Source: an uncultured Vicinamibacterales bacterium (lineage in GTDB: Bacteria > Acidobacteriota > Vicinamibacteria > Vicinamibacterales > UBA8438). From it: a stretch of DNA of 64,000 nucleotides. How positions within the stretch are numbered: the first letter of the stretch is position 1; the number at the start of each line of letters is the position of its first letter. A program made the position numbers and the translations under genes. The notes beneath the pieces were generated by a model. It worked only from the letters and a program-made list of their open reading frames with translations, was not told where the DNA came from and did no database searches. Below, one piece after another: positions 1-64,000 of the stretch. The stretch spans positions 2,566,001 through 2,630,000 of the forward strand of contig OY282382.1 of the NCBI GenBank assembly GCA_958295905.1, in the 5' to 3' direction.

Positions 1-104
1 TTCATGTCGCTGATGCGGGCGTTCGTCGAGCACGATGTGCCGATGATGGTCCCGCAGAGCGCGGCGACCGACAGCAGGATGGTGAGGCGATCAGACCGGC
101 CCAT
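1..104 (-). CDS. N-terminal fragment of an exported or membrane-anchored protein
   Basis: Thirty-four codons run from an ATG at 104 off the left edge. They read as a short polar start (MGRSDR) followed by one hydrophobic stretch (LTILLSVAALCGTIIGTSC), a signal peptide or N-terminal anchor. The layout would suit an S41-type C-terminal processing peptidase of the kind common in Acidobacteriota, but too little is present to name it. The gene is divergent from the ankyrin gene at 147, so the roughly 40 bp between the two starts must carry both promoters or part of them. Confidence 0.45.
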   Translation of the reverse strand, partial: MGRSDRLTILLSVAALCGTIIGTSCSTNARISDM

Positions 105-146
105 GCAGGCATCCTACCACGGCCCCGGGTGGCGGCCGGGCGGCGA

Positions 147-1514
147 ATGATGAACAGAGACAACGGCATCGCGGCCGGGGCGCGGGGACGGTGCATCGCC
201 GGCGTCGTCGCGGCGGCGCTCGGTTGGGCGGGAGCGTCCGCGGCGCAGCCGGCGGACGATGCGACGCCGCTGCACCGGGCCGCGCACGCGGGAGACGAGG
301 CGGCGGTCGCCCGGCTGCTCGACGCCGGCGGCGCGGTCGACGCCGCGACTCGTCACGGCGTGACGCCGCTGGCGCTGGCGTCGGCCGGGGGGAACGGCGC
401 CGTCGTGGAGGCGCTGCTCGTGGCCGGGGCCGACGCGAACCGCGCGTCGCCGGAGGGCGAGACGCCGCTGATGGCGGCGGCCCGGACCGGTGTCGTCGAC
501 AGCGTCGAGGCGCTGCTGCGGCATGGGGCTGCGGCGGGCGTCGACGCCCGGGAAGGGTGGCGCGGGCAGACCGCCCTGATGTGGGCGGCGGCCGAGGGCC
601 ATGCGGCGGTCGTCGCCCCCCTGGCGGAGGCGGGGGCGGACGTCGACGCCCGCTCCGACGGGGGGTTCACGCCGCTCGCGTTCGCGGTCCGCGCCGGGCA
701 CGCCGGCGCCGTCGAGGCGCTGCTCGCGGCCGGGGCCCACGTGAACCTCGTCCTGCCCGACGGCACCAGCCCCCTCCACCTGGCGGTCGTCAACGCGCAC
801 TACGACGTGGCGCGGCAGCTTCTGCGGCACGGGGCCGACCCCGCCGCCGCCGGGCCGGGCTGGACGCCGCTCCACCAACTCGTCTGGACCCGCCGGCCGA
901 ACCGGCACTACAACAACCCCGCGGCGTTCCCCACGGGGACGGTCACCGGCCTCGAGCTGGCCCGCGCCCTCGTCGCCCACGGCGCCGACGTCGACGCCCG
1001 CCAGACGGCCGAGCCGCGCGACGGCTACCGCAACCAGCTCAACCGCACCGGCGCCACCCCGTTCCTCCTCGCGGCCAAGGCCGTCGACCTCGACATGATG
1101 CGCCTGCTGCTCGATCTCGGCGCCGACCACCGGCTGACGAACGAGGACGGAACCACCGCCCTGCTCGTCGCGGCCGGCGTCGGCATCTGGTCGTCGAGCG
1201 AGAGCCCGGGCAGCGCCGAAGAGGCCCTCGAGGCGGTGAAGCTGATGGTCGCGCTGGGCGACTCGGCCACCACCGTCGACGCCAACGGCGACGCCGCCCT
1301 CCACGGCGCGGTCATGCGCGGCTCGAAAGAGCTCGTCCTCTACCTGCTCGAGCAGGGCGCGGCGCTGAATCCCGTCAACGAGCGGGGCTGGACCCCGCTG
1401 ACCATCGCGCAGGGCATCTTCTACGCCAACCTCGGCCGGCGCTGGCCCGACATGGAGGCGCTGCTGCTCGGTCTCGGCGCCACGTCGCCCACCGCCCCCG
1501 AGCCTCCCCGGTAA
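147..1514 (+). CDS. Secreted ankyrin-repeat protein
   Basis: A 455-residue protein. The ATG at 147 gives a clean signal peptide (CIAGVVAAALGWAGASAAQP); a GTG at 129 is a less likely start. The rest is a run of about ten ankyrin repeats with the usual signatures (TPLHRAAHAGDEAAVARLL, TPLMAAARTGVVDSVEALL, TALMWAAAEGHAAVV, TPLHLAVVNAHYDVARQLL). It breaks for a longer loop around residues 245-300 (YNNPAAFPTG to YRNQLNRTGATPF) before the last repeats. Such proteins act as periplasmic or outer-surface protein-binding scaffolds and no enzymatic residues are visible. The long loop between repeats is a feature shared by acidobacterial relatives (family recollection). Confidence 0.85.
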   Translation: MMNRDNGIAAGARGRCIAGVVAAALGWAGASAAQPADDATPLHRAAHAGDEAAVARLLDAGGAVDAATRHGVTPLALASAGGNGAVVEALLVAGADANRASPEGETPLMAAARTGVVDSVEALLRHGAAAGVDAREGWRGQTALMWAAAEGHAAVVAPLAEAGADVDARSDGGFTPLAFAVRAGHAGAVEALLAAGAHVNLVLPDGTSPLHLAVVNAHYDVARQLLRHGADPAAAGPGWTPLHQLVWTRRPNRHYNNPAAFPTGTVTGLELARALVAHGADVDARQTAEPRDGYRNQLNRTGATPFLLAAKAVDLDMMRLLLDLGADHRLTNEDGTTALLVAAGVGIWSSSESPGSAEEALEAVKLMVALGDSATTVDANGDAALHGAVMRGSKELVLYLLEQGAALNPVNERGWTPLTIAQGIFYANLGRRWPDMEALLLGLGATSPTAPEPPR

Positions 1515-1725
1515 ACCGCAGCCGGCCGCGTCCGTCATCCCGCTCGAACCGGTTCTTCGCCGGAAAGCCCCGCGGCGCCGCTACCAAGCGGGCTCGCGCA
1601 CCGTCCTGCCCGCCCCGCGCGGTAGCCCGTGACGAGGTGACGGGCGATTCTTTTGCCCGGCGGGCGCTCTTCAGCCCGCTGGTGCCCTTGCCGCTCTCGG
1701 TGCGGCGCGGGTTCACCACGGGCGG

Positions 1726-2163
1726 CTATCCCGGCTGCGGCGGCGTGTGGACGATCTCGTACTTGATGCCCTCGAGGTCCTTGAAGAAGCACGCGTAGTA
1801 GCCCGGCGGCACGTACTCCGGGTACTCCCGCGGCGGGCTCACGATCATGGCTCCGATCTTCGTCACTTCGCGATGCAGCCGATCGACGTCGGCGCGGGAC
1901 TCCGCCCTGAACGCGAGGTGATGCAGTGCGCCGGGCCTGCGGCGATGGACGGTGTCGCCCTGGAACGCGCTTCTCGGCGAGTTGATGGCGAAACCCAGCC
2001 GCGGATGCAGGTATTCCACGACGTGCAGATCGTGATCTTCGAGCACGGCGCTGCTCCTGCTCTCGATATCGAAGCCGAGGAGCGGAAGGAGCTTGTCGTA
2101 GAACGGCGCCGCGACGCTCATGTCCCGCACGGTGATCTCGATGTGGTCGATGATCGGTTCCAT
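1726..2163 (-). CDS. VOC family (glyoxalase/bleomycin-resistance fold) protein
   Basis: A 145-residue protein with one vicinal-oxygen-chelate domain. The first beta strand carries the metal-ligand His of the family (IIDHIEITVRD), a second His lies in PGALHHLAFRAE, and the final strand KDLEGIKYEIVH carries the conserved Glu/Asp. The ATG at 2163 is preceded by AAGAGGAA at good spacing, so the upstream in-frame extension was not used. Members include dioxygenases, lyases and antibiotic-binding proteins; the substrate cannot be read here. It lies downstream of, and on the same strand as, the DUF368 gene, about 68 bp away. Confidence 0.85.
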   Translation of the reverse strand: MEPIIDHIEITVRDMSVAAPFYDKLLPLLGFDIESRSSAVLEDHDLHVVEYLHPRLGFAINSPRSAFQGDTVHRRRPGALHHLAFRAESRADVDRLHREVTKIGAMIVSPPREYPEYVPPGYYACFFKDLEGIKYEIVHTPPQPG

Positions 2164-2230
2164 CCCGCCATTCCTCTTGCCACGACCGGCGCACGCGTTG
2201 CCGTCGGACGCCGCGGTCGGCGGCCTTCGA

Positions 2231-3229
2231 TCAATCGGGTCGTCGGTCGCCCCCGATGCGCGCAATCGCGGTCGTCACCGCCAGGCCGGAGACCATGAGG
2301 ACGAGGGCGCCGGCGACCTGGCCGCCCGACGGCCGGAAGGGCGCGGGCGGCCAGTCCTCGGGATCGATGCCGGGGAGAGACGCCTCGGTGACGACCTGTC
2401 CGCGCACGATCTCGCCCGGCGCCGGCTCGACCGGCTGCTGGAAGGGCCAGAGCCCGGCCACGGCGCCGAGCAGGAGTCCGAGCAGAGCCCCCAGCGTGAC
2501 TTGGCGGTGGCGGTCCAGCAGCCACCGCAGCAGATTGGAGACACCCACGATGCCGGCGGCGACGCCGAGACCGACGGGCAGCAGGAGCGCCGAGGCGTTG
2601 AGCAGCAGCGCGGCATCCCGGTCGAAGAGACCGGCCTTCAGCGTGTCGACGGCGCCGAGAATCGTCTCGTACTGGCCCAGGAGGAGCAGCAGGTAGCCGC
2701 CGCTGACGCCGGGCAGGATCATCGCCGCGGCGCCGGCCAGGCCGGACACGAACAGCAGAAGCCGGCTCGCTTCACCGCCGGCGCTTCCGGCGCCGAGCCC
2801 GAGCTGCATGAGAAGCATGAGCAGGGCGGCCCCGGCCGCACCCGCATAGACGGCCGGCGTGGCCGGTCTGGCGAGGCGCCACACCAGGGGCACGCCCCCG
2901 AGGGTGAGCCCGATGAACATGCTGTACATGGCCCAGCGTTGTCCGATCACCAAGCCGCGCATCGGTCCCGCCAGCAGCAGAATGGCCAGGGCCGCGGCGC
3001 CGCCGACGGCGGCCGGCAGCACGAGGGTGCGTCGGGTGAACCGGAACGTCGTGACGCCGGCGACGGCCGCGATGAACGCGGGATAGACGCCGGCCGCGAG
3101 CAGCATGGTGCCGCCGCTGATGCCGGGGACGAGATTGGCGAGGCCCATCAGGGCCCCGCCGATCGCGCCGCGAATCGCGAGGGACGGCAGGGAGCCGGCG
3201 GCGGCCGGCCCCGCGTTGTCGGCGGTCAT
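2231..3229 (-). CDS. DUF368 family multi-pass membrane protein
   Basis: About 332 residues and strongly hydrophobic, with the family signatures GGALMGLANLVPGISGGTM near the N-terminus and ILPGVSGGYLLLLLGQYE in the middle: two PGxSGG hairpins in an internally duplicated layout, with about eight to ten membrane helices. DUF368 proteins relate to the DedA/undecaprenyl-phosphate translocase area in recent literature, so a role in recycling lipid carriers is possible but not shown here. The start is ambiguous because the 84-bp tandem repeat upstream supplies in-frame ATGs at 3229 and 3313. The inner one is chosen because it gives the usual length; no clear ribosome binding site precedes either. 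Confidence 0.8.
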   Translation of the reverse strand: MTADNAGPAAAGSLPSLAIRGAIGGALMGLANLVPGISGGTMLLAAGVYPAFIAAVAGVTTFRFTRRTLVLPAAVGGAAALAILLLAGPMRGLVIGQRWAMYSMFIGLTLGGVPLVWRLARPATPAVYAGAAGAALLMLLMQLGLGAGSAGGEASRLLLFVSGLAGAAAMILPGVSGGYLLLLLGQYETILGAVDTLKAGLFDRDAALLLNASALLLPVGLGVAAGIVGVSNLLRWLLDRHRQVTLGALLGLLLGAVAGLWPFQQPVEPAPGEIVRGQVVTEASLPGIDPEDWPPAPFRPSGGQVAGALVLMVSGLAVTTAIARIGGDRRPD

Positions 3230-3447
3230 CGGATGGGTGACGGTGGCTTCCCGCCGGGGGCTCATCGGCCTCGGCCCGCCGGCGGCGGCCGGTTCCGCGT
3301 TGTCGGCGGTCATCGGATGGTGACGGTGGCTTCCCGCCGGGGGCTCATCGGCCTCGGCCCGCCGGCGGCGGCCGATTCCGCGTTGTCGGCGGTCATCGGA
3401 TGGGTGACGGTGGCTTCCCGCCGGGGGCTCATCGGCCTCGGCCCGAC
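3197..3447. repeat. 84-bp tandem repeat, three copies, spanning the DUF368 start
   Basis: The unit beginning GCGTTGTCGGCGGTCATCGG starts at 3213, 3297 and 3380. The first period is 84 bp, a multiple of three, so it keeps frame; the second copy has lost one G (GGATGGTGA against GGATGGGTGA), giving a period of 83 and breaking the frame. Each copy carries a minus-strand ATG (ATGACCGCCGACAAC), so copies 1 and 2 offer alternative starts for the DUF368 gene. Confidence 0.9.
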
Positions 3448-3524
3448 GCCGGCGGCGGGCCCGTGGGGACCGCGCCGCCGGGTTGGAATGAAGATGCCGC
3501 CGGGTCGGAGCCGGGGGGGGGCCG

Positions 3525-4535
3525 CTACTGCTGCGAACCCTCCTCGGCCGCGGCCCGGTCGTCCGCCCGCGCGCCGGACAGGATGCCCTCCATCGAGTAG
3601 TTGCCCTCGTGGCAGGCGTACTCGAACAGCGGAGTGTCGGTCCGCTGCATGGGCATCGACGCCGTCCAGGGGATCGCCCACGTGTCGAGGTCGGTCACCG
3701 TGAACGTGTACTCGAGGGTGTCTTCGTCGATGCGGGTGAAGCGTTCGACCAGCGTCATGTTCCTGGTCGACGCGACCCCGGAGCCCCCGGAGGTCAGGGG
3801 GATCCACCGGCGCTGCTCGTTGAAGTTCGCCGACTCGATGACGAGGGTGTCGCCCTCCCAGTACCCGCGCGAGTCGCCCGACCAGAGACGGATGTCCTCG
3901 TCGAGGACGGGACGGCCGTCGAGGGGCACGAAGCGCGACGTGTGCACCATCTCGGTGTGGATGACGACGTGGTCGGGGGTCTGGAAGAGCTGCATGTTCT
4001 GGTTGTAGGCGAGCGGCGTGATCGGCGGGCCGGCGTTGAACCCCACGATGCACCGATCGGACGAGTTGCGGTCCGTGTAGGAGTCGGCGGGGTGCTCGGC
4101 CATGTGCGCGCGACGCGCCTCGGCGCGCTCGCCGCCGACCTCGGACAGCTCCGGGAACCGACCGGTCGGGGGATCCGTGATCAGCGACGTGCGCCGCGTC
4201 TCGATCGGCCGGGTGCCCCGGTCCATCCAGAAGTTGTTGTAGGCCCCGACGTTCCCGCCGGCCTCGGTCCTCTGCGCTTCCCTCTCCCAGAGCTCGATGT
4301 CCCGCTCGACCGCCTCCTGTTCCAGGGTCGCGGCCTCCTCCGGCGTCAGGAACGCCTGGTCACCCAGGTCTTCCGGCCGTTCCAGCGGCGTGATGGTGCG
4401 GAAGTCCCAGATGCCCTGCAGATCCGGCGCCCCCCACGGGGTCCGGGGCGCGGTCTGGGACGCAACCGGCATGGCGGCGGCCAGCGCCGCCACCGCGATG
4501 ACCGCGAATGCCGCGACGAGATGTCGGTGGTTCAT
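3525..4535 (-). CDS. Uncharacterised secreted protein (acidobacterial hypothetical family)
   Basis: 336 residues with a signal peptide (LVAAFAVIAVAALAAAMPVASQ). The mature start WGAPDLQGIWDFRTITPLERP belongs to a family of secreted hypothetical proteins seen repeatedly in Vicinamibacteria-like genomes; no named domain is recognised. Other visible segments are a charged, Glu-rich helix (residues 60-90), a Cys-containing core (SSDRCIVGFNAGPP), and a late C-terminal strand region (GYWEGDTLVIESANFNE, TLVERFTRIDEDTLEYTFTV) that looks like a small beta domain. AGGAGA precedes the ATG at 4535 with good spacing. The C-terminus (ADDRAAAEEGSQQ) is low complexity. Function unknown; the last-third pattern suggests ligand or carbohydrate binding, which is only a guess. 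Confidence 0.75.
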   Translation of the reverse strand: MNHRHLVAAFAVIAVAALAAAMPVASQTAPRTPWGAPDLQGIWDFRTITPLERPEDLGDQAFLTPEEAATLEQEAVERDIELWEREAQRTEAGGNVGAYNNFWMDRGTRPIETRRTSLITDPPTGRFPELSEVGGERAEARRAHMAEHPADSYTDRNSSDRCIVGFNAGPPITPLAYNQNMQLFQTPDHVVIHTEMVHTSRFVPLDGRPVLDEDIRLWSGDSRGYWEGDTLVIESANFNEQRRWIPLTSGGSGVASTRNMTLVERFTRIDEDTLEYTFTVTDLDTWAIPWTASMPMQRTDTPLFEYACHEGNYSMEGILSGARADDRAAAEEGSQQ

Positions 4536-4610
4536 TGCAACTGCTCTCCTGGTTCTCTGGATCGTCGTGCCACGCCTGCCCATCATGCCCCCGGACGGCG
4601 GTCGCGCGCA

Positions 4611-4685
4611 AGGATGCACGTCAGGAAAAGTGAGACGCCGCCGGCCGGCCCCCGAGGCACCCCATGGCGCCAAGCCCCAACAGGC
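4611..4685. repeat. Short dispersed repeat, copy 1 (partner at about 6715-6792)
   Basis: GCACGTCAGGAAAAGTGAG followed by GGCCCCCGAGGCACCCCAT recurs as GCACGTCAAGAAAGTGAGG followed by GGCCCCGAGGCGCCCCAT at 6718-6783. Both copies lie upstream of genes for secreted proteins. They are imperfect, and no terminal repeats or target duplications were seen, so this may be a shared leader or REP-like sequence. Confidence 0.45.
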
Positions 4686-4813
4686 TCGTCGGGTACCGGC
4701 CCTCATCCGAGACCCGACCACGGCGTCGGGATTCAACGCAACTCCCCGGACAGGCCTCGGCTCGGCCGCGCAACGCGCGGCAGATGCCCGGCATGTCACG
4801 ACGGTTCGACGAG

Positions 4814-5269
4814 TCACGACTCCCGATCGAGGCAGACTCCACGCGGCGCCCCGGCGACGTCGACGCCCTGCATGACCCGCCGGGCGCTGGCTTCCTCCAG
4901 CGCGTAGAGGGGATCGAGCATCCGCCCGGTCGTCACCGAGGTGTTGCCCGCGAAGCGGACCCGCCACTGCAAACGGCCGTCGAAGGTCTCGGGCACGACC
5001 ATCACGCAGGCGAATCGATGCCGCCCCGGCCGGAAAACCGTGGGCTGGCCGCGGTCCGGGGCGCCGGAGAGAAACCCGTTGTCGCCGGCCGCGATGGTCA
5101 CGTCGACGCGGTTCGCGTTGTGGTAGCCGAACGCCAGGGTCAGCGACGCGTCGGCGTTGCGGACGAAGCCGTCGTAGATGAGGTGGACGGGGTGCCGCGG
5201 CTGGGCCGCCGCCGCGGACGCGGCGGCCGCAACGATCAACGGCGCGAGGACGACGGCGGCGCGCCGCAT
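4814..5269 (-). CDS. Small secreted protein, function unknown
   Basis: 151 residues with a signal peptide (AAVVLAPLIVAAAASAAAAQ). The mature part has beta-rich features (VHLIYDGFVRNADASLTLAFGYHNAN, RHRFACVMVVPETFDGRLQWRVRF) and resembles small Ig-like secreted domains. It starts 4 bp after the stop of the cytochrome/monooxygenase-like gene, so the two are almost certainly co-transcribed. That pairing suggests an accessory or partner subunit of the haem/copper protein, by position only. The YHNANR phrase echoes YHDNSAANR in the neighbour, possibly distant homology between this protein and the neighbour's C-terminal domain. Confidence 0.7.
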   Translation of the reverse strand: MRRAAVVLAPLIVAAAASAAAAQPRHPVHLIYDGFVRNADASLTLAFGYHNANRVDVTIAAGDNGFLSGAPDRGQPTVFRPGRHRFACVMVVPETFDGRLQWRVRFAGNTSVTTGRMLDPLYALEEASARRVMQGVDVAGAPRGVCLDRES

Positions 5270-5273
5270 GCCG

Positions 5274-6566
5274 CTATTCCTCCGCCTGCAGTGCGGCGTA
5301 CTCGTCCTCCGAGATGTGGAAGTAGTCCAGCCAGCCGATGTTCATCTCGTCGATGGTCCGCTGGCCCCAGCCGACGGCGGCGGTGGGGTCGGGGTTGACG
5401 CGGTTGGCGGCCGAGTTGTCGTGGTACGCGGTGACGTGCATGACGGTGCCCGCCGGCAGGGTCAGCGGCGTCTCGTACACGTAGGTCGGCTGCCAGTCCC
5501 ACGCGAACCGGTTGACGTCGCTCAGCAGCTCGGGGCGCGCGGCGCCGGGCCGGATCGCCTCCAGGGTCATCGCCCTGCCCCGGTAGTGCATGTGGGGCTG
5601 GAAGCTGATGATCCGCGTCGGCGCGGGCAGGGTGAAGTACGCGTCGCTGCGCACGTTCGGCGCGCCCGGCGGAATGATCAGGTCGGCGCGGTTGGACACC
5701 GCCTTCGTCGTGACCACGTAGTCCGGCTCGTAGCCGGCCGGGTAGAGCTTGATGCCGACCCGGGTCTGGTCGGTGAAGCTCCGCTCGTCGTCCGGCAGGT
5801 AGTGGAGCTGGAGCCGAATCCGGTCGTCCTTGCCCAGCCGCCGCGCGTAGCCGTCCTCGAAGTAGTCGCCGACGAAGTCGCCGCGCGCGCGGTTGGCGAG
5901 CAGTTCGCGCACCCCGCGCGGTCCTCCGCCGTCGTCCGCGTCGCCGCCCTCGTTCCGCACGGCGTAGACCAGCACGTGATGCACGACGCGCGACTCGCCC
6001 GGCATCACCTGGATCCACTTGATGTAGCGGTCCTCGGTCAGCCCCGTCGCCATCTCGGGCTCGGGATAGGTCTCGGTCGAGTTCGGGGGCACCACGACCG
6101 GCGGGCTCGTGACCACCAGATCCGGCTCCTCGCCGTGATACCAGGTGTCGACGGCGGGCCACTCGACCGGCGTCGGCGCGTCGGCGGGGTTGCCGCGCGG
6201 GGCGCCCTGGTCGACCCAGCGGGCGATGGTGGCGATCTGCGCGTCGCTCAGCGACGGGTCGTCGCGGTACGCGCCCACCGTCCGGTCTGCGAACCACGGC
6301 GGCATGACCCGCGCCTCGACCCGCTCCCGGATGGCGCGCGCCCACGGCCGCACCTCCTCGTAGGTCAGGAGCGACATCGGCGTGAACATGTCGGGCCGGT
6401 GGCACACCTGGCAGGAGCGCTGCAGGATGGGGAGCACGTCGCGGGTGAAGGTGGGGTGTTCGGGGACGGCGCCCCCGTCGTTCGCGGCCGCGGGAGGCGG
6501 GCTCGCCGCCGCGCACGCCAGGAGCGCGCCGAGGACGACCACGGTCGGTTTCAACGCCGCTGACAT
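5274..6566 (-). CDS. Secreted cytochrome c fused to a copper type II monooxygenase-like domain
   Basis: 430 residues. A signal peptide is followed by a monohaem cytochrome c domain (CQVCH at about residue 50, axial Met in MFTPMSLLTYEE). The C-terminal two thirds resemble the copper type II ascorbate-dependent monooxygenase fold: HHVLVY (about residue 200) and QPHMHYRG (about residue 330) would be the His clusters that bind the two copper sites, with a final VTAYHDNSAANR. GGAGG lies 8 bp before the ATG at 6566. The fusion would let electrons from the haem reach copper, but the true substrate is unknown; acidobacterial relatives are usually annotated only as cytochrome c or hypothetical. It heads an operon with the small secreted protein at 4814. 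Confidence 0.8.
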   Translation of the reverse strand: MSAALKPTVVVLGALLACAAASPPPAAANDGGAVPEHPTFTRDVLPILQRSCQVCHRPDMFTPMSLLTYEEVRPWARAIRERVEARVMPPWFADRTVGAYRDDPSLSDAQIATIARWVDQGAPRGNPADAPTPVEWPAVDTWYHGEEPDLVVTSPPVVVPPNSTETYPEPEMATGLTEDRYIKWIQVMPGESRVVHHVLVYAVRNEGGDADDGGGPRGVRELLANRARGDFVGDYFEDGYARRLGKDDRIRLQLHYLPDDERSFTDQTRVGIKLYPAGYEPDYVVTTKAVSNRADLIIPPGAPNVRSDAYFTLPAPTRIISFQPHMHYRGRAMTLEAIRPGAARPELLSDVNRFAWDWQPTYVYETPLTLPAGTVMHVTAYHDNSAANRVNPDPTAAVGWGQRTIDEMNIGWLDYFHISEDEYAALQAEE

Positions 6567-7037
6567 ATTGCGCCTCCTCGTCCGGTTCCCGGACGTGCGA
6601 TCCGATATCCGCCGGGCAGGCCCCATTCTACCCGGAACGCATCGGCCCTGCGGCTCCCGCCCGCCGACCGACCCTGCCGGCGTTCGTTGGCCGGCGACCG
6701 TCGCCCCGTCGCCCGGGTGCACGTCAAGAAAGTGAGGCGGTGCCGTTGGGGGTATCCGGCGCCGGCGGCCCCGAGGCGCCCCATCGCGTCGAAGCCCGAA
6801 GGCCCGTTCGGAGGGCATCCAGGTCGGGAACGGGATCGGAATCGCCAATCCGGCGGCGACAGGGCGGTCGTCTCACAATCTGACGTGCACCCCCGTCGCC
6901 CGGCGTTGTTGACACCCCGGAGGACAGCGCCGATGATGGCGGCACCGCGCCGCCCGGAGCGTGCGGCAGCGGGTCGGGGACCCCGTCTTTCTGTCGGGCC
7001 GGCAGGCGCTGCGGCCCCGGCGGTCAGGAGCCGTGCG
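6567..7037. promoter_or_regulatory. Divergent intergenic region between the haem/copper operon and the PQQ dehydrogenase
   Basis: 471 bp with no convincing gene. It must contain promoters for both divergent transcription units. It holds the second copy of the short repeat beginning GCACGTCAAGAAAGTGAGG (about 6718-6783). No clear sigma-70 boxes could be picked out in this GC-rich stretch. Confidence 0.35.
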
Positions 7038-8840
7038 ATGCAGACGCAGTTTCGAGCTTCACGCCTTGCCTTGGGGATCGCGCTGGCGATCGCGACGTTC
7101 GCGGCGGCGCCGGCGGGCGTGTCGGCGCAGTCCTCGGACCCGTTCGTGCCCGTCACCGACGCGATGCTCCACGATCCCGCCCCGGAAGACTGGCTGACGT
7201 GGCGCCGCACCCTCGACGGGTGGGGCTACAGCCCGCTGGACCAGATTGACCGCGGCAACGTCGGCAAGCTGCGGATGGTCTGGTCGCGCGGCCTCGCGGC
7301 GGGGCGGCAGGAAGGCACGCCGCTCGCCTACCGCGGCGTCCTCTACATGCCGCAGTCGAGCGACGTCATCGAGGCCATCGACGCGGTGACCGGCGATCTG
7401 AAGTGGCGGCACCGCCGGAACCTGCCCGACGACGTGTACGACTTCGTCGGCGGCAACGCCCGCAACAACCGGAACATCGCCATCTACGACCGGTTCATCG
7501 TCAACACCAGCGACGACGACTACGCGTTCGGGCTCGACGCCGAGACCGGCGAAATCGCGTGGGAGACGCAGATCTTCGACTACCAGGTGACGCCGGCGGG
7601 GCACAGCTCGGGGCCCATCATCGCCGACGGCAGGGCCATCTCGGGACGGAGCTGCCGTCCCCAGGGCGGGCCCGAGTCGTGCGTCATCGTGGCCCACGAC
7701 GCCCGGACCGGCGAGGAGCTGTGGCGGCGGCGGACGGTGCCGGCGCCGGGCGAGCCGGGCGACGAGACGTGGGGCGACGTGCCCTACGAAGAGCGGGTGC
7801 ACGTGGGCACTTGGATGCCGGCGAGCTACGACCCCGAACTGCGGCTGATCTACCAGGGGACGTCGGTCACGTCGCCGGCCCCGAAGTTCATGCTCGGCGG
7901 GGTCGATAACACGCACCTCTACCACAACTCGACGCTGGCCCTCGACGTCGCCACCGGCGAGATCCGCTGGCACTACCAGCATCTGAACGACCACTGGGAC
8001 CTCGACCATCCCTTCGAGCGCATCCTCGTCGACACCGCGGTCGCCCCCGACCCGGCGCACGTGAGCTGGATCAACCCCCGGATCCAGCCCGGCGAGGTGC
8101 GCAGGGTGACGACGGGCATTCCCGGCAAGACCGGCGTGGTCTACACGCTCGACCGCGAGACCGGCGAGTTCCTGTGGGCCACCCCCACCGTCGTCCAGAA
8201 TGTCATCAGCGGCATTGACGGCGCGACGGGCGCGGTGACGGAGAACGCGGAGGTCGTGTTCACGGCGGTGGGGCAGCAGGTCTTCGCATGCCCGACCTGG
8301 AACGGCGGCAAGGACTGGGAGGCGGGCGCCTACAGCCCCCTGACGAACACCATGTACATGCCGCTGCGCAACACCTGCGCGCGCATGCTGGCGACGACCA
8401 CGTTCCCCGACGACACCCCGGCCGCGCGGACCGAGAGCCGGTCGCGCACCTACGCCATCGCCTACCGCCACCAGTTGGCGCCCGGCAACGAGAATGCGGG
8501 CACGGTGCGCGCGATCTCCGCCGAGACCGGCGAGACGGTCTGGATGCACGAGCAGCGCGCCGCGACGATGTCGCTGGTGGCGACGGGCGGGGGACTGCTC
8601 TTCGGCGGCGACGTCGCCGGACGGTTCCGGGCCTTCGACCAGGAGACCGGCGAGGTGCTCTGGGAGATCAACCTCGGCTCGCCGGTGAGCGGCTTCCCGA
8701 TCAGCTATGCCGTCGACGGCCGGCAGTACGTCGCGGTCGGCACCGGCGCCGGGGGCACCGCGTCGCACTTCAGCGCCCTGACCCCGGAGATCCGTCCCAG
8801 CTCGGGCAACACCCTCTTCGTGTTCGCCCTGCCTGAATAG
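7038..8840 (+). CDS. Secreted PQQ-dependent alcohol/glucose dehydrogenase-like protein
   Basis: 600 residues with a signal peptide (ALGIALAIATFAAAPAGVSAQ). The mature protein is an eight-bladed quinoprotein propeller: blades show the AxDxxTGxxxW docking motif (AIDAVTGDLKWRH, GLDAETGEIAWET, ALDVATGEIRWHY, AISAETGETVWMH, AFDQETGEVLWEI). NDHWDLDHPFERI occupies the place of the catalytic Asp region of methanol/ethanol dehydrogenases. The vicinal Cys-Cys disulfide of classical quinoprotein alcohol dehydrogenases is absent; two separated cysteines sit in GRSCRPQGGPESCV instead. No C-terminal haem motif is present, so electrons must pass to a separate carrier. The ATG at 7038 has GGAG upstream. It would oxidise an alcohol or sugar in the periplasm; the substrate is not readable. 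Confidence 0.9.
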   Translation: MQTQFRASRLALGIALAIATFAAAPAGVSAQSSDPFVPVTDAMLHDPAPEDWLTWRRTLDGWGYSPLDQIDRGNVGKLRMVWSRGLAAGRQEGTPLAYRGVLYMPQSSDVIEAIDAVTGDLKWRHRRNLPDDVYDFVGGNARNNRNIAIYDRFIVNTSDDDYAFGLDAETGEIAWETQIFDYQVTPAGHSSGPIIADGRAISGRSCRPQGGPESCVIVAHDARTGEELWRRRTVPAPGEPGDETWGDVPYEERVHVGTWMPASYDPELRLIYQGTSVTSPAPKFMLGGVDNTHLYHNSTLALDVATGEIRWHYQHLNDHWDLDHPFERILVDTAVAPDPAHVSWINPRIQPGEVRRVTTGIPGKTGVVYTLDRETGEFLWATPTVVQNVISGIDGATGAVTENAEVVFTAVGQQVFACPTWNGGKDWEAGAYSPLTNTMYMPLRNTCARMLATTTFPDDTPAARTESRSRTYAIAYRHQLAPGNENAGTVRAISAETGETVWMHEQRAATMSLVATGGGLLFGGDVAGRFRAFDQETGEVLWEINLGSPVSGFPISYAVDGRQYVAVGTGAGGTASHFSALTPEIRPSSGNTLFVFALPE

Positions 8841-8888
8841 CCGTGCATGGTCCGCGGGCGTCCAAGTTCATGCAATACAGTGTGTAAA
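8838..8888. repeat. 51-bp dispersed sequence (copy at about 34375-34426)
   Basis: The stretch GAATAGCCGTGCATGGTCCG to CATGCAATACAGTGTGTAA occurs here directly after the PQQ gene stop and again at 34375-34426, with one base different. It borders IS debris in both places and probably marks the end of a lost mobile element. Confidence 0.6.
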
Positions 8889-8895
8889 GTACGAG

Positions 8896-9407
8896 TCAAC
8901 CCGCTCGAAGTGCGCCCTGGGCGCGCCGTTCGACCTTGACGATAGTGCGCGCGCCACCCCACGTGCGCGCCGCATAACGGGTGTCGGTGTAGACGTGCGC
9001 CGTCTCCCCGCTCACCTCACTCCGCCCCCGCGCGACCTCCATGGCCGGCTCGGCCCGCCGCACCAACACCGCGTTCTTCGCCATCGCCACCACGTAGTCG
9101 AGCCGCGGTTCGGCATCCAGGAAGTCGAAGAGCGCCGGGGTCGCGAAACCGCCGTCGAGCCGCACGAGAAACCGCACCCGCGGAAACGCCGCCCGCAGCA
9201 GGGGCGGCAGCCGACGCAGCAGGCCGACGGCCCCGTCGGAGGCCACCGCCTTTCCGGGGCGCAGCACCGCCGCGCACAGATACTGCTCTGCCTCGCGGTC
9301 GAAGGTCAGGAACGCCAACTGCGGCAGGTAACACCACGCGCCGTAGTGCCCGTTGAAGAACGAGTACTGCTGCGCGCCGTGCGTCCGGTCGTCAGTCGGG
9401 TCCAGAT
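8896..9407 (-). pseudogene. IS1380-family transposase fragment
   Basis: The minus-strand frame reads SDLDPTDDRTHGAQQYSFFNG then a transposase core (YLPQLAFL, LCAAVLRPGKAVASDGAVGLLRR, VRFLVRLDGGFATPALFDFLD, YVVAMAKNAVL, YAARTW), matching the central part of IS1380 transposases. The DLDPTDD segment is the first catalytic Asp region and RLDGGFATP the second. The N-terminal third is replaced by the end of an IS4 element at 9408, and the C-terminus stops near 8896 before the last catalytic part. The gene is therefore dead at both ends. Confidence 0.85.
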
Positions 9408-9545
9408 CACTTCTGTCCCACATACCTTCAAGTGAAGGCGGCTTGAACCTTCCATGTCTGATAGAATGATTGGTAGCATAAGTCATTCAAAAGACAGGAG
9501 ATCCAAGCCGTGGCTCATCATAACACAGTCTTCGCGCAGCTTCTC
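9408..9545 (+). mobile_element. Left-end fragment of the IS4-family element found whole at 20855
   Basis: This stretch matches 20856-20992 almost base for base: left terminal repeat TCACTTCTGTCCCACA, leader, ribosome binding site (GACAGGAG) and the first codons of the transposase (MAHHNTVFAQLL). It ends abruptly where the IS256 element begins at 9546. IS256 insertion or an IS256-linked deletion removed the rest. Confidence 0.9.
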
Positions 9546-11034
9546 GAGGTATAACCGAAAGTTGTGGATCGCGGCGTGAGGCAGGTGGCGTATCCTTCCG
9601 TGTGAACAACGCAAGACACCCTGGCAGGCAAGGCCGGGGGATAAGGAGACACCACCCATGCTGACGGTACCTGACAACAGGAACGAAGACAACCCCGCAG
9701 TCGCCGACGCGCCCACGACGGTGTCGGCTGGCGAGGGGGTCAGCAGCGGCGGGGACGACGGGCCGCGGGTCGTGCCGCCGACGCTGGACATGTTGGCTCG
9801 CGAAGGGGCACGGCGGATGCTGATGACGGCCCTGGAGGCGGAGGTGACGGAGTACATCGAGCGGTTTGCGGACACGCGCGATGCGGACGGGCACCGGCTG
9901 GTGGTGCGGAACGGCCAGGCGCAGGAGCGGACGGTGACCTGCGGGGCGGGCACGTGGCCGGTGCGGGCGCCGCGGGTGAACGACAAGCGGGTCGATGCCG
10001 ACGGTGCCCGCGAGCGGTTCACCAGCCGCATTCTGCCTCCCTATATGCGGCGGTCGCCGCAGGTTTCCGAGGTGCTGCCGCTGCTGTATCTGCGGGGCCT
10101 GTCGACGGGCGACTTCCGAGAGGCGCTGCCGGCGCTGCTGGGGGAGGACGCGTCGGGTCTGAGTCCGACGACCATCACGCGGCTGACGGCGGCGTGGGAC
10201 GAGGAGTACCAGGCGTTCCGGCGCCGCGACCTGTCTGCGGGCGACTATGTATACGTGTGGGTGGACGGGATTCACTTCAACATCCGGCTGGAGGAGGACC
10301 GTCTGTGCACGCTGGTGGTGATCGGGGTGACGGCGGACGGGACGAAGGAGCTGGTGGCGCTGGAGGACGGCTACCGGGAGAGCGGGGATAGCTGGGCGGA
10401 CGTGCTGCGGGACCTGCGGGGCCGCGGTCTGCGGGCGCCGGCGGTGGCGATTGGTGACGGGGCGCTGGGCTTCTGGTCGGCGCTGCGTGACGTGTGGCCG
10501 GAGACGACGGTGCAGCGGGACTGGTGCCACAAGCTGGCCAACGTGCTCGACAAGCTGCCGAAGCGTCTTCAGCCACGTGCGAAGCGGGCGCTGCGGGACA
10601 TCATGTATGCGGAGACGAAGGCCGACGCGGAGCGTGGCATCGACGCCTTCGTTGCGGAGTTCGAGGCGAAGTATCCGAAGGCGGCGACGTGCCTGGCGGA
10701 GGACCGGGAGGCCCTGCTGGCATTCTTCGGCTTCCCGGGGGAGCACTGGCGCCACCTGCGGACGTCGAACGTGATCGAGTCGGTGTTTGCGACGGTGCGT
10801 CTTCGGCAGCGCGTGACCAAGGGCGCGGGTTCGCGGACCAAGGGGCTGCTGATGGCCTACAAGCTGGTGGCGATGGCGCAGCGGCGATGGCGCCGGCTGA
10901 ACGGGGCGCATCTGCTGCCCCTGGTCCGGGCCGGCGTCGTCTTCGTCGATGGAGTCATCCAGATGGAGAGAGAGGACCGGAAGGAGGCCGCCTGATCACG
11001 TCAAGGGCCGATCCACAACATTTGACAATTCCTC
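9546..11034 (+). mobile_element. IS256-family insertion sequence, copy A
   Basis: A complete 1489-bp element. Terminal inverted repeats are GAGGTATAACCGAAAGTTGT on the left and, read inward from the right, GAGGAATTGTCAAATGTTGT; both continue GGATCG. One transposase gene fills it. The flanks (AGCTTCTC left, AGAAAGCG right) do not match each other. The right flank instead pairs with the outer flank of copy B at 16478-17965, which shows that the DNA between the copies was inverted. The two copies differ by one base in the leader (GATAAGG here, GAAAGG in B). Confidence 0.95.
9658..10995 (+). CDS. IS256-family (mutator-type) transposase, copy A
   Basis: 445 residues and intact. It shows the mutator-family layout: an N-terminal DNA-binding part (about 1-100, including LEAEVTEYIERF), then the DDE domain with Asp in YVWVDGIHFNIR, Asp in VAIGDGALGFWSALRDVWP, the family sequence RDWCHKLANVLDKLP, and Glu in HLRTSNVIESVFATVRLRQ. 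An AAGGAG site precedes the ATG. It moves the element by cut-and-copy transposition through a circular intermediate (family knowledge). Its protein is identical to that of copy B, so at least one copy is probably still active and the duplication is recent. Confidence 0.97.
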   Translation: MLTVPDNRNEDNPAVADAPTTVSAGEGVSSGGDDGPRVVPPTLDMLAREGARRMLMTALEAEVTEYIERFADTRDADGHRLVVRNGQAQERTVTCGAGTWPVRAPRVNDKRVDADGARERFTSRILPPYMRRSPQVSEVLPLLYLRGLSTGDFREALPALLGEDASGLSPTTITRLTAAWDEEYQAFRRRDLSAGDYVYVWVDGIHFNIRLEEDRLCTLVVIGVTADGTKELVALEDGYRESGDSWADVLRDLRGRGLRAPAVAIGDGALGFWSALRDVWPETTVQRDWCHKLANVLDKLPKRLQPRAKRALRDIMYAETKADAERGIDAFVAEFEAKYPKAATCLAEDREALLAFFGFPGEHWRHLRTSNVIESVFATVRLRQRVTKGAGSRTKGLLMAYKLVAMAQRRWRRLNGAHLLPLVRAGVVFVDGVIQMEREDRKEAA

Positions 11035-11360
11035 AGAAAGCGTTACCCCCCCCGATTCAGGCAGCGGGCGGCCAGAGCGCCAGCGACCCATCTCGGCGCG
11101 GCACGCGCGGCACCATTCAGCGTGGTCAGCGTATTCATGCCGTTCAAGGCCAGCGAGACGTGCGCGAAGCGGTGCCCGAGAGCAGCGGCCAGCGCCCGGG
11201 CGAACGCCGTTCTGCAGGGCGCCGAGAGCTTGCCGAGGTCCGCCCGGTGGCCGCGCTCGATGAGCTAACTGCGCCAGGCGCAAAGTGTGACGCTCCGCTC
11301 CGCCCCCGTGCAGGCTGGGCAATACGAACCCGATGTGGAGTCTGCCGTCGGCCACCGGTC
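11035..11360 (-). pseudogene. Broken glycosyltransferase N-terminal pieces (inverted half of duplicated segment)
   Basis: On the minus strand a GTG start opens with VADGRLHIGFVLPSLHGGGAERHTLRLAQL, a typical GT4 N-terminus, then loses frame near 11290. A second coherent stretch follows (LGKLSAPCRTAF, ALGHRFAHVSLALNGMNTL) that also looks like a glycosyltransferase N-terminus. The two are fused by a deletion and the gene stops where IS256 copy A begins. The identical arrangement survives uninterrupted at 25882-26204. Confidence 0.65.
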
Positions 11361-11655
11361 ACGCCTCCGCGACGTGCCGACCGCCGTCGTCGTGCGCCGT
11401 CCCTGTCGCGACGCTCAACCCGGCGAGAAACATGAACGCGCTGATGCCGAGCAGATGATCGAAGCTCATGCAGTACAGGGCGATGACGATGACCCAGGCT
11501 ACCGTCGCATCCCGGGCAGGCGACCTGGGCGCACCCCACTGCGCGCGCAGCAGCAGGACAAGGGCGGACACGAACAGCAGCAGAGGGACAATGCCGGCCT
11601 CGCCCAGCAACGTCAGATACAGGTTGTGGGGGTTCAGCAGCATGCGCAGACGTGT
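11359..11655 (-). pseudogene. C-terminal fragment of an O-antigen ligase/polymerase (Wzy-like)
   Basis: The minus-strand frame reads RLRMLLNPHNLYLTLLGEAG, then the hydrophobic helices IVPLLLFVSALVLLLRAQWG and VAWVIVIALYCMSFDHLLGI, and ends at 11359. PHNLYLTLLGEAG is the conserved periplasmic-loop motif of the Wzy_C superfamily that joins or polymerises O-antigen. Only the last quarter is present: the upstream part is replaced by an IS66 fragment. The GTG of the next gene (glycosyltransferase) lies just past its stop, so the ancestral order was ligase then glycosyltransferase, a surface-polysaccharide locus. Confidence 0.7.
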
Positions 11656-12225
11656 CAGTGGGACGGGTGGGTGGCCTATCGCGGCTTCAAGGAAGCGCCG
11701 CAGCAGACGTGCTTGGCTCACCTCTTGCGACAGTCGAAGGACTTGCAGGCCGCTCATCCCGACAGTCCCTGGGCAGGGGAGGTGCAGGCGGTCCTGCAGG
11801 ACGGTCTCGCCCTGCGGGACCGCTCGAACGCGGGCGAAATCAGCGGGCACGGTCTGGCGTCGGCCCGCGGCCGACTCGCCGCCCGGCTCGGCCGGCTGAT
11901 CGACGCTGCGCCGCCGTTGGCCGCCGCCGAGCGCTTCGCCAAGCACTTGGCCAACGAATTCCCCGCGGTGTTCCTCTTCTTGTGCGACCCGTCGATAGAC
12001 GCCACCAACTGGCGGGCCGAGCAGGCCATCCGCCCCGCCGTCGTCACCCGCAAGGTCTGCGGCGGCAATCGTACCCGCAAGGGCGCCGACACCCAGCAGG
12101 TGCTGGCCAGCGTGATGCGCACCACCCGCCAACGCAACCTCGACCCCCGTTCGCTGATCACCACGATGCTGTACGCCCCCGAGCCCGTCGTACCCGAAGC
12201 GCTTGCGCTGCCGCCATCCTCTTGA
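11650..12225 (+). pseudogene. IS66-family transposase C-terminal fragment
   Basis: About 190 codons: WDGWVAYRGF, QQTCLAHLLRQSKDL, then FLCDPSIDATNWRAEQAIRP and VCGGNRTRKGADTQQVLASV. These are the second half of the IS66 DDE domain with the catalytic Glu in WRAEQAIRP. The N-terminal zinc-finger and helix-turn-helix portion and the IS66 accessory genes are missing; the left side joins the O-antigen ligase fragment. The downstream 200 bp to 12422 carry no gene I can support. Confidence 0.85.
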
Positions 12226-12422
12226 CGGCGGGCAAGCCGGCCCCCTGCGGCCGGTCCGCACTCACGCCGAGCCGACCGCAACCGTCCGCGGCCACGATCC
12301 GTGGGGTTTCGTCATCGGACCGAACGGGACGCCCACAAGACGCTCGCCGCAGTTCGCATTGTCCGTCCGGCCGCGTGCCCCGTTCGCGGCGCTGACACCC
12401 GAAGAAGACCGGCGGAGCTCGA

Positions 12423-13303
12423 CAGCCCGTGGTGAAAGTCGGCGTCCAGGGATCGACAGGACGGCCCTCATGTACTACACTGGCGGGCATGGCGATGGCC
12501 AGGGGTGCGCGACGACGGGTCGCAGCAATCGATGTGGGTCGCGACGGCGGATCTGCCGCAGAGCGCGGGGCATCCGTTCTACGAGCGGCTGAACCGGATT
12601 CTGGAGGCGGCAGGGTTCGACGCGTTCGTCGAAGGCCTGTGCGCGCCGTTCTACGCGGTGATGGGCCGGCCGAGTCCGGCTCCCGGACGCTACTTCCGAT
12701 TGCTGCTCATCGGGTACTTCGAAGGGCTGGACTCGGAGCGGGGCATCGCGTGGGCGCGCGGAGGATTCGCTGAGCATGCGGGCGTTTCCGCGTTTGGCGG
12801 CGCCGGCGGCACCCCCGGACCATTCGACGATCTCGCGGACGCGTCGGCTGTTCCCGGTGGAGACCCATCAGGCAGTGTTCACTTGGGTGCTGGAGCAGTT
12901 GGCGGCGTCGGGCTTGGTGGCGGGGAAGACGTTGGGCGTCGATGCTGCGGCGTCGTGGCGAGCTGGTGGAGCGTCCGTTTGCGCACCTGTTTGAGACCGG
13001 CGGGATGCGCCGGGTGCACCTTCGGGGGCATTCGAACATTCTGAAGCGCCTGCTGGTGCACGTCGCGGGCCTCAACCTCGGGCTGCTTCTGCGTCAGGCG
13101 ATCGGCGCCGGCACGCCCCGCGGCCTGCGGGGCGGGGTGGCATCCGCCGTCTGCGGGCTGATCGGGCGGTTTGTGGGCCTGTGGAGCGGTCTGGAGCGGC
13201 TCTTGACGCGATTCCGGCCCAATTCGGCGCGGGTCGCCGCACTATCGAGCCATCGGCCCCTTCAGCCAGCCATCTGAACACCGGGGACTTCTACCTCGGG
13301 CTG
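12423..13303 (+). mobile_element. IS1182-like element, internally deleted copy A
   Basis: Ends are CAGCCCGTGGTGAAAGT at 12423 and, inverted, CAGCCCGAGGTAGAAAGT at 13303. Length is only about 880 bp against 1455 bp for copy B at 24111-25565, because the middle of the transposase is deleted near 12945. The flanking 4-mers (TCGA, GTAG) do not match, so no target duplication remains. The ends closely resemble those of the 158-bp MITE described at 18563. Confidence 0.75.
12505..13250 (+). pseudogene. IS1182-like transposase, frameshifted and deleted
   Basis: It begins TADLPQSAGHPFYERLNRIL, FYAVMGRPSPAPGRYFRLLL, the conserved N-terminus (DUF772-type) of this transposase group. It loses frame after RGIAWA, continues in another frame as PPDHSTISRTRRLFPVETHQ and TLGVDAA, then jumps by deletion to the C-terminal LRRRGELVERPFAHLFETGG and HVAGLNLGLLLRQAIG. 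Copy B retains the deleted part. Not functional. Confidence 0.85.
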
Positions 13304-13388
13304 GTAGGCTCTCCCTGCTGCAACACTCGTCCCGATGAGATCGTAGAAGCACCGATCCAAAACGAATACAACTAGGCCGTCAGAAAAC

Positions 13389-14415
13389 GGCTCTCCTCAA
13401 ACGAGTGTGGGTAGGGGCGGCGCCGATCAGCGGGTCGGCGAGGAGTACCGGCGGCGCAGGCGGCCTCGGGATTGAGCGGTCATGGTGTTCACCTGATCAG
13501 CGGCGGACGGGGCGGACAAGTGGACCGGACGGCGGTGAGCCGCCTGCCGGGAATATCGTGGGTGACGGTGGGCAACATCGTGGAACGGGTGGTGGCGCGG
13601 CGACTGGACGGGACTCGGTTCGGCAGGCTGAAGCGAATCGGCATCGACGAGTTCAGCTACCGGAAGCGTCACCGGTATCTGACGCTCGTGGTTGACCATG
13701 ACACGCGTCGGGTGGTGTGGGCCGGGAAGGGCCGCAGCGCGGAGACGTTGGGGGCCTTCTTCAAGCAGTTGGGACCGGGCCGGTGCGCGTGGCGGATCGA
13801 GTTGGTGACGGCGGACTTGGCGTCGAGCTGGCGGAAGGCGTTGGCGGCTTGGGTTCCGCATGCGCGGGTGGTGTTCGACCGATTTCACGTTGAGCGGCTT
13901 GCGTCGGATGCGGTTGACGAGGTGCGGCGCTCGGAGCAGCGGCGTCTGGACCCGGCGGATGCGAAGGTGCTGAAGGGGACGCGTTATGCGTTGCTGAAGC
14001 ACCCGGAGCGGCTGAAGCCCGGCGAGGCCCGGCGTCTGGAGACGTTGCGTCGTGAGAACCGGGCGCTGGACCGGGCCTACGAACTGAAGGAGTATCCGGC
14101 GACGATCCTGGGTCAGGCGACGCCCGGGGATGCGCCGGAGCTGCTGGAGGAGTGGCTGGAGTGGGCTGCGCGGTCCCGGTTGGCGCCGTTCGTGAAGCTG
14201 GGGCGCACGATTCGGAAACACGCGGAAGGCATCCCGGCGTATCTGACACCCGGATGACGAACGGTCCGGTAGAGGGTATCAACAACAAGCTGCGTGTGAT
14301 TGCGCGGCGCGCGTACGGTTTCCACTCGGCCGGTGCGCTCATCTCGATGCTGTTCCTGTGCTGCGGAGGCATCGAACTGGCGCCGCCCCTACCCACACGC
14401 ATTTGAGGAGATTCC
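13389..14415 (+). mobile_element. ISL3-family element, truncated
   Basis: Inverted ends: CTCTCCTCAAACGAGTGTGG at 13391 and, read inward from 14415, ATCTCCTCAAATGCGTGTGG, both continuing GTAGGGGCGGCGCC. Flanks show a near-perfect duplication (CAGAAAAC left, CAGAAAAT right), matching the 8-bp duplication usual for ISL3. The N-terminal part of the transposase gene is missing and the C-terminus is frameshifted. A C-terminal remnant of a relative lies at 33280-33455. Confidence 0.8.
13472..14406 (+). pseudogene. ISL3-family transposase, frameshifted and 5'-truncated
   Basis: Core reads DRTAVSRLPGISWVTVGNIV (helix-turn-helix), IGIDEFSYRKRHRYLTLVVD (first catalytic Asp), ELVTADLASSWRKALAAWVP (second Asp region), VVFDRFHVERLASDAVDEVR. 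Near 14249 one G is missing (TATCTGACACC against TATCTGGACACC in the remnant at 33450). This shifts the ending TNGPVEGINNKLRVIARRAY, which carries the catalytic Glu, out of frame. The zinc-ribbon N-terminus is absent. Dead copy. Confidence 0.88.
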
Positions 14416-14420
14416 AGAAA

Positions 14421-16557
14421 ATGAGGGGATACTTGAGGGTTGGGGCACTATTGGGGGCGTTTGGCTTCCGCGTGTCCCAAGTTCCGCATCCGGTTTGGGC
14501 CCTCGCCGTATGCGCGGGCTTCACCGCGGTGGGAGTCGCTGTCCTCGACGACTACGGCGTATCGTGGGACGAGTTCTATCAGCGCGACATTGCCCTGGAG
14601 ACGATCAGCTACGTTCTCGGCCAGGACGACGAACTTCTGAGCAATCACGATAAGTTTTACGGCACGACTTTCGAGATGCCGCTCTTGATTGTCGAGCGCG
14701 CCCTGGGACTGCAAGACGACACCCGCGCCATCTTACTTAGCCGCCACATCCTGAGCCACCTGTTCTTCATAGCGGGTGGTTTCTTTTGCTATTTGCTGAT
14801 ACGCCAGATGTTCGGCAGTAAGGTCATCGCGCTGTTCGCCATGCTGCTGTTCCTGCTGCAACCTCGACTGTACGCCGAGTCCTTCGTCAACACCAAAGAC
14901 CTGCCTCTGGTCGCGATGTTTATGGTGGCCCTGTTCCTGACGCACCGGGCTTTCCGCAAAGATACGGTGGGGGCGTTTCTGCTGTGCGGCCTAGCCGTCG
15001 GCATTCTCATCAACATTCGCATCCTGGGCGTGGTCTTGTTTGCCGCCGTGCCGGCCGTACGCGCTCTGGACTTGCTCTTTGACACGGGAGAGGGGGGCAG
15101 AAAACACGCGTTTCATCACCGGCGGCGTGTTCACCCTGGCCGCAATCTTCGCTCTTTACGCTACCCTTCCCTACCTCTGGGCCAACCCCGTCGAGCGCTC
15201 CGTCGAGATGTTTGCCACGCTGGCCCATCACCCGACCGTGTTCCCCCAACTGTTCCAGGGCGAGTTGATAATGGGAAACGATCTGCCGGCCCATTACATC
15301 CCAACCTGGATCGCCATTACGACCCCGCCGGTCGCGCTCCTGCTGGGCTTTGCCGGAATAATCGCCGTCATCCGTCGCGGCTGGGCCCGTCCCCGGGACA
15401 TCCTGGGCCACGCCGACCTGAAATTCGGCTTCCTGCTGATCGGCTGCCTGATTATGACCTTCATCGCAGTCGTTGTGGTTACTCCCTCAATGTACAACGG
15501 ATGGCGACAGACGTACTTCCTCTACACGCCGTTTTGCGCGCTGGCAGCGTTCGGGCTGCATTGGCTGGCCTCGGTCTCGGGGCGTACAGTCGTCCGCGCG
15601 ACGGCGTACATCCTCGTGGGAGCGGGTATTTTCCTCACTGCCCTGCAGATGGTTCGGATTCATCCCTATCAGCAAGCCTATTTCAATTTCCTGGTGGACC
15701 GGGAAACGCCGGGGCTCCTCGGCGACCAGTATCCTCTGGAATACTGGGGAACTGCTTATCTGGACGGTCTGCGCTGGCTGACGGAAACGTATCCAGACTC
15801 ACTTATACACGTGTGGAGTAATAACGGGCATAACCACCGGAATCGCGTGTTTCTTCCAGAGTCAACCCGGCAAAGGATAGTGATCAAAGTCGGGGGTAAT
15901 GACTGGCATAAACATCGGGATCGCGCGTTTCTTCCAGAGTCAGCTTGGCAAAGGACAGCCCTCGAAGGCGAAGGAGAGACCATCGCCGATTTCTACGTTA
16001 CCAACCACTTTAACAACGACTTTCACAGAAGAAAAGTAGCGGTATTTGCTCCGATCGTCTACCGTCGCGAGGTATATAACAACGCCGTCCTGAGCGTTGC
16101 TGCCCTCAACCTATCGGCGGTGGACGATACCACCGCCGACGCCTACCGCCAAATCTACCGGGATGCGGTGGCCGGTTCTCCGGTCGCTAGCGGCAGTGGC
16201 TTTGACCTGTACCACAACGAATCGGAAAAAACGCTGATTTACGTCAACGAATCTTGTGAGCCCGAGGACGTATCTAACCGTTTCGTGCTTTCCCTGGCTC
16301 CAGTTGACGCGAACAATTTACCGGTATATGTCAAGCAGCAGGGACGGAGTCGGCGCACTGTGTATTTCGACTTTGGCGAGAATGGCGTAAAGTTTGACGG
16401 GAAGTGCTTGATGGTCTTTCAGCTCCCCGAGTACCCCACCTACCAGATTAGTATGGGTCATCAGATCGACGGCCGGGGAGGAATTGTCAAATGTTGTGGA
16501 TCGGCCCTTGACGTGATCAGGCGGCCTCCTTCCGGTCCTCTCTCTCCATCTGGATGA
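14421..16557 (+). pseudogene. GT39/ArnT-like membrane glycosyltransferase with C-terminal DVYL module, frameshifted
   Basis: Frame 1 starts MRGYLRVGALLGAFGFRVSQ and contains the GT39-type first loop acidic motif (DDYGVSWDEFYQRD) and several helices (FFCYLLIRQMF, VIALFAMLLFLLQPRLYAES). Near 15085, in a GGGGGG run, the frame shifts and the protein continues as FITGGVFTLAAIFALYATLP, IIAVIRRGWARPRD, LKFGFLLIGCLIMTFIAVVV and AAFGLHWLASVSG, then a soluble tail. Residues after about 16190 are the DVYL module (GFDLYHNESEKTLIYVNESC, FDGKCLMVFQLPEYPTYQI). IS256 copy B cuts the 3' end at 16478 and supplies the stop. This would have been a polyprenyl-phosphate sugar transferase of the inner membrane. Confidence 0.75.
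16190..16466 (+). repeat. DVYL module, copy a
   Basis: Encodes GFDLYHNESEKTLIYVNESC, EPEDVSNRFVLSLAPVDANN, then FDFGENGVKFDGKCLMVFQL PEY. It is the most divergent copy of the recurrent module but keeps both cysteines and the LPEY ending. The tail (TGCTTGATGGTCTTTCAGCT) is nearly identical to the remnant at 33173. Confidence 0.75.
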
Positions 16558-17965
16558 CTCCATCGACGAAGACGACGCCGGCCCGGACCAGGGGCAGCAG
16601 ATGCGCCCCGTTCAGCCGGCGCCATCGCCGCTGCGCCATCGCCACCAGCTTGTAGGCCATCAGCAGCCCCTTGGTCCGCGAACCCGCGCCCTTGGTCACG
16701 CGCTGCCGAAGACGCACCGTCGCAAACACCGACTCGATCACGTTCGACGTCCGCAGGTGGCGCCAGTGCTCCCCCGGGAAGCCGAAGAATGCCAGCAGGG
16801 CCTCCCGGTCCTCCGCCAGGCACGTCGCCGCCTTCGGATACTTCGCCTCGAACTCCGCAACGAAGGCGTCGATGCCACGCTCCGCGTCGGCCTTCGTCTC
16901 CGCATACATGATGTCCCGCAGCGCCCGCTTCGCACGTGGCTGAAGACGCTTCGGCAGCTTGTCGAGCACGTTGGCCAGCTTGTGGCACCAGTCCCGCTGC
17001 ACCGTCGTCTCCGGCCACACGTCACGCAGCGCCGACCAGAAGCCCAGCGCCCCGTCACCAATCGCCACCGCCGGCGCCCGCAGACCGCGGCCCCGCAGGT
17101 CCCGCAGCACGTCCGCCCAGCTATCCCCGCTCTCCCGGTAGCCGTCCTCCAGCGCCACCAGCTCCTTCGTCCCGTCCGCCGTCACCCCGATCACCACCAG
17201 CGTGCACAGACGGTCCTCCTCCAGCCGGATGTTGAAGTGAATCCCGTCCACCCACACGTATACATAGTCGCCCGCAGACAGGTCGCGGCGCCGGAACGCC
17301 TGGTACTCCTCGTCCCACGCCGCCGTCAGCCGCGTGATGGTCGTCGGACTCAGACCCGACGCGTCCTCCCCCAGCAGCGCCGGCAGCGCCTCTCGGAAGT
17401 CGCCCGTCGACAGGCCCCGCAGATACAGCAGCGGCAGCACCTCGGAAACCTGCGGCGACCGCCGCATATAGGGAGGCAGAATGCGGCTGGTGAACCGCTC
17501 GCGGGCACCGTCGGCATCGACCCGCTTGTCGTTCACCCGCGGCGCCCGCACCGGCCACGTGCCCGCCCCGCAGGTCACCGTCCGCTCCTGCGCCTGGCCG
17601 TTCCGCACCACCAGCCGGTGCCCGTCCGCATCGCGCGTGTCCGCAAACCGCTCGATGTACTCCGTCACCTCCGCCTCCAGGGCCGTCATCAGCATCCGCC
17701 GTGCCCCTTCGCGAGCCAACATGTCCAGCGTCGGCGGCACGACCCGCGGCCCGTCGTCCCCGCCGCTGCTGACCCCCTCGCCAGCCGACACCGTCGTGGG
17801 CGCGTCGGCGACTGCGGGGTTGTCTTCGTTCCTGTTGTCAGGTACCGTCAGCATGGGTGGTGTCTCCTTTCCCCCGGCCTTGCCTGCCAGGGTGTCTTGC
17901 GTTGTTCACACGGAAGGATACGCCACCTGCCTCACGCCGCGATCCACAACTTTCGGTTATACCTC
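16478..17965 (-). mobile_element. IS256-family insertion sequence, copy B (inverted relative to copy A)
   Basis: 1488 bp with the same terminal repeats as copy A. The right flank is ACGCTTTCT, the complement of the AGAAAGCGT that follows copy A, so these are the two halves of one 9-bp target duplication now placed 6.9 kb apart. The left flank (CGGCCGGG) interrupts the glycosyltransferase gene tail. Confidence 0.95.
16517..17854 (-). CDS. IS256-family (mutator-type) transposase, copy B
   Basis: 445 residues, identical in sequence to the protein of copy A at 9658. All DDE residues are present (VWVDGIHF, IGDGALGFW, SNVIESVFA). The leader carries AAAGGAG before the ATG at 17854. The opposite orientation of two identical copies makes this pair a substrate for inversion by homologous recombination. 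Confidence 0.97.
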   Translation of the reverse strand: MLTVPDNRNEDNPAVADAPTTVSAGEGVSSGGDDGPRVVPPTLDMLAREGARRMLMTALEAEVTEYIERFADTRDADGHRLVVRNGQAQERTVTCGAGTWPVRAPRVNDKRVDADGARERFTSRILPPYMRRSPQVSEVLPLLYLRGLSTGDFREALPALLGEDASGLSPTTITRLTAAWDEEYQAFRRRDLSAGDYVYVWVDGIHFNIRLEEDRLCTLVVIGVTADGTKELVALEDGYRESGDSWADVLRDLRGRGLRAPAVAIGDGALGFWSALRDVWPETTVQRDWCHKLANVLDKLPKRLQPRAKRALRDIMYAETKADAERGIDAFVAEFEAKYPKAATCLAEDREALLAFFGFPGEHWRHLRTSNVIESVFATVRLRQRVTKGAGSRTKGLLMAYKLVAMAQRRWRRLNGAHLLPLVRAGVVFVDGVIQMEREDRKEAA

Positions 17966-18026
17966 ACGCTTTCTCCCGGCCGCGCAACGCGCTGTTCATC
18001 CGGAAGCCGGTGATAGATGGTCCGCG

Positions 18027-19667
18027 ATGCCTGCTCCGCGATCCGCCTCTCCGCGTCTCGTGTGGTCCTGCGGGCTGTGCGGGCTGTGCGCCCTGATCGC
18101 CCTCGCGCTGGCCGCGCCCGCTGCGGAGCGCGAATGGCTGGCCGGCGACTCGCACATCCACAGCCACTGGAGCACCGGATACGACTACCGCACCAGTCCG
18201 CCGACCCCGATCAAGGGGCGGGACGCCGACTACTCGACCCCGTACTCGACCCCGCGGAACGCGGCGATGGCGCGGCGGTTCGGCCTGCGCTGGATGGTGA
18301 CGACCGACCACGGCGGCCCGTATCACTCGGAGGTGAACCTGGAGCAGGCGCACCGCGAGTTGACCCTGTCGCGCGAGCTTGTTCCCGAGGTGCTCCAGTT
18401 CTACGGCATGGAGCTCAACATGCCGGGCATGGACCACCACACCCTGATCATTCCCCGCGCCGAGGACGAGGCGTCGGTGCTGCACGAGATAGAGAGCCGT
18501 TTCGACGCTGACGAGGACTGGGCCCGTCCCCCCGACCCCCGCCGGCGGTCGGCGGCGCTTAGCAGCCCGTGGCAAAACTCCGCGGCGCGCCAAAACCGGC
18601 CGGCGGTGGCGCGGAAACGGCTCGGATCGGCCAGATTTCGGCGATTTCGACGGCTGCACGACACGTTCTTGGGCCGAGATACGGCCCGGCCGGATGCAGC
18701 ACCACTTCTGCCACGGCCTGTTAGGCGGCAGGCGCTTGCGCACATGCAGGCGCTCGATCGGCTGCCGATCCTGTTCGCCAACCACCCGTCCCGGACGGCG
18801 AGGGGGATAGGGCTCTACGGCTTTGACGAGCCGTGGGAGATCCGGGAGAACAACGACCTCGCGCCCGACGTGTACCGCGGCATGGAGGGCGCGCTCGGCC
18901 ACCAAGCCAACACCTTCAGTGATCAGGACTACAACGAGTACCGCGGCCTCTACCGCCTCGGGGGGCCGACCCTGGGCGGCTTCGACCAGATGACCGCCGT
19001 CGTCGGCGGCCTGTGGGACGCCCTGCTCGGCGAAGGGCGCCGGTTCTGGATCGTGGCCTCGTCAGACTTTCATTCCCACTACAACGAGCCGGCGAGCCTC
19101 GGAGGGGGGAGGAGAGACTTCTGGCCCGGCGAATTCCACAAGACGTGGGTCGAGGCGCGCCCGACCTACGCCGACGTCCTCGACGGCCTCCGGCAGGGCC
19201 GCGTCTTCGCCGTCGCGGGCGACCTCGTCACCGAGTTCGACGTGCGTTTGACGGATCCCGGCGGGCATGAAGCCGGGCTCGGCGGCACGTTGCGGGTCGC
19301 GCGCGGAGCGCAGGTCACCGCGGCGGTCCGGTTCCGCGACCCCGAGACCCCGAACGGGGCGGGGGAGAACCCCGGCGTCCGGCGGGTCGACGTCATCGTC
19401 GGCGACGTGCGCGAACCGCCCGCCGGTCCCTCCGTCGACCGCAACCCGACGACCCGGGTCCTCGCCCGGTTCACGCGCGAGGTCCTGGCCCGCGACGGCG
19501 ACCGGTACGCCCTCGAGGCGGCGCTGCCCGCGGTCGACCGCGATCTCTACGTCCGGGTGCGCGGCACGAGCACCGACGACCTCGAACCCCGGATGGACGG
19601 CCCCGGAGAGAACCCCTGGCACGACCTCTGGTTCTACTCGAACCCGATCTTCATTGAGGTCGAGTGA
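18027..19667 (+). CDS. Secreted PHP/DUF3604-like metal-dependent hydrolase, copy 1, carrying an in-frame MITE
   Basis: 546 residues. A signal peptide (LCALIALALAAPAAE) precedes a PHP-type domain with metal-ligand motifs GDSHIHSHWS, TTDHGGPYHS, MDHHTLIIPR, FANHPSRTARG and SSDFHSHYNEP, all retained. A C-terminal beta-rich part (VTAAVRFRDPE, VRRVDVIVGDVRE) ends IFIEVE and stop. Compared with copy 2 at 26257 it has 54 extra residues (SSPWQNSAARQ to PLLPRPV) between the third and fourth metal motifs, exactly the 158-bp MITE plus its 4-bp duplication. The insert is open in this frame, so a full-length protein can be made, but folding and activity are uncertain. Copy 2 continues into a DVYL module; here the last codons changed to a stop. 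Substrate unknown; phosphoester or carbohydrate hydrolysis is typical of PHP proteins. Confidence 0.75.
   Translation: MPAPRSASPRLVWSCGLCGLCALIALALAAPAAEREWLAGDSHIHSHWSTGYDYRTSPPTPIKGRDADYSTPYSTPRNAAMARRFGLRWMVTTDHGGPYHSEVNLEQAHRELTLSRELVPEVLQFYGMELNMPGMDHHTLIIPRAEDEASVLHEIESRFDADEDWARPPDPRRRSAALSSPWQNSAARQNRPAVARKRLGSARFRRFRRLHDTFLGRDTARPDAAPLLPRPVRRQALAHMQALDRLPILFANHPSRTARGIGLYGFDEPWEIRENNDLAPDVYRGMEGALGHQANTFSDQDYNEYRGLYRLGGPTLGGFDQMTAVVGGLWDALLGEGRRFWIVASSDFHSHYNEPASLGGGRRDFWPGEFHKTWVEARPTYADVLDGLRQGRVFAVAGDLVTEFDVRLTDPGGHEAGLGGTLRVARGAQVTAAVRFRDPETPNGAGENPGVRRVDVIVGDVREPPAGPSVDRNPTTRVLARFTREVLARDGDRYALEAALPAVDRDLYVRVRGTSTDDLEPRMDGPGENPWHDLWFYSNPIFIEVE
18563..18720. mobile_element. 158-bp MITE, copy 1 (inside PHP gene)
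   Basis: Starts CAGCCCGTGGCAAAACT and ends, inverted, CAGGCCGTGGCAGAAGT. It is flanked by TTAG on both sides (18559-18562 and 18721-18724). The empty site exists in the second gene copy (GCGCTTAGGCGG at about 26777), which proves insertion. No coding capacity for a transposase. Confidence 0.93.
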
Positions 19668-19767
19668 CGGCGCTGGCGAGCCTCTGATTATGGAAAGCCC
19701 AGGACGCCCTCCACCCCGACCGCCGCCGGTCTCGCCCAGCGCCACTTGCCATAACGCGACGCTGGTC

Positions 19768-20024
19768 ATGACGCGTCAATCTGGACAGATCTTCGACCAC
19801 AACATGTAGGGGGGCAGGGTTGGGCATCGTCCGATAAATGCCTAGTCTGGGCAGGCGTGCGCGGAGCCGCCGTCCAGATCGAGAGCCCCGCGAAGCGGGG
19901 GCGGAGCGACGCGACGCGCCTTGACGGCGGCGAGCACACGCCGAAGCTGTCGGTCGGACGATGCCCCGGCCACCACAACATCTTGGGGGCGGCACCGGGC
20001 TCGAATCGATCGCTTTCACGCGCT
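19768..20024. repeat. About 257-bp dispersed repeat, copy 1 (copy 2 at 33889-34145)
   Basis: The stretch from GCGTCAATCTGGACAG through GATAAATGCC and CATCTTGGGG to CGAATCGATCG matches 33889-34145 with scattered differences. On the minus strand both copies read an open stretch (QDVVVAGASSDRQLRRVLAG in copy 2) ending in a stop just inside CTACATGTTG / CTACATCTTG. It is probably the end of an unrecognised mobile element or gene tail; it abuts the flavoprotein remnant here and the flippase-like remnant there. Confidence 0.75.
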
Positions 20025-20039
20025 CGGCAACACAGATAC

Positions 20040-20785
20040 ACGATGTGCTGCCCGGCATAGGTCGAGGTCGGCTCGAAGTTGGTGTGCTCGATGACCTCCA
20101 CGAAGGGGAAACCGGGGTCGTTGACGTTCAGCCAGTAGATGTCCGAAAGGCTGCGGTCCAGCTTGAGCACGACGCACACATTGGCCAGATAGCAGATGCG
20201 CCGCAGGTCGTCCACGTACTCGCCCGGCGCGTGAGGCGGCTGCTTGAGCTTGTTCCAGAACCAGACCGCGCCACTTCTTCCGCCAAGTCGCCGAACTTGC
20301 CCCGCAGGAGCGGCTTCCAGGCCACCCGGTAGACCCGCTCGCCGCCCATCTCGCCCCGCCAGTCGGCGGGCGGTGCGGTCTTCGAGGGCGCGCCAGTCCT
20401 TCATCCGGCGCGCCCTGAGCGCCAGCAGCCCGAGCCGGAGGCGGTCGAGGAACGGCGGGGGCGAGAAGCGCAGCAAGTCGAGAGGCGTCGAGAGTCTGAA
20501 AAAGTTGTGGGCGTAGTACGTGCCGATCCGGGTAGGGCGCAGCACCACCTCGGCGGACCGGCCCAGCTCCTCGATGAGTGACATCACGTGGACATCGCCG
20601 GTGAACCAGTGGTGGTAGAACTTCTCGATCCGCTCGCCGCCGGCGGCGAAGCTGCCGGCGAGGCCGCCCACTTCGGCCCCGCGCTCCAGCACCGTGGCGC
20701 GGACGCCGCGCCGGCCGAGCTCGTAAGCCGCGGCGAGTCCGCAGAAGCCGCCGCCGATCACCGCGACGTGGGGGCTGGGAGACGC
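20040..20785 (-). pseudogene. NAD(P)/FAD-dependent amine-oxidase-like oxidoreductase, decayed
   Basis: The N-terminal dinucleotide-binding motif is intact (VAVIGGGFCGLAAAYELGRR, followed by the FAD-binding VLERGAEVGGLAGSF), as is KFYHHWFTGD. The frame shifts near 20370: GGERVYRVAWKPLLRGKFGD is in a different frame. The middle is deleted, and a C-terminal stretch (LDRSLSDIYWLNVNDPGFPF VEV, TSTYAGQHIVYLCC) remains before the repeat at 20024. The family includes protoporphyrinogen-oxidase-like and sugar-modifying (UDP-galactopyranose-mutase-like) flavoproteins often found in surface-polysaccharide loci. No start codon with a good ribosome site remains. Confidence 0.75.
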
Positions 20786-20854
20786 CGGCTGTCGTCCGGC
20801 TACTCATCGAAGCGAATTTCCCCTTCCCCAGGGGTGTGTATAGTGTACGTGTGG

Positions 20855-22148
20855 GTCACTTCTGTCCCACACACCTTCAAGTGAAGGCGGCTTGAACCTT
20901 CCATGTCTGATAGAATGATTGGTAGCATAAGTCATTCAAAAGACAGGAGATCCAAGCCGTGGCTCATCATAACACAGTCTTCGCGCAGCTTCTCAAGTTC
21001 CTTCCGAGACATGAATTCGAGGCCGAAGCCCGCCGGCACCAGCGCGGTCAGGGGTTGCGCGTCATGAGCCGCTGGGCGCAGTTCGCGGCCCTTGGCTTGG
21101 CGCAGTTGACGGGCCGACAGAGCCTGCGGGATATCGTGAGCAACTTGGCCGCCCAAGGACGCAAACTCTATCACCTCGGCGTGGGGACGGTCAGCCGCTC
21201 GTCGTTGGCCCGGGTCAATACCGAACAGCCGTACACCCTCTACGAAGCGCTGTTCGAACGCCTGTTGGGCCGCTGCCGGGAGCACGCGCCGAGGCACGGC
21301 TTTCGATTCAAGAACAAGTTGTACGCCGTCGATGCGTCCACCATCGATTTATGTCTGGCGGTCTTCCCGTGGGCGACGTTTCGACGCACGAAGGCGGCCG
21401 TCAAGCTGCACGTCGGTCTGGATGAGGCGGGCCATCTACCGAGCTTCGTCAGTGTGACCGAAGGCAAGACCGCCGATGTCACGGTCGTCCGCACCTGGAT
21501 ATTTCCGGCCGGCAGCGTGGTCGTGGCGGACCGGGCGTATATGGACTTCAAGTGGTTCCATCAGTTGCAGGCGCAGGGCGTGACCTTCGTGACGCGCCTG
21601 AAGCGGGGCGTGCGGTATCGGGTCACGGACACGCACGGCGTCCGCCGCGGGACCGGCGTCATCAGCGACGAGACGATCGAGCTGACGAGCGCTCGCGGCC
21701 GGAAGGCGTATGCCGCGCCGCTGCGGCGGGTGGTCTACAAGGACCCGGTGACGAAGAACCGGTACGTGTTCGTGACCAACAACACGACGTGGGTGGCCAA
21801 GACGATTGCGGACATCTACAAATCCCGGTGGCAGATCGAGCTGTTTTTCAAGTGGATCAAGCAGCATCTGAAGGTGAAGCGGTTCGTGGGCCGGTCGAAG
21901 AACGCGGTCATGACGCAGCTATGGGTGGCGATGTGCATGTACTTGCTGTTGGCGTATCTCAAGTTCGTCATGCGAGTGAGTTGGAGCCTTCACCAGATGC
22001 TGCAGGTCCTCCAGCTCAACGTGTTCGAACGTCGCCTACTCCAGGAGCTCTTCACGACGCCGTCGCCACCCGGTCCTTCCAGCCCTCCCGGCCCCCAACT
22101 GCCGCTGATGTGGGCCTAGAATCGCCAAAATTGTGGGACACTAGTGAC
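20855..22148 (+). mobile_element. IS4-family insertion sequence, complete
   Basis: About 1294 bp. Ends GTCACTTCTGTCCCACA (20855) and, inverted from 22148, GTCACTAGTGTCCCACA. GTGTGG (extendable to CGTGTGGG) flanks both sides as a target duplication. The host DNA is itself a decayed IS256-type transposase gene: TACGTGTGG to the left and GTGTGGGTGGACGGG to the right rebuild the codons for YVWVDG. So this is a nested insertion. Confidence 0.9.
20959..22119 (+). CDS. IS4-family transposase
   Basis: 386 residues, intact. N-terminal MAHHNTVFAQLLKFLPRHEF is the DUF4372-type domain common in this IS4 subgroup. The DDE core shows Asp in KLYAVDASTIDL, Asp in VVVADRAYMDFKW, and Glu in the YREK-like signature YKSRWQIELFFKWIKQHLKV. 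The C-terminal tail (TPSPPGPSSPPGPQLPLMWA) is proline rich. GACAGGAG lies upstream of the start. A left-end fragment of a sister copy is at 9408-9545. Confidence 0.96.
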   Translation: MAHHNTVFAQLLKFLPRHEFEAEARRHQRGQGLRVMSRWAQFAALGLAQLTGRQSLRDIVSNLAAQGRKLYHLGVGTVSRSSLARVNTEQPYTLYEALFERLLGRCREHAPRHGFRFKNKLYAVDASTIDLCLAVFPWATFRRTKAAVKLHVGLDEAGHLPSFVSVTEGKTADVTVVRTWIFPAGSVVVADRAYMDFKWFHQLQAQGVTFVTRLKRGVRYRVTDTHGVRRGTGVISDETIELTSARGRKAYAAPLRRVVYKDPVTKNRYVFVTNNTTWVAKTIADIYKSRWQIELFFKWIKQHLKVKRFVGRSKNAVMTQLWVAMCMYLLLAYLKFVMRVSWSLHQMLQVLQLNVFERRLLQELFTTPSPPGPSSPPGPQLPLMWA

Positions 22149-22432
22149 GTGTGGGTGGACGGGGATCCACTTCAACATCCGCTTGGAAGACGGTCGTCTG
22201 TGCACGCTGGTGATGTTCGGGGTGAAGGCGGACGGGACGAAGGAGCTGGTGGCGCTGGAGGACGGCTGTCGGGAGAGCTGGGCGAGCGTGCTGCGGGACC
22301 GGGGTCTGCGGGCGGTGGCGGTCGGCGACGGGACGCTCGGCTTCTGGTGGCGATGCGGGACGTATGGCCGGAGACGGTGCCGCAGAGCGACTGGCGCCAC
22401 AAGATGGCGAACGTGCTGGACAAGCGTGGTCG
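22149..22432 (+). pseudogene. Decayed IS256-type transposase remnant (host of the IS4 insertion)
   Basis: Reads VWVDG-HFNIRLEDGRLCTLV, GVKADGTKELVALEDGCRES, GLRAVAVGDGTLGFW, then in a shifted frame MRDVWPETVPQSDWRHKMANVLDK. This parallels residues about 200-300 of the local IS256 transposase but differs clearly in sequence, so it is an older, different IS256 relative. Frame breaks near 22150 and 22345. Confidence 0.85.
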
Positions 22433-22917
22433 TGAGCGAACTCTCGCGGCTCGGCCGATCGTTAGGTCAAATCGTTGCCGTCTTCGACGCCCTCGCCAAG
22501 GCCGGCGTCGCGTTCGTGGCGCTCAAGGAAGCGTTTCCAAGGAAACGGACGCGGGTCGGTCCGAATTGGGGACGGCGCGGGACCGTGAAGATCGCGATCG
22601 AGAACGAGGCGGGAACCGGCTGGATCAAGATGAAAGTCGACTACCGGCAGGCCGGAAGCATGCCGGGCATGCCGGACAAGGTACCGACAGCGAAATGCGA
22701 GGTCACCCACGGCATCTGCATCTACCGGGGCGGGGAGCTGGCGCACCGGAAACTCAACACGATCACCGGCGAGAAACCGCGGATGAAAGCGCGGGACATC
22801 TACGACGCGGGGTGGCTGGCGGCGGAACGCCCCGATCTAATCGACAGCGAAGACCGCCGGAAATTGAAGGACTGGCTGAACGGATTACCCGACAGCAGTG
22901 AGAATGCGCTAAACTAG
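22433..22917 (+). pseudogene. Chimeric remnant: serine-recombinase piece fused to an AbiEii-like C-terminus
   Basis: The frame first reads VSELSRLGRSLGQIVAVFDALAKAGVAFVALKE, an internal piece of a resolvase/invertase catalytic domain. Near 22530 it changes to WGRRGTVKIAIENEAGTGWI and ends KARDIYDAGWLAAERPDLID SEDRRKLKDWL, typical of the C-terminal half of AbiEii-type nucleotidyltransferase toxins. Neither part has its catalytic residues. The stop at 22915-22917 overlaps the stop of the convergent membrane gene within one CTAG. Confidence 0.6.
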
Positions 22918-23966
22918 TGGGACAGCAGTGAGCCTAAAAACACCAACCCGATACTGCCTGCAATGACCAGATAGCAGGTCATCATCAAGAATGGAATCCG
23001 TCTGCCCGGCAGCTTCAGGCGGGTGAATGGTGCCCGTGAGATTGCCGCGAACCGTCCCTGAGCCAGCAAGATCTCCAGACAATAGAAAAGGCAGCCGAGC
23101 CCGAACAGATACTCGCGCACCTCGAACAGGCGTCCACGCAGGACAGGCAAGCTTCCAATACTGACGGTACCATGGTAGTTCACGTATGTGAGAGCCCAAA
23201 CGAGCGCCAGAGTAGCAGCGGAAGCAATGACCAATTCGACTTGCCTTGAAAACAAGGCGAAGATGAGAAAGAGCAGTAGCAACCCATCCTCCCCCTCAAC
23301 CAAAATAAATCCGAAGGCTCTTCTGATACTCATTACATATTCTCTGAGATTCGCTCCTGAGAGTTCTCTGAGGGTTGCTCCTCCGATGGTTGCTCCTGAT
23401 ATATAGGAAAGTATTAGCAGAAAGCCCAGCATCAGCGGGATTGACGGCAGCGGAATCCCGAAAAGCCTGTCTTTCCGGCAAAAGAAAGCCGCGCTGGTTG
23501 CCATGCACAAGATCAGCGTGCCATTCAAGTAGATAATACCAAACATATCATTGGAGATATTGTGGACATTGAATTCTTTCGATTCATTCAAGTGCATCAA
23601 GAAGTCGGGCGTTGCAAACCCGAAGATGCGCTGCCCCCAACTGATTTCTTCGCCGGCGGCAAACACCATCGCCATCCCGCCGAGAATATAGACGCAGCGC
23701 CGAAAGATGCTCCGCTCCAGCAAGGCCGTGACGAACAGCAAGAGGCCCGCCAAGAGAAACCAGACGGCGGTGATATTCTCCACCCAGTAGTCTTCCCTGC
23801 TCAGCGCCTGAAATATAGATGGGGCGGTAGCGAGGAGAGAGTTGAAGAAAAGTACGTTCAGACACAGACAGAGGTAACCAAAGACACTCACCGTACTGTC
23901 GAGACTCTTTGCGGTGGGGAAGGGGATTGGGGGGGGGGCTTCGCCGTGAGTCCTCGCGCTAGTCAT
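22914..23966 (-). CDS. Multi-pass membrane protein of unknown function with GEEISWGQR motif
   Basis: 350 residues with about nine hydrophobic helices (VFGYLCLCLNVLFFNSLLA, VWFLLAGLLLFVTALLE, YILGGMAMVFAAGEEISWGQ, GIIYLNGTLILCMATSAAFF, LLLLFLIFALFS, YLVIAGSIGLVFLGSLL). AGEEISWGQRIFGFATP is a recognisable motif of a family annotated only as hypothetical, often near surface-polysaccharide genes. The middle carries a short pentapeptide-like stretch (GATIGGATLRELSGANLREY) encoded by a tandemly repetitive segment at about 23325-23405. GGGAGAAGG lies upstream of the ATG at 23966. Base composition is visibly less GC-rich than the flanks, which fits recent acquisition. Confidence 0.75.
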   Translation of the reverse strand: MTSARTHGEAPPPIPFPTAKSLDSTVSVFGYLCLCLNVLFFNSLLATAPSIFQALSREDYWVENITAVWFLLAGLLLFVTALLERSIFRRCVYILGGMAMVFAAGEEISWGQRIFGFATPDFLMHLNESKEFNVHNISNDMFGIIYLNGTLILCMATSAAFFCRKDRLFGIPLPSIPLMLGFLLILSYISGATIGGATLRELSGANLREYVMSIRRAFGFILVEGEDGLLLLFLIFALFSRQVELVIASAATLALVWALTYVNYHGTVSIGSLPVLRGRLFEVREYLFGLGCLFYCLEILLAQGRFAAISRAPFTRLKLPGRRIPFLMMTCYLVIAGSIGLVFLGSLLSH

Positions 23967-24050
23967 GGTGTCTCTCGCCTTCTCCCGGAATCACGATTCG
24001 CTTTTGGGTGCGGCTCTTCTGCGTAGACGGTTTTTTCGCCTATTCAAGGA

Positions 24051-24104
24051 CTCTTGCGGTCCGCGGTGAGTGCCCCGGCGACCCTGTTTTTAGTCGTGGC
24101 GATG
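24051..24104. repeat. Short dispersed repeat, copy 1 (copy at 45417-45470)
   Basis: On the minus strand GCCACGACTAAAAACAGGGT, CGCCGGGGCACTCACC and AAGAGTCC correspond to GCCACGACTAAAAATGGGGT, GGCCGGGGGAACTCACC and AAGAGTCC at 45417-45470. Probably a REP-like or MITE relic; no target duplication was found. Confidence 0.5.
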
Positions 24105-24110
24105 GACTAG

Positions 24111-25565
24111 CAGCCCGAGGTAGAAAGTCCCCGGTGTTCAGAGGGCTGGCTGAAGGGGCCGATGGCTCGATAGTGTGGCGACCCGCGCCGAATTGGGCCG
24201 GAATCGCGTCAAGAGCCGCTCCAGACCGCTCCACAGGCCCACAAACCGCCCGATCAGCCCGCAGACGGCGGATGCCACCCCGCCCGCAGGCCGCGGGGCG
24301 TGCCGGCGCCGATCGCCTGACGCAGAAGCAGCCCGAGGTTGAGGCCCGCGACGTGCACCAGCAGGCGCTTCAGAATGTTCGAATGCCCCCGAAGGTGCAC
24401 CCGGCGCATCCCTCCGGTCTCAAACAGGTGCACAAACGGACGTTCCACCAGCTCGCCACGACGCCGCAGCAAACGCCGGCCCCGCTTGCCCCGGACCCGA
24501 CGCCGGTTCCCCATACACCGCGTCCCGAGCCTCCGGCGCGTTCTTCCAGCACCGCCGGCCCCGGTCCGGCTCCGCAATATAGCTCCGAACCCCGCCGCCG
24601 GATCCACCATCGTCTCGTTGCTGTGGTAGCCCTTGTCCGCAACCACCTCCGAAACCCCCGCCGCCTCCGGCAACACCGTCTCCACCTGCTCCGTCGCCGT
24701 CACGAGGGTCTCGGCCATCGTCGCCGTATCCCCCTTGTCCGCCCCTGGATCGTCACACCCACCACCGCACCCGTCTCCAGATCCACCGCATGCTCCACCT
24801 TGTGGGCCAGGTGGGTGCTACCGTCCTTCATCTTCGCGACCTTCGCGTCCGGGTCGTGGGGGTGCGTCCAATCCTTGTTCGACGTCTTCTTCTTCCGCTT
24901 CCGGTCAAAACGCGCCAACTCCTCCGCCGTCGGCGTCTCGATGCCGGAAGCTTTCGCCAAACGGGTCAGGAACGCCGTGTAATCCCCGCCCGTGTCTCGA
25001 CGAACGATGCTCCGCATCGCCGCGTTCGCCTCCAGCGTCGTCGCATCGACGCCCAATGTCTTCCCCGCCACCAAGCCCGACGCCGCCAACTGCTCCAGCA
25101 CCCAAGTGAACACCGCCTGATGGGTCTCCACCGGGAACAGCCGACGCGTCCGCGAAATCGTCGAATGGTCCGGGGGCGCCGCCGGCGCCGCCCAAACGCA
25201 GAAACGCCCGCACGCTCAGCGAATCCTCCGCGCGCCCACGCGATGCCCCGCTCCGAGTCCAGCCCTTCGAAGTACCCGATGAGCAGCAATCGGAAGTAGC
25301 GTCCGGGAGCCAGACTCGGCCGGCCCATCACCGCGTAGAACGGCGCGCACAGGCCTTCGACAAACGCGTCGAACCCTGCCGCCTCCAGAATCCGGTTCAG
25401 TCGCTCGTAGAACGGATGCCCCGCGCTCTGCGGCAGATCCGCCGTCGCGACCCACATCGATTGCTGCGACCCGTCGTCGCGCACCCTGCCCATCGCCATG
25501 CCCGCCAGTGTAGTACATGAGGGCCGTCCTGTCGATCCCTGGACGCCGACTTTCACCACGGGCTG
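24111..25565 (-). mobile_element. IS1182-like element, near full-length copy B
   Basis: 1455 bp with inverted ends CAGCCCGAGGTAGAAAGT at 24111 and, from 25565, CAGCCCGTGGTGAAAGT. Flanking 4-mers are CTAG and ATAG, one mismatch from a 4-bp target duplication. The transposase is frameshifted but retains sequence lost from copy A. Confidence 0.8.
24254..25500 (-). pseudogene. IS1182-like transposase, two frameshifts
   Basis: Three minus-strand frames make one protein. The first reads VATADLPQSAGHPFYERLNR and MGRPSLAPGRYFRLLLIGYF. The second reads METHQAVFTWVLEQLAASGL, TLGVDATTLEANAAMRSIVR (first catalytic Asp), GIETPTAEELARFDRKRKKK, KMKDGSTHLAHKVEHAVDLE. The third reads MAETLVTATEQVETVLPEAA, VSEVVADKGYHSNETM (second Asp) and LRRRGELVERPFVHLFETGG (Glu region). 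Frame breaks lie near 25260 and 24700, and a further one near 24600. Dead, but it shows the family to which the local MITE ends belong. Confidence 0.85.
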
Positions 25566-25599
25566 ATAGACGGCGTCCCATCGGAAATGACTGCAGGCC

Positions 25600-25879
25600 G
25601 CTGAGCCCCCACAACCTGTATCTGACGTTGCTGGGCGAGGCCGGCATTGTCCCTCTGCTGCTGTTCGTGTCCGCCCTTGTCCTGCTGCTGCGCGCGCAGT
25701 GGGGTGCGCCCAGGTCGCCTGCCCGGGATGCGACGGTAGCCTGGGTCATCGTCATCGCCCTGTACTGCATGAGCTTCGATCATCTGCTCGGCATCAGCGC
25801 GTTCATGTTTCTCGCCGGGTTGGGCGTCGCGACAGGGGCGGCGCACGACGACGGCGGTCGGCACGTCGCGGAGGCGTGA
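25600..25879 (+). pseudogene. C-terminal fragment of an O-antigen ligase/polymerase (second copy)
   Basis: Reads PHNLYLTLLGEAGIVPLLLF, FVSALVLLLRAQWGAPRSPA, VAWVIVIALYCMSFDHLLGI and ends GGRHVAEA at 25879. Same C-terminal quarter as at 11359-11655. Upstream it joins the IS1182-like element through about 35 bp of unrelated sequence, so the 5' part was lost independently in both copies. Confidence 0.7.
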
Positions 25880-25881
25880 CC

Positions 25882-26204
25882 GGTGGCCGACGGCAGACTC
25901 CACATCGGGTTCGTATTGCCCAGCCTGCACGGGGGCGGAGCGGAGCGTCACACTTTGCGCCTGGCGCAGTTAGCTCATCGAGCGCGGCCACCGGGCGGAC
26001 CTCGGCAAGCTCTCGGCGCCCTGCAGAACGGCGTTCGCCCGGGCGCTGGCCGCTGCTCTCGGGCACCGCTTCGCGCACGTCTCGCTGGCCTTGAACGGCA
26101 TGAATACGCTGACCACGCTGAATGGTGCCGCGCGTGCCGCGCCGAGATGGGTCGCTGGCGCTCTGGCCGCCCGCTGCCTGAATCGGGGGGGGTAACGCTT
26201 TCTC
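25882..26204 (+). pseudogene. Broken glycosyltransferase N-terminal pieces (second copy)
   Basis: A GTG start overlapping the ligase stop opens with VADGRLHIGFVLPSLHGGGA ERHTLRLAQL, a GT4 N-terminal fold, then changes frame near 25975 to LGKLSAPCRTAFARALAAAL, ALGHRFAHVSLALNGMNTLT and ends at the junction with the PHP gene leader. Two glycosyltransferase starts appear fused by deletion. The AGAAAGCGT target of IS256 lies at its 3' end (26195-26203) and is intact here. Confidence 0.65.
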
Positions 26205-26256
26205 CCGGCCGCGCAACGCGCTGTTCATCCGGAAGCCGGTGATAGAATGGCCCGCG

Positions 26257-28124
26257 ATGCCTGCTCCGCGATCCGCCTCTCCGCGTCTCGTGTGGTCCTG
26301 CGGGCTGTGCGCCCTGATCGCCCTCGCGCTGGCCGCGCCCGCTGCGGAGCGCGAATGGCTGGCCGGCGACTCGCACATCCACAGCCACTGGAGCACCGGA
26401 TACGACTACCGCACCAGTCCGCCGACCCCGATCAAGGGGCGGGACGCCGACTACTCGACCCCGTACTCGACCCCGCGGAACGCGGCGATGGCGCGGCGGT
26501 TCGGCCTGCGCTGGATGGTGACGACCGACCACGGCGGCCCGTATCACTCGAAGGTGAACCTGGAGCAGGCGCACCGCGAGCTGACCTTGTCGCGCGAGCT
26601 CGTTCCCGAGGTGCTCCAGTTCTACGGCATGGAGCTCAACATGCCGGGCATGGACCACCACACCCTGATCATTCCCCGCGCCGAGGACGAGGCGTCGGTG
26701 CTGCACGAGATAGAGAGCCGTTTCGACGCCGACGAGGACTGGGCCCGTCCCCCCGACCCCCGCCGGCGGTCGGCGGCGCTTAGGCGGCAGGCGCTTGCGC
26801 ACATGCAGGCGCTCGATCGGCTGCCGATCCTGTTCGCCAACCACCCGTCCCGGACGGCGAGGGGGATAGGGCTCTACGGCTTTGACGAGCCGTGGGAGAT
26901 CCGGGAGAACAACGACCTCGCGCCCGACGTGTACCGCGGCATGGAGGGCGCGCTCGGCCACCAAGCCAACACCTTCAGTGATCAGGACTACAACGAGTAC
27001 CGCGGCCTCTACCGCCTCGGGGGGCCGACCCTGGGCGGCTTCGACCAGATGACCGCCGTCGTCGGCGGCCTGTGGGACGCCCTGCTCGGCGAAGGGCGCC
27101 GGTTCTGGATCGTGGCCTCGTCAGACTTTCATTCCCACTACAACGAGCCGGCGAGCCTCGGAGGGGGGAGGAGAGACTTCTGGCCCGGCGAATTCCACAA
27201 GACGTGGGTCGAGGCGCGCCCGACCTACGCCGACGTCCTCGACGGCCTCCGGCAGGGCCGCGTCTTCGCCGTCGCGGGCGACCTCGTCACCGAGTTCGAC
27301 GTGCGTTTGACGGATCCCGGCGGGCATGAAGCCGGGCTCGGCGGCACGTTGCGGGTCGCGCGCGGAGCGCAGGTCACCGCGGCGGTCCGGTTCCGCGACC
27401 CCGAGACCCCGAACGGGGCGGGGGAGAACCCCGGCGTCCGGCGGGTCGACGTCATCGTCGGCGACGTGCGCGAACCGCCCGCCGGTCCCTCCGTCGACCG
27501 CAACCCGACGACCCGGGGCCTCGCCCGGTTCACGCGCGAGGTCCTGGCCCGCGACGGCGACCGGTACGCCCTCGAGGCGCGCTGCCCGCGGTCGACCGCG
27601 ATCTCTACGTCCGGGTGCGCGGCACGAGCACCGACGACCTCGAACCCCGGATGGACGGCCCCGGAGAGAACCCCTGGCACGACCTCTGGTTCTACTCGAA
27701 CCCGATCTTCATCGAGGTCGATGAAACGATGCCGGCGGACGATTACGTGGCTAGACTAGTCGGAAACAACCCGCCGGTCATCCGCTCCGACTGGGATGTG
27801 TATCTCGTTGAAGACAGCCTCATCTACGTCAGCGACCCATGCAGCCCGGAGGACATTGAACCCGAATTCTTCGTCCACCTGCTCCCGGTCGACGTGAACG
27901 ACCTCCCCAGCCACCGCAAGCAGCACGGCTTCGACGGCTTCAACTTTGATTTCAGGAACCACCTTGTCATCGAGGGAGGCGTCTGCGTAGCGCGGCGGGA
28001 ACTGCCTGATTACGCCTACGCCATCGCCGTGGTCCGCACCGGCCAGTTCAACGGCGACGGCCAGATCTGGAACGGCGGCTTCGACCTCGCCGGGCCGTCA
28101 GGCGACGGGCAGGCTGCGCCTTGA
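26257..28124 (+). pseudogene. PHP/DUF3604-like hydrolase with C-terminal DVYL module, copy 2, one frameshift
   Basis: Same protein as copy 1 without the MITE insert: signal peptide, GDSHIHSHWS, TTDHGGPYHS, MDHHTLIIPR, ALDRLPILFANHPSRTARG, SSDFHSHYNEP. A single G is missing near 27578 (GAGGCGCGCTG against GAGGCGGCGCTG). As it stands the frame runs out at 27759 with a scrambled tail, while the true C-terminus (DDLEPRMDGPGENPWHDLWF, NPIFIEVDETMPADDYVARL) continues in another frame from 27615 into a complete DVYL module ending at 28124. If the deletion is an assembly error, this is an intact two-domain secreted enzyme. The module is absent from copy 1 because of an early stop. Confidence 0.75.
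27771..28107 (+). repeat. DVYL module, copy b
   Basis: Encodes VIRSDWDVYLVEDSLIYVSD, PCSPEDIEPEFFVHLLPVDV, NDLPSHRKQHGFDGFNFDFR, then GGVCVARRELPDYAYAIAVV and RTGQFNGDGQIW. At DNA level it differs from copy d at 28810-29160 by roughly a dozen bases counted by eye, so one was copied from the other recently. Confidence 0.85.
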
Positions 28125-28219
28125 ACCACATGAACAGGAAGATGACCACGGTCCGCACTGGTCAGTACACGCCGGGGTCGAAGGCGATATCCATCGCCCC
28201 TGGGAGGGGGAAATCCGCC

Positions 28220-30568
28220 ATGAACCGTAACGGAAACAGCGTGCAAGGCTTGGCGCTGCGGCATGTCGCGCTCGCCCTGTTTGGACTCGCCCTGTTTGGA
28301 GTTGTTGCAACCGGCTGCTCCGAGGACCCAGCGGTGGCGGTGCCCACTCCCACTCCCACTTCCACTTCCACTCCCGAAGCCCGCGCCAGCGCCGACTACA
28401 TCAGCAGGCTCAACTACCTGGAGGCGCTGGTCAGAAATCGCGAACCCGCAGTCCGCTCCGACTTTGATGTATATCTCGGCGAAAATACGCTGGTCTATGT
28501 CAGGGAGCCGTGCTCCCCGGCCGACACCGAGGCACCGTTCTTTCTGCACCTGTTCCCCGCCCACGTGAACGACCTGCCCGACCATCGCGAACAAGACGGC
28601 TATGCCGACCGGGGCTTCAGCTTCGACGAGCGCGTCTCGATGTACGACGGCAGATGCTTGGCGGAAGTCTCTCTGCCGGGATACGCCATCTCCGAAATCA
28701 GAACCGGCCAGTATGCGCGTGTAGACGGCGAGTACAACAACCTCTGGGAGGGGAAAATTCGCCCCAATGAAGTGTACGACCGCGACTACTGGACGGAGCC
28801 GTTCGGAGACAACCGACCGGTCATCCGCTCCGACTGGGATGTGTACCTCGTTGAAGACAGTCTCATCTACGTCAGGGACCCATGCAGCCCGGAGGACATT
28901 GAACCCGAATTCTTCGTCCACCTGCTCCCGGTCGACGTGAACGACCTCCCCAGCCATCGTCAGCAGTACGGCTTCGACGGCTTCAACTTTGATTTCAGGA
29001 ACCACCTTGTCATCGAGGGAGGCGTCTGCGTAGCGCGGCGGGAACTGCCTGATTACGCCTACGCCATCGCCGCGGTCCGCACCGGCCAGTTCAACGGCGA
29101 CGGCCAGATCTGGAACGGCGGCTTCGACCGCGCCGGGCCGTCAGGCGACGGGCAGGCTGCACCCACCTCGGTGCCGGCTCCTGACCCCGCGGCCACCACC
29201 TCGACGCCTGCCGCCAAAACGGTCGGGTTGTTCCTGAACGAGCCTGAGGCATTTGACGGCTACACTTTATTTAATAAAGACCGAAGCAAGACGATTTATC
29301 TGATTGACAATCAGGGACGGGTAGTTCATAAGTGGGAGTTGGATGCTGAGAGCCTGTTCGCAAGGTTGCTGGAGAATGGAAATCTGCTGACTTTCGCCAA
29401 TCAAAGCCAGAGTGTGCGGGAAGTTGACCGGCATGGGAATATCCTTTGGGAATGCGCTCAGGGCATGCCGCATCATGACTTCCTTAAAATGCCCAACGGG
29501 AATGTGCTGCTGCTGTCCCGGCAACTTAAGACCGACGAGGAGGTCATCGCCGCCGGCGCCAACCCGGCATTCAGCGACCCTGAAGGCTTGTTCGCGCCGC
29601 ATATTGTGGAAGTCCGAATTACCGGGCCGGCAAGCTGCGAAATTGTCTGGGAATGGTCGGCGTGGGATCATCTGATTCAGGACTTTGACTCCGGCAAGGC
29701 GAATTACGGGGTGGTGGCTGAGCATCCGGAGTTGATTGACCTCAACTTCCACCTTTCCGATGTAGCCGACTGGGATGGCCCGTCGGATTGGATACACAGC
29801 AACGGAATCGACTATAACCCGGAATTGGACCAAGTTATACTATCGCCCCGTTATTTCAGCGAAGTGTGGATTATCGACCACAGCACCACCCGGGCCGAGG
29901 CCGCCGGCTCCAGTGGGGGAAATAGCGGCCAGGGGGGCGACCTGCTCTACCGCTGGGGCAACCCCCGTGCCTATCGGGCCGGGACGCCCGCTGACCAGCA
30001 ACTTTTCTGGCCGCATAATCCGCAATGGATTCCCCCCGGACTGCCGGGTGCCGGCAACATCCTCGTTTTCAACAATGGCAACGAGTTCCCGGGTTCATGG
30101 CGCCATTATTCGTCGGTGGATGAGATTGCCCCGCCGGTGGACGGGGCCAGCTACCGGCTGGATCCCGACCGGGCCTATGCTCCGGTCGAACCGGTATGGA
30201 CTTATACCGCCCCAACGCCCAGCGACTTTTTCGCCCGTTATATCTCAGGGGCGCAACGGCTGCCCAACGGAAACACGCTGATTTGCGACGGGGTACAAGG
30301 TACGCTTTTCGAGGTAACGCCGGCCGGCAAAACGGTTTGGAAGTACGTCAACCCGATGACCAGCAACGGCCCTTTGCGTCAAGGCGAGCCGGTGCCGTTG
30401 GAACAAGCGAGAAGTGGTCGTAGAGAAATACCGGCTAATCAGGTGTACCGCGCCTACCGGTATGCGCCGGACTACCCGGGTCTGCAGGGGCTGGATTTGA
30501 CTCCGGGTGAGCCAATCGAACTTTATTCCGCATTCAGCCCGGCGGTTGACGGGAACGCTGCACCGTGA
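28220..30568 (+). CDS. Arylsulfotransferase-like lipoprotein with two N-terminal DVYL modules
   Basis: 782 residues. The ATG at 28220 gives a lipoprotein signal (ALALFGLALFGVVATGC, lipobox ATGC), so the protein is anchored by Cys in the periplasm or outer membrane. A Thr/Pro spacer (PTPTPTSTSTPEA) is encoded by hexamer repeats. Two DVYL modules follow (residues about 75-170 and 200-310). The C-terminal 440 residues form an arylsulfotransferase-type six-bladed propeller: IYLIDNQGRVVHKWELD, NRQ-like blade repeats, GMPHHDFLKMPNGNVLLLSR and SDWIHSNGIDYNPELDQVIL SPRYFSEVWIID, where the His in WIHSN and PHHD are candidate catalytic residues. ASST enzymes transfer sulfate between phenolic donors and acceptors (family knowledge); the substrate here is unknown. 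The stop overlaps the next gene's start by 4 bp. Confidence 0.8.
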   Translation: MNRNGNSVQGLALRHVALALFGLALFGVVATGCSEDPAVAVPTPTPTSTSTPEARASADYISRLNYLEALVRNREPAVRSDFDVYLGENTLVYVREPCSPADTEAPFFLHLFPAHVNDLPDHREQDGYADRGFSFDERVSMYDGRCLAEVSLPGYAISEIRTGQYARVDGEYNNLWEGKIRPNEVYDRDYWTEPFGDNRPVIRSDWDVYLVEDSLIYVRDPCSPEDIEPEFFVHLLPVDVNDLPSHRQQYGFDGFNFDFRNHLVIEGGVCVARRELPDYAYAIAAVRTGQFNGDGQIWNGGFDRAGPSGDGQAAPTSVPAPDPAATTSTPAAKTVGLFLNEPEAFDGYTLFNKDRSKTIYLIDNQGRVVHKWELDAESLFARLLENGNLLTFANQSQSVREVDRHGNILWECAQGMPHHDFLKMPNGNVLLLSRQLKTDEEVIAAGANPAFSDPEGLFAPHIVEVRITGPASCEIVWEWSAWDHLIQDFDSGKANYGVVAEHPELIDLNFHLSDVADWDGPSDWIHSNGIDYNPELDQVILSPRYFSEVWIIDHSTTRAEAAGSSGGNSGQGGDLLYRWGNPRAYRAGTPADQQLFWPHNPQWIPPGLPGAGNILVFNNGNEFPGSWRHYSSVDEIAPPVDGASYRLDPDRAYAPVEPVWTYTAPTPSDFFARYISGAQRLPNGNTLICDGVQGTLFEVTPAGKTVWKYVNPMTSNGPLRQGEPVPLEQARSGRREIPANQVYRAYRYAPDYPGLQGLDLTPGEPIELYSAFSPAVDGNAAP
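28445..28722 (+). repeat. DVYL module, copy c
   Basis: First module of the arylsulfotransferase-like protein: VRSDFDVYLGENTLVYVREP, CSPADTEAPFFLHLFPAHVN, DLPDHREQDGYADRGFSFDE, DGRCLAEVSLPGYAISEIRT GQY. It diverges more than b, d and e, so this is the older tandem partner. A stray tail of another copy (VRTGQYTPG) is readable at about 28148-28175, ahead of the gene. Confidence 0.8.
28810..29160 (+). repeat. DVYL module, copy d
   Basis: Second module of the arylsulfotransferase-like protein: VIRSDWDVYLVEDSLIYVRD, PCSPEDIEPEFFVHLLPVDV, NDLPSHRQQYGFDGFNFDFR, GGVCVARRELPDYAYAIAAV. Nearly identical in DNA to copy b. Confidence 0.85.
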
Positions 30569-31745
30569 ACGGCGCCGGGCCGATGGACCGCTGGCGCGCC
30601 CTGTCCTCCCGGCTGCACAACGCGCTGTTCGTCCTGTTCATCGGGGGCATCCTGGCCTACGGGGCCGGGTTCGCCTGGTACCTGCTCGACCGTTTCGATC
30701 TCGTCAACGTCATCCGCGACGTGAACCAAGACGACGCCTTCTATTACTTCCAGATCGCCCGCAACCTGGCCGAGGGGAAGTTCTCGACCTTCGACGGCGG
30801 CATCACGCGCACCAACGGATATCACCCGCTCTGGCTGTTTCTGATCACGCCGTTCTACTGGGTATTCGACAAGGAAAGCTGCGCTGTTCGGCATCAAGGC
30901 CTTCGAGATCATGCTGGTTGCCGGTGCCGTCGCCCTCATCGCTGCAGCCGCTCGGCTGGCGCGCCTGCCGTGGGTTCTGATGTTCGCCGCGCTGCCGATG
31001 CTCTACCAGCAGCGCGCGCTGTTTTTGGGGATGGAAGCGGCGGCAGGGCTGTTCATGCTGGGCCTGTTCATGCTGGCCGCCTGCCTCTTCGCGCGCAGCC
31101 CGGCGCGCTGGAAAGTGGCCGCTCTGGCCGCGACCGCCTTCGCCCTGCCCTGGGTGCGCCTGGAGTATGTCGCCATATCCCTGGCGGCAACAGCCGCGCT
31201 GTGCCTGATCGAGTGGTCGAGGCGGGAATCCACCGCTCCCTCTCCCGTCGAAGGAGAGGAGGGTCTCGGCGCCCCGGACAGGGGGTTGGCGCAGTCCGTG
31301 CTCACGATGAACGCCGTCGCGCCACTGCTGGGCGCGGTCACCGGCATCCTCGCGTACTTCGCATACAACGGTATCGTCTTCGGGGGCGTGACGCCCGTGA
31401 GCGGCGCGACCAAGCAGATGTGGTCGGAGCGGTTATGGGAGCAGGAAGGCGGGTACAGCCTCGTTCAGAACTTCCGGGACGTCTTGCAGATTCCCGCCTT
31501 CGGCTACGAGCTGCTGGTCGCGCTCGATGTCTGCGCCTACGTCGTTCTGGTCTGGTGGTTCGCCCGCCGTTCCAGGGACCGGACAGACCGGCTGCTGCCG
31601 GCCTTCCTGGTGTGCGTATTCGGCCTGGCGGCGGGCCACCTCGCCAAGTTCGCGCAGACCGTTCTCACTGTGCATCCCTACTGGGGGAGTGATGTCTGGT
31701 ACTTCGTTCCGGCATACCTGCTGGAAACGCTTATCATTCCCGTAA

Positions 31746-31903
31746 CAGCCGGTGGCAAAACTCCGCGGTGCGCCGGAACTGGCTGGCGATGGCGCGGAAA
31801 CGGCTCCGATCGGCCGGATTTCGGCGATTTCGACCGCTGTACGACACGTTCTTGGGCCGAGTACGGCCCCGGCCGGACGCAGCACAACTTCTGCCACGGA
31901 CTG
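31746..31903. mobile_element. 158-bp MITE, copy 2 (inside glycosyltransferase pseudogene)
   Basis: Left end CAGCCGGTGGCAAAACT, right end inverted CAGTCCGTGGCAGAAGT. GTAA flanks both sides (31742-31745 and 31904-31907). Length 158 bp, same as the other copies, and the insertion keeps the reading frame of the host gene. Confidence 0.92.
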
Positions 31904-32802
31904 GTAAGGTGCTATGTCGCCATCCACTTCATCCGCCGTTTCCTCGACCTTGAAGTCGCCCGGGCAGCCAACCTCGTGAGCGTAGGCATCGTCGTTGTTG
32001 GCGCGGTTTTCCTGCTTACGTAGGTAGACTTCACCGCGCCGTTCCGATATGTTGACCGGGAGAGCGAGTCGACCCGCCAGAAATGGATGGGAACTTCTTA
32101 TATGGGTGTGCAGGTTATGAACCGTGTGCTGTCCGAGGACAGCGTGGTCGGGTCGTGGGACGCCGGCGTCATCGGGTATTTCTCTCGCTTTCCGGTGGTG
32201 AACCTGGACGGCTTGGTCAATTCCTACAGCTACCTGCGCGCCCAGAAGGAAGGAACCGAGCCCACCTTCTACCAGCGATACGGGATTACCCAGTTCGCCA
32301 ACAACTGGGCCCTACGGGAAGGAACCGAGGACTACATTTTGCCAGCATTACTGGATTACCCGGCTCGACAACGTCGGGAGCACTCGAGCGTCGGCACGAT
32401 CCTGGTCAAAGGCTCGCCATATCTCCATTACGCAAAGAACGCACCGCACAAGCGTCAATTCAGGCTCCTGACCATCGAGCCGCCGGAGATGCCGTCGGGC
32501 GGAATCAATCGTTCCGACTGGTTCTGGCAGCGGATGAAGCCACACTTCGGCCATCGGTCCGACGGCGTCGGGCTGATTGTGGACGGACGGACGGCACAGG
32601 CGTTCGTCAGAGATTGCACGCCGGGCGAGCTGGCAGTGTGGTCCTGGGTTGGCCAGGGAGATGAACCAGCCGTCGATTCCTGGACGCGAACGCAAACGGG
32701 GTTATGCGTGGACGCGCGCGTGCTGCCCCATGATGCGCTCCCGCCGGTCAGGGTTGAAACAATGTCAGCAAGCGATTGGGTGTCGGGGCCGCTGGGTGGT
32801 GG

Positions 32803-33154
32803 CCGGCCGATCATCCGCTCCGACTGGGATGTGTATCTCGTTGAAGGCAGCCTCATCTACGCCAAGGACCAATGCAGCCCGGAGGACGTTGAACCCGAGT
32901 TCTTCCTTCACATGGACCCGGTTGACATGAACGACCTCCCCAGCCATCGCCGGCAGCACGGCTTCGACGGCCTCAACTTTGCTGTCAGGAACCATCTTCT
33001 CATCAAGGAAGGAGCCTGCGTAGCGCGGCGGGAGCTGCCTGATTACGCCTACGCCATCGCCGCGGTCCGCACCGGCCAGTTCAACGGCGACGGCCAGATC
33101 TGGGAGGGCAGCTTCAACCTCGCCGGGTCGGCGGGCGACGGGAAAGCCGTACCG
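32803..33154 (+). repeat. DVYL module, copy e
   Basis: Encodes IIRSDWDVYLVEGSLIYAKD, QCSPEDVEPEFFLHMDPVDM, NDLPSHRRQHGFDGLNFAVR, GACVARRELPDYAYAIAAVR, TGQFNGDGQIWEG. It shares long identical DNA runs with copies b and d over its last 120 bp and diverges more in the middle. Confidence 0.85.
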
Positions 33155-33172
33155 TGAACGGCGGGCTCGAAA

Positions 33173-33246
33173 CAATGCTTGATGGTCTTTCAGCTCCCTG
33201 GGTACCCCATCGACCAGATTACCATGGCTCATCAGATCGACGGCCG
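33173..33246 (+). repeat. DVYL module tail remnant
   Basis: TGCTTGATGGTCTTTCAGCT to CATCAGATCGACGGCC matches the tail of module copy a at about 16405-16476 (LMVFQLPGYPIDQITMAHQI DG). It shows the sequence expected after the module where IS256 copy B interrupted the other gene. Confidence 0.75.
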
Positions 33247-33279
33247 GAACCATTTTTGGAAACCTCACCGAATTGAGAA

Positions 33280-33455
33280 TCTTCTCAAATGCGTGTGGGT
33301 AGGGCGGCGCCAGTTCGATGCCCTCGCAGCACAGGAACAGCATCGAGATGAGCGCACCGGCCGAGTGGAAACCGTACGCGCGCCGCGCAATCACACGCAG
33401 CTTGTTGTTGATACCCTCTACCGGACCGTTCGTCATCCGGGTGTCCAGATACGCT
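33280..33455 (-). pseudogene. ISL3-family transposase C-terminal remnant
   Basis: Minus strand reads YLDTRMTNGPVEGINNKLRV, IARRAYGFHSAGALISMLFL then GIELAPPYPHAFEKI, and includes the terminal repeat (TCTTCTCAAATGCGTGTGGG). Same family as 13389-14415 and here without the 1-base deletion. Only the last 50 codons survive. Confidence 0.85.
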
Positions 33456-33875
33456 AGGAGTCTGCGCCGCAGGAAATTCTGACCCTCGAAGACCGTACCG
33501 CCGCCGTCGAAGGCCGGCGGGGCCGACCCGCCCCGCGGCCCGGAACGGGCGGGACGCTTCCTCGGGCGCGCGGCGGGCGGATGCCGCCCGCGAGCAGGCA
33601 GAACAGTCCGGCGGCGGTCGTCGACACCCACAGCACCGCGTGAACGGTCAGCGCGAAGGCGATGGCGACTTCCGCGGAGGTGCCATAGGCTTCGAGGCCC
33701 TGGGCGGCGAACCAGTCGAAGGTCCCGACATGGCCGGGCGCGCTGGGGATGGTGGTGGCGAGCGTGCCGGCCGCGAGGGAGAACCACGGCCCCATGGGCT
33801 CGGCCCCCGCCCGGATCCCCGCCGCCACGGTCGCGAACACCGCTCCCTCGCAGGCCCAGGCGGTGGCTGTTAACA
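33456..33875 (-). pseudogene. Fragment of a flippase-like (lysylphosphatidylglycerol synthase TM/UPF0104) membrane protein
   Basis: Minus-strand frame reads TATAWACEGAVFATVAAGIR, then PWFSLAAGTLATTIPSAPGH VGTFDWFAAQGLEAYG and AIAFALTVHAVLWVSTTAAG LFCLLAGG. The IPSAPGHVGTFD stretch is the diagnostic motif of the UPF0104/AglD-like family (PGxxGxFE/D). The N-terminal half is missing and the C-terminus runs into low-complexity sequence at 33540. It fits the theme of surface-polysaccharide genes lost in this island. Confidence 0.75.
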
Positions 33876-33888
33876 GTCGCCCGAAAGT

Positions 33889-34145
33889 GCGTCAATCTGG
33901 ACAGGTCGTCGACCACAAGATGTAGGGGGTCAGGGTTCGGCATCGTCCGATAAATGCCCGGTCTGGACGGGCGTGCGCGGAGCCGCCGTCCAGGCCGAGA
34001 GCCCCGCGAAGCGGGGGCGGAGCGAAGCGACGCGCCTTGACGCCGGCGAGCACACGCCGAAGCTGTCGGTCGGACGATGCCCCGGCCACCACAACATCTT
34101 GGGGTCGGTGCCGGCTCGAATCGATCGTTTTCACGCGTTCGGCAA
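33889..34145. repeat. About 257-bp dispersed repeat, copy 2 (copy 1 at 19768-20024)
   Basis: Begins GTGCGTCAATCTGGACAGG and ends near CGGCAACAGTTCGG. Matches copy 1 with scattered substitutions; the orientation is the same. It follows a truncated membrane-protein gene, as copy 1 follows a truncated flavoprotein gene. Confidence 0.75.
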
Positions 34146-34240
34146 CAGTTCGGCGGCCGGCGCAGCGATTCCGGGCCGACGACGTATCGGATTCTCAGGC
34201 GCGCCAGCGCTGTTCTGGCGTGACCTGCCCGGCCCGCACG

Positions 34241-34274
34241 CCCACGGCCGGTGACAACGGCCCCCGGCCGTGGG
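34241..34274. terminator. Strong GC hairpin
   Basis: CCCACGGCCG at 34241-34250 pairs with CGGCCGTGGG at 34265-34274, loop about 14 bases. There is no U-tract, so it may be a terminator-like hairpin or an IS relic. It lies in a stretch (34146-34374) where I see no gene. Confidence 0.45.
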
Positions 34275-34429
34275 CGACGGTCGCGCGTGGGTGGAATCGT
34301 GGGTGTACCAGGCGCGTCTTGATAGAAATCCCAATGAATACGGGGTTTTTCTCTGTATTCGTGCTTTCCCTGCGAATAGCCGTGCATGGTCCGCTGGCGT
34401 CCAAGTTCATGCAATACAGTGTGTAACGC

Positions 34430-35536
34430 CTCTTTACTCGTTCTCGAGGACAACATCCCGGCCCACGAAGCCACGAACCACATGACCACCAACACGAAAA
34501 CCAGCGCCGAGGCAAGGCCACGCCACGGGGTCACCTGGGCATGGAGCAGGGAAGAGGCCCGGCGACGGCACGAGGCCTCCACCACCGACCCGGTCCTGGA
34601 GCCCGCCCAGACGTTCGACGACCAGTACTCTACGTTCTTCGAGCTCGCGGCGATCCGCCCGGACGCCGACGCCGCCCGGACCGGAGCCCACTCCCAGACG
34701 ATTCCGCGGACTTCTCTGCGGCGCCTGCGCAGGTTGGCGAACCCGGCCCACCAGCGTCGAGCTCCACAACGCCATGCGGGCCGAACCGAGGACAGGGCCG
34801 TTCAATATCGTCCGGTGCGGAGACGCCGAAAACCGTACTTTCCCGGTGCTATAGGGCCACGACGCATTGCGGAAACGCCGCCTCATGGTCGAACCCCACA
34901 GCGAAGCGGTGCCCCAAACCGGCATGGACCCCGAAGCCGCCGACTCTGGGCGACCGCGTCGCTGCCCCACATCACGCTGGATTTCCGGTTCGACTCGCAG
35001 AGCCTTGCAGCCTGCATCACTGATTAGCCGACGCTCGCCGGCCGGGCGTGGCCCAACTTCACCCCCCACGACAAGCGGGACAGCGAGATCCTCGCGCTGT
35101 GGCTGAACACGACGCTCGGCATGATGCTGTTCTGGTGAAGGGCGGCGCGGGAGCAAGCGGGGCGGGGGCGCACGACGATCAAGCGGCCGACTGGCCGATC
35201 TGCCGGTACTTGACACGCGGAAGCTGACAGCAGATCAGAAGACCCAAGCGACCGCCGCATTCGCTGAGCCTCAAGACTTAGACGTTCCTACCGGCGAACG
35301 AGGCGTACCGGGACTTGGCGCGCCGGGAACTCGATCGACGCGTGCTCGGTGATATCATACAACTCAAAGGAGACGGGCTGGAAGAAATCGACGGGCTGCG
35401 CCACGCTTGGTGCTGCGAACCGTCGGTACACGGCGGCAAAGCAAGGAGACCGAATGGACGGGACGACCCGGCCAGCCGCGCCGTGCGGTTGGCCGGAACC
35501 GACCCCGGGCACCTCCAACTCACAGAAACATGACTC
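34430..35536 (+). pseudogene. Decayed C-terminal part of an N6-DNA-methylase-type protein
   Basis: Pieces in several frames align to the C-terminal region of large adenine-specific DNA methylases: LPHITLDFRFDSQSLAACITD, then after a stop AGRAWPNFTPHDKRDSEILA LWLNTTLGMMLFW, then in another frame LADLPVLDTRKLTADQKTQA TAAF, then PANEAYRDLARRELDRRVLG DII and HAWCCEPSVHGGKARRP. The order matches the target-recognition and C-terminal segments of such enzymes (family recollection). The N-terminal catalytic part with NPPY is absent. At least three frame breaks and one stop codon. Confidence 0.55.
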
Positions 35537-35559
35537 GAAACGGATGCAGCAACAGCGGC

Positions 35560-35973
35560 ATGACAGAACAAGAAAGGCGGCGGACTGCCGCCGTTGCAGA
35601 CCAACTACAGGCACAGCTTGCGAAGAAGTGCGAAGCGATCGCCCAAAGGTTGAGGACAAGCCGCGCAAGATTGCGGGTCGCAATAACCCTCTCGGGCGAC
35701 CCGGAGATATTCCTGTTCGAGCCCGAAGGCACGTGCGACGAGGACGCTTTCGCGTACAACGCCGACGACACGACGAGAGCCGTGGACACGCTCCTCGGCG
35801 AGGAGAACGGGACCGTCGAGGAGTTCCTGTCAAACATCGCAGCAGCCGTGGCCGACAAGACGATGCCGGGGATACCGGCGACACCGATCTGGGACGAACC
35901 GTGCTTGGTCATCTGCGGCGTGCCGGACGCGACCGCCGAACAGTGGTTGAAGAAACGGCAAGCTGAGAGGTAA
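35560..35973 (+). CDS. Small acidic protein, unknown, in a defence-like cluster
   Basis: 137 residues from ATG 35560 (an in-frame ATG at 35530 is possible; neither has a clear ribosome site). Soluble and charged, no signal peptide. Recognisable stretches: ERRRTAAVADQLQAQLAKKC EAIAQRLRTSRARLRV (helical), GDPEIFLFEPEGTCDEDAFA and PGIPATPIWDEPCLVICGVP. No family recognised. It sits just upstream of the 35987 gene and the nucleotidyltransferase pair with short gaps, so it may belong to the same operon. Confidence 0.55.
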   Translation: MTEQERRRTAAVADQLQAQLAKKCEAIAQRLRTSRARLRVAITLSGDPEIFLFEPEGTCDEDAFAYNADDTTRAVDTLLGEENGTVEEFLSNIAAAVADKTMPGIPATPIWDEPCLVICGVPDATAEQWLKKRQAER

Positions 35974-35986
35974 CACGGAGTTAACG

Positions 35987-36409
35987 GTGAAGTCACTAAA
36001 CGATGACCTCTTAAACCCGGAGATCTACACCCGCGGGGTAGCCGGAGGCTGGACCGAAAGCGAGCTGTACCGGCTGATTGTCCGGCAGATTCAGCGCAGC
36101 TTCCACGCCGGGAACGACGACGACCGCAGGGAGATGCTGCGGAACAGGCCCGCGTTGACCGGGACCGTATGGGACGCGGTGGTCGCGGCGGTCGTCGAAC
36201 ACGCAGCCCGGGTCCACAACATCAATCCGCCGGACTGGGTCAACGAGCCTGAACGGTTCGCGGCCGAACCCGAGCAGCTACTGCGACGGCGGAAGAACCC
36301 CGATTCAATATGGCAGCCGGCGGCATTCCTGCGCCACGGCGTATGCATCGACAGCAGAGACCTCGACCAAAGGACGGGCGATGGCAGGCCGTGGACACCT
36401 CGACCGTGA
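35987..36409 (+). CDS. Probable partner protein of the DUF6036 nucleotidyltransferase
   Basis: 140 residues from GTG 35987, with CGGAG upstream. Soluble: GWTESELYRLIVRQIQRSFH, NRPALTGTVWDAVVAAVVEH, then a C-terminal signature LRHGVCIDSRDLDQRTGDGRPW. The next gene starts 29 bp before this stop, showing translational coupling. Genes of this type commonly precede DUF6036/AbiEii-like nucleotidyltransferases, where the upstream partner is antitoxin-like; that role is inferred from gene order only. Confidence 0.55.
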   Translation: MKSLNDDLLNPEIYTRGVAGGWTESELYRLIVRQIQRSFHAGNDDDRREMLRNRPALTGTVWDAVVAAVVEHAARVHNINPPDWVNEPERFAAEPEQLLRRRKNPDSIWQPAAFLRHGVCIDSRDLDQRTGDGRPWTPRP

Positions 36410-37150
36410 GAAGCTGTACGAACTATTCGAGACCCTCGACAAGGAGCTGCGCCACGAAAGAGGCGACCGAACGGTTATCTACGTAGCCGGCGGGGCGAGG
36501 ATGGCGCTCGGGCTCCACGATGGGAGAACGACGAACGACATCGACTGCGTGATACGCGAAAACCACGGGGCCGCATCGAAAGCGGTGCGAAAGATCACAG
36601 AGCGGGCGAAACTGCCGAACGATTGGCTGAACGAAGAACTCGGTCAAGTCATGCCGAAAGCCCCGACACCGGCGAGGTGACGCTCTTCAGCGGAAGCAAG
36701 CTCGTCGTGAAGGGCGCATCAGCGAAGCGCATGCTCGGGATGAAAATCTGCGCTCACCGGAAGATCGACATCGACGACGCGAAAGTACTCGTGAAGCGGC
36801 TGAATCTGAAAAGCACGAAGGAAATACAGAAGATCACAGAGGACCTGTACGAGGAGTATAGATCGAAACCGATCAAGGACATTGCGGAGGGACTCAAGCT
36901 TATTGCGGACGAAATGCCTCAACTCAAGGTCAACCACCGAAGAGAACCGGCTCCGACCGCACCAACCCGGGAGTTCGCAAGGGGTTCAACAACAGGCGAG
37001 GATCCGGGAAAACAATCAACAGAGCAGCCCGATCGAGCGGGCGAAGAGCTCATCACCCGGGGGAAGGGAAAGCCCGCAGGCGGGCACCGGATCGGGAAAA
37101 GGGATACCGGAAGAACCGTCCCCGCCCCCGGAGACGCCAGCGACCGTTGA
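36381..37150 (+). pseudogene. DUF6036/AbiEii-like nucleotidyltransferase, frameshifted
   Basis: The first frame has the nucleotidyltransferase core: RTVIYVAGGARMALGLHDGR TTNDIDCVIRE (GGxR...R-x-T-x-D-I-D, the metal-binding DxD equivalent), then LPNDWLNEELGQVMP. One base is lost or gained near 36657, ending the frame at 36680. The protein continues in another frame as SPDTGEVTLFSGSKLVVKGA, AKRMLGMKICAHRKIDIDDA and LVKRLNLKSTKEIQKIT, followed by a low-complexity tail. Family members are toxins of AbiE-like systems that transfer NTPs to RNA. Broken unless the frameshift is a sequencing error. Confidence 0.65.
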
Positions 37151-37445
37151 AACGCAAGGTCTGCCGCGGCCCGACCGAAAACGGCTACCTTACCGTCACC
37201 AAGTACGCCGCCGTGGGCGGCGCCGACCATCATCAGACGGCTGCGGCCACCGGGGAGGTCGACCGTCGCTCCCCGTTCGGGCCGGTCAACATGGGGCGTT
37301 GGCGGGATATACGGCAAGCCTAGCCGCCGCCACGGCGGGCTGTCAAAAGGAGCTCGATCCGCAGACTTTCGGGACCCCAAGGTCTGCCGACCGAGCATTC
37401 GGCAGGAACCACGATCCGGTTCGTTGGATCAGCAGCTAGAGGCAG

Positions 37446-38235
37446 ATGGATTCAGTACCGGACGGCCGGGTTCGCGGCGTGCAGGTTGGTGTGAGCGACC
37501 TCGACAACCCGGACGGCGACGGCTGGCTCGCGGTCAGGCAGTTCACCGTCGTCGAGAACACGCGCGAGCGGCGCCGACATCGTGCTGTTCGTCAACGGCC
37601 TGCCGCTGGCGGTCATCGAGCTGAAGAACGCGACGGACGGTAACGCTACGGTCCGGGCGGCCTTCCAGCGGCTTCAGACCTACAACTTGGAGATCCCCCT
37701 TGCTGTTCGCGTTCAACGTGGCGTTGATCGTGTCGGATGGACCGGACGCGCGCATCGGTACGCTGACCGCCGGTCGGGAGTGGTTCAAGCGGCGGCCCAC
37801 GTTTCGGGCGAGACGCTGTCCGGTCCGAGCCTGCCGCAACTCCAGAACCGCACTGTCGTCGTGCTCACCGACCGCAACGATCTCGACGACCAACTGTTCA
37901 CGACCTTCTCGCGCTGCGCCGACCTGCTGCGTCAGCCGCTGTCCAGGCCGAGAGCCGGGCCGACCTGCGGGCGAAGTTCACGGTGGAGTCCGGCGGCGTG
38001 GTGTTCACGAAGTTCTTCCCGGAGGAGAAGGGCGACCGCCGCGCCCCATGCTGAGGCGCTGCGCATCCGCGACGTGGGGTTCGACTGGATCCTGCGCGGG
38101 AACGTCCGCGCCCACCTGCGCCGCCTCGTCAGCGCATCCTTCGGAAGCACGGCTACCCGCCCGAAAAAGCAGGAGGCGGCTACGCGGACGGTGTTGGAGC
38201 AGGCGGAGGTTCTGTCCACCGGCGGGGCGGCGTGA
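37446..38235 (+). pseudogene. hsdR: Type I restriction enzyme R subunit (HsdR) remnant
   Basis: Pieces in three frames follow the order of Hsd[21 protein letters not shown], then [20 protein letters not shown] (the PD-ExK nuclease region, ELK), [40 protein letters not shown] (start of the helicase domain), [17 protein letters not shown], then a jump to the C-terminal [11 protein letters not shown] and [18 protein letters not shown]. Walker B and most helicase motifs are deleted. No HsdM or HsdS was seen. Confidence 0.85.
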
Positions 38236-38779
38236 CTCGGAGCCGTTCGCCGACAAGCGCAACCGCGTGCTGTCGGGCCGCGTGCGCCGCGATCAGGTTG
38301 GGAGCACCAGCCGGCCGGCGGGTGGCCGGTCGCGGATCTGATGATGCGGGGTTGCGCGACGCGCTGACGTTCGCCGCACACCACCGTCAGCGCCGGGTCT
38401 GCAGGCCAAGTGGCCAAGCGCCGATACGGATCGCGCGGCGCGTTGCCGCGGTCGGAGCGGCGCACGAACCGGGAATCCGACGACCATGGAGAAGGAAACG
38501 GAACCGGAAGATCCCCTGACTGAGCACACCCGTCCGCGCCTGACTGGGATCGCCTGCTCTCTGTGCCCCGACGGCTCGTCTGTTCGGTTGTCGTGTCCGG
38601 TATGATGACGGATGGCGCGGTCAGCCTGGGGCGGGGTCGTGATCCGCGTGGGACAAGAGCCGGTTCTGGAGCGTGCGCGGAGCCGGATTCCGCGGGCGTC
38701 CCGACATGGCGGGGGTGGTCGCCGGGAAGGCGGGCGCCGGTTCGGCCGCCCGTCCACGCACGTATCGGAGTACGACGAC
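38236..38779. other. Intergenic, no gene recognised
   Basis: 544 bp between the HsdR remnant and the TonB receptor. No coherent reading frame or repeat recognised. It marks the right edge of the accessory island and must contain the receptor promoter. Confidence 0.4.
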
Positions 38780-41671
38780 ATGGAACTGAGACTCTACTCT
38801 CCCGGCCACGGCGCAGCCGGTGCGCTGGCGCTGGTCCTGCTGGCCTCTTCCGCCGCCGCGCAGGTCGACCTGGGCCGGATCGACGTGGCCGTGGAGGACG
38901 CCACCGGCGCCGTGCTGCCGGGCGCCGCGGTCGCGATAGCGGGTCCCGAGGCCCGGTCCGACGTCTTCACGGACGCCCAGGGCGGGGCGCGCCTGCTGCG
39001 GCTGCCGGTCGGCGTCTACGAGGTGCGCGTCAGCTTTCCGGGTTTCCGCACGTTCGTGGACACGGCGGTGCGGGTTCGCGCGGCGTCGTCGACGCCGCTC
39101 GCGGCGACCCTGTCGATCGGCGGGATCGACGAGACGGTGATGGTCACCGGCACGGCGCCGATCATCGACCCGCGCCGCCAGAGCACCGATACGCACGTCA
39201 CGGTGGAAGAGCTGCAGGAGATCCCGTCCGCCCGCGATCCGTGGGTGGTGCTGCAGACGGTGCCCGGGGTCGTCGTCGACCGCCTGAACGTCGGCGGATC
39301 GGAGTCCGGCCAGCAGTCGCTCTACATGGCCAGGGGCGCGGGCAGCCAGGAGAACACCTGGACGCTCGACGGCGTCGTGATCACCGACATGGAGTCGCTC
39401 GCGTCGCCGACCTACTTCGACTTCGACCAGTTCCAGGAGGTGCGCATCAACACCGGCGGGGCCGACGTGCGGAACCAGACCCCCGGCGCCGCGGTGGACG
39501 TGATCCTCAAGAGCGGCGCCGACCAGTACCGCGGCAGCCTGCGGGGCTACTTCGCCAACGAGGGGCTGCAGCGCAACAACCTGTCGCCCGAACTGGCCGA
39601 GTCGATCGGCGGGAGGACGAAGAAGGGCAATCGGATGGAGCAGTACGCCGACTACGGCTTCGAGATCGGCGGCCCGCTCGTCGAAGACCGGCTGTGGGCC
39701 TGGGGCGCGCTGGGTGAGACCGACGTCCGGCTGCGCACCCTCATCGACACCGGCGACCGCACCACCCTGACCAACCGCGCGCTGAAGATGCAGGGACAGG
39801 TCACCCGCGGGTTGCGTCTCGGCTTGAACCATTTCAACGGGGCGAAGGTCAAGCTGGGGCGGAACGCGGGGCCGACGCGGCCCGACGAGACGACCTGGGA
39901 CCAAGGGGGCGACGGCGCCGGCCTGTTCACGGGCTCGGCCAACTGGGTCGGCCGCGAGCTGGTGCTCAGCGCCAAGGTCACGCAGTACAACTTCGGCTAT
40001 TTCCTGACGCCCCGCGGGGGGCTGGACGTGGAAGGGGTCTATCGTGACGTCAACCGCGTCTACCACAATTCGTTCTTCGACTTCCGGTCGTGGAACCCGC
40101 AGACCGTGGCCAACGTCGACGCCAACTGGTTCCACGGTGACCACGAGCTGAAGCTCGGGGTCGGCTTGCGCAAGTTCGGTTTCGAGAGATCGGTGGTGTG
40201 GCCGGGCAACGGGGCGCTCACGCTCCATCGCGACAGCTATGCCGAAGACGGCCGGATGCTGGCTATGGTCTACGGCGACGCCGTCGTGAACGCCGAGGGC
40301 CGGTACGCCAGCTTCTACGCCAGCGACCGGATTTCGAAGGGTCGTCTGACCGTCGACGTCGGCGTCCGGTTCGATCGGTCGACGTCCTCGTTGCTGGAGG
40401 CGGGCAGACCGGCGAACGCGCTTGTTCCGGACGTGTTGCCGGCCCTGACGTCCCCGGCGCTGAACAACACCCACGTCTTCAACGTACCCGCGCCGCGCCT
40501 CGGCGTGAGCTACGCCCTCGGGGCGCAGTCGGATACGCTTCTGCGCGCGAGCTACGGCCAGTTCGCGTCGCAGTTGGCGGCGGGAGCGGCCGAGATCGTG
40601 GCGGGGCCGGTGGCCGATGCGACCGTCTACTACTCGGCCGTCGATTCCAACGGCGACGGCGTGACGCAGCGGAACGAGCTGCTCCCCGGCATCGTCGACG
40701 CGGTCGGCTTCGACCCCGCCGACCCGACCTCGACGGCCAGCGTCAATCGGGTCGCCCCGGACCTGACGTCGCCGCGGACGCACGAGCTGATCTTCGGCGT
40801 CGATCGAGAGCTGCCGATCCCCGATTCGGCCTTCACCGCGTCGGTGACGTACCGCCGATTCACCAACTTCCGGTGGGAGCCGCTGATCGGACTCTCCGCC
40901 GCCGACTACGCGGTCGTGGACACCATCGCGGCGCGGCTGCCGGCGGCGGCCGGGGGCGCCTCGGTCAGCCGGGACGTCTACGCGCCGTTGCCGGGGGTGG
41001 CGCTGCCGCCCGGGAACGGCCGGGACGAACGCAACCGCAAGGGCTACCACCAAGCGTTCTGGGGCTGGGAGACCAACTTCCTCAAGCGGCTGAGCAACCG
41101 CTGGATGGCCCGCATCGCCTACTCCTGGAACGATCACCGGGAGTACTTCCCGGACCGGACGGCCGCGATCATCGATCCGACGCCGTCGCCCGTCAGCCCC
41201 AAGCGCCACGGGGGGTTGGTGATCACCGACACCAGCGGCAGCGGCAAGACGGACATCTACTTCGTGAGCCCGAAGTTCCAGTTCATCGCCAACGGGCTCT
41301 ACGAGGGGCCGTTCGGCGTCAACATCGCCGCCAACCTGCTGATTCGTCAGGGGTACGGTCAGCCCTACTACGAGGAGATCGAGGCCCACGTGCGGGATCC
41401 GTTCCCGCTGAAGGATGTGCTCCTGGTTCCCGACGTCGGCGCCAACCGTCTGCCCGCCATCAAGAGCTTCGACCTGCGGATCGGCAAGGAATTCCTCGTC
41501 GACGACCTCACCCTGAACGTCGATCTCGATTGGTTCAACATTCTGAACGTCGGGACGCCGCTCGTCCGGCAGTACGACGTCGGCACGGCGGAGGGGCCGA
41601 CCGGTCCGGGCCGGACGCTCGAAATCATGAATCCGAGCCTGTTGCGCCTCGGTTTCCGGCTCGCGTTCTAG
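38780..41671 (+). CDS. TonB-dependent receptor with N-terminal carboxypeptidase-regulatory-like domain
   Basis: 963 residues. The ATG at 38780 follows GGAG by nine bases and gives a signal peptide (ALALVLLASSAAAQ). Residues about 22-105 form the CarboxypepD_reg-like beta domain (VEDATGAVLPGAAVAIAGPE, GVYEVRVSFPGFRTFVDTAV). The plug follows (VMVTGTAPIIDPRRQ, LNVGGSESGQQSLYMARGAG, FDQFQEVRINTGGADV), then a 22-strand-type barrel ending in Phe (LLRLGFRLAF), as required for outer-membrane assembly. Such acidobacterial receptors of the Oar-like type import or bind oligosaccharides or peptides; the substrate is not readable. No neighbouring TonB/ExbBD. Confidence 0.92.
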   Translation: MELRLYSPGHGAAGALALVLLASSAAAQVDLGRIDVAVEDATGAVLPGAAVAIAGPEARSDVFTDAQGGARLLRLPVGVYEVRVSFPGFRTFVDTAVRVRAASSTPLAATLSIGGIDETVMVTGTAPIIDPRRQSTDTHVTVEELQEIPSARDPWVVLQTVPGVVVDRLNVGGSESGQQSLYMARGAGSQENTWTLDGVVITDMESLASPTYFDFDQFQEVRINTGGADVRNQTPGAAVDVILKSGADQYRGSLRGYFANEGLQRNNLSPELAESIGGRTKKGNRMEQYADYGFEIGGPLVEDRLWAWGALGETDVRLRTLIDTGDRTTLTNRALKMQGQVTRGLRLGLNHFNGAKVKLGRNAGPTRPDETTWDQGGDGAGLFTGSANWVGRELVLSAKVTQYNFGYFLTPRGGLDVEGVYRDVNRVYHNSFFDFRSWNPQTVANVDANWFHGDHELKLGVGLRKFGFERSVVWPGNGALTLHRDSYAEDGRMLAMVYGDAVVNAEGRYASFYASDRISKGRLTVDVGVRFDRSTSSLLEAGRPANALVPDVLPALTSPALNNTHVFNVPAPRLGVSYALGAQSDTLLRASYGQFASQLAAGAAEIVAGPVADATVYYSAVDSNGDGVTQRNELLPGIVDAVGFDPADPTSTASVNRVAPDLTSPRTHELIFGVDRELPIPDSAFTASVTYRRFTNFRWEPLIGLSAADYAVVDTIAARLPAAAGGASVSRDVYAPLPGVALPPGNGRDERNRKGYHQAFWGWETNFLKRLSNRWMARIAYSWNDHREYFPDRTAAIIDPTPSPVSPKRHGGLVITDTSGSGKTDIYFVSPKFQFIANGLYEGPFGVNIAANLLIRQGYGQPYYEEIEAHVRDPFPLKDVLLVPDVGANRLPAIKSFDLRIGKEFLVDDLTLNVDLDWFNILNVGTPLVRQYDVGTAEGPTGPGRTLEIMNPSLLRLGFRLAF

Positions 41672-41902
41672 CACCGGTCTGCCGGTTCGCGGAACGTCAT
41701 CTGCAAGCCCTGGATGGCTGTCTCGCGCCAAGCGCTTCGTTGCCGACTTGGCGGACCGCGGCACGTCACCGGCGAGCTTGGGTGGCGGTCTCCGCCGGGC
41801 GCGCCGCGACCCGGCCTGACGCTCCGCATGCGGGCGGACTCCGCCGGAAACTCCGTGTTCGCCCTCTGGCCGCGGTAGCGGGCCGGGCGCGGCGATACCG
41901 GC

Positions 41903-42958
41903 TCATGCGCGACCGGCCGCGGCCTGCCGAACCGCAGCGAGCGCACGGTCGACGTCGGCGCGCGAGACGTCGAGGTGGGTGACGGCGCGGATCGCGCCGC
42001 CGGCGCCGCTCAGGCGTACGCCGGACGCCGCGAGCCGGCCGATGAACTCCCGGTTGCTCAGATCCGGCCCGCTGGCGTCGAAGAACACCATGTTGGTGTC
42101 GGGCGCGGCGGTGCGGACCTCGATGCCGTCGATCCCGGCCAGTCCGGCGGCCAGCCGGCGGGCGTTCTCGTGGTCCTCGGCGAGCCGGTCGACGTGGTGG
42201 TCGAGGGCGTACAGGCACCCCGCGGCGGCGATGCCCGCCTGCCGCATCGCGCCCCCGAAGAGCTGCTTGTAGCGGCGCGCCCCGGCGATGAACGCCGCCG
42301 TCCCCGCGAGCACCGCGCCGATGGGGGCGCCGAGCCCCTTGGTGAAGTCGATCCAGAGGCTGTCCACCCGGGCCGCGACGGCGGCCGCCGAGACGCCGAG
42401 GGCCGCGCACGCGTTCAGCAGCCGGGCGCCGTCCATGTGCAGGGGCACGCCTCGCGACCGCGCGCAGGCGGCGACCGCGTCGAGCGCCTCCAACGGCCAC
42501 ACCGCGCCCCCGCCGAAGTTGTGGGTCTGCTCGACGCAGACGAGCCCGACGGGCTGGCCGTACGGCTCGGGCACCGCGGCCACCCGGTCCATCGCCGCCT
42601 GGAGCTCGGCCGCGGTGAAGATACCGCGCTCGGTCCGGATCGTCTCCGTGACGACGCCGGAGGCGAGGGCGGCTCCGCCGGATTCGGCGCGAACGACGTG
42701 GGCCATTCCGTCGGCGACGAGGGCGTCTCCCGGCCGGGTGTGGGTCTTGACCGCCACGAGGTTGCACATCGTGCCGGTGGGAAGCCACAGGGCCGACTCC
42801 TTGCCGAGCAGATCGGCCACCCGCTCCTGCAAGCGGATGACGGTGGGGTCTTCTCCCTTCTGCTCGTCCCCGACCTCGGCGGCGGCGATGGCTGCGCGCA
42901 TGCCGGGGGTGGGTCGGGTCTCGGTATCGCTGAAGAGGGGGATGACGTTGTCCGGCAT
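41903..42958 (-). CDS. ltaE: Low-specificity threonine aldolase family (PLP enzyme)
   Basis: 351 residues from ATG 42958 with GGAGCG upstream. Fold-type I PLP enzyme: FSDTETRPTPGMRAAIAAAE VGDE (N-terminal substrate region), WLPTGTMCNLVAVKTHTRPG D, VCVEQTHNFGGGAVWPLEAL, LHMDGARLLNACAALG (Asp that contacts the PLP nitrogen) and WIDFTKGLGAPIGAVLAG with the Schiff-base Lys. It cleaves L-threonine or allo-threonine to glycine and acetaldehyde; some relatives act on other beta-hydroxy amino acids. Standalone gene. Confidence 0.9.
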   Translation of the reverse strand: MPDNVIPLFSDTETRPTPGMRAAIAAAEVGDEQKGEDPTVIRLQERVADLLGKESALWLPTGTMCNLVAVKTHTRPGDALVADGMAHVVRAESGGAALASGVVTETIRTERGIFTAAELQAAMDRVAAVPEPYGQPVGLVCVEQTHNFGGGAVWPLEALDAVAACARSRGVPLHMDGARLLNACAALGVSAAAVAARVDSLWIDFTKGLGAPIGAVLAGTAAFIAGARRYKQLFGGAMRQAGIAAAGCLYALDHHVDRLAEDHENARRLAAGLAGIDGIEVRTAAPDTNMVFFDASGPDLSNREFIGRLAASGVRLSGAGGAIRAVTHLDVSRADVDRALAAVRQAAAGRA

Positions 42959-43540
42959 GGCGTGGCGCTCCGGGTCGGCCCCCGCGCGTGGCGGCCGACC
43001 GGTCATGGTGGTCCGGCGCCCGCCGGCCCGCGTGGCGGCGTCGGACCGGTCGGGTTGCCGGCCCGCGTGGCGGCGTCGGACCGGGCGTTCGTTCGGGCGC
43101 CGCCGCCCGCGGGCCGGCGGCGGACGGCCGGGAACGGGATGACCGAGGCGTCCCGCCCCGCCATCACCCGCGTCGGCGCCACCGCTTCATGGTGCGCGCC
43201 TGCCAAGCGGCCAAGTCGGACAGGATCCAGGGCATCCACGCTGACTGCGCGTGACGGCCCGCCCCCGATTCGAGGGGTCGCCACCGGCTTGCCGACCGGC
43301 CCGCGCCGCGTGAGACCCACGATGCCGCCCGTCCGGAGCCCAGGACCCGGCACGATTCTGCCTGCGCCCGGCGGTGGCGGAGCGTGGGATGGTCCTGGGA
43401 CAGGACCCTGGCCTGGTTGCCGCTGCCGCGGCCCCGCTTCATGGTGCGCTTCCTGCCAAGCGGCCAGACCCGGCGGCCGCGGGTGCCGTGAGATTACCTC
43501 ACAAGGGGGCGGGAGGTGGCAAGGACTGAGGGCCGGCGAT
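42959..43540. other. Repeat-rich intergenic region upstream of threonine aldolase
   Basis: 582 bp with no gene. Contains a tandem duplication (GCCGGCCCGCGTGGCGGCGT at about 43023 and 43058, period 35 bp) and the dispersed repeat at 43226-43400. That repeat is bracketed by related short stretches (CGCTTCATGGTGCGC...CCTGCCAAGCGGCCA at about 43185 and 43434). Confidence 0.5.
43226..43400. repeat. About 170-bp dispersed repeat, copy 1 (copy 2 at 48766-48926)
   Basis: GATTCGAGGGGTCGCCACCG, CTTGCCGACCGGCC, GCGCCGCGTGAGACCCACGA, CCGTCCGGAGCC and GGAGCGTGGGATGGTCCTG occur in the same order and orientation at 48766-48926. It lies upstream of minus-strand operons at both places. MITE or REP-like; terminal repeats not evident. 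Confidence 0.8.
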
Positions 43541-43987
43541 TCAGCGCCGCGTCGCCGCGGTGGGGCCGGCGGAATCGTTCCCCCGGCCGCGGAGCGCCAC
43601 GGGCCGGCCGTGCGGGGTGTGGCGGTAGGCGTCGGCCCACGCCTCCTTGCGGGTGTCGAGAGCGGGCGCATCGGTGAGGCCCTTCGCGGTGACGAGGCGT
43701 TCGAGGGCCGCGACCCAGTGGTGGTAGTAGCGCGAGCCGTCGTCGGGCTCGCCGCGCGCGGCGGCGGATCGGAGCTCGTCGGCGAGGGCGCCGGTCCACT
43801 CCTTCCAGGTGAAGTGGCCCTGCTCCGAGAGGGTGACCGCGAGGGCGAACGCCTGCGCCTGCCACGGTTCGGCGAACACCGGTCCCTCTTCGTCCCGCGG
43901 CAGCGGCGGGAGCGCGTCGAGCCGTTCGGCGTCGAGCGCCGGCGCGGCGGGCCGCGGCGCGCGGAGCGGACGCTCAGATCGGCTCAA
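43541..43987 (-). CDS. Nitrile hydratase accessory (activator) protein
   Basis: 148 residues. Core matches the NHase accessory family: PVFAEPWQAQAFALAVTLSE QGHFTWKEWTGALADEL and YYHHWVAALERLVTAKGLTD then TRKEAWADAYRHTPHGRPV. It resembles the N-terminal half of the beta subunit, as expected for this family of cobalt chaperones that deliver metal to the alpha subunit. It overlaps the beta-subunit stop by 14 bp, so the operon is alpha-beta-accessory. Low-complexity C-terminal tail. Confidence 0.88.
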   Translation of the reverse strand: MSRSERPLRAPRPAAPALDAERLDALPPLPRDEEGPVFAEPWQAQAFALAVTLSEQGHFTWKEWTGALADELRSAAARGEPDDGSRYYHHWVAALERLVTAKGLTDAPALDTRKEAWADAYRHTPHGRPVALRGRGNDSAGPTAATRR

Positions 43988-44627
43988 GATAGTCCTCCCA
44001 GAGGTCGGCGAAGACGGCGTCGCGCTTCGCGGCCCGCTCTCCCCACAGGCCGCGCGCCGCGAAGCGCACGGTGTAGACGTGCTGCGGGGGCCGGTCGAGG
44101 GCCTGTCCGGCCTCGTCGGTGTCCTGCAGCGCGTAGACGCCGTTGTCGCGGGTCACGACGCCGGCCTTGCCGCGCGTATAGCGCGGCAGCCGCGTATGTC
44201 CCGGGGGATGCAGGTTGCGCGCGCGCACATCCTGCCCGGGCCGGAAGCGCGGCGCCGCCGCGGCGTCCAGTCGTCCGGGGCCGGCGGGGCGCGCGGCCGG
44301 CCCCGGACGGAGAGGCGGCCCCGGCGGCCCGGGCTGCGGCCGCCCCGTCTCGATCTCGGCCTGCGTCACGAGGCCGCTGCGGAGAAGCCGGTCCACCGAT
44401 ATCGCGAACCAGCGCTCGTAGTACGACAGGCGCAGGTACTCGGCGGGGGGGATGCGTTCGAGGTCGTAGCGGAAGCTTCCCCAGCCCGGCGCCCGGTCCT
44501 TGGGCCGGAGGGCGGCGCGGAGCGCGAAGACTCGGCCTTCCCACGGGTGGTGGAAGACGGGCTCGTCGGGCTCGGGCTCGACGGCGCCGAAGCCGTCCAT
44601 CCCGCCGAGGTCGTGGATGCCGTTCAC
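43974..44627 (-). CDS. Nitrile hydratase beta subunit
   Basis: 217 residues from a GTG that overlaps the alpha-subunit TGA (GTGA). Begins [35 protein letters not shown], the family N-terminus. The C-terminal SH3-like domain includes [23 protein letters not shown] and ends [31 protein letters not shown] Gly/Pro-rich linker (residues 105-135, [20 protein letters not shown]) is longer than usual. Forms the heterodimer with alpha that hydrates nitriles to amides. Confidence 0.93.
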
Positions 44628-45289
44628 GCCGGTCTCCCGGCGGCCGGCGGCGGCACGGCGGCGACGCCGATCATGGCGTCGCGCGAGACCAGCCCGGCCA
44701 ACTCTTCCTCGGTCATGCCCTCGGCGCCGGGGGGGCGCCGGGGCAGCACGAGGTAGCGGATCTCCGCGGTGCTGTCCCACACCTGCACCGCGACGTCGTC
44801 GTCGAGCGCGAGGCCGAAGTCGCGGAGCACCGCGCGCGGCTCGATGACCGCACGGGCGCGGTACGCGTCGGACTTGTACCAGACCGGCGGCAGTCCGAGG
44901 GTCGGCCACGGATAGCAGGAGCAGAGCGTGCACACGACGAGGTTGTGCACCTCGGGGGTGTTCTCGACGACCACCATGTGCTCGCCCTGGGCGCCCCCGA
45001 ACCCGAGCTCGGCGATGGCCGCGGTCGCGTCGTCGAGCAGCCGGGCCTTGTAGGCGGGGTCGGTCCAGGCCCGCGCCACGACCCGGGCCCCGTTGCGGGG
45101 ACCGATGCGGTTCTCGTAGGCGTCGACGACCTCGTCGAGGGCGGCGGGGTCGACCATCTGCTTGTCGACGAGAATCGACTCGAGCGCGCGCACGCGCAAC
45201 GCGATGTCGTCGGGCACGACCTGGTGATCGTGAGGGTGCTCGTGGCCCGGCGCGTCCGCGCCGGCCGGGCCGTTCTCCGTTTCGGCCAT
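44624..45289 (-). CDS. Nitrile hydratase alpha subunit, cobalt-type
   Basis: 221 residues from ATG 45289 with AGGAG upstream. The metal-binding claw is [10 protein letters not shown]; Thr in CTLCSC marks the cobalt class (iron enzymes have CSLCSC), and the two later Cys are the ones oxidised to sulfinic and sulfenic acid. [20 protein letters not shown] and [16 protein letters not shown] are typical. The N-terminus is His/Asp-rich (GHEHPHDHQ), which may bind metal. First gene of the alpha-beta-accessory operon; no nitrilase or amidase gene is adjacent. Intracellular hydration of nitriles to amides. Confidence 0.94.
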
Positions 45290-45416
45290 CTGTTGCGCTC
45301 CTGGCGTCGTGAGAACCGCGGCGGACGTCGCTTGGCTGATCCGGGCGCCGCGGGTCGAGACGAACGGGCGAACCCGGTACCCGCTCGACGCCGTCCGGTG
45401 ATGCGTCCAGCGCATT

Positions 45417-45470
45417 GCCACGACTAAAAATGGGGTGGCCGGGGGAACTCACCTTGAACCGAAAAGAGTC
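45417..45470. repeat. Short dispersed repeat, copy 2 (copy 1 at 24051-24104, opposite strand)
   Basis: GCCACGACTAAAAATGGGGT to AAGAGTCC. Lies in the 248-bp gap between the nitrile hydratase operon and the DUF4440 gene; no gene in that gap. Confidence 0.5.
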
Positions 45471-45537
45471 CCATTGCAGAAGAAACACATCGTTCGACTC
45501 AAGTCCCGTCTGTCTGAAGATTATGACAGGACAACCC

Positions 45538-45990
45538 CTAGCTGATCCGGGTGCTGTGGGTCGAGACGCACTGCCACCGGCCGCCGCGGCGCACCCACAC
45601 GTCGGTGTAGTTGAGCCGAATCTCGGCCTCCTGTCCCTGGCGGATGCCGACGATGCGCAGGGTGAACCGCACCACCGCGGTGGTCCCGAAGAAGTCGACC
45701 GTGAAGTCGTCCTGGACCGCCGAGACCACGCGCTGGTTGAAACTGGCGACGAACTCGAGCTCGCGCGCCTTGCCGCCGCGGCTGCCGTCGTCGTAGGTGG
45801 CGATGAACTCGTCGGCCAGCAGCCCCTCGATGAAGTCGACGTCCCGGCGGTAGATCGCGTCGTTCCACCCGCGCTCGAGTTCGATCAGGGTCTCGCGGGG
45901 CGACTGCGCCGATGGGGCGGCGGCGGGCGCCGCGGCGGCCAGACAGGCGGCGGCGAGCATCCAGGACAGCGTTCGGCGGCAGGGTCGCAT
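45538..45990 (-). CDS. Secreted SnoaL/NTF2-like (DUF4440) protein
   Basis: 150 residues from ATG 45990 with AAAGGA upstream. Signal peptide (LAAACLAAAAPAAAPSAQ), then a single cystatin-like alpha+beta domain: LIELERGWNDAIYRRDVDFI EGLLADEFIATYDDG, FFGTTAVVRFTLRIVG, DVWVRRGGRWQCVSTHSTRI. This matches DUF4440 in length and motif order (WxxA...D...L.D-F, W.CV..H). The family are small-molecule binding or isomerase-like proteins; the ligand is unknown. Confidence 0.85.
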   Translation of the reverse strand: MRPCRRTLSWMLAAACLAAAAPAAAPSAQSPRETLIELERGWNDAIYRRDVDFIEGLLADEFIATYDDGSRGGKARELEFVASFNQRVVSAVQDDFTVDFFGTTAVVRFTLRIVGIRQGQEAEIRLNYTDVWVRRGGRWQCVSTHSTRIS

Positions 45991-46216
45991 CGTCGGGGTC
46001 CTTTCGGGAGGGCGGCTTCGCCGCGGGCCGCGATGGTCTCACTTCGGCCGCGGGCTCTACAGCCCGGAAATCGTCGCCGGCGGCTCTGATTGCCGCCCAG
46101 CATCCTTTCGCAGTCGGCGCCTCGTTGCAGGAGTCCAGCGTCTCCCGGCGGGCGTCGGCGCCTCGCGCCCCCCGGCCGGCGTCAGCGTCTCCCGGCGGGA
46201 TGCGCGCCCTTACTAC

Positions 46217-46387
46217 GGATCGGCGCAAGAATAAACTTCCGGTTTTTGCTGCATCGATTTCGTGGCGCAGTTTCACTTCGGTCGCCTCCGTGCTGCGCAT
46301 CTGTCGCATTTTGGCGTCGATCCCATTGCGGCGCGATTGCGGCCTCTGATCTGAATGGAAGTTGTTTTTGCACGGACCCTACGGCGC
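46217..46387. repeat. About 170-bp MITE-like repeat, copy 1 (inverted copy at 48978-49136)
   Basis: GGATCGGCGCAAGAATAAAC, ATGCGCAGCAC-type CGCCTCCGTGCTGCGCATCT, GGCGTCGATCCCAT, TTGTTTTTGCACGGACCC. Ends are imperfect inverted repeats (GGATCGGCGCAAGAATAAAC against GGGTCCGTGCAAAAACAAC). It sits directly at the stop codon of the DUF1080 gene and its inverted partner lies beyond the other end of the same operon. Confidence 0.75.
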
Positions 46388-46580
46388 GGACTTCGCCAGA
46401 TCGCGGACCCAGATGTTGCGGTAGCTCACGTCGTTGCGGTGGTGGCGCATTTGGCGTCGATCCCATGACGGCGCGATTGCGGCCTCTGAATGGAAGTTGT
46501 TTTTGCGCGGACCCTACGGCGCTGACTTTGCCAGATCGCGGACCCAGATGTTGCGGTAGCTCACGTCGTTGCGGTGGTCC
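46312..46580. repeat. About 135-bp tandem duplication covering the end of the DUF1080 gene
   Basis: The stretch GGCGTCGATCCCAT...GGAAGTTGTTTTTGC...GACCCTACGGCG...TTGCGGTAGCTCACG occurs twice in tandem (about 46314-46445 and 46449-46577). Each unit joins the inner part of the MITE-like repeat to the last 60 bp of the DUF1080 gene including its stop, so a duplicate C-terminus lies just downstream of the gene. Confidence 0.85.
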
Positions 46581-47278
46581 TGCAGCATGATCGGGAGCCG
46601 GTCGGCGTGGGCCTCGTAGCGGGGCGCGCCCCGGAAGACGGTCGGTCCCTCCAGCGTCACGTGGTTCTGGACGAGCACGCCGTTGTGGAGCACCGTCAGC
46701 GTGGCGGGCTGATCGAGGGCGCCGCCGGCGGTGAACCGGGGGGCGGTGAAGACGATGTCGTAGGTCTGCCACTCGCCGGGGCCGCGCGAGGCGTTGACGA
46801 GGGGGATGTGCTGCTTGTAGACGCTGGCCGCCTGCCCGTTGACGTAGGTGGGGTTCTGCCAAGAGTCGAGCACCTGCACCTCGTAGAGGCCCATCAGGAA
46901 CACCCCGCTGTTGCCGCGGCCCTGGCTCTCGCCGACGATCTCGGTGGGGGTGCGCCACTCGACGTGGAGCTGCGCGTCGCCGAACCCCCGCTTCGTGGTC
47001 AGGCTGCCGGTGCCGGGACGCACGGTCATCGCGCCGTCGGCGACCGTCCACTGCGGCGCGCCGTCGCGGCCCCGCCATGCTGAGAGATCGGTGCCGTCGA
47101 ACAGCACGATGGCGTCGGACGGCGGCCCGCCGTGGCGGCCCGGGTCCACCATGACCGGCGCCGGCTTCCACACCTCGGTCTTCTCGGGCGGCGGCAACTC
47201 CTGGGCGGCCGTCGCCGCACCCGAGACGAGAAGGACGGCGGCGGGACGCGCGGCGCGCCGAAGGAACGATGTGGTCAT
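46514..47278 (-). CDS. Secreted DUF1080 (3-keto-disaccharide hydrolase-like) protein
   Basis: 254 residues from ATG 47278, GGGAG upstream. Signal peptide (AAVLLVSGAATAAQ). One concanavalin-like jelly-roll domain of the DUF1080 family: IVLFDGTDLSAWRGRDGAPQ WTVADGAMTV, DAQLHVEWRTPTEIVGESQG RGNSGVFLMGLYEVQVLDSW, ILPLQ-type ending LPIMLQDHRNDVSYRNIWVR. Family members cleave 3-keto-glucosides made by the Gfo/Idh/MocA oxidoreductases encoded next door (32 bp away, same strand), so the pair fits an oxidise-then-cleave route for disaccharides or glycosides. The last codons are repeated in the downstream tandem duplication. Confidence 0.9.
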   Translation of the reverse strand: MTTSFLRRAARPAAVLLVSGAATAAQELPPPEKTEVWKPAPVMVDPGRHGGPPSDAIVLFDGTDLSAWRGRDGAPQWTVADGAMTVRPGTGSLTTKRGFGDAQLHVEWRTPTEIVGESQGRGNSGVFLMGLYEVQVLDSWQNPTYVNGQAASVYKQHIPLVNASRGPGEWQTYDIVFTAPRFTAGGALDQPATLTVLHNGVLVQNHVTLEGPTVFRGAPRYEAHADRLPIMLQDHRNDVSYRNIWVRDLAKSAP

Positions 47279-47310
47279 GAGTCGTCTCCCGTGTCGGTGG
47301 CCGTCGCCGT

Positions 47311-48663
47311 TCAGACTTGCGGCGGCATCCAGGGGGCGCGGTACGGCGTCCGCAGCATCTTGTTGGCGGGGCTGTCGGGCCCGCCCTCGAACATCTGATT
47401 CTTCGCGTCCCAGACGACCTTGCCACCGGTGCGGAACGCGATGTTGCCGAGGTGGGCGTTCACCGCGGCGAGGCTCGCGACGTCGGCGTTGCAGACCGGC
47501 TGCTCGCGCGACCGCATGCAGGCGATGAAGTTTTCGGTGTGCTGGTCGAGCCCCCGCTCGGCCGGGTTCGCCGCCACGCGAGGCCGTCCGGGCATCTTGT
47601 AGCCGACCGGCCGCCGGTTCTCGAGCTTCTCCTCGGGGTAGAGCTCCCAGCCCCCGCGGTCGACCACGAGAGTGCCGTTGTTCCCGACGAACGCCACCCC
47701 GTGCGCCCGCTGGAACGGCCCGAGCTCGATGCCGGTGGCGTGCTCCCAGGTCATCAGGAAGTCGTCGAACTCGTAGAGGGCGGTCATGGTGTCGGGAGTC
47801 TCCTGGTCGTCGTCGGGATAGGCGAACTTGCCGCCGCTCGCGACCACGCTGCGCGGCGCCTCCGCCTGCATGCCCCAGAGCACGATGTCGATGATGTGGA
47901 CGCCCCAGTCGGTCATCAACCCGCCCGCGTAGTCCCAGAACCACCGGAAATTGAAATGGAACCGGTTCGGGTTGAACGGCCGCTTCGGTGCGGGACCGAG
48001 CCACCGGTCGTAGTCGACGCCCTCCGGCGGCTCGCTGTCGGGCACGTCGGGCACCGGGGGCAGCCAGTTCATGTAGGCCCACGCCCGCACGCTCCGGATG
48101 CGCCCGAGGGTCCCGCTGTGCACGAACGCGACCGCTTCGGTCCAGTGCGGCCCGCTGCGCTGCCACTGCCCGCATTGCACGACCCGGCCGTAATGGCGAG
48201 CGGCGGTGCTCATGACCTGGCACTCGTCGATCGAGTTGGCCAGCGGCTTCTCCACGTACACGTCCTTGCCGGCGGCGCAGGCGTCGACCATCTGCAGGCA
48301 GTGCCAGTGGTCGGGGGTCCCGATGACCACCGCGTCGAGGTCGCCGTTGTCCAGCAGCTCGCGGTGGTCGGCGTAGAGGGCCGGCCGCTTGCCGCCCATC
48401 GCTTCGAGGTCGCCGGCCCGCCGATCGAGCACGCTCGGGTCGACGTCGCAGAGGGCCGCGCACTCGACGCCCGGCTGCTTCAGCAGCGACCGCACGTTCG
48501 AGAAACCCATGCCGTTGACGCCGATGGCGCCGATGACGATTCGGTCGCTCGGGGCGACCGCCTGCCGGCCTGCGGCGTAGGCGGGCGGCGTCCACAGCGC
48601 GGCGCCCGCGCCCACGGCGCCGGTGGCGGAAGTCCGGAGGAAGCGGCGTCTCGACAAGCTCAT
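47311..48663 (-). CDS. Tat-exported Gfo/Idh/MocA oxidoreductase
   Basis: 450 residues from ATG 48663 with GGAGAG upstream. Twin-arginine signal (SLSRRRFLRTSATGAVGAG), then a Rossmann domain IVIGAIGVNGMGFSNVRSLL, VIGTPDHWHCLQMVDACAAG KDVYVEKPLANSIDE with the catalytic-motif EKP, and a C-terminal beta-sheet domain (FWDYAGGLMTDWGVHIIDIV LWGM; His in DWGVH is the usual active-site His). Oxidises sugar hydroxyls with bound NAD(P); pairs with the DUF1080 gene that follows in the operon. Periplasmic because of the Tat signal. Confidence 0.92.
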   Translation of the reverse strand: MSLSRRRFLRTSATGAVGAGAALWTPPAYAAGRQAVAPSDRIVIGAIGVNGMGFSNVRSLLKQPGVECAALCDVDPSVLDRRAGDLEAMGGKRPALYADHRELLDNGDLDAVVIGTPDHWHCLQMVDACAAGKDVYVEKPLANSIDECQVMSTAARHYGRVVQCGQWQRSGPHWTEAVAFVHSGTLGRIRSVRAWAYMNWLPPVPDVPDSEPPEGVDYDRWLGPAPKRPFNPNRFHFNFRWFWDYAGGLMTDWGVHIIDIVLWGMQAEAPRSVVASGGKFAYPDDDQETPDTMTALYEFDDFLMTWEHATGIELGPFQRAHGVAFVGNNGTLVVDRGGWELYPEEKLENRRPVGYKMPGRPRVAANPAERGLDQHTENFIACMRSREQPVCNADVASLAAVNAHLGNIAFRTGGKVVWDAKNQMFEGGPDSPANKMLRTPYRAPWMPPQV

Positions 48664-48765
48664 GGCGCTCTCCATCATCGAAGGGTCCACGTCGCGGCGA
48701 ACTGAGGCGCCAAGAATAATCCGTCGACCCGTGGCTTGTCATCCGGCCGCGCCCGGCAGGAGCAT

Positions 48766-48926
48766 CCCACGCTGACGGGCGTGACGGCTCACCCCCGATT
48801 CGAGGGGTCGCCACCGTCTTGCCGACCGGCCGGCGCCGCGTGAGACCCACGATTCCGCACGTCCGGAGCCCCGGGACCCGCCACGATTCCGCCTGCGCAC
48901 AGCGGTAGCGGAGCGTGGGATGGTCC
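48766..48926. repeat. About 170-bp dispersed repeat, copy 2 (copy 1 at 43226-43400)
   Basis: Same landmarks as copy 1 (GATTCGAGGGGTCGCCACCG through GGAGCGTGGGATGGTCCTG) with scattered substitutions. Confidence 0.8.
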
Positions 48927-48977
48927 TGCGCGCCCGGAGCAGCGGCGTCGGGCGCCTTGAAGACGTTGCCCTGCGAC

Positions 48978-49136
48978 TTTAGGGTCCGCGCAAAAACAAT
49001 TCCTTTCAGAGGCCGCAATCACGCCGTCATGGGATCGACGCCAAATGCGACAGATGCGCAGCATGGAGGCGGCCGAAGTGAACTGCGCCAAGAAACCGAA
49101 CAGCAAACCGGGAGTTTATTCTTGCGCCGATCCTTG
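48978..49136. repeat. About 160-bp MITE-like repeat, inverted copy (partner at 46217-46387)
   Basis: Reads GGGTCCGCGCAAAAACAATT, CGACGCCAAATGCGACAGAT, GCAGCATGGAGGCGGC and ends GTTTATTCTTGCGCCGATCC, the reverse complement of copy 1. With it, the element brackets the DUF1080/oxidoreductase operon in inverted orientation. Confidence 0.8.
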
Positions 49137-49193
49137 GTTCGTCATCCGGCTGCGTCCGATGTCTCGACGCCCCGGCGAACGCGGGATGGGCGC

Positions 49194-49430
49194 TTGTCAT
49201 CCGCCGCGCCCGGGTCGTGGTCCGGTGGCCGGGATCGGCGCTGGGAGCGATCCGGTTCCGGCACCCCGAGCGGGCGGGCCTTCCTTCCTCGGGCGGAAAC
49301 GCGTTCGTCTTGTCATCCGCCACGTCCGGGTCGCGGTCTGGTTGCCGGGATCGGCGCTGGGAGCGGTCCGGTTCCGGCACCCCGAGCGGGCCGGCCTTCC
49401 TCCCGCGGCACGCGTTCGTCCTCCCGCGAT
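49194..49430. repeat. About 118-bp tandem repeat, two copies
   Basis: CTTGTCATCCGCC...GGGTCG...TGGCCGGGATCGGCGCTGGG...GGTTCCGGCACCCCGAGCGGG...GCGTTCGTC occurs at about 49194 and 49312. Non-coding, upstream of the isomerase gene. Confidence 0.8.
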
Positions 49431-49536
49431 CGGCTGCCGCGGCGGCGCCTGTGATATGACAATGCCGCGCGGCGCAACGGCGTCCGCAAGTGCGCGCGGC
49501 CGGTTCCCGCCGCGGCGGAAGGAGACGAGGCGAACG

Positions 49537-50526
49537 ATGGCGCGAAAGGTAACGCTGTTCACAGGACAATGGGCCGACCTGCCGCTGGCCGAGCTGGCCC
49601 CGAAGGCGAAGCGGTTCGGGTTCGACGGGCTGGAGCTGGCGTGCTGGGGAGACCACCTGGACGTCGACCGCGCCGCCGCCGACCAAGCCTACTGCGACGG
49701 GCGCCACGCCCTGCTGGCCGAGCACGGGCTGGGCTGCTGGGCGATCTCGCACCACCTCGCCGGCCAGCTCGTCTGCGACCCGAACGACGCCCGGTCCGAC
49801 GCGTTCGCCCCCGAGGCGGTGCGCGGCGACCCCGAGGCGAAGCGGGCGTGGGCCATCAAGACCATGAAGAACACCGCCCGCGCCGCCCGCAACCTCGGGC
49901 TGAAGGTGGTGTGCGGGTTCACGGGATCGCCCATCTGGCACCTGCTCTACTCTTTTCCGCCGGTGCCCGAGGAGACCATCGAGGCCGGCTACCGGCGCTT
50001 CGCCGAGCTGTGGCATCCGATTCTCGACGTGTTCGACGAGTGCGGGGTCCGGTTCGCCCTCGAGGCGCATCCCACCGAGATCGCGTTCGACATCGTCAGC
50101 GCCCATCGGGCCCTCGACGCGGTCGGCCGGCGCGAGGCGTTCGGCTTCAACTTCGACCCCAGCCATCTTCAGTGGCAGGGGATGGAGCCGGCCCGGTTCA
50201 TCGCCGAGTTCCCGGACCGCATCTACCACGTGCACATGAAGGACGCCGCCGTCACCCTCGACGGCCGCACCGGGTTGCTCTCGTCCCACCTGCCGTTCGG
50301 GGCGGCGGACCGGGGCTGGGACTTCCGCTCGGTGGGACGGGGCGACGTCGACTTCGAGGCGATCATCCGGGCCCTGAACCGCATCGGCTACCACGGGCCG
50401 CTCTCGGTCGAATGGGAAGACTCGGGCATGGACCGCGGGCACGGGGCCCGCGAGTCGTGCGAGTACGTCAAGGACGCCGACTTCGAGCCGTCGGCGGTGG
50501 CGTTCGACGCCGCGTTCGAGGAGTAA
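49537..50526 (+). CDS. Sugar phosphate isomerase/epimerase (TIM-barrel, AP-endonuclease-2 fold)
   Basis: 329 residues from ATG 49537 (AAGGAGACGAGG upstream). TIM barrel of the xylose-isomerase-like group: [59 protein letters not shown] (metal-ligand Glu), [13 protein letters not shown] (His), [26 protein letters not shown] (Glu). Family members interconvert keto and aldo sugars or inositol derivatives; with the flanking Gfo/Idh/MocA genes the likely role is processing of oxidised sugar or inositol. Cytosolic, no signal. Confidence 0.9.
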
Positions 50527-50593
50527 GCCGCATTCGCCCTGCAGTCCGTGGTATATGACACGTAACGGAACAAGATTCCGCCACCAGGCTCGG

Positions 50594-51469
50594 ATGCGCA
50601 TTCTCTTCTGGAATACCGGCAGACGTCCCGTCGTCGAGCTGCTCAGAGACGTCTGCCGCCGTCGGGACCTGGACGTTCTCGTCCTTGCCGAGACCGCCGA
50701 TCCGATGGAGCGTCTCGTCTCGCAGTTGAACAGGGACGCGGAACAGGTCTACTTTGCCGCGCCGGATCCGCTGGCGAAGTCGGTCAGGCGGCCGTTGCGC
50801 ATACTGACCCGCCTTTCCGGAGATCGCGTGAGGGCCGTTCTGGACAGCGATGGTGTCACGGTGAAACAGGTGTCTCCCATCATCGGGCCGGATTTCACCC
50901 TTGTCGCCGTGCATCTTCGCAGCAAGTTGTTTCGGGACGAGGACGATCAAGTCTTCGGGGCCGGGTACATCAACCGGGAAATCGAAGAGGCCGAGCGCCA
51001 AGTGGGCCACCGCAGGACTCTCGTCATCGGTGACTTCAACATGAACCCCTTCGAGCGCGGACTGGTGAATTTCGACTGCTTTCACGCGGTGATGTCGCGG
51101 GATACGGCGCGGCGACGATCACGCAGGTCCGCCGGCCGCGAGCGACGTTTCTTCTACAACCCGATGTGGAATCACTTCGGCGATCGTTCTCCGAGTCCTC
51201 CCGGGTTCTACTATCGCAGACGTTCCGGACAAACCGAGTATTTCTGGCACCTGTTCGACCAGGTCCTGCTTCGACCGGAGCTGCTCGACTACTTCATGGA
51301 CGATGGTCTTGAAGTTCTCACGCGGATTGGGCGGCAGTCGCTCGTGAATCAACACGGCATCCCTGATCCCAATGTGGGATCCGATCACTTGCCGCTGTTT
51401 CTCGACTTGTCGATAGAGAGGGGAGTTCTGCATGGCAGCGCCCAACCCATGGCTCAAGCTGAAGGATGA
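50594..51469 (+). CDS. Endonuclease/exonuclease/phosphatase (EEP) family protein
   Basis: 291 residues from ATG 50594 (50555 also in frame; neither has a strong ribosome site). EEP fold: MRILFWNTGRRPVVELLRDV, DVLVLAETADP (Glu ligand), FTLVAVHLRSK, RTLVIGDFNMNPFERGL (GDFN), and SDHLPLFLDLS with the catalytic His-Asp pair. A basic stretch (SRDTARRRSRRSAGRERRFF) precedes NPMWNHFGD. Members cleave nucleic acids or phospholipids. Its 3' end overlaps the next small gene by 38 bp, so they are a coupled pair. Base composition is lower in GC than the neighbouring sugar genes and the pair splits them, which suggests insertion of a cassette. Defence-related function is a possibility, not shown. Confidence 0.85.
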   Translation: MRILFWNTGRRPVVELLRDVCRRRDLDVLVLAETADPMERLVSQLNRDAEQVYFAAPDPLAKSVRRPLRILTRLSGDRVRAVLDSDGVTVKQVSPIIGPDFTLVAVHLRSKLFRDEDDQVFGAGYINREIEEAERQVGHRRTLVIGDFNMNPFERGLVNFDCFHAVMSRDTARRRSRRSAGRERRFFYNPMWNHFGDRSPSPPGFYYRRRSGQTEYFWHLFDQVLLRPELLDYFMDDGLEVLTRIGRQSLVNQHGIPDPNVGSDHLPLFLDLSIERGVLHGSAQPMAQAEG

Positions 51470-51845
51470 AGCGTCCAAGATCCGGACGCCCGTTCTGGTT
51501 CTCAACACGCAGGCGGATATGTTGCATGAGGCTACCGATGGACTGATCAGAGGAAGTGCTGAAGTCGCGGGAGGACCGGGCCCAGTGGGAACGATCGTCG
51601 CGTTCAGGGTCCATGTTCCGACGTTGAACAACTACGTGGTCACGCTGTTTCGTGTGAGGCAACCGGTCACCCAGTATCCCGCCACGCTGATGCCGGAATG
51701 GGGCGAGGGTACTGGTCCCGTCACGTGCGAGGACGACGTGCAGCTTGAAGAGGCCGTAGTCGCCTATTGCGGAGGGGCCGCCGTCCAGGAGGTCGTCACG
51801 GGTCTGTTGGCGCAGGCGCGTCAGGCGATGGGTGAAGCCACGTGA
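51432..51845 (+). CDS. Small protein coupled to the EEP nuclease, unknown
   Basis: 137 residues: MAAPNPWLKLKDEASKIRTP VLVLNTQADMLHEATDGLIR, then IVAFRVHVPTLNNYVVTLFR and PVTCEDDVQLEEAVVAYCGG. Soluble, no signal, no recognised domain. The first 40 residues are helical and the centre looks beta-rich. It overlaps the EEP gene and, by GTGA, the next oxidoreductase. Candidate regulator, inhibitor or specificity partner of the nuclease; inferred from gene order only. Confidence 0.65.
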   Translation: MAAPNPWLKLKDEASKIRTPVLVLNTQADMLHEATDGLIRGSAEVAGGPGPVGTIVAFRVHVPTLNNYVVTLFRVRQPVTQYPATLMPEWGEGTGPVTCEDDVQLEEAVVAYCGGAAVQEVVTGLLAQARQAMGEAT

Positions 51846-53035
51846 GTAGTATGGACATGGCGACCACGGTACGACGGCTGCGCATGGGCATGGTGGGGGG
51901 AGGCCCCGGGGCGTTCATCGGCGACGTCCACCGTCGGGCCGCCTGCATCGACGGGGACGTGGAGCTGGTGGCGGGGGCGTTCGCGTCCGACGCCGCCCGC
52001 TCGCGGCGGAAGGGGGCCGAGCTGGGGTTGAGCCCTGACCGCACCTACGCGTCGTACGCCGAGATGGTCGACGGCGAGCGCGCGCTGCCGGACCGCGACC
52101 GGATCGACTTCGTGTCCATCGTCACCCCGAACCATGTCCATTTCCCCGTTGCGAAGGCGTTTCTCGAGGCCGGGTTCCACGTGGTCTGCGACAAGCCGAT
52201 GACCTTCACGGTGGACGAGGCGCGCGAGCTGCGCCAGATCGTCCGCAAGCGCCGCCGCGTCTTCGCCCTGACCCACAACTACACCGGCTACCCGATGGTG
52301 AAGCTGGCCCGCGACCTCGCCCGCGGGGGCGATCTCGGCCGGCTGCGCAAGGTGGTCGTCGAGTACCCCCAGGGCTGGCTCGCCACCCGTCTCGAGCGGA
52401 CCGGCATGAAGCAGGCCGAGTGGCGCACCGATCCCGCCCGCAGCGGGGGCAGCGGCTGCATGGGGGACATCGGCACCCACGCGGAGAACCTGGCGGAATA
52501 CGTCACGGGACTGCGCATCGTCGAGCTGTGCGCCGACCTGACGACCTTCGTCCGGGGGCGCCGCCTCGACGACGACGGCAATGTGCTGGTGCGGTTCCAG
52601 AAGGGGGCGCGCGGTGTGCTGCACGCCAGCCAGGTGTCGGTGGGGGAGGAGAACGCGCTCACCCTCCGGGTCTACGGCGCGGAGAAGGGGCTGGAATGGC
52701 GCCAGGAGGACCCCAACACGCTCCGGGTCCGGTCGAACGACGGGCCGGTCGAGCTCTGGAGCCGCGGCCAGGGCTACGTCGCCGCCAGGAGTCCCGCCGC
52801 GGCGCGGGCCACCCACCTGCCGGCGGGACATCCCGAGGCGTTCCTCGACGCCTTCGCCAACGTCTACCGCAACGCCGCCGACACCATCCGCGCCCGTCTC
52901 GCCGGCGCCGAGCCGGACCCGCTGGCCCTCGACTTCCCGACCGTCGACGACGGCCTGCGCGGCATGCTGTTCATCGAGGCGCTGATCGAGAGCGCGCGGT
53001 CCGACCGCAAGTGGACGCGGGTGCCGGCGCAGTGA
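51842..53035 (+). CDS. Cytosolic Gfo/Idh/MocA family oxidoreductase
   Basis: 397 residues from GTG 51842, coupled to the previous stop; an ATG at 51851 is also possible. Rossmann domain RLRMGMVGGGPGAFIGDVHR, FVSIVTPNHVHFPVAKAFLE AGFHVVCDKPMTFTVDEARE (CDKP replaces EKP, which is common), ALTHNYTGYPMVKLARDLA, then SGGSGCMGDIGTHAENLAEY (His). Long family form with the C-terminal beta domain (WKRVPAQ-like ending). NAD(P)-dependent sugar or inositol oxidation; it completes the sugar cluster started by the isomerase at 49537, from which the EEP pair separates it. Confidence 0.9.
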   Translation: MSSMDMATTVRRLRMGMVGGGPGAFIGDVHRRAACIDGDVELVAGAFASDAARSRRKGAELGLSPDRTYASYAEMVDGERALPDRDRIDFVSIVTPNHVHFPVAKAFLEAGFHVVCDKPMTFTVDEARELRQIVRKRRRVFALTHNYTGYPMVKLARDLARGGDLGRLRKVVVEYPQGWLATRLERTGMKQAEWRTDPARSGGSGCMGDIGTHAENLAEYVTGLRIVELCADLTTFVRGRRLDDDGNVLVRFQKGARGVLHASQVSVGEENALTLRVYGAEKGLEWRQEDPNTLRVRSNDGPVELWSRGQGYVAARSPAAARATHLPAGHPEAFLDAFANVYRNAADTIRARLAGAEPDPLALDFPTVDDGLRGMLFIEALIESARSDRKWTRVPAQ

Positions 53036-53165
53036 GGAACGAGCGCGAGCGGAGCCCGCCCGTGCTTGACGGTCGGAAGGAACTGCCCGCGAGGACCGCC
53101 CGGCTCGACGCAACGGAACGGTTCGTCCATGAGCTGCGCCGCTACTCCGTGGGGCCGCCTCTCAC

Positions 53166-53345
53166 TGCGACCTGCCGGCGGCACCCGGGCAGCGCTATGT
53201 CCAGCTCGGCTGGATCGCCGCCGGCGCCGCCGGTGCCGGCGGCGAGGTGCACATGCCGCACGTGATCCGCGACTGGCACGCGCTCGCGTGGTTCGACTGG
53301 CATCTCAAGGACGATCGAGAGGCCCGTGAACGGCTATCGAATCCG
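53166..53345 (+). pseudogene. Possible alpha/beta-hydrolase C-terminal remnant
   Basis: A short coherent stretch reads GQRYVQLGWIAAGAAGAGGE VHMPHVIRDWHALAWFDWHL KDDREARERLSNPDPFG. VxxWHALAWFDWHLKGD resembles the last helix of secreted alpha/beta hydrolases that follow a catalytic His. The upstream part and a start are missing; the 522-bp gap 53036-53557 otherwise shows no gene. Weak call. Confidence 0.3.
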
Positions 53346-53557
53346 GATCCGTTCGGGGCGACGACGCGCTGCGGGGTGCGGTCGCCGAGTCCCACGCGGC
53401 CCGCCGGAAGGACGTCGCCGCCGCGGCGTGGCATGGCGGAACCGATCGTGCGTACCTCTAAGTTGCCGACGACCTGTCCGCGCCAGCGCCGCCTCCGGCC
53501 GCCCACGTGTCAGGGAACACCCGGCGCCAGGCGGAGTGTTACCCTACTGATGGAGCG

Positions 53558-54826
53558 ATGCCGGTAGTAAATCCTGAGATCCTCGTCTGGGCACGGAAGA
53601 CCGCCGGTCTGACCATTCAGGACGCCGTCGCGAAGGTCGGCATCAGAGACGCCCGAGGCATGGCGGCCATCGACCGGCTGACGGCGCTGGAACGCGGCGA
53701 GGAGAGGCCTACGCGGCCGATCCTGGTCAAGATGGCGCACCATTACCGGCGCCCGCTGCTCGCCTTCTACCTGAATACACCGCCGCGGAGGAATGACCGC
53801 GGCCCAGACTTCCGCACGCTGCCTGGGGCGCGTTCGTCGGAGACGGATGCCCTGATCGACGCGCTGGTCCGCAATCTACAGAGTCGCCAGAGCATGGTCC
53901 GGGCCGCGCTGGAGGCTGAGGAGGAAGCCGAGCCTCTGCTGTTCGTGGGTGCCCTCTTGAGGAGCGGGGACGCAGATGTTGGGATCGAATCCTTGCGCCG
54001 AGTACTCCGACACAAGCAGGAGGCCGCCCGATTGTTGCGGCACGCGGTGGGGGTACTTGGCCAAGTGCTCGGCGACGATCTGAACGCCGCAAGGCACTAC
54101 GCCGAACCTAGCGCCGAACACGCATTCCGGTTGCTCCGCTCGCGAACGGAGGATGCCGGCGTATTCGTCCTGCTCCAGGGCGATCTAGGCAGCCACCACA
54201 CGGCCATCGACGTGGAGGTTTTTCGCGGTCTCGCGATCGCGGATGACGTCGCGCCGTTCGTGGTCATCAACGACAACGATTCCAGGGCTGCATGGTCTTT
54301 CACGCTCCTGCACGAGTTGACGCATCTGCTGCTCGGCCAGACGGGCTTCAGCAGTGTGAATACCGGAACCGAGATCGAGGAGTTCTGCAACAACGTGGCC
54401 GCCGAATGGCTGCTGCCCGCGCGGACGCTCGATGAGATCGAGGTTGAGATCGAGCGGGGGCGGGACGGTGTCGAACAGAAGCGCCGTATCAGCGACTTCG
54501 CCCGTGAGCACAACCTGAGCCGGACCATGGTCGCCTACCGGCTCCTGCGCTCCAACCGCATCGATCGGTCGACCTTCGAGCGTCTCCGGGGAGACTTCCA
54601 CCAGCAGTGGCGGCAGCTTCGCGCTCGGCATCGTGAGCGGGCCCGCAAGTCGGAGGGCGGCCCCAGCTACTACGTCGTGCGCCGGTACCGCGTCGGGCAG
54701 GGGCTACTCCGTTTCACCCGCCGGATGGTGGACTCTGGAGCACTATCGACGACCAAGGCGGCCAGGATCCTGGGCGTCAAGGCCCCGCAAGTCGGGAAGA
54801 TGCTTCGCCCGGCGAAGGCGCGGTAG
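53558..54826 (+). CDS. XRE-type HTH plus ImmA/IrrE metallopeptidase (antitoxin/regulator of DUF4411 toxin)
   Basis: 422 residues from ATG 53558 (GGAGCG just upstream). N-terminal helix-turn-helix with ILVWARKTAGLTIQDAVAKV and LTALERGEERPTRPILVKMA HHYRRPL (XRE-like). The middle is helical. The ImmA/IrrE domain has AWSFTLLHELTHLLLGQTGF (HELTH zinc motif) and EIEEFCNNVAAEWLLPARTL. A C-terminal second HTH-like piece is LSTTKAARILGVKAPQVGKM. It lies 11 bp before a DUF4411 PIN-like gene, the common partnership in which this protein regulates or neutralises the toxin (family knowledge). Confidence 0.9.
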   Translation: MPVVNPEILVWARKTAGLTIQDAVAKVGIRDARGMAAIDRLTALERGEERPTRPILVKMAHHYRRPLLAFYLNTPPRRNDRGPDFRTLPGARSSETDALIDALVRNLQSRQSMVRAALEAEEEAEPLLFVGALLRSGDADVGIESLRRVLRHKQEAARLLRHAVGVLGQVLGDDLNAARHYAEPSAEHAFRLLRSRTEDAGVFVLLQGDLGSHHTAIDVEVFRGLAIADDVAPFVVINDNDSRAAWSFTLLHELTHLLLGQTGFSSVNTGTEIEEFCNNVAAEWLLPARTLDEIEVEIERGRDGVEQKRRISDFAREHNLSRTMVAYRLLRSNRIDRSTFERLRGDFHQQWRQLRARHRERARKSEGGPSYYVVRRYRVGQGLLRFTRRMVDSGALSTTKAARILGVKAPQVGKMLRPAKAR

Positions 54827-54837
54827 GGAGACGGTGC

Positions 54838-55332
54838 TTGCTCTACCTGCTCGACGCCAACGTTCTCATCGACGCGAACCGCGACTACTATCCCCTTGGA
54901 CGTGTGCCCGAGTTCTGGGAATGGCTGGTCGATCGCGCGACCAAGCAGCAAGTGAAGATTCCCTTGGAGGTTTACGAGGAGATTCTCGCCGGCCGGGACG
55001 ACGATCTCACGCGTTGGCTGAAGGACAACCGGGACGCGCTGCTGCTCGACGAGAACGTCGACGAAATGCTGGTTGCCCAAGTAACGGAGTTGGGCTACGG
55101 GCCGGACCTAAGCGAGGAGGAAGTCGAGCGTATCGGCCGCGACCCGTTTCTCATCGCCTACGCGCTCGGCAAGCCCGCGCAGCGCACTGTCGTCACCACC
55201 GAGGTATCGAAACCGAGGAAGAAGCGTGCGAACCGCCACATCCCTGACGTGTGTGACGATCTGGGCGTGTTCTGCCGCAACACGTACCAGTTCATCGACG
55301 TGCTGGACTTCAGGACCGGCCGGCGAGAATGA
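54838..55332 (+). CDS. DUF4411 PIN-like toxin
   Basis: 164 residues from TTG 54838, GGGAG upstream. PIN-like fold: LYLLDANVLIDANRDYYPLG (first catalytic Asp in LLDAN), VPEFWEWLVDRATKQQVKIP, VYEEILAGRDDDLTRWLKDN, DPFLIAYALGKPAQRTVVTT EVSK and PDVCDDLGVFCRNTYQFIDV L (late Asp residues). DUF4411 proteins are nucleases of the VapC-like group. TA pair with the gene upstream. Confidence 0.9.
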   Translation: MLYLLDANVLIDANRDYYPLGRVPEFWEWLVDRATKQQVKIPLEVYEEILAGRDDDLTRWLKDNRDALLLDENVDEMLVAQVTELGYGPDLSEEEVERIGRDPFLIAYALGKPAQRTVVTTEVSKPRKKRANRHIPDVCDDLGVFCRNTYQFIDVLDFRTGRRE

Positions 55333-55497
55333 GGCCATGCCGGCATGAGGTACACGACCACGCCGCCGACCTCGCCCGCGAGTGGGGGAAGGCCGCTTGG
55401 TCACGGCGGCCGAGCAGGTAGAGGCGGAGGTTGCGGAGGTGGTTGCCTTTGCGTGGCAGCCGGGCAGCGAGCACACGCTGGAGGTGCCGTCGCCGTG

Positions 55498-55764
55498 CGT
55501 CAGGTCGGCGTCGAGCCGCCGCGCTGGCACGACGCCGGCAGCATTCTGCGGGAGCATCGCGGACGGCTCCCGGCAGACGCCGCGCGCGAGGTCGAGCGGC
55601 TGGCGGGCATCTCCGCCGCTTTGCGCAAGGATCGGGAACTGTCGTTCTACGGAGACATCGACTTCATTCCCACCGAGCACTACACGCGCGGGCACGCCCA
55701 ACAGGCGCTCGACGATGTCTCCTGGGTCGTCTCGGTCGCGGCGACGGTCATTGGAACTCGGTGA
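55498..55764 (+). pseudogene. HEPN-domain protein, C-terminal part only
   Basis: Reads WHDAGSILREHRGRLPADAA REVERLAGISAALRKDRELS FYGDIDFIPTEHYTRGHAQQ ALDDVSWVVSVAATVIG. This is the second half of the HEPN fold found next to MNT nucleotidyltransferases. The N-terminal half with the RxxxxH motif is not coherent: upstream 55345-55497 has scrambled frames (PLGHGGRAGRGGGC), and no MNT partner is visible. It may be a broken HEPN/MNT toxin unit. Confidence 0.6.
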
Positions 55765-55825
55765 CGGACCCCTCCCCGCTTGGATGTGCCCGGGACGGCA
55801 GCGCGCTCTTTTTTGTGGGGATTAA

Positions 55826-55880
55826 AGTGTCTGTATTGGTATTTTTATGTGGATAAAAGTGTATACTTCAACCTCCGTGG
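55826..55880 (+). promoter_or_regulatory. AT-rich promoter-like region of the AAA ATPase gene
   Basis: Very AT-rich for this genome: TTAAAGTGTCTGTATTGGTA, TTTTTATGTGGATAAAAGTG, TATACTTCAAC. TTGGTA and TATACT are plausible -35/-10-like boxes but their spacing is imperfect. The near-direct repeats TTAAAGTGT and ATAAAAGTGT could be an operator. Confidence 0.4.
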
Positions 55881-55925
55881 GTGCTACGCTGCCGGGAGAC
55901 CAACCCAGCCGCAGGCCCACCCCGC

Positions 55926-57236
55926 ATGCTGCAGCGACTGCTGATCGACGATCTCCGGGCATGGCGCCGGGAACCCACCCGCAAGCCGCTGCTGCTCGAC
56001 GGCGCGCGTCAGGTCGGCAAGACATGGCTGATCGACCGGATCTTCGGACCCCGGGAGTTCAGGGCGGTCCATCGGTTCGACTTCCGGCGCGAGCCGGGGC
56101 TCGAGCGGCTGTTCGCGGAGAGTCTCGACCCGCGGACGGTCCTCTCGAACCTGGAGTTGCACGTCGACGCGGGCATCGACGTCGAGCGCGACCTCGTCTT
56201 CTTCGACGAGGTGGGTGAGTGCCAGCCCGCCGTCGACGCCCTCAAGTACTTCGCCGAGGCCCTGCCCCGGGCGTTCGTGTGCGCGTCCGGCTCCAACGTC
56301 GGCCTCCTCGATTCGTTTCCGGTCGGGAGCGTCCGGCAACTGGAGATGTTCCCCCTGTGCTTCGAGGAGTTCCTGATGGCAGCCGGGCGCCCGCGGCTCC
56401 TGCAGGCGTTTCGCGAACGGCGGCGCGGGGAGGCGGTTCACCTGCAGCTCTGGCCCCTCCTGCTCGACTACTACTTCGTCGGCGGCATGCCGGAGGCGGT
56501 GTCGCACTGGTTCGAGACGGCGGGTTCGATCCGCGGGCGGGCCGAAGGGGTCGCCCGGATTCACCGGGAGCTCGTGGCCGGCTATCGGCGCGACTTCGGG
56601 AAGTACGCCGGCAAGCTGCACGCGCAGCATATCGATGCGGTGTTCTCGAACGTGCCGCGCCAACTCGCCGCCAGTGAGGACGGCTCGGTGCGGCGCTTCC
56701 GGTTCCGGAACGCGATCGAGCGCAAGCGGCGCTACCGCGAGCTGCGCGGCCCCATCGACTGGCTGGAGGCGGCGAAGCTGGTTCGCAAGTGCTATCCCGT
56801 CAAGGACCGGCCGCGCGTGCCGCTGTGGGCGCAGGCGCGGCGGAACATCTTCAAGCTGTACCTGTTCGACGTGGGGCTGCTCGGGCATATGCTCGGTCTC
56901 ACCTATGCCGATCAGCGCTCGCAGGACTTCAGCTTCAAGGGCTACGTCGCCGAGAACTTCGTGCAGACCGAGCTGAGCGCCCGGGTGAGCTATCCCACGT
57001 TCGGGTGGGAGCAGGCGCAGGCGGAAGTGGAGTTTCTCCACCGGGCCCGCGACGGCGCGATCGTCCCCGTCGAAGTCAAGAGCGGCGGCCGCACCCGGGC
57101 TCGCAGCCTGCGCTCCTACCTGGAGCGCTACGAGCCCCGCCGCGCGATCAAGCTCGTCGGCCGGCCCGGCGGCGACGGCGATGGAGGGGTCGAAATGTGG
57201 CCGCTGTACTACGCCCAGCACCTGCGCGATCTGTAG
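55926..57236 (+). CDS. AAA+ ATPase with C-terminal DUF4143 domain
   Basis: 436 residues from ATG 55926. N-terminal AAA domain: KPLLLDGARQVGKTWLIDRI (Walker A, GARQVGKT), RDLVFFDEVGECQPAVDALK YF (Walker B, FFDE), LPRAFVCASGSNVGLLD (sensor-like). The C-terminal DUF4143 domain (NIFKLYLFDVGLLGHMLGLT, FSFKGYVAENFVQTEL, VPVEVKSGGRTRARSLRSYL with the nuclease-like EVKSG motif) matches the family. Such proteins are common in defence or mobile-element islets with TA genes; their biochemical role is unknown. AT-rich leader and island context suggest horizontal gain. Confidence 0.93.
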   Translation: MLQRLLIDDLRAWRREPTRKPLLLDGARQVGKTWLIDRIFGPREFRAVHRFDFRREPGLERLFAESLDPRTVLSNLELHVDAGIDVERDLVFFDEVGECQPAVDALKYFAEALPRAFVCASGSNVGLLDSFPVGSVRQLEMFPLCFEEFLMAAGRPRLLQAFRERRRGEAVHLQLWPLLLDYYFVGGMPEAVSHWFETAGSIRGRAEGVARIHRELVAGYRRDFGKYAGKLHAQHIDAVFSNVPRQLAASEDGSVRRFRFRNAIERKRRYRELRGPIDWLEAAKLVRKCYPVKDRPRVPLWAQARRNIFKLYLFDVGLLGHMLGLTYADQRSQDFSFKGYVAENFVQTELSARVSYPTFGWEQAQAEVEFLHRARDGAIVPVEVKSGGRTRARSLRSYLERYEPRRAIKLVGRPGGDGDGGVEMWPLYYAQHLRDL

Positions 57237-57488
57237 GTAGCGCGCCTCTCGACATCCCGGCGAAAGCGCCGGCGGAGCCGAGCCTACGCGCGTGCGAACA
57301 CCATCTTCCGTTCCAGATCGGTCCGGATCCGGCCGGCGGGATAGCGTTGGAGCAGTGCTGCCATCAAGACGATGCCTGCATTTTGGCGTCCATGTGAAAA
57401 ATCTTGCTTGATTTTTCGATCCGTGGCGAAACTCACGCGCTGACCGTCGGACGGCCGGCCGTCGCCACGAGCCGAGCCTGCCACCCAG

Positions 57489-57646
57489 CAGCCCGTGGCA
57501 AAACTCCGCGGCGCGCCAGAACTGGCCGGCGCTGGCGCGGAAACGGCTCGGATCGGCCAGATTTCGGCGATTTCGACCGCTGTACGACACGCTCTTGGGC
57601 CGAATACGGTCCCGGCCGGATGCAGCACAACTTCTGCCACGGACTG
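57489..57646. mobile_element. 158-bp MITE, copy 3 (intergenic)
   Basis: Left end CAGCCCGTGGCAAAACT, right end inverted CAGTCCGTGGCAGAAGT. CCAG flanks both sides (57485-57488 and 57647-57650). It sits 11 bp beyond the stop of the DUF3604 gene. The rest of the 420-bp gap 57237-57656 has no gene. Confidence 0.93.
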
Positions 57647-57656
57647 CCAGGGGCCG

Positions 57657-60284
57657 CTACCGCGACGGATAGCCCCCCACCCAGATGGGACTCGACCACG
57701 CCATCGCGTCGTTCACCTGCCGCACCCGCACGTAGTAGTAGTCGCCCTGGCGCGGGGTGTCCTCGTCGGTGTGGCTGAAGCTGACGTCCCGCGGGCCGTT
57801 GCGGATGAGGCGGCGCAGGGTGATGCGGTCGTCGGGGTAGTCGTCGATGGGCATGGCCCGGCCGATGCCGCCCGCGTTGAGGGTCAGCCGCACCCGGGTG
57901 GCGGGGATGACCGCGGGGGGCCGGTAGAAGGGGGGCGCCGAGCCGGTCTCGGTGGTTTCCTCGAGGTCGATCGAGAGGGCCACGCTGGGGCGGATGCCCG
58001 ACAGCGTGAGCCGCAACGAGCTGCTGTCGCCGCGGGTGTGGGTGGCGAAGCGGGCGCCGTTGGCGGTCCGCTCGAGGAACTGGGTGGTCGGGTTCACGAA
58101 GTCGGTGGCGGAGACGGCGTTGACGGTCGCCCCGGTCACCCGCACCTCGCCGCGCCAGTGGCGCCAGCCCCGCGGGGCGTCGCCGGGGTGGACCGGCGTC
58201 TCGCCGGACGAGAACGACAGCAGCCACTCCTCCGTGCCGGCGGGCCGGCCGCGGCCCACCGCATACTCCCCGCTCCAGATGACCTCGTCGTTCTTCAGCA
58301 ATTCGACCGACCGGATGGGCGCGGTGCCGACGACCCGGCCCTCGACGGCGCGGACCTCGGCGTACTCGGCCTCCTGGCCCATCGACGTGCCGTTGACGTC
58401 GACGTCGAGGATGATGCGATCGCCGGTCGTCGCATAGGTGCGCCGCTGCTTCATCGCGTCGAAGATCGCGTCGCGCGACCGCTCGGGGGCCATGACCGCG
58501 CCGAGGCCGCCGCGCTGGGCCAGCGAGTTGCGGTTCGGGGCGGAGTAGCCGGGGTGCGACAGGTGGTCGTCCGAGGCGGCGATGAGGCCCACGCGGTGGC
58601 CGTGCGACAGGTACTGGCGGACGAACCCGTTGAAGGTGCCGTGCATCGACATCATCTCGATCAGGGGCTCGAGCCGCGGATCCGACTGGCGGTAGTCGCC
58701 GGGGTTGTGCGCGTGCGGGATCGCGAGGACGTCGGCGGGGTCGTAGCGCGCGTGCAGGCCCTGGTAGAGCTGCGACAGGGTCGGGTACTCGACGGCGGAC
58801 ACCGGCGTCCGGTCGGCGGTGTTCCGGTAGAGCACGTTGTGGTGGCCGCCGAACCGGGCGGGCCGGGTCCATTCCCAGCCGAGATAGGGGATGAACCGTC
58901 CCGGGTCGTCGAAAGCCTCCACCGCCCGCTTCGACAGCGCCCACTCCGCGTCGTCGAGCCAGACGTCGTGCTCGGAGTGGGTCACGAAGTCGAGCCGGGC
59001 GTCGTCGCGCGCGAACGTCATGAAGAAGTCGATGGTGCCGATGCCCTCGGCGTAGCCGGAGTGGCCGTGGGTGTCGCCCCAGAAGATGCGGCGCTCGGGG
59101 TTTTCGACGACGAGAATCGGATTGGCGTCGCCGGAGATCGCGCCGTCCTCCGACCGGATGTCGATCCAGTGCGGTCCCGGCTCGTCCAGCGTGAGGGGCA
59201 CGAGAGAGATGGCGTCGGCGCCGGCGGGGGTGGTGGCGCGCACCTCGCCGTTCACGAGCACCTCGAAGGCGGGGACGTCGCCGGTGGCGCGGTTGAAGAA
59301 CGCGTCCTCGGCGCGCACCGAGAGCTCGAACGGCTCGCCGGGCTCGACGATGCTCGGGGCGAAGCCGTGCACGCCGGCGACCCGCGTCCCGCTGACGACG
59401 AACGGCAGGATGGGCAGCGGACGCCACTCGCCGGACGCGTCGAGATCGACGTAGAGGGGCAGGGGCATCCGCGCGCTCGACGTGCCGGTCATCAGCAGCC
59501 CCGGTCCGCCGCCGCCGGTGTCGCCGTAGGTGATGGTGGCCGCCTCGCCGGGGTCGAGCCGGCCCGAGACGAGCCGGAAGACGAGGGCCGGCTCGGGCGC
59601 CCGGAACCCGCCGTGGGGACCGCGCGCCATGTAGATGTCGGGCTCGAACGCCGCGTCGGCGTCGGTGGTGTCGATGGTGACGTAGCCCTCGCCGGCGGGG
59701 TCGCCGGTCTGGAACGGGCCATAGTTCATGTTGAAGTGCCGGGCCACCCAGAAGCCGCCGCCGGTCTCGACCGCGCGCGTCCCCACCGTCCACGTCTGGC
59801 GGATGGTCTGGTGGCTGCGCGCCTCGAACGGGCCGAGCGACTCGGCCGTCAGCTCGCCGAGGGCGCCGGGCTCGTCGTGCAGCGTGAACTGGCGGACGAG
59901 CCGGTCTATGGTCCCGCCCTGGGCGACCGCCGCGCGGCCCCTCGGGGGCAGGGTCGCCTGCAGCCGCACGCGCGGGCCCTCCAGCCCGACTTCGCCGCCG
60001 CCGAGGGCGTAGGCGTCGACCCACTCGTCGAGGATGCGCGCGCGCTCGGCGATGGTCGTCTCGTCGGTGGGGCTCGCCGCCACGTCGATCTTGAGCTGCT
60101 CGACGGCGGCGCGGAGGTCCGGCGTCAGGTAGTCGCCGCCGCCGCCGTCCGGCGCCCCGCACGCGGCGGCCCAGCCGGCCAGCGCGAGGGCCAGCGGCGC
60201 CCGGCGCGAAACCGGTCTCGTGACGGCCTCGGTTCGGCTGCGCGCCGCACCGCATCGTTCTCTGTCCGCTGCCGAGTGTGTCAT
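57657..60284 (-). CDS. DUF3604 (PHP-fold) lipoprotein
   Basis: 875 residues. N-terminal lipoprotein signal (APLALALAGWAAACGAPDG, lipobox AAAC), so membrane-anchored in the periplasm. Long N-terminal beta-rich part, then the PHP-like domain: RRIFWGDTHGHSGYAEGIGT, LDFVTHSEHDVWLDDAEW, LAIPHAHNPGDYRQS, VGLIAASDDHLSHPGYS (GDxHxH, HSEHD, PHAH, SDDH metal ligands), then a C-terminal fibronectin-like part (RQGDYYYVRVRQVNDAMAWS SPIWVGGYPS). Function unknown; phosphodiesterase or hydrolase activity is likely from the metal cluster. It shares domain logic with the PHP genes at 18027 and 26257 but is not a close copy. Confidence 0.88.
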   Translation of the reverse strand: MTHSAADRERCGAARSRTEAVTRPVSRRAPLALALAGWAAACGAPDGGGGDYLTPDLRAAVEQLKIDVAASPTDETTIAERARILDEWVDAYALGGGEVGLEGPRVRLQATLPPRGRAAVAQGGTIDRLVRQFTLHDEPGALGELTAESLGPFEARSHQTIRQTWTVGTRAVETGGGFWVARHFNMNYGPFQTGDPAGEGYVTIDTTDADAAFEPDIYMARGPHGGFRAPEPALVFRLVSGRLDPGEAATITYGDTGGGGPGLLMTGTSSARMPLPLYVDLDASGEWRPLPILPFVVSGTRVAGVHGFAPSIVEPGEPFELSVRAEDAFFNRATGDVPAFEVLVNGEVRATTPAGADAISLVPLTLDEPGPHWIDIRSEDGAISGDANPILVVENPERRIFWGDTHGHSGYAEGIGTIDFFMTFARDDARLDFVTHSEHDVWLDDAEWALSKRAVEAFDDPGRFIPYLGWEWTRPARFGGHHNVLYRNTADRTPVSAVEYPTLSQLYQGLHARYDPADVLAIPHAHNPGDYRQSDPRLEPLIEMMSMHGTFNGFVRQYLSHGHRVGLIAASDDHLSHPGYSAPNRNSLAQRGGLGAVMAPERSRDAIFDAMKQRRTYATTGDRIILDVDVNGTSMGQEAEYAEVRAVEGRVVGTAPIRSVELLKNDEVIWSGEYAVGRGRPAGTEEWLLSFSSGETPVHPGDAPRGWRHWRGEVRVTGATVNAVSATDFVNPTTQFLERTANGARFATHTRGDSSSLRLTLSGIRPSVALSIDLEETTETGSAPPFYRPPAVIPATRVRLTLNAGGIGRAMPIDDYPDDRITLRRLIRNGPRDVSFSHTDEDTPRQGDYYYVRVRQVNDAMAWSSPIWVGGYPSR

Positions 60285-60458
60285 CGGGGTATCCCGGCTT
60301 CCTCCAAATGCCGCGGCCGCCCGTCGACGCGCTGCGGCCGGCGTTTCGACGTTCAGGCACCCTTGCCGAAGACCCCGCGGGCATTCGACGGGCGGTGGCG
60401 CCTCCTTGCAGGAGCCGGCGTCGTTCTATGCTGCGGACCCGCTGCCGCGACCGCGCGG

Positions 60459-61205
60459 TCAGTCCTGCAGCTCGAACAGGATCGCGCGCGGCGCGCCGTC
60501 GATCACCTCGACCCGGTGCGCGCGGCCGGCCGGCCAGTAGTCGACGTCCTTGTAGGCGTAGGTCGTGTCTTCCGCGTGGCCGTCGTCGTCGATCGACCGC
60601 ATGGAACCGCCTTCGATGAAGACCGCGACGGTGTCGGTGGCGTGGACGTGGAGCGGCAGCTCGCCTCCGCCGATCAGATGGACGTCCCAGACCTTCACCC
60701 GGTCCACGTTCAGCATCATCGTCGCCCGGTCGTGGGGAACCGCGGGCGGGAGGTCGGTCCGCGCCGCCGGCGCCGGCGGCGGATCGTCCTTCAGGTCGAT
60801 CATGATCGAGTGCCGCTCGGGCTGCCCGATGCCCTCCTCCTTGTGCGTCACCCCCTTGGGGAGCAGGAAGGTGCTCGGAATCTCGAACGGCGTTTCGCTG
60901 ACGGTGAACGTCCCGTCCGGCCGCGTCACCCGCAGCGGCCCCCAGCGCAGGAACACGCCGGTCATGTCGTAGCGGTGGCGGTGATAGGGCTGCGGCGCCC
61001 CGTCGGGCCAGATGACCTCCCAGACGATCACCCGGTCGTTCTCGAACCGCTTGGTGACCCCCTCGCGGGGATAGGCGTGCGGATAGTCGGGCTCCTCCGG
61101 CGCCTGCGCCAGAACGGGAAGGGCGTCGGCGGTCAGGAGACCCGCGATCAACAGGCTCCCGATCGCCGCACCGGACCGCCGCCTTCGCATTATCATGATG
61201 CCCAT
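60459..61205 (-). CDS. Secreted two-cupin protein
   Basis: 248 residues; the start is taken at ATG 61205 (61196 and 61190 also possible). Signal peptide (LLIAGLLTADALPVLAQ). First cupin: VIVWEVIWPDGAPQPYHRHR YDMTGVFLRWGPLRV; second: RVKVWDVHLIGGGELPLHVH ATDTVAVFIEGGSM. The His pairs (YHRHRYD, LHVHATD) are metal ligands. The bicupin arrangement is seen in acidobacterial secreted proteins of unknown substrate. Standalone; 174 bp separate it from the DUF3604 gene start at 60284, and no operon is evident. Confidence 0.8.
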   Translation of the reverse strand: MGIMIMRRRRSGAAIGSLLIAGLLTADALPVLAQAPEEPDYPHAYPREGVTKRFENDRVIVWEVIWPDGAPQPYHRHRYDMTGVFLRWGPLRVTRPDGTFTVSETPFEIPSTFLLPKGVTHKEEGIGQPERHSIMIDLKDDPPPAPAARTDLPPAVPHDRATMMLNVDRVKVWDVHLIGGGELPLHVHATDTVAVFIEGGSMRSIDDDGHAEDTTYAYKDVDYWPAGRAHRVEVIDGAPRAILFELQD

Positions 61206-61423
61206 TGTACAGCCTGCGGAAGCGCCGTCGGTGCGCACCCGCCGCGTCCGGCCGAGGGTCCTCTCGGCGCCGCGAACTGCCGCCGGCTGGTGCCGGGAGT
61301 CTGCGCTGCAGAACGGCGCGGACTCCTGGAGGGTTGGTTGGGCGGCAATCGGAAGCCGCAGCGCGACCTTGCGACGATTTCCGGGCTAGAATCGGCGGAA
61401 ATTCACGAACTGAGGAGGAAGCG

Positions 61424-61777
61424 ATGCATTACCGGGTCCGCGGCCGGCTTCGCGAAGAGACGGCGGCCGAGTTCAGACGGCTGCTTCGCGACGGCACCAT
61501 CGCACGGCAGCGGCCGGACGGACAGGAGATCGTGGAATCGATGGAGCGCGCCGTCGTCACGAACGGCGTCGTCGTCGAATGGAGCCAAGTCTGCTACTGT
61601 CCGACGCCGCTGCAGCATGAGCGGGCGACCGTCTACGATCGGTTCTTCGACGACATGGCGACCGAGCCCGCCGAGGGGCGCCTGTCGCACGACGGCCGTT
61701 CGTTCCTGGCGCATCTCGACGAGCTCGCGGACTCGGCAGTGCGAAACCCCGGTCCATCGGACCCGGCTCGAGGTTGA
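61424..61777 (+). CDS. Small conserved protein, unknown
   Basis: 117 residues from ATG 61424 with strong AGGAGG. MHYRVRGRLREETAAEFRRL LRDGTIARQRPDGQEIVESM ERAVV, then VVVEWSQVCYCPTPLQHERA TVYDRFFDDMATEPAE and SHDGRSFLAHLDELADSA. Soluble, two Cys, alpha+beta. I recall this as a small conserved hypothetical of many proteobacterial and acidobacterial genomes without known function. The gene overlaps no neighbour. Confidence 0.75.
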   Translation: MHYRVRGRLREETAAEFRRLLRDGTIARQRPDGQEIVESMERAVVTNGVVVEWSQVCYCPTPLQHERATVYDRFFDDMATEPAEGRLSHDGRSFLAHLDELADSAVRNPGPSDPARG

Positions 61778-61930
61778 CCCGCGTCGGAGGCGAGCCGACG
61801 TTCGTCGCGGGCTCGGGACTGCCGCCGTCGGCCCGGCCCGGACGCGTTCAGACTTGGACGCCCGGCGGCGCCGGGCCGCGGCCGGCCATCGCCGGCGGGC
61901 CCGGCCCCCCAGGGCGTCGCCGAGTCCCCG

Positions 61931-63001
61931 TCAGAACATCGCGATCGGGTTGGCGGGGCTGCCGGTGCCCCTGGCGACGTTCAGCGGCAGCAGCATGAAC
62001 ATGAACTCGTGCCGGCCCTCCTCGGCGCAGGCGGCGGCAATGGGCTCCAGCCGCGCGTTGTCGAGCAGGGCGACGCCGAAGTTGAACAGCACCCCGTGCA
62101 CCGGCCAAGGCAGGTCGGCCGCGCCCATCCGGGCGTCCATGAGATCCCAGCCGAGCAGCGCGACGTCGTGGTCGCGGATGAATTCGGCGCAGCTCGGGTG
62201 CAGGCCGGGGCGCCCCCCGCTGCCGTCGTCGCCGCTCTGCGTGTACGACTCCCAGCCGCTGTGCACGAGCAGGGCGTCGCCCGGCTCGACCGTCACCCCC
62301 TGCGCGGCCGCGATCGCCTCGATCTCGTCGCCGCGGACGGGGCGGTCGGCCGTCACGTGGGGCTCGCCGCGGTGGCGGGGCACGTCGATCAGGACGCCCT
62401 TGGTGATGACGCCCCGGTTCCAGTGGGTGATGTCGGCGAAGTGGGCGCCCTGGGTCGTGATCTCGACGTCCGGATCGCGGCCCTGCCACATGCCGTCCTC
62501 GTCCCAGATGTGGCAGAGGGCGTCGATGTGGGTCACGGTGGAACCGTGATAGATGAAGCCCAGGTAGTCCATGACGTAGCCGCCGTTCCCGCCGAGCGAG
62601 CTCTTGGTCATGAAGTGCTGGGGCGGCTCGAAGACCCGGCTGAGCGACACGGTTCGGCCGTTGCGGACCAAGCCGGCGGCGGCGGCGCGCTTCTCGGCGG
62701 TGATGAGGTTGATGGCCCCGACCTGATCGTCGTCGCCCCAGCGGCCCCAGTTGCGCCGGTCGCGGTACATCGCGGCGTAGTCGGCGCCTTCGGTCTGCGC
62801 CGCCCGCGCCACGGGGGCTGCCGGCGCCGCCGCGGCCCGGGCTCGGGCGGCTTGGCGCGCCAGAATCTCCGGGGGGGAAAAGGTTTCGGCCGCGGTCCGG
62901 GGGCGGCTCGCGGATGCCGCCCAGGCCGACGCGGGCGGGGCCAGTGCGGCGCCGCCCATGGCCGCCGCGCGCATCAGGAAGCGTCGTCGTGATGAAGCCA
63001 T
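61931..63001 (-). CDS. Tat-exported cyclase family protein (kynurenine formamidase-like)
   Basis: 356 residues from ATG 63001, GGGAGG upstream. Twin-arginine signal (SSRRRFLMRAAAMGG). The cyclase domain (PF04199) has the metal signature YHGSTVTHIDALCHIW (HxxxxTHxD...H), VITKGVLIDVPRHRGEP and VEPGDALLVHSGWES. N-terminal insert GADYAAMYRDRRNWGRWGDD DQVGAINLITAEK is typical of acidobacterial members. The family hydrolyses or cyclises amides and lactones (N-formylkynurenine and others); the substrate is unknown. Export fits its Tat signal. Confidence 0.9.
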   Translation of the reverse strand: MASSRRRFLMRAAAMGGAALAPPASAWAASASRPRTAAETFSPPEILARQAARARAAAAPAAPVARAAQTEGADYAAMYRDRRNWGRWGDDDQVGAINLITAEKRAAAAGLVRNGRTVSLSRVFEPPQHFMTKSSLGGNGGYVMDYLGFIYHGSTVTHIDALCHIWDEDGMWQGRDPDVEITTQGAHFADITHWNRGVITKGVLIDVPRHRGEPHVTADRPVRGDEIEAIAAAQGVTVEPGDALLVHSGWESYTQSGDDGSGGRPGLHPSCAEFIRDHDVALLGWDLMDARMGAADLPWPVHGVLFNFGVALLDNARLEPIAAACAEEGRHEFMFMLLPLNVARGTGSPANPIAMF

Positions 63002-63403
63002 GTCCGAGGTCCTCCCGCGGCCCCCCTCCCGGGGTATCCGTGGCTGGTCGGGCCGCGTCGTCGGGTCCGCTGAATGGGATGGATTATAGCGCCGGGAGCC
63101 GCGGCCCGTCCCGGCCCGGTAAACGGCTGACGGGATTGGACGTATGCTATGTAACCGGGAGTGTGCGGCGCCGCGCCGGGCGCTGGCCGCGGCCCGCGGG
63201 TTTTCGCGCCGTATTTCACGAAGAATCGCATCCGACGGGCGGGCCGGACGCGTCTGGCCCGCCCCGCGGTGGAACCCGGCTCGTGTCGAGACCGGCGAGG
63301 GTCGCCGACGGGCTGCCGGGAGCCCGTGCGGGCAAGGCGTGACGAGGGGCGTGCCACCGGTTGTCGAGGTCGCGGCCCGCATGGGTATGAGGAGCTGGTG
63401 AAC
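63002..63403. other. Intergenic, divergent promoters, no gene seen
   Basis: 402 bp between the cyclase and the FlgO-like gene. No gene recognised; promoters of both must lie here. Confidence 0.4.
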
Positions 63404-64000
63404 GTGGGAGCGAGACGTGTGCATCGGGTGGCGCCGGTATGGGCGATGCTGGCGGGGGTTGCGCTGGCGTCGGCCGGGGCGTCGGCGCAGCCGGCCGCGG
63501 TCCCGTCCGGCGGCCCGCCGGCGGGGGGGGTGGCCATCGTGCCGTTCGCCAACCTGACGGGGAATCCGGCCGACGACTGGATGGGGCGGGGCATCGCCGA
63601 AGGGCTCGTGTCGGGGTTTCCGGCGGGGACCGCGGTCGTCGTGCAGCGGGACGGCGCCGCGGTGGCGGAAGCGCCGGGTGCGCCGGTGTCGGTGGAGGAA
63701 GCCGCCGGCGTGGGCCGCGCCCTCGACGTCCCGGCCGTGCTGGTCGGGGCCTATCAGCGATTCGGCGGCCGGCTTCGCATCACCGCCCGGGTGGTTTCCG
63801 TGGCCTCCGGCGACATCCTCCGCTCCGCGGTCGTCGACGGCGCCTCGCACGAACTGTTCGATCTGCAGGACCGCGTGGTGCTCGCGCTGTCGGCGCCGGC
63901 GGCGCCGGCCGGCCCGGTTGCGGCACCGCGGGTGGATCCGGCGGCCGGCGGATTGGACGCGACCGCGGGAGCCCCTTCGTCCGAGGGGGCCATGTCGTCG
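63404..64000 (+). CDS. Secreted FlgO/TolB-like N-terminal domain protein, runs off window
   Basis: Open from GTG 63404 (GAGGAG upstream; GTG 63398 in frame is too close) to the right edge, 199 codons. Signal peptide (VWAMLAGVALASAGASAQP). Then VAIVPFANLTGNPADDWMGR GIAEGLVSGFP (FlgO/TolB-N start, VAVLPFxNxSG), VGRALDVPAVLVGAYQRFGG RLRITARVVSVASGDILRSA VVDG and HELFDLQDRVVLALSA. This is the TolB-like N-terminal domain often followed by TPR repeats in acidobacterial proteins. Ends incomplete in a low-complexity Ala/Pro stretch. Confidence 0.8.
   Translation, partial: MGARRVHRVAPVWAMLAGVALASAGASAQPAAVPSGGPPAGGVAIVPFANLTGNPADDWMGRGIAEGLVSGFPAGTAVVVQRDGAAVAEAPGAPVSVEEAAGVGRALDVPAVLVGAYQRFGGRLRITARVVSVASGDILRSAVVDGASHELFDLQDRVVLALSAPAAPAGPVAAPRVDPAAGGLDATAGAPSSEGAMSS

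Follow-up and report, generated by a model that had tools for sequence, protein, structure and literature searches.

Can a MITE serve as a means of inserting protein sequence into genes? The question is raised by a 64,000-nucleotide stretch of DNA from an uncultured Vicinamibacterales bacterium (here, the window), where a MITE lies within a PHP hydrolase gene. The first-pass annotation of the window proposed that a transposon of this length, if it stays open, can act as a protein-insertion element. We analyzed the locus, the remaining copies of the MITE in the genome, and the genes that carry them.

A MITE is inserted in frame in a PHP hydrolase gene

The interval 18559-18724 reads exactly as TTAG, a 158-bp element, and TTAG (Table 1). 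The first bases of the element are CAGCCCGTGGCAAAA, and its last, an imperfect inverse of these, are TTCTGCCACGGCCTG. Its terminal arms are 22 nt long with 82% complementarity, and it carries no transposase. The open reading frame (17481-19667, likely start at 18027) spans the element uninterrupted. The MITE is therefore in frame and adds 54 codons, as had been claimed, and the insert does sit between the motifs MDHHTL and NHPSR. It had also been described as lacking stops in the host frame, which we found to hold for all six frames.

Table 1. Features of the window, and the IS1182-like element found elsewhere in the genome
Feature	Position	Strand	Basis and remarks
PHP/CehA-McbA-type metallohydrolase gene copy 1, MITE in frame	18027..19667	+	546 aa, 54 from the insertion
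Target-site duplication, left copy TTAG	18559..18562		Matches 18721-18724; only one TTAG in the paralog without insert
MITE copy, 158 bp, imperfect TIRs CAGCCCGTGGCAAAA / CAGGCCGTGGCAGAA	18563..18720	+	Inverted-repeat search; 0 stop trinucleotides in six frames
Target-site duplication, right copy TTAG	18721..18724		Identical to left copy; not duplicated in the paralog without insert
PHP paralog (copy 2), no MITE, exact empty site	26239..27759	+	DNA similarity to copy 1 stops at ~27724; 1-bp deletion alters C-terminus
Second MITE copy	31746..31903	+	In frame in C-terminal part of glycosyltransferase-like membrane protein ORF 30911-32023; TSD GTAA
Third MITE copy, intergenic	57489..57646	+	TSD CCAG; ~10 bp past the stop of minus-strand gene 57657-60284
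1457-bp IS1182-like element	L112:517-1973; also L113, L116, L117, L118		Each with 4-bp duplications

The PHP gene has two paralogs in the genome, one of which (copy 2) preserves the empty site. It is 99.6% identical to copy 1 over 947 bp and reads GGCGC-TTAG-GCGGC at the corresponding position, with nothing inserted. The single TTAG demonstrates the insertion and its net gain of 162 bp. Copy 2 lacks one G relative to copies 1 and 3 and so has a replaced C-terminus, although sequencing error is also a possible cause of indels in this assembly. Therefore, the MITE-bearing copy, which keeps the original C-terminus, is the one that holds the intact frame. Its derived changes are four synonymous substitutions, one replacement substitution, and a 9-bp in-frame insertion.

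The host protein probably belongs near the CehA/McbA metallohydrolases, judging from its match to NCBIfam NF038032 (62.3 bits, under the cut-off of 80). We aligned it with orthologs from Vicinamibacteria and other bacteria. The region of the insertion site was variable, whereas the metal-binding motifs were conserved, and copy 1 kept these motifs, the metal ligands, and the invariant D/H residues of the PHP core despite the insert. None of the orthologs compared had the insert. Its translation, which includes SSPWQNSAARQNRPAVAR, is strongly basic (13 R+K in 53 residues). In an AlphaFold model of the insert-bearing protein, the insert is predicted to be disordered (pLDDT of about 32 to 48) and the PHP core is predicted to form around it, with adjoining core blocks reaching 90 or more. 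The MITE in this gene is 100% identical to five other copies in the genome, so it must be very young.

The MITE family and a candidate mobilizing element

Several genome searches combined recovered at least 61 copies of the MITE in full length and 15 in part; the copy count is a lower bound. Perfect 4-bp duplications flank 45 of the 61 full copies, with TA at the center in 33. We found no match in a further 27 genomes from the taxonomic family, two of which belong to the same genus, and this restricts the MITE to 1 of 28 genomes. A plasmid search also gave no match to the MITE, and an Rfam search of the window gave none. One insertion site is present on contigs C1 and C2, at L209 (C1:5933300-5937300) and L210 (C2:115900-119900), and this segment has therefore been duplicated between them.

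Two MITE copies lie directly upstream of genes, one (L002:1505-1662) of an ABC transporter gene and the other (L025:1502-1659) of an inositol-monophosphatase family gene, where the duplication contains a start codon. Effects on expression of these downstream genes are possible. The genome also has more MITE-like repeats (L065-L079), with ends CAGCCCGTGGCGAAA, varied interiors, and stop trinucleotides. Those that could be bounded are 159 to 256 bp long, and they apparently represent several chimeric MITE families.

Relaxed scans of the MITE ends led to a 1457-bp insertion sequence with the TIRs CAGCCCGTGGTGAAA / CAGCCCGAGGTAGAA and many near-identical copies. A matching 4-bp duplication was found at each of seven copies (CTAC, GTAG, CTAG, CTGA, and TTAC among them). 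The best match of its transposase was NF033551 (IS1182; 170 bits, E 8e-50), which is below the curated cut-off of 270, and PF05598 and PF01609 were both above their cut-offs. PF13586 (IS5-type) gave no match. Assignment of the NTAN duplications to IS5/IS427 was dropped, because the transposase fits IS1182 better. A 1.9-kb segment (C1:590851-592768; L031:1852-3769) was considered as an autonomous parent and rejected; it is a MITE copy into which an ISL3-like element (family called by eye) with its own ends has inserted. From its termini and duplications, the 1457-bp element is likely to mobilize the MITE. The similarity between the two is confined to about 22 bp at the ends, so the mobilizing transposase is one that we infer. 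Such sharing of terminal sequence only has been described as common for MITEs (PMC3852290).

Stop-freedom and length vary within the family

We counted the six types of stop-related trinucleotides in each full copy. There were none in 34 of the 61, which are thus without a stop in any of six frames, one in 16, and two in 11. Among dinucleotide shuffles, one given frame was open in 51 to 58% and all six were open in about 1.1 to 1.3%. Therefore, a single open frame is ordinary. Openness of all six frames is moderately unusual and, because the copies are related by descent, amounts to something close to one observation. Substitutions on the branches of the copy tree included 21 that create stops, compared with 30.6 ± 4.8 expected. 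Stop-freedom has been maintained weakly at best; this deficit is suggestive and leaves room for weak selection for openness. The net length gain is a multiple of three for 33 of the 61 copies (54%) and would shift a reading frame for the other 28. Copies of 157 and 159 bp are also common, and both of these lineages have recently transposed.

Genic copies are mostly in frame, few, and young

To identify genic sites, we spliced together the sequences on either side of each copy and scored their codon usage with a self-trained codon model; Pfam matches and visual continuity were also used, in place of curated annotation. This gave seven distinct sites, five of them beyond the two already noted in the window. 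The MITE is in frame at six, in genes for the PHP hydrolase, the glycosyltransferase-like membrane protein, an LRR protein, a tyrosine recombinase, a transglutaminase/DUF2126 remnant, and a weakly DUF4276-like protein. The seventh is a zinc-ribbon-like gene (called by eye from CxxC motifs) on contig C2 that is frameshifted by a 157-bp copy. RloB was considered as the identity of the DUF4276-like host (L006) and set aside; Pfam gave just weak DUF4276/Imm32 matches. The earlier claim that the second copy is in frame in the glycosyltransferase gene was borne out. That gene is itself split, in the region 30560-31000, by a frameshift at about 30880-30900, upstream of the MITE and unrelated to it.

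Six of seven sites in frame did not significantly exceed the 54% frame-neutral share of the family (binomial, ~0.09). The fusions draw on three forward frames and one reverse frame, and we found no peptide frame common to them. Therefore, no single peptide is being inserted.

Genic copies make up 7 of 61 (11%), compared with 51% of TA sites in predicted coding sequence as estimated from this one IS-rich window, a roughly fivefold depletion. Their distances to the nearest sibling are 0, 0, 0, 0, 0, 1, and 3, whereas those of other copies are broad and range up to 24 (Mann-Whitney p = 0.0024), and 5 of the 16 youngest copies are genic. Older insertions within genes are mostly gone. These data are most simply read as insertions arriving in genes at a fair rate and being lost afterwards. 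The proposal of a protein-insertion element stands in part. Two outcomes that would have counted against it, stops in all frames of most copies and a lack of in-gene sites beyond the two in the window, were both looked for, and neither was obtained. The MITE does enter open reading frames in frame, stay open, and lengthen them. However, it is neither dedicated to this nor retained in genes, given the depletion and youth of genic copies, the many frame-shifting copies (one of them in a gene), and the lack of a shared peptide frame. As a label, the term goes too far.

Explanations for the in-frame fusions

We consider it likely that this is an ordinary MITE with recent activity, that its main active lineages are frame-neutral by chance, and that some of its genic insertions survive briefly as in-frame fusions. 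The non-autonomous MITE would most likely be moved in trans by the co-resident IS1182-like transposase, whose element has near-identical ends and the same 4-bp NYRN (mostly NTAN) duplication, and it would land wherever a target of the NYRN type occurs. The currently active subfamilies are mostly 158 bp long, for a total of 162 bp with the duplication, and are nearly free of the six stop-related trinucleotides. Because of this net gain and the near absence of stops, insertion in any frame and either orientation would usually leave the host frame open. If the fusions are translated, each would gain 54 residues, mostly arginine-rich and probably unstructured. Such insertions may be mild enough to be visible for a time and then lost, presumably purged by selection, while intergenic copies persist.

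Alternatively, the lineage might have evolved to be invisible to translation. It would have been selected for stop-free frames, six in all, and for a net length that is a multiple of three. A peptide could then be inserted in any gene, frame, or orientation, genic insertions would be tolerated, and the element would spread. The stop-free majority of copies would fit this, since about 1% of shuffles reach that state, as would the somewhat low number of stop-creating substitutions. So would the 5 to 8 stop trinucleotides in sibling MITE families with similar ends, and the 158-bp length of every one of the five genic copies that have an identical sibling elsewhere. However, the deficit amounts to roughly two standard deviations, which CpG context could explain, little more than half of the copies have a frame-neutral length while lineages of other lengths have also moved recently, and genic copies are few and young. 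We regard such selection as unlikely.

It is possible, if somewhat doubtful, that the fusions are instead pseudogenes, with the insertion inactivating the host and the open frame being a high-GC accident still awaiting decay. Redundancy or existing damage is seen in several of the host genes. The PHP gene has its paralogs, the glycosyltransferase-like gene has its independent frameshift, and the transglutaminase/DUF2126 host seems to have an internal deletion. The insert in the tyrosine recombinase lies immediately before the GLR motif that bears the conserved catalytic Arg, and leaving it out raises the Pfam integrase score from 72.4 to 89.1 bits. The PHP gene argues the other way. Its MITE-bearing copy is the one otherwise intact in frame, most of its derived changes are either synonymous or indels that keep the frame, and its insert occupies a variable stretch with all metal ligands in place. 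The kept frame and the basic character of the insert might even suggest a domesticated peptide that gives the hydrolase a new and useful property. We find this highly improbable, because the insert is absent from all orthologs compared, is predicted to be disordered, and is identical to copies elsewhere in the genome.

Comparison with known systems

Within its own genome, the MITE compares with the IS1182 family, the probable source of its transposition machinery. The ends of the two are similar and their 4-bp target duplications are the same, but the sequence that they share is terminal only.

In-frame MITE fusions are already known for Rickettsia palindromic elements, ERIC/RU elements, the 107-bp Correia element, and Coxiella QMITEs (PMC10969869, PMC2229807, PMC2759123, PMC5896051). 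Rickettsia palindromic elements are repeats of about 105 to 150 bp with inverted ends that occur as in-frame fusions in protein genes of unrelated kinds (PMC10969869; PMC2229807). The present MITE resembles them in having repeatedly entered protein genes in frame, here at six sites. However, they encode a conserved peptide, whereas the MITE is read in different frames and orientations. Nearly half of them are in open reading frames, compared with 11% of MITE copies, and their in-frame insertions recur across several species, whereas the MITE is in one of 28 genomes and the PHP orthologs have no insert. QMITE1 and QMITE2 of Coxiella burnetii resemble the MITE in having about 50 copies, some in frame within or at the ends of open reading frames (PMC5896051). 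They differ in length and in duplication length, and they often add stops at gene ends.

The ERIC/RU-1, RU-2, and RU-3 repeats of enterobacteria and the 107-bp Correia element resemble the MITE in forming in-frame fusions, and six-frame openness is not among the features reported for them in the excerpts consulted. The 155-bp Correia form is stop-rich and almost exclusively intergenic, and open frames were thus linked to genic insertion earlier (PMC2229807). MITEAba12 is reported to have stops in all six frames (PMC6382973), as is RUP (PMC2229807).

The age comparison suggests that fusions are mostly short-lived and urges caution against reading in-frame MITEs as protein innovation. The family also permits asking whether genic insertions survive better when the element is stop-free and length-neutral. 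In this acidobacterium, a MITE has fused into protein genes, one paralog keeps the exact empty site, the copies number in the dozens and are graded in age, and a candidate insertion sequence resides in the genome. The present family joins the known in-frame MITE fusions as a further member, one with an unusually stop-free sequence.
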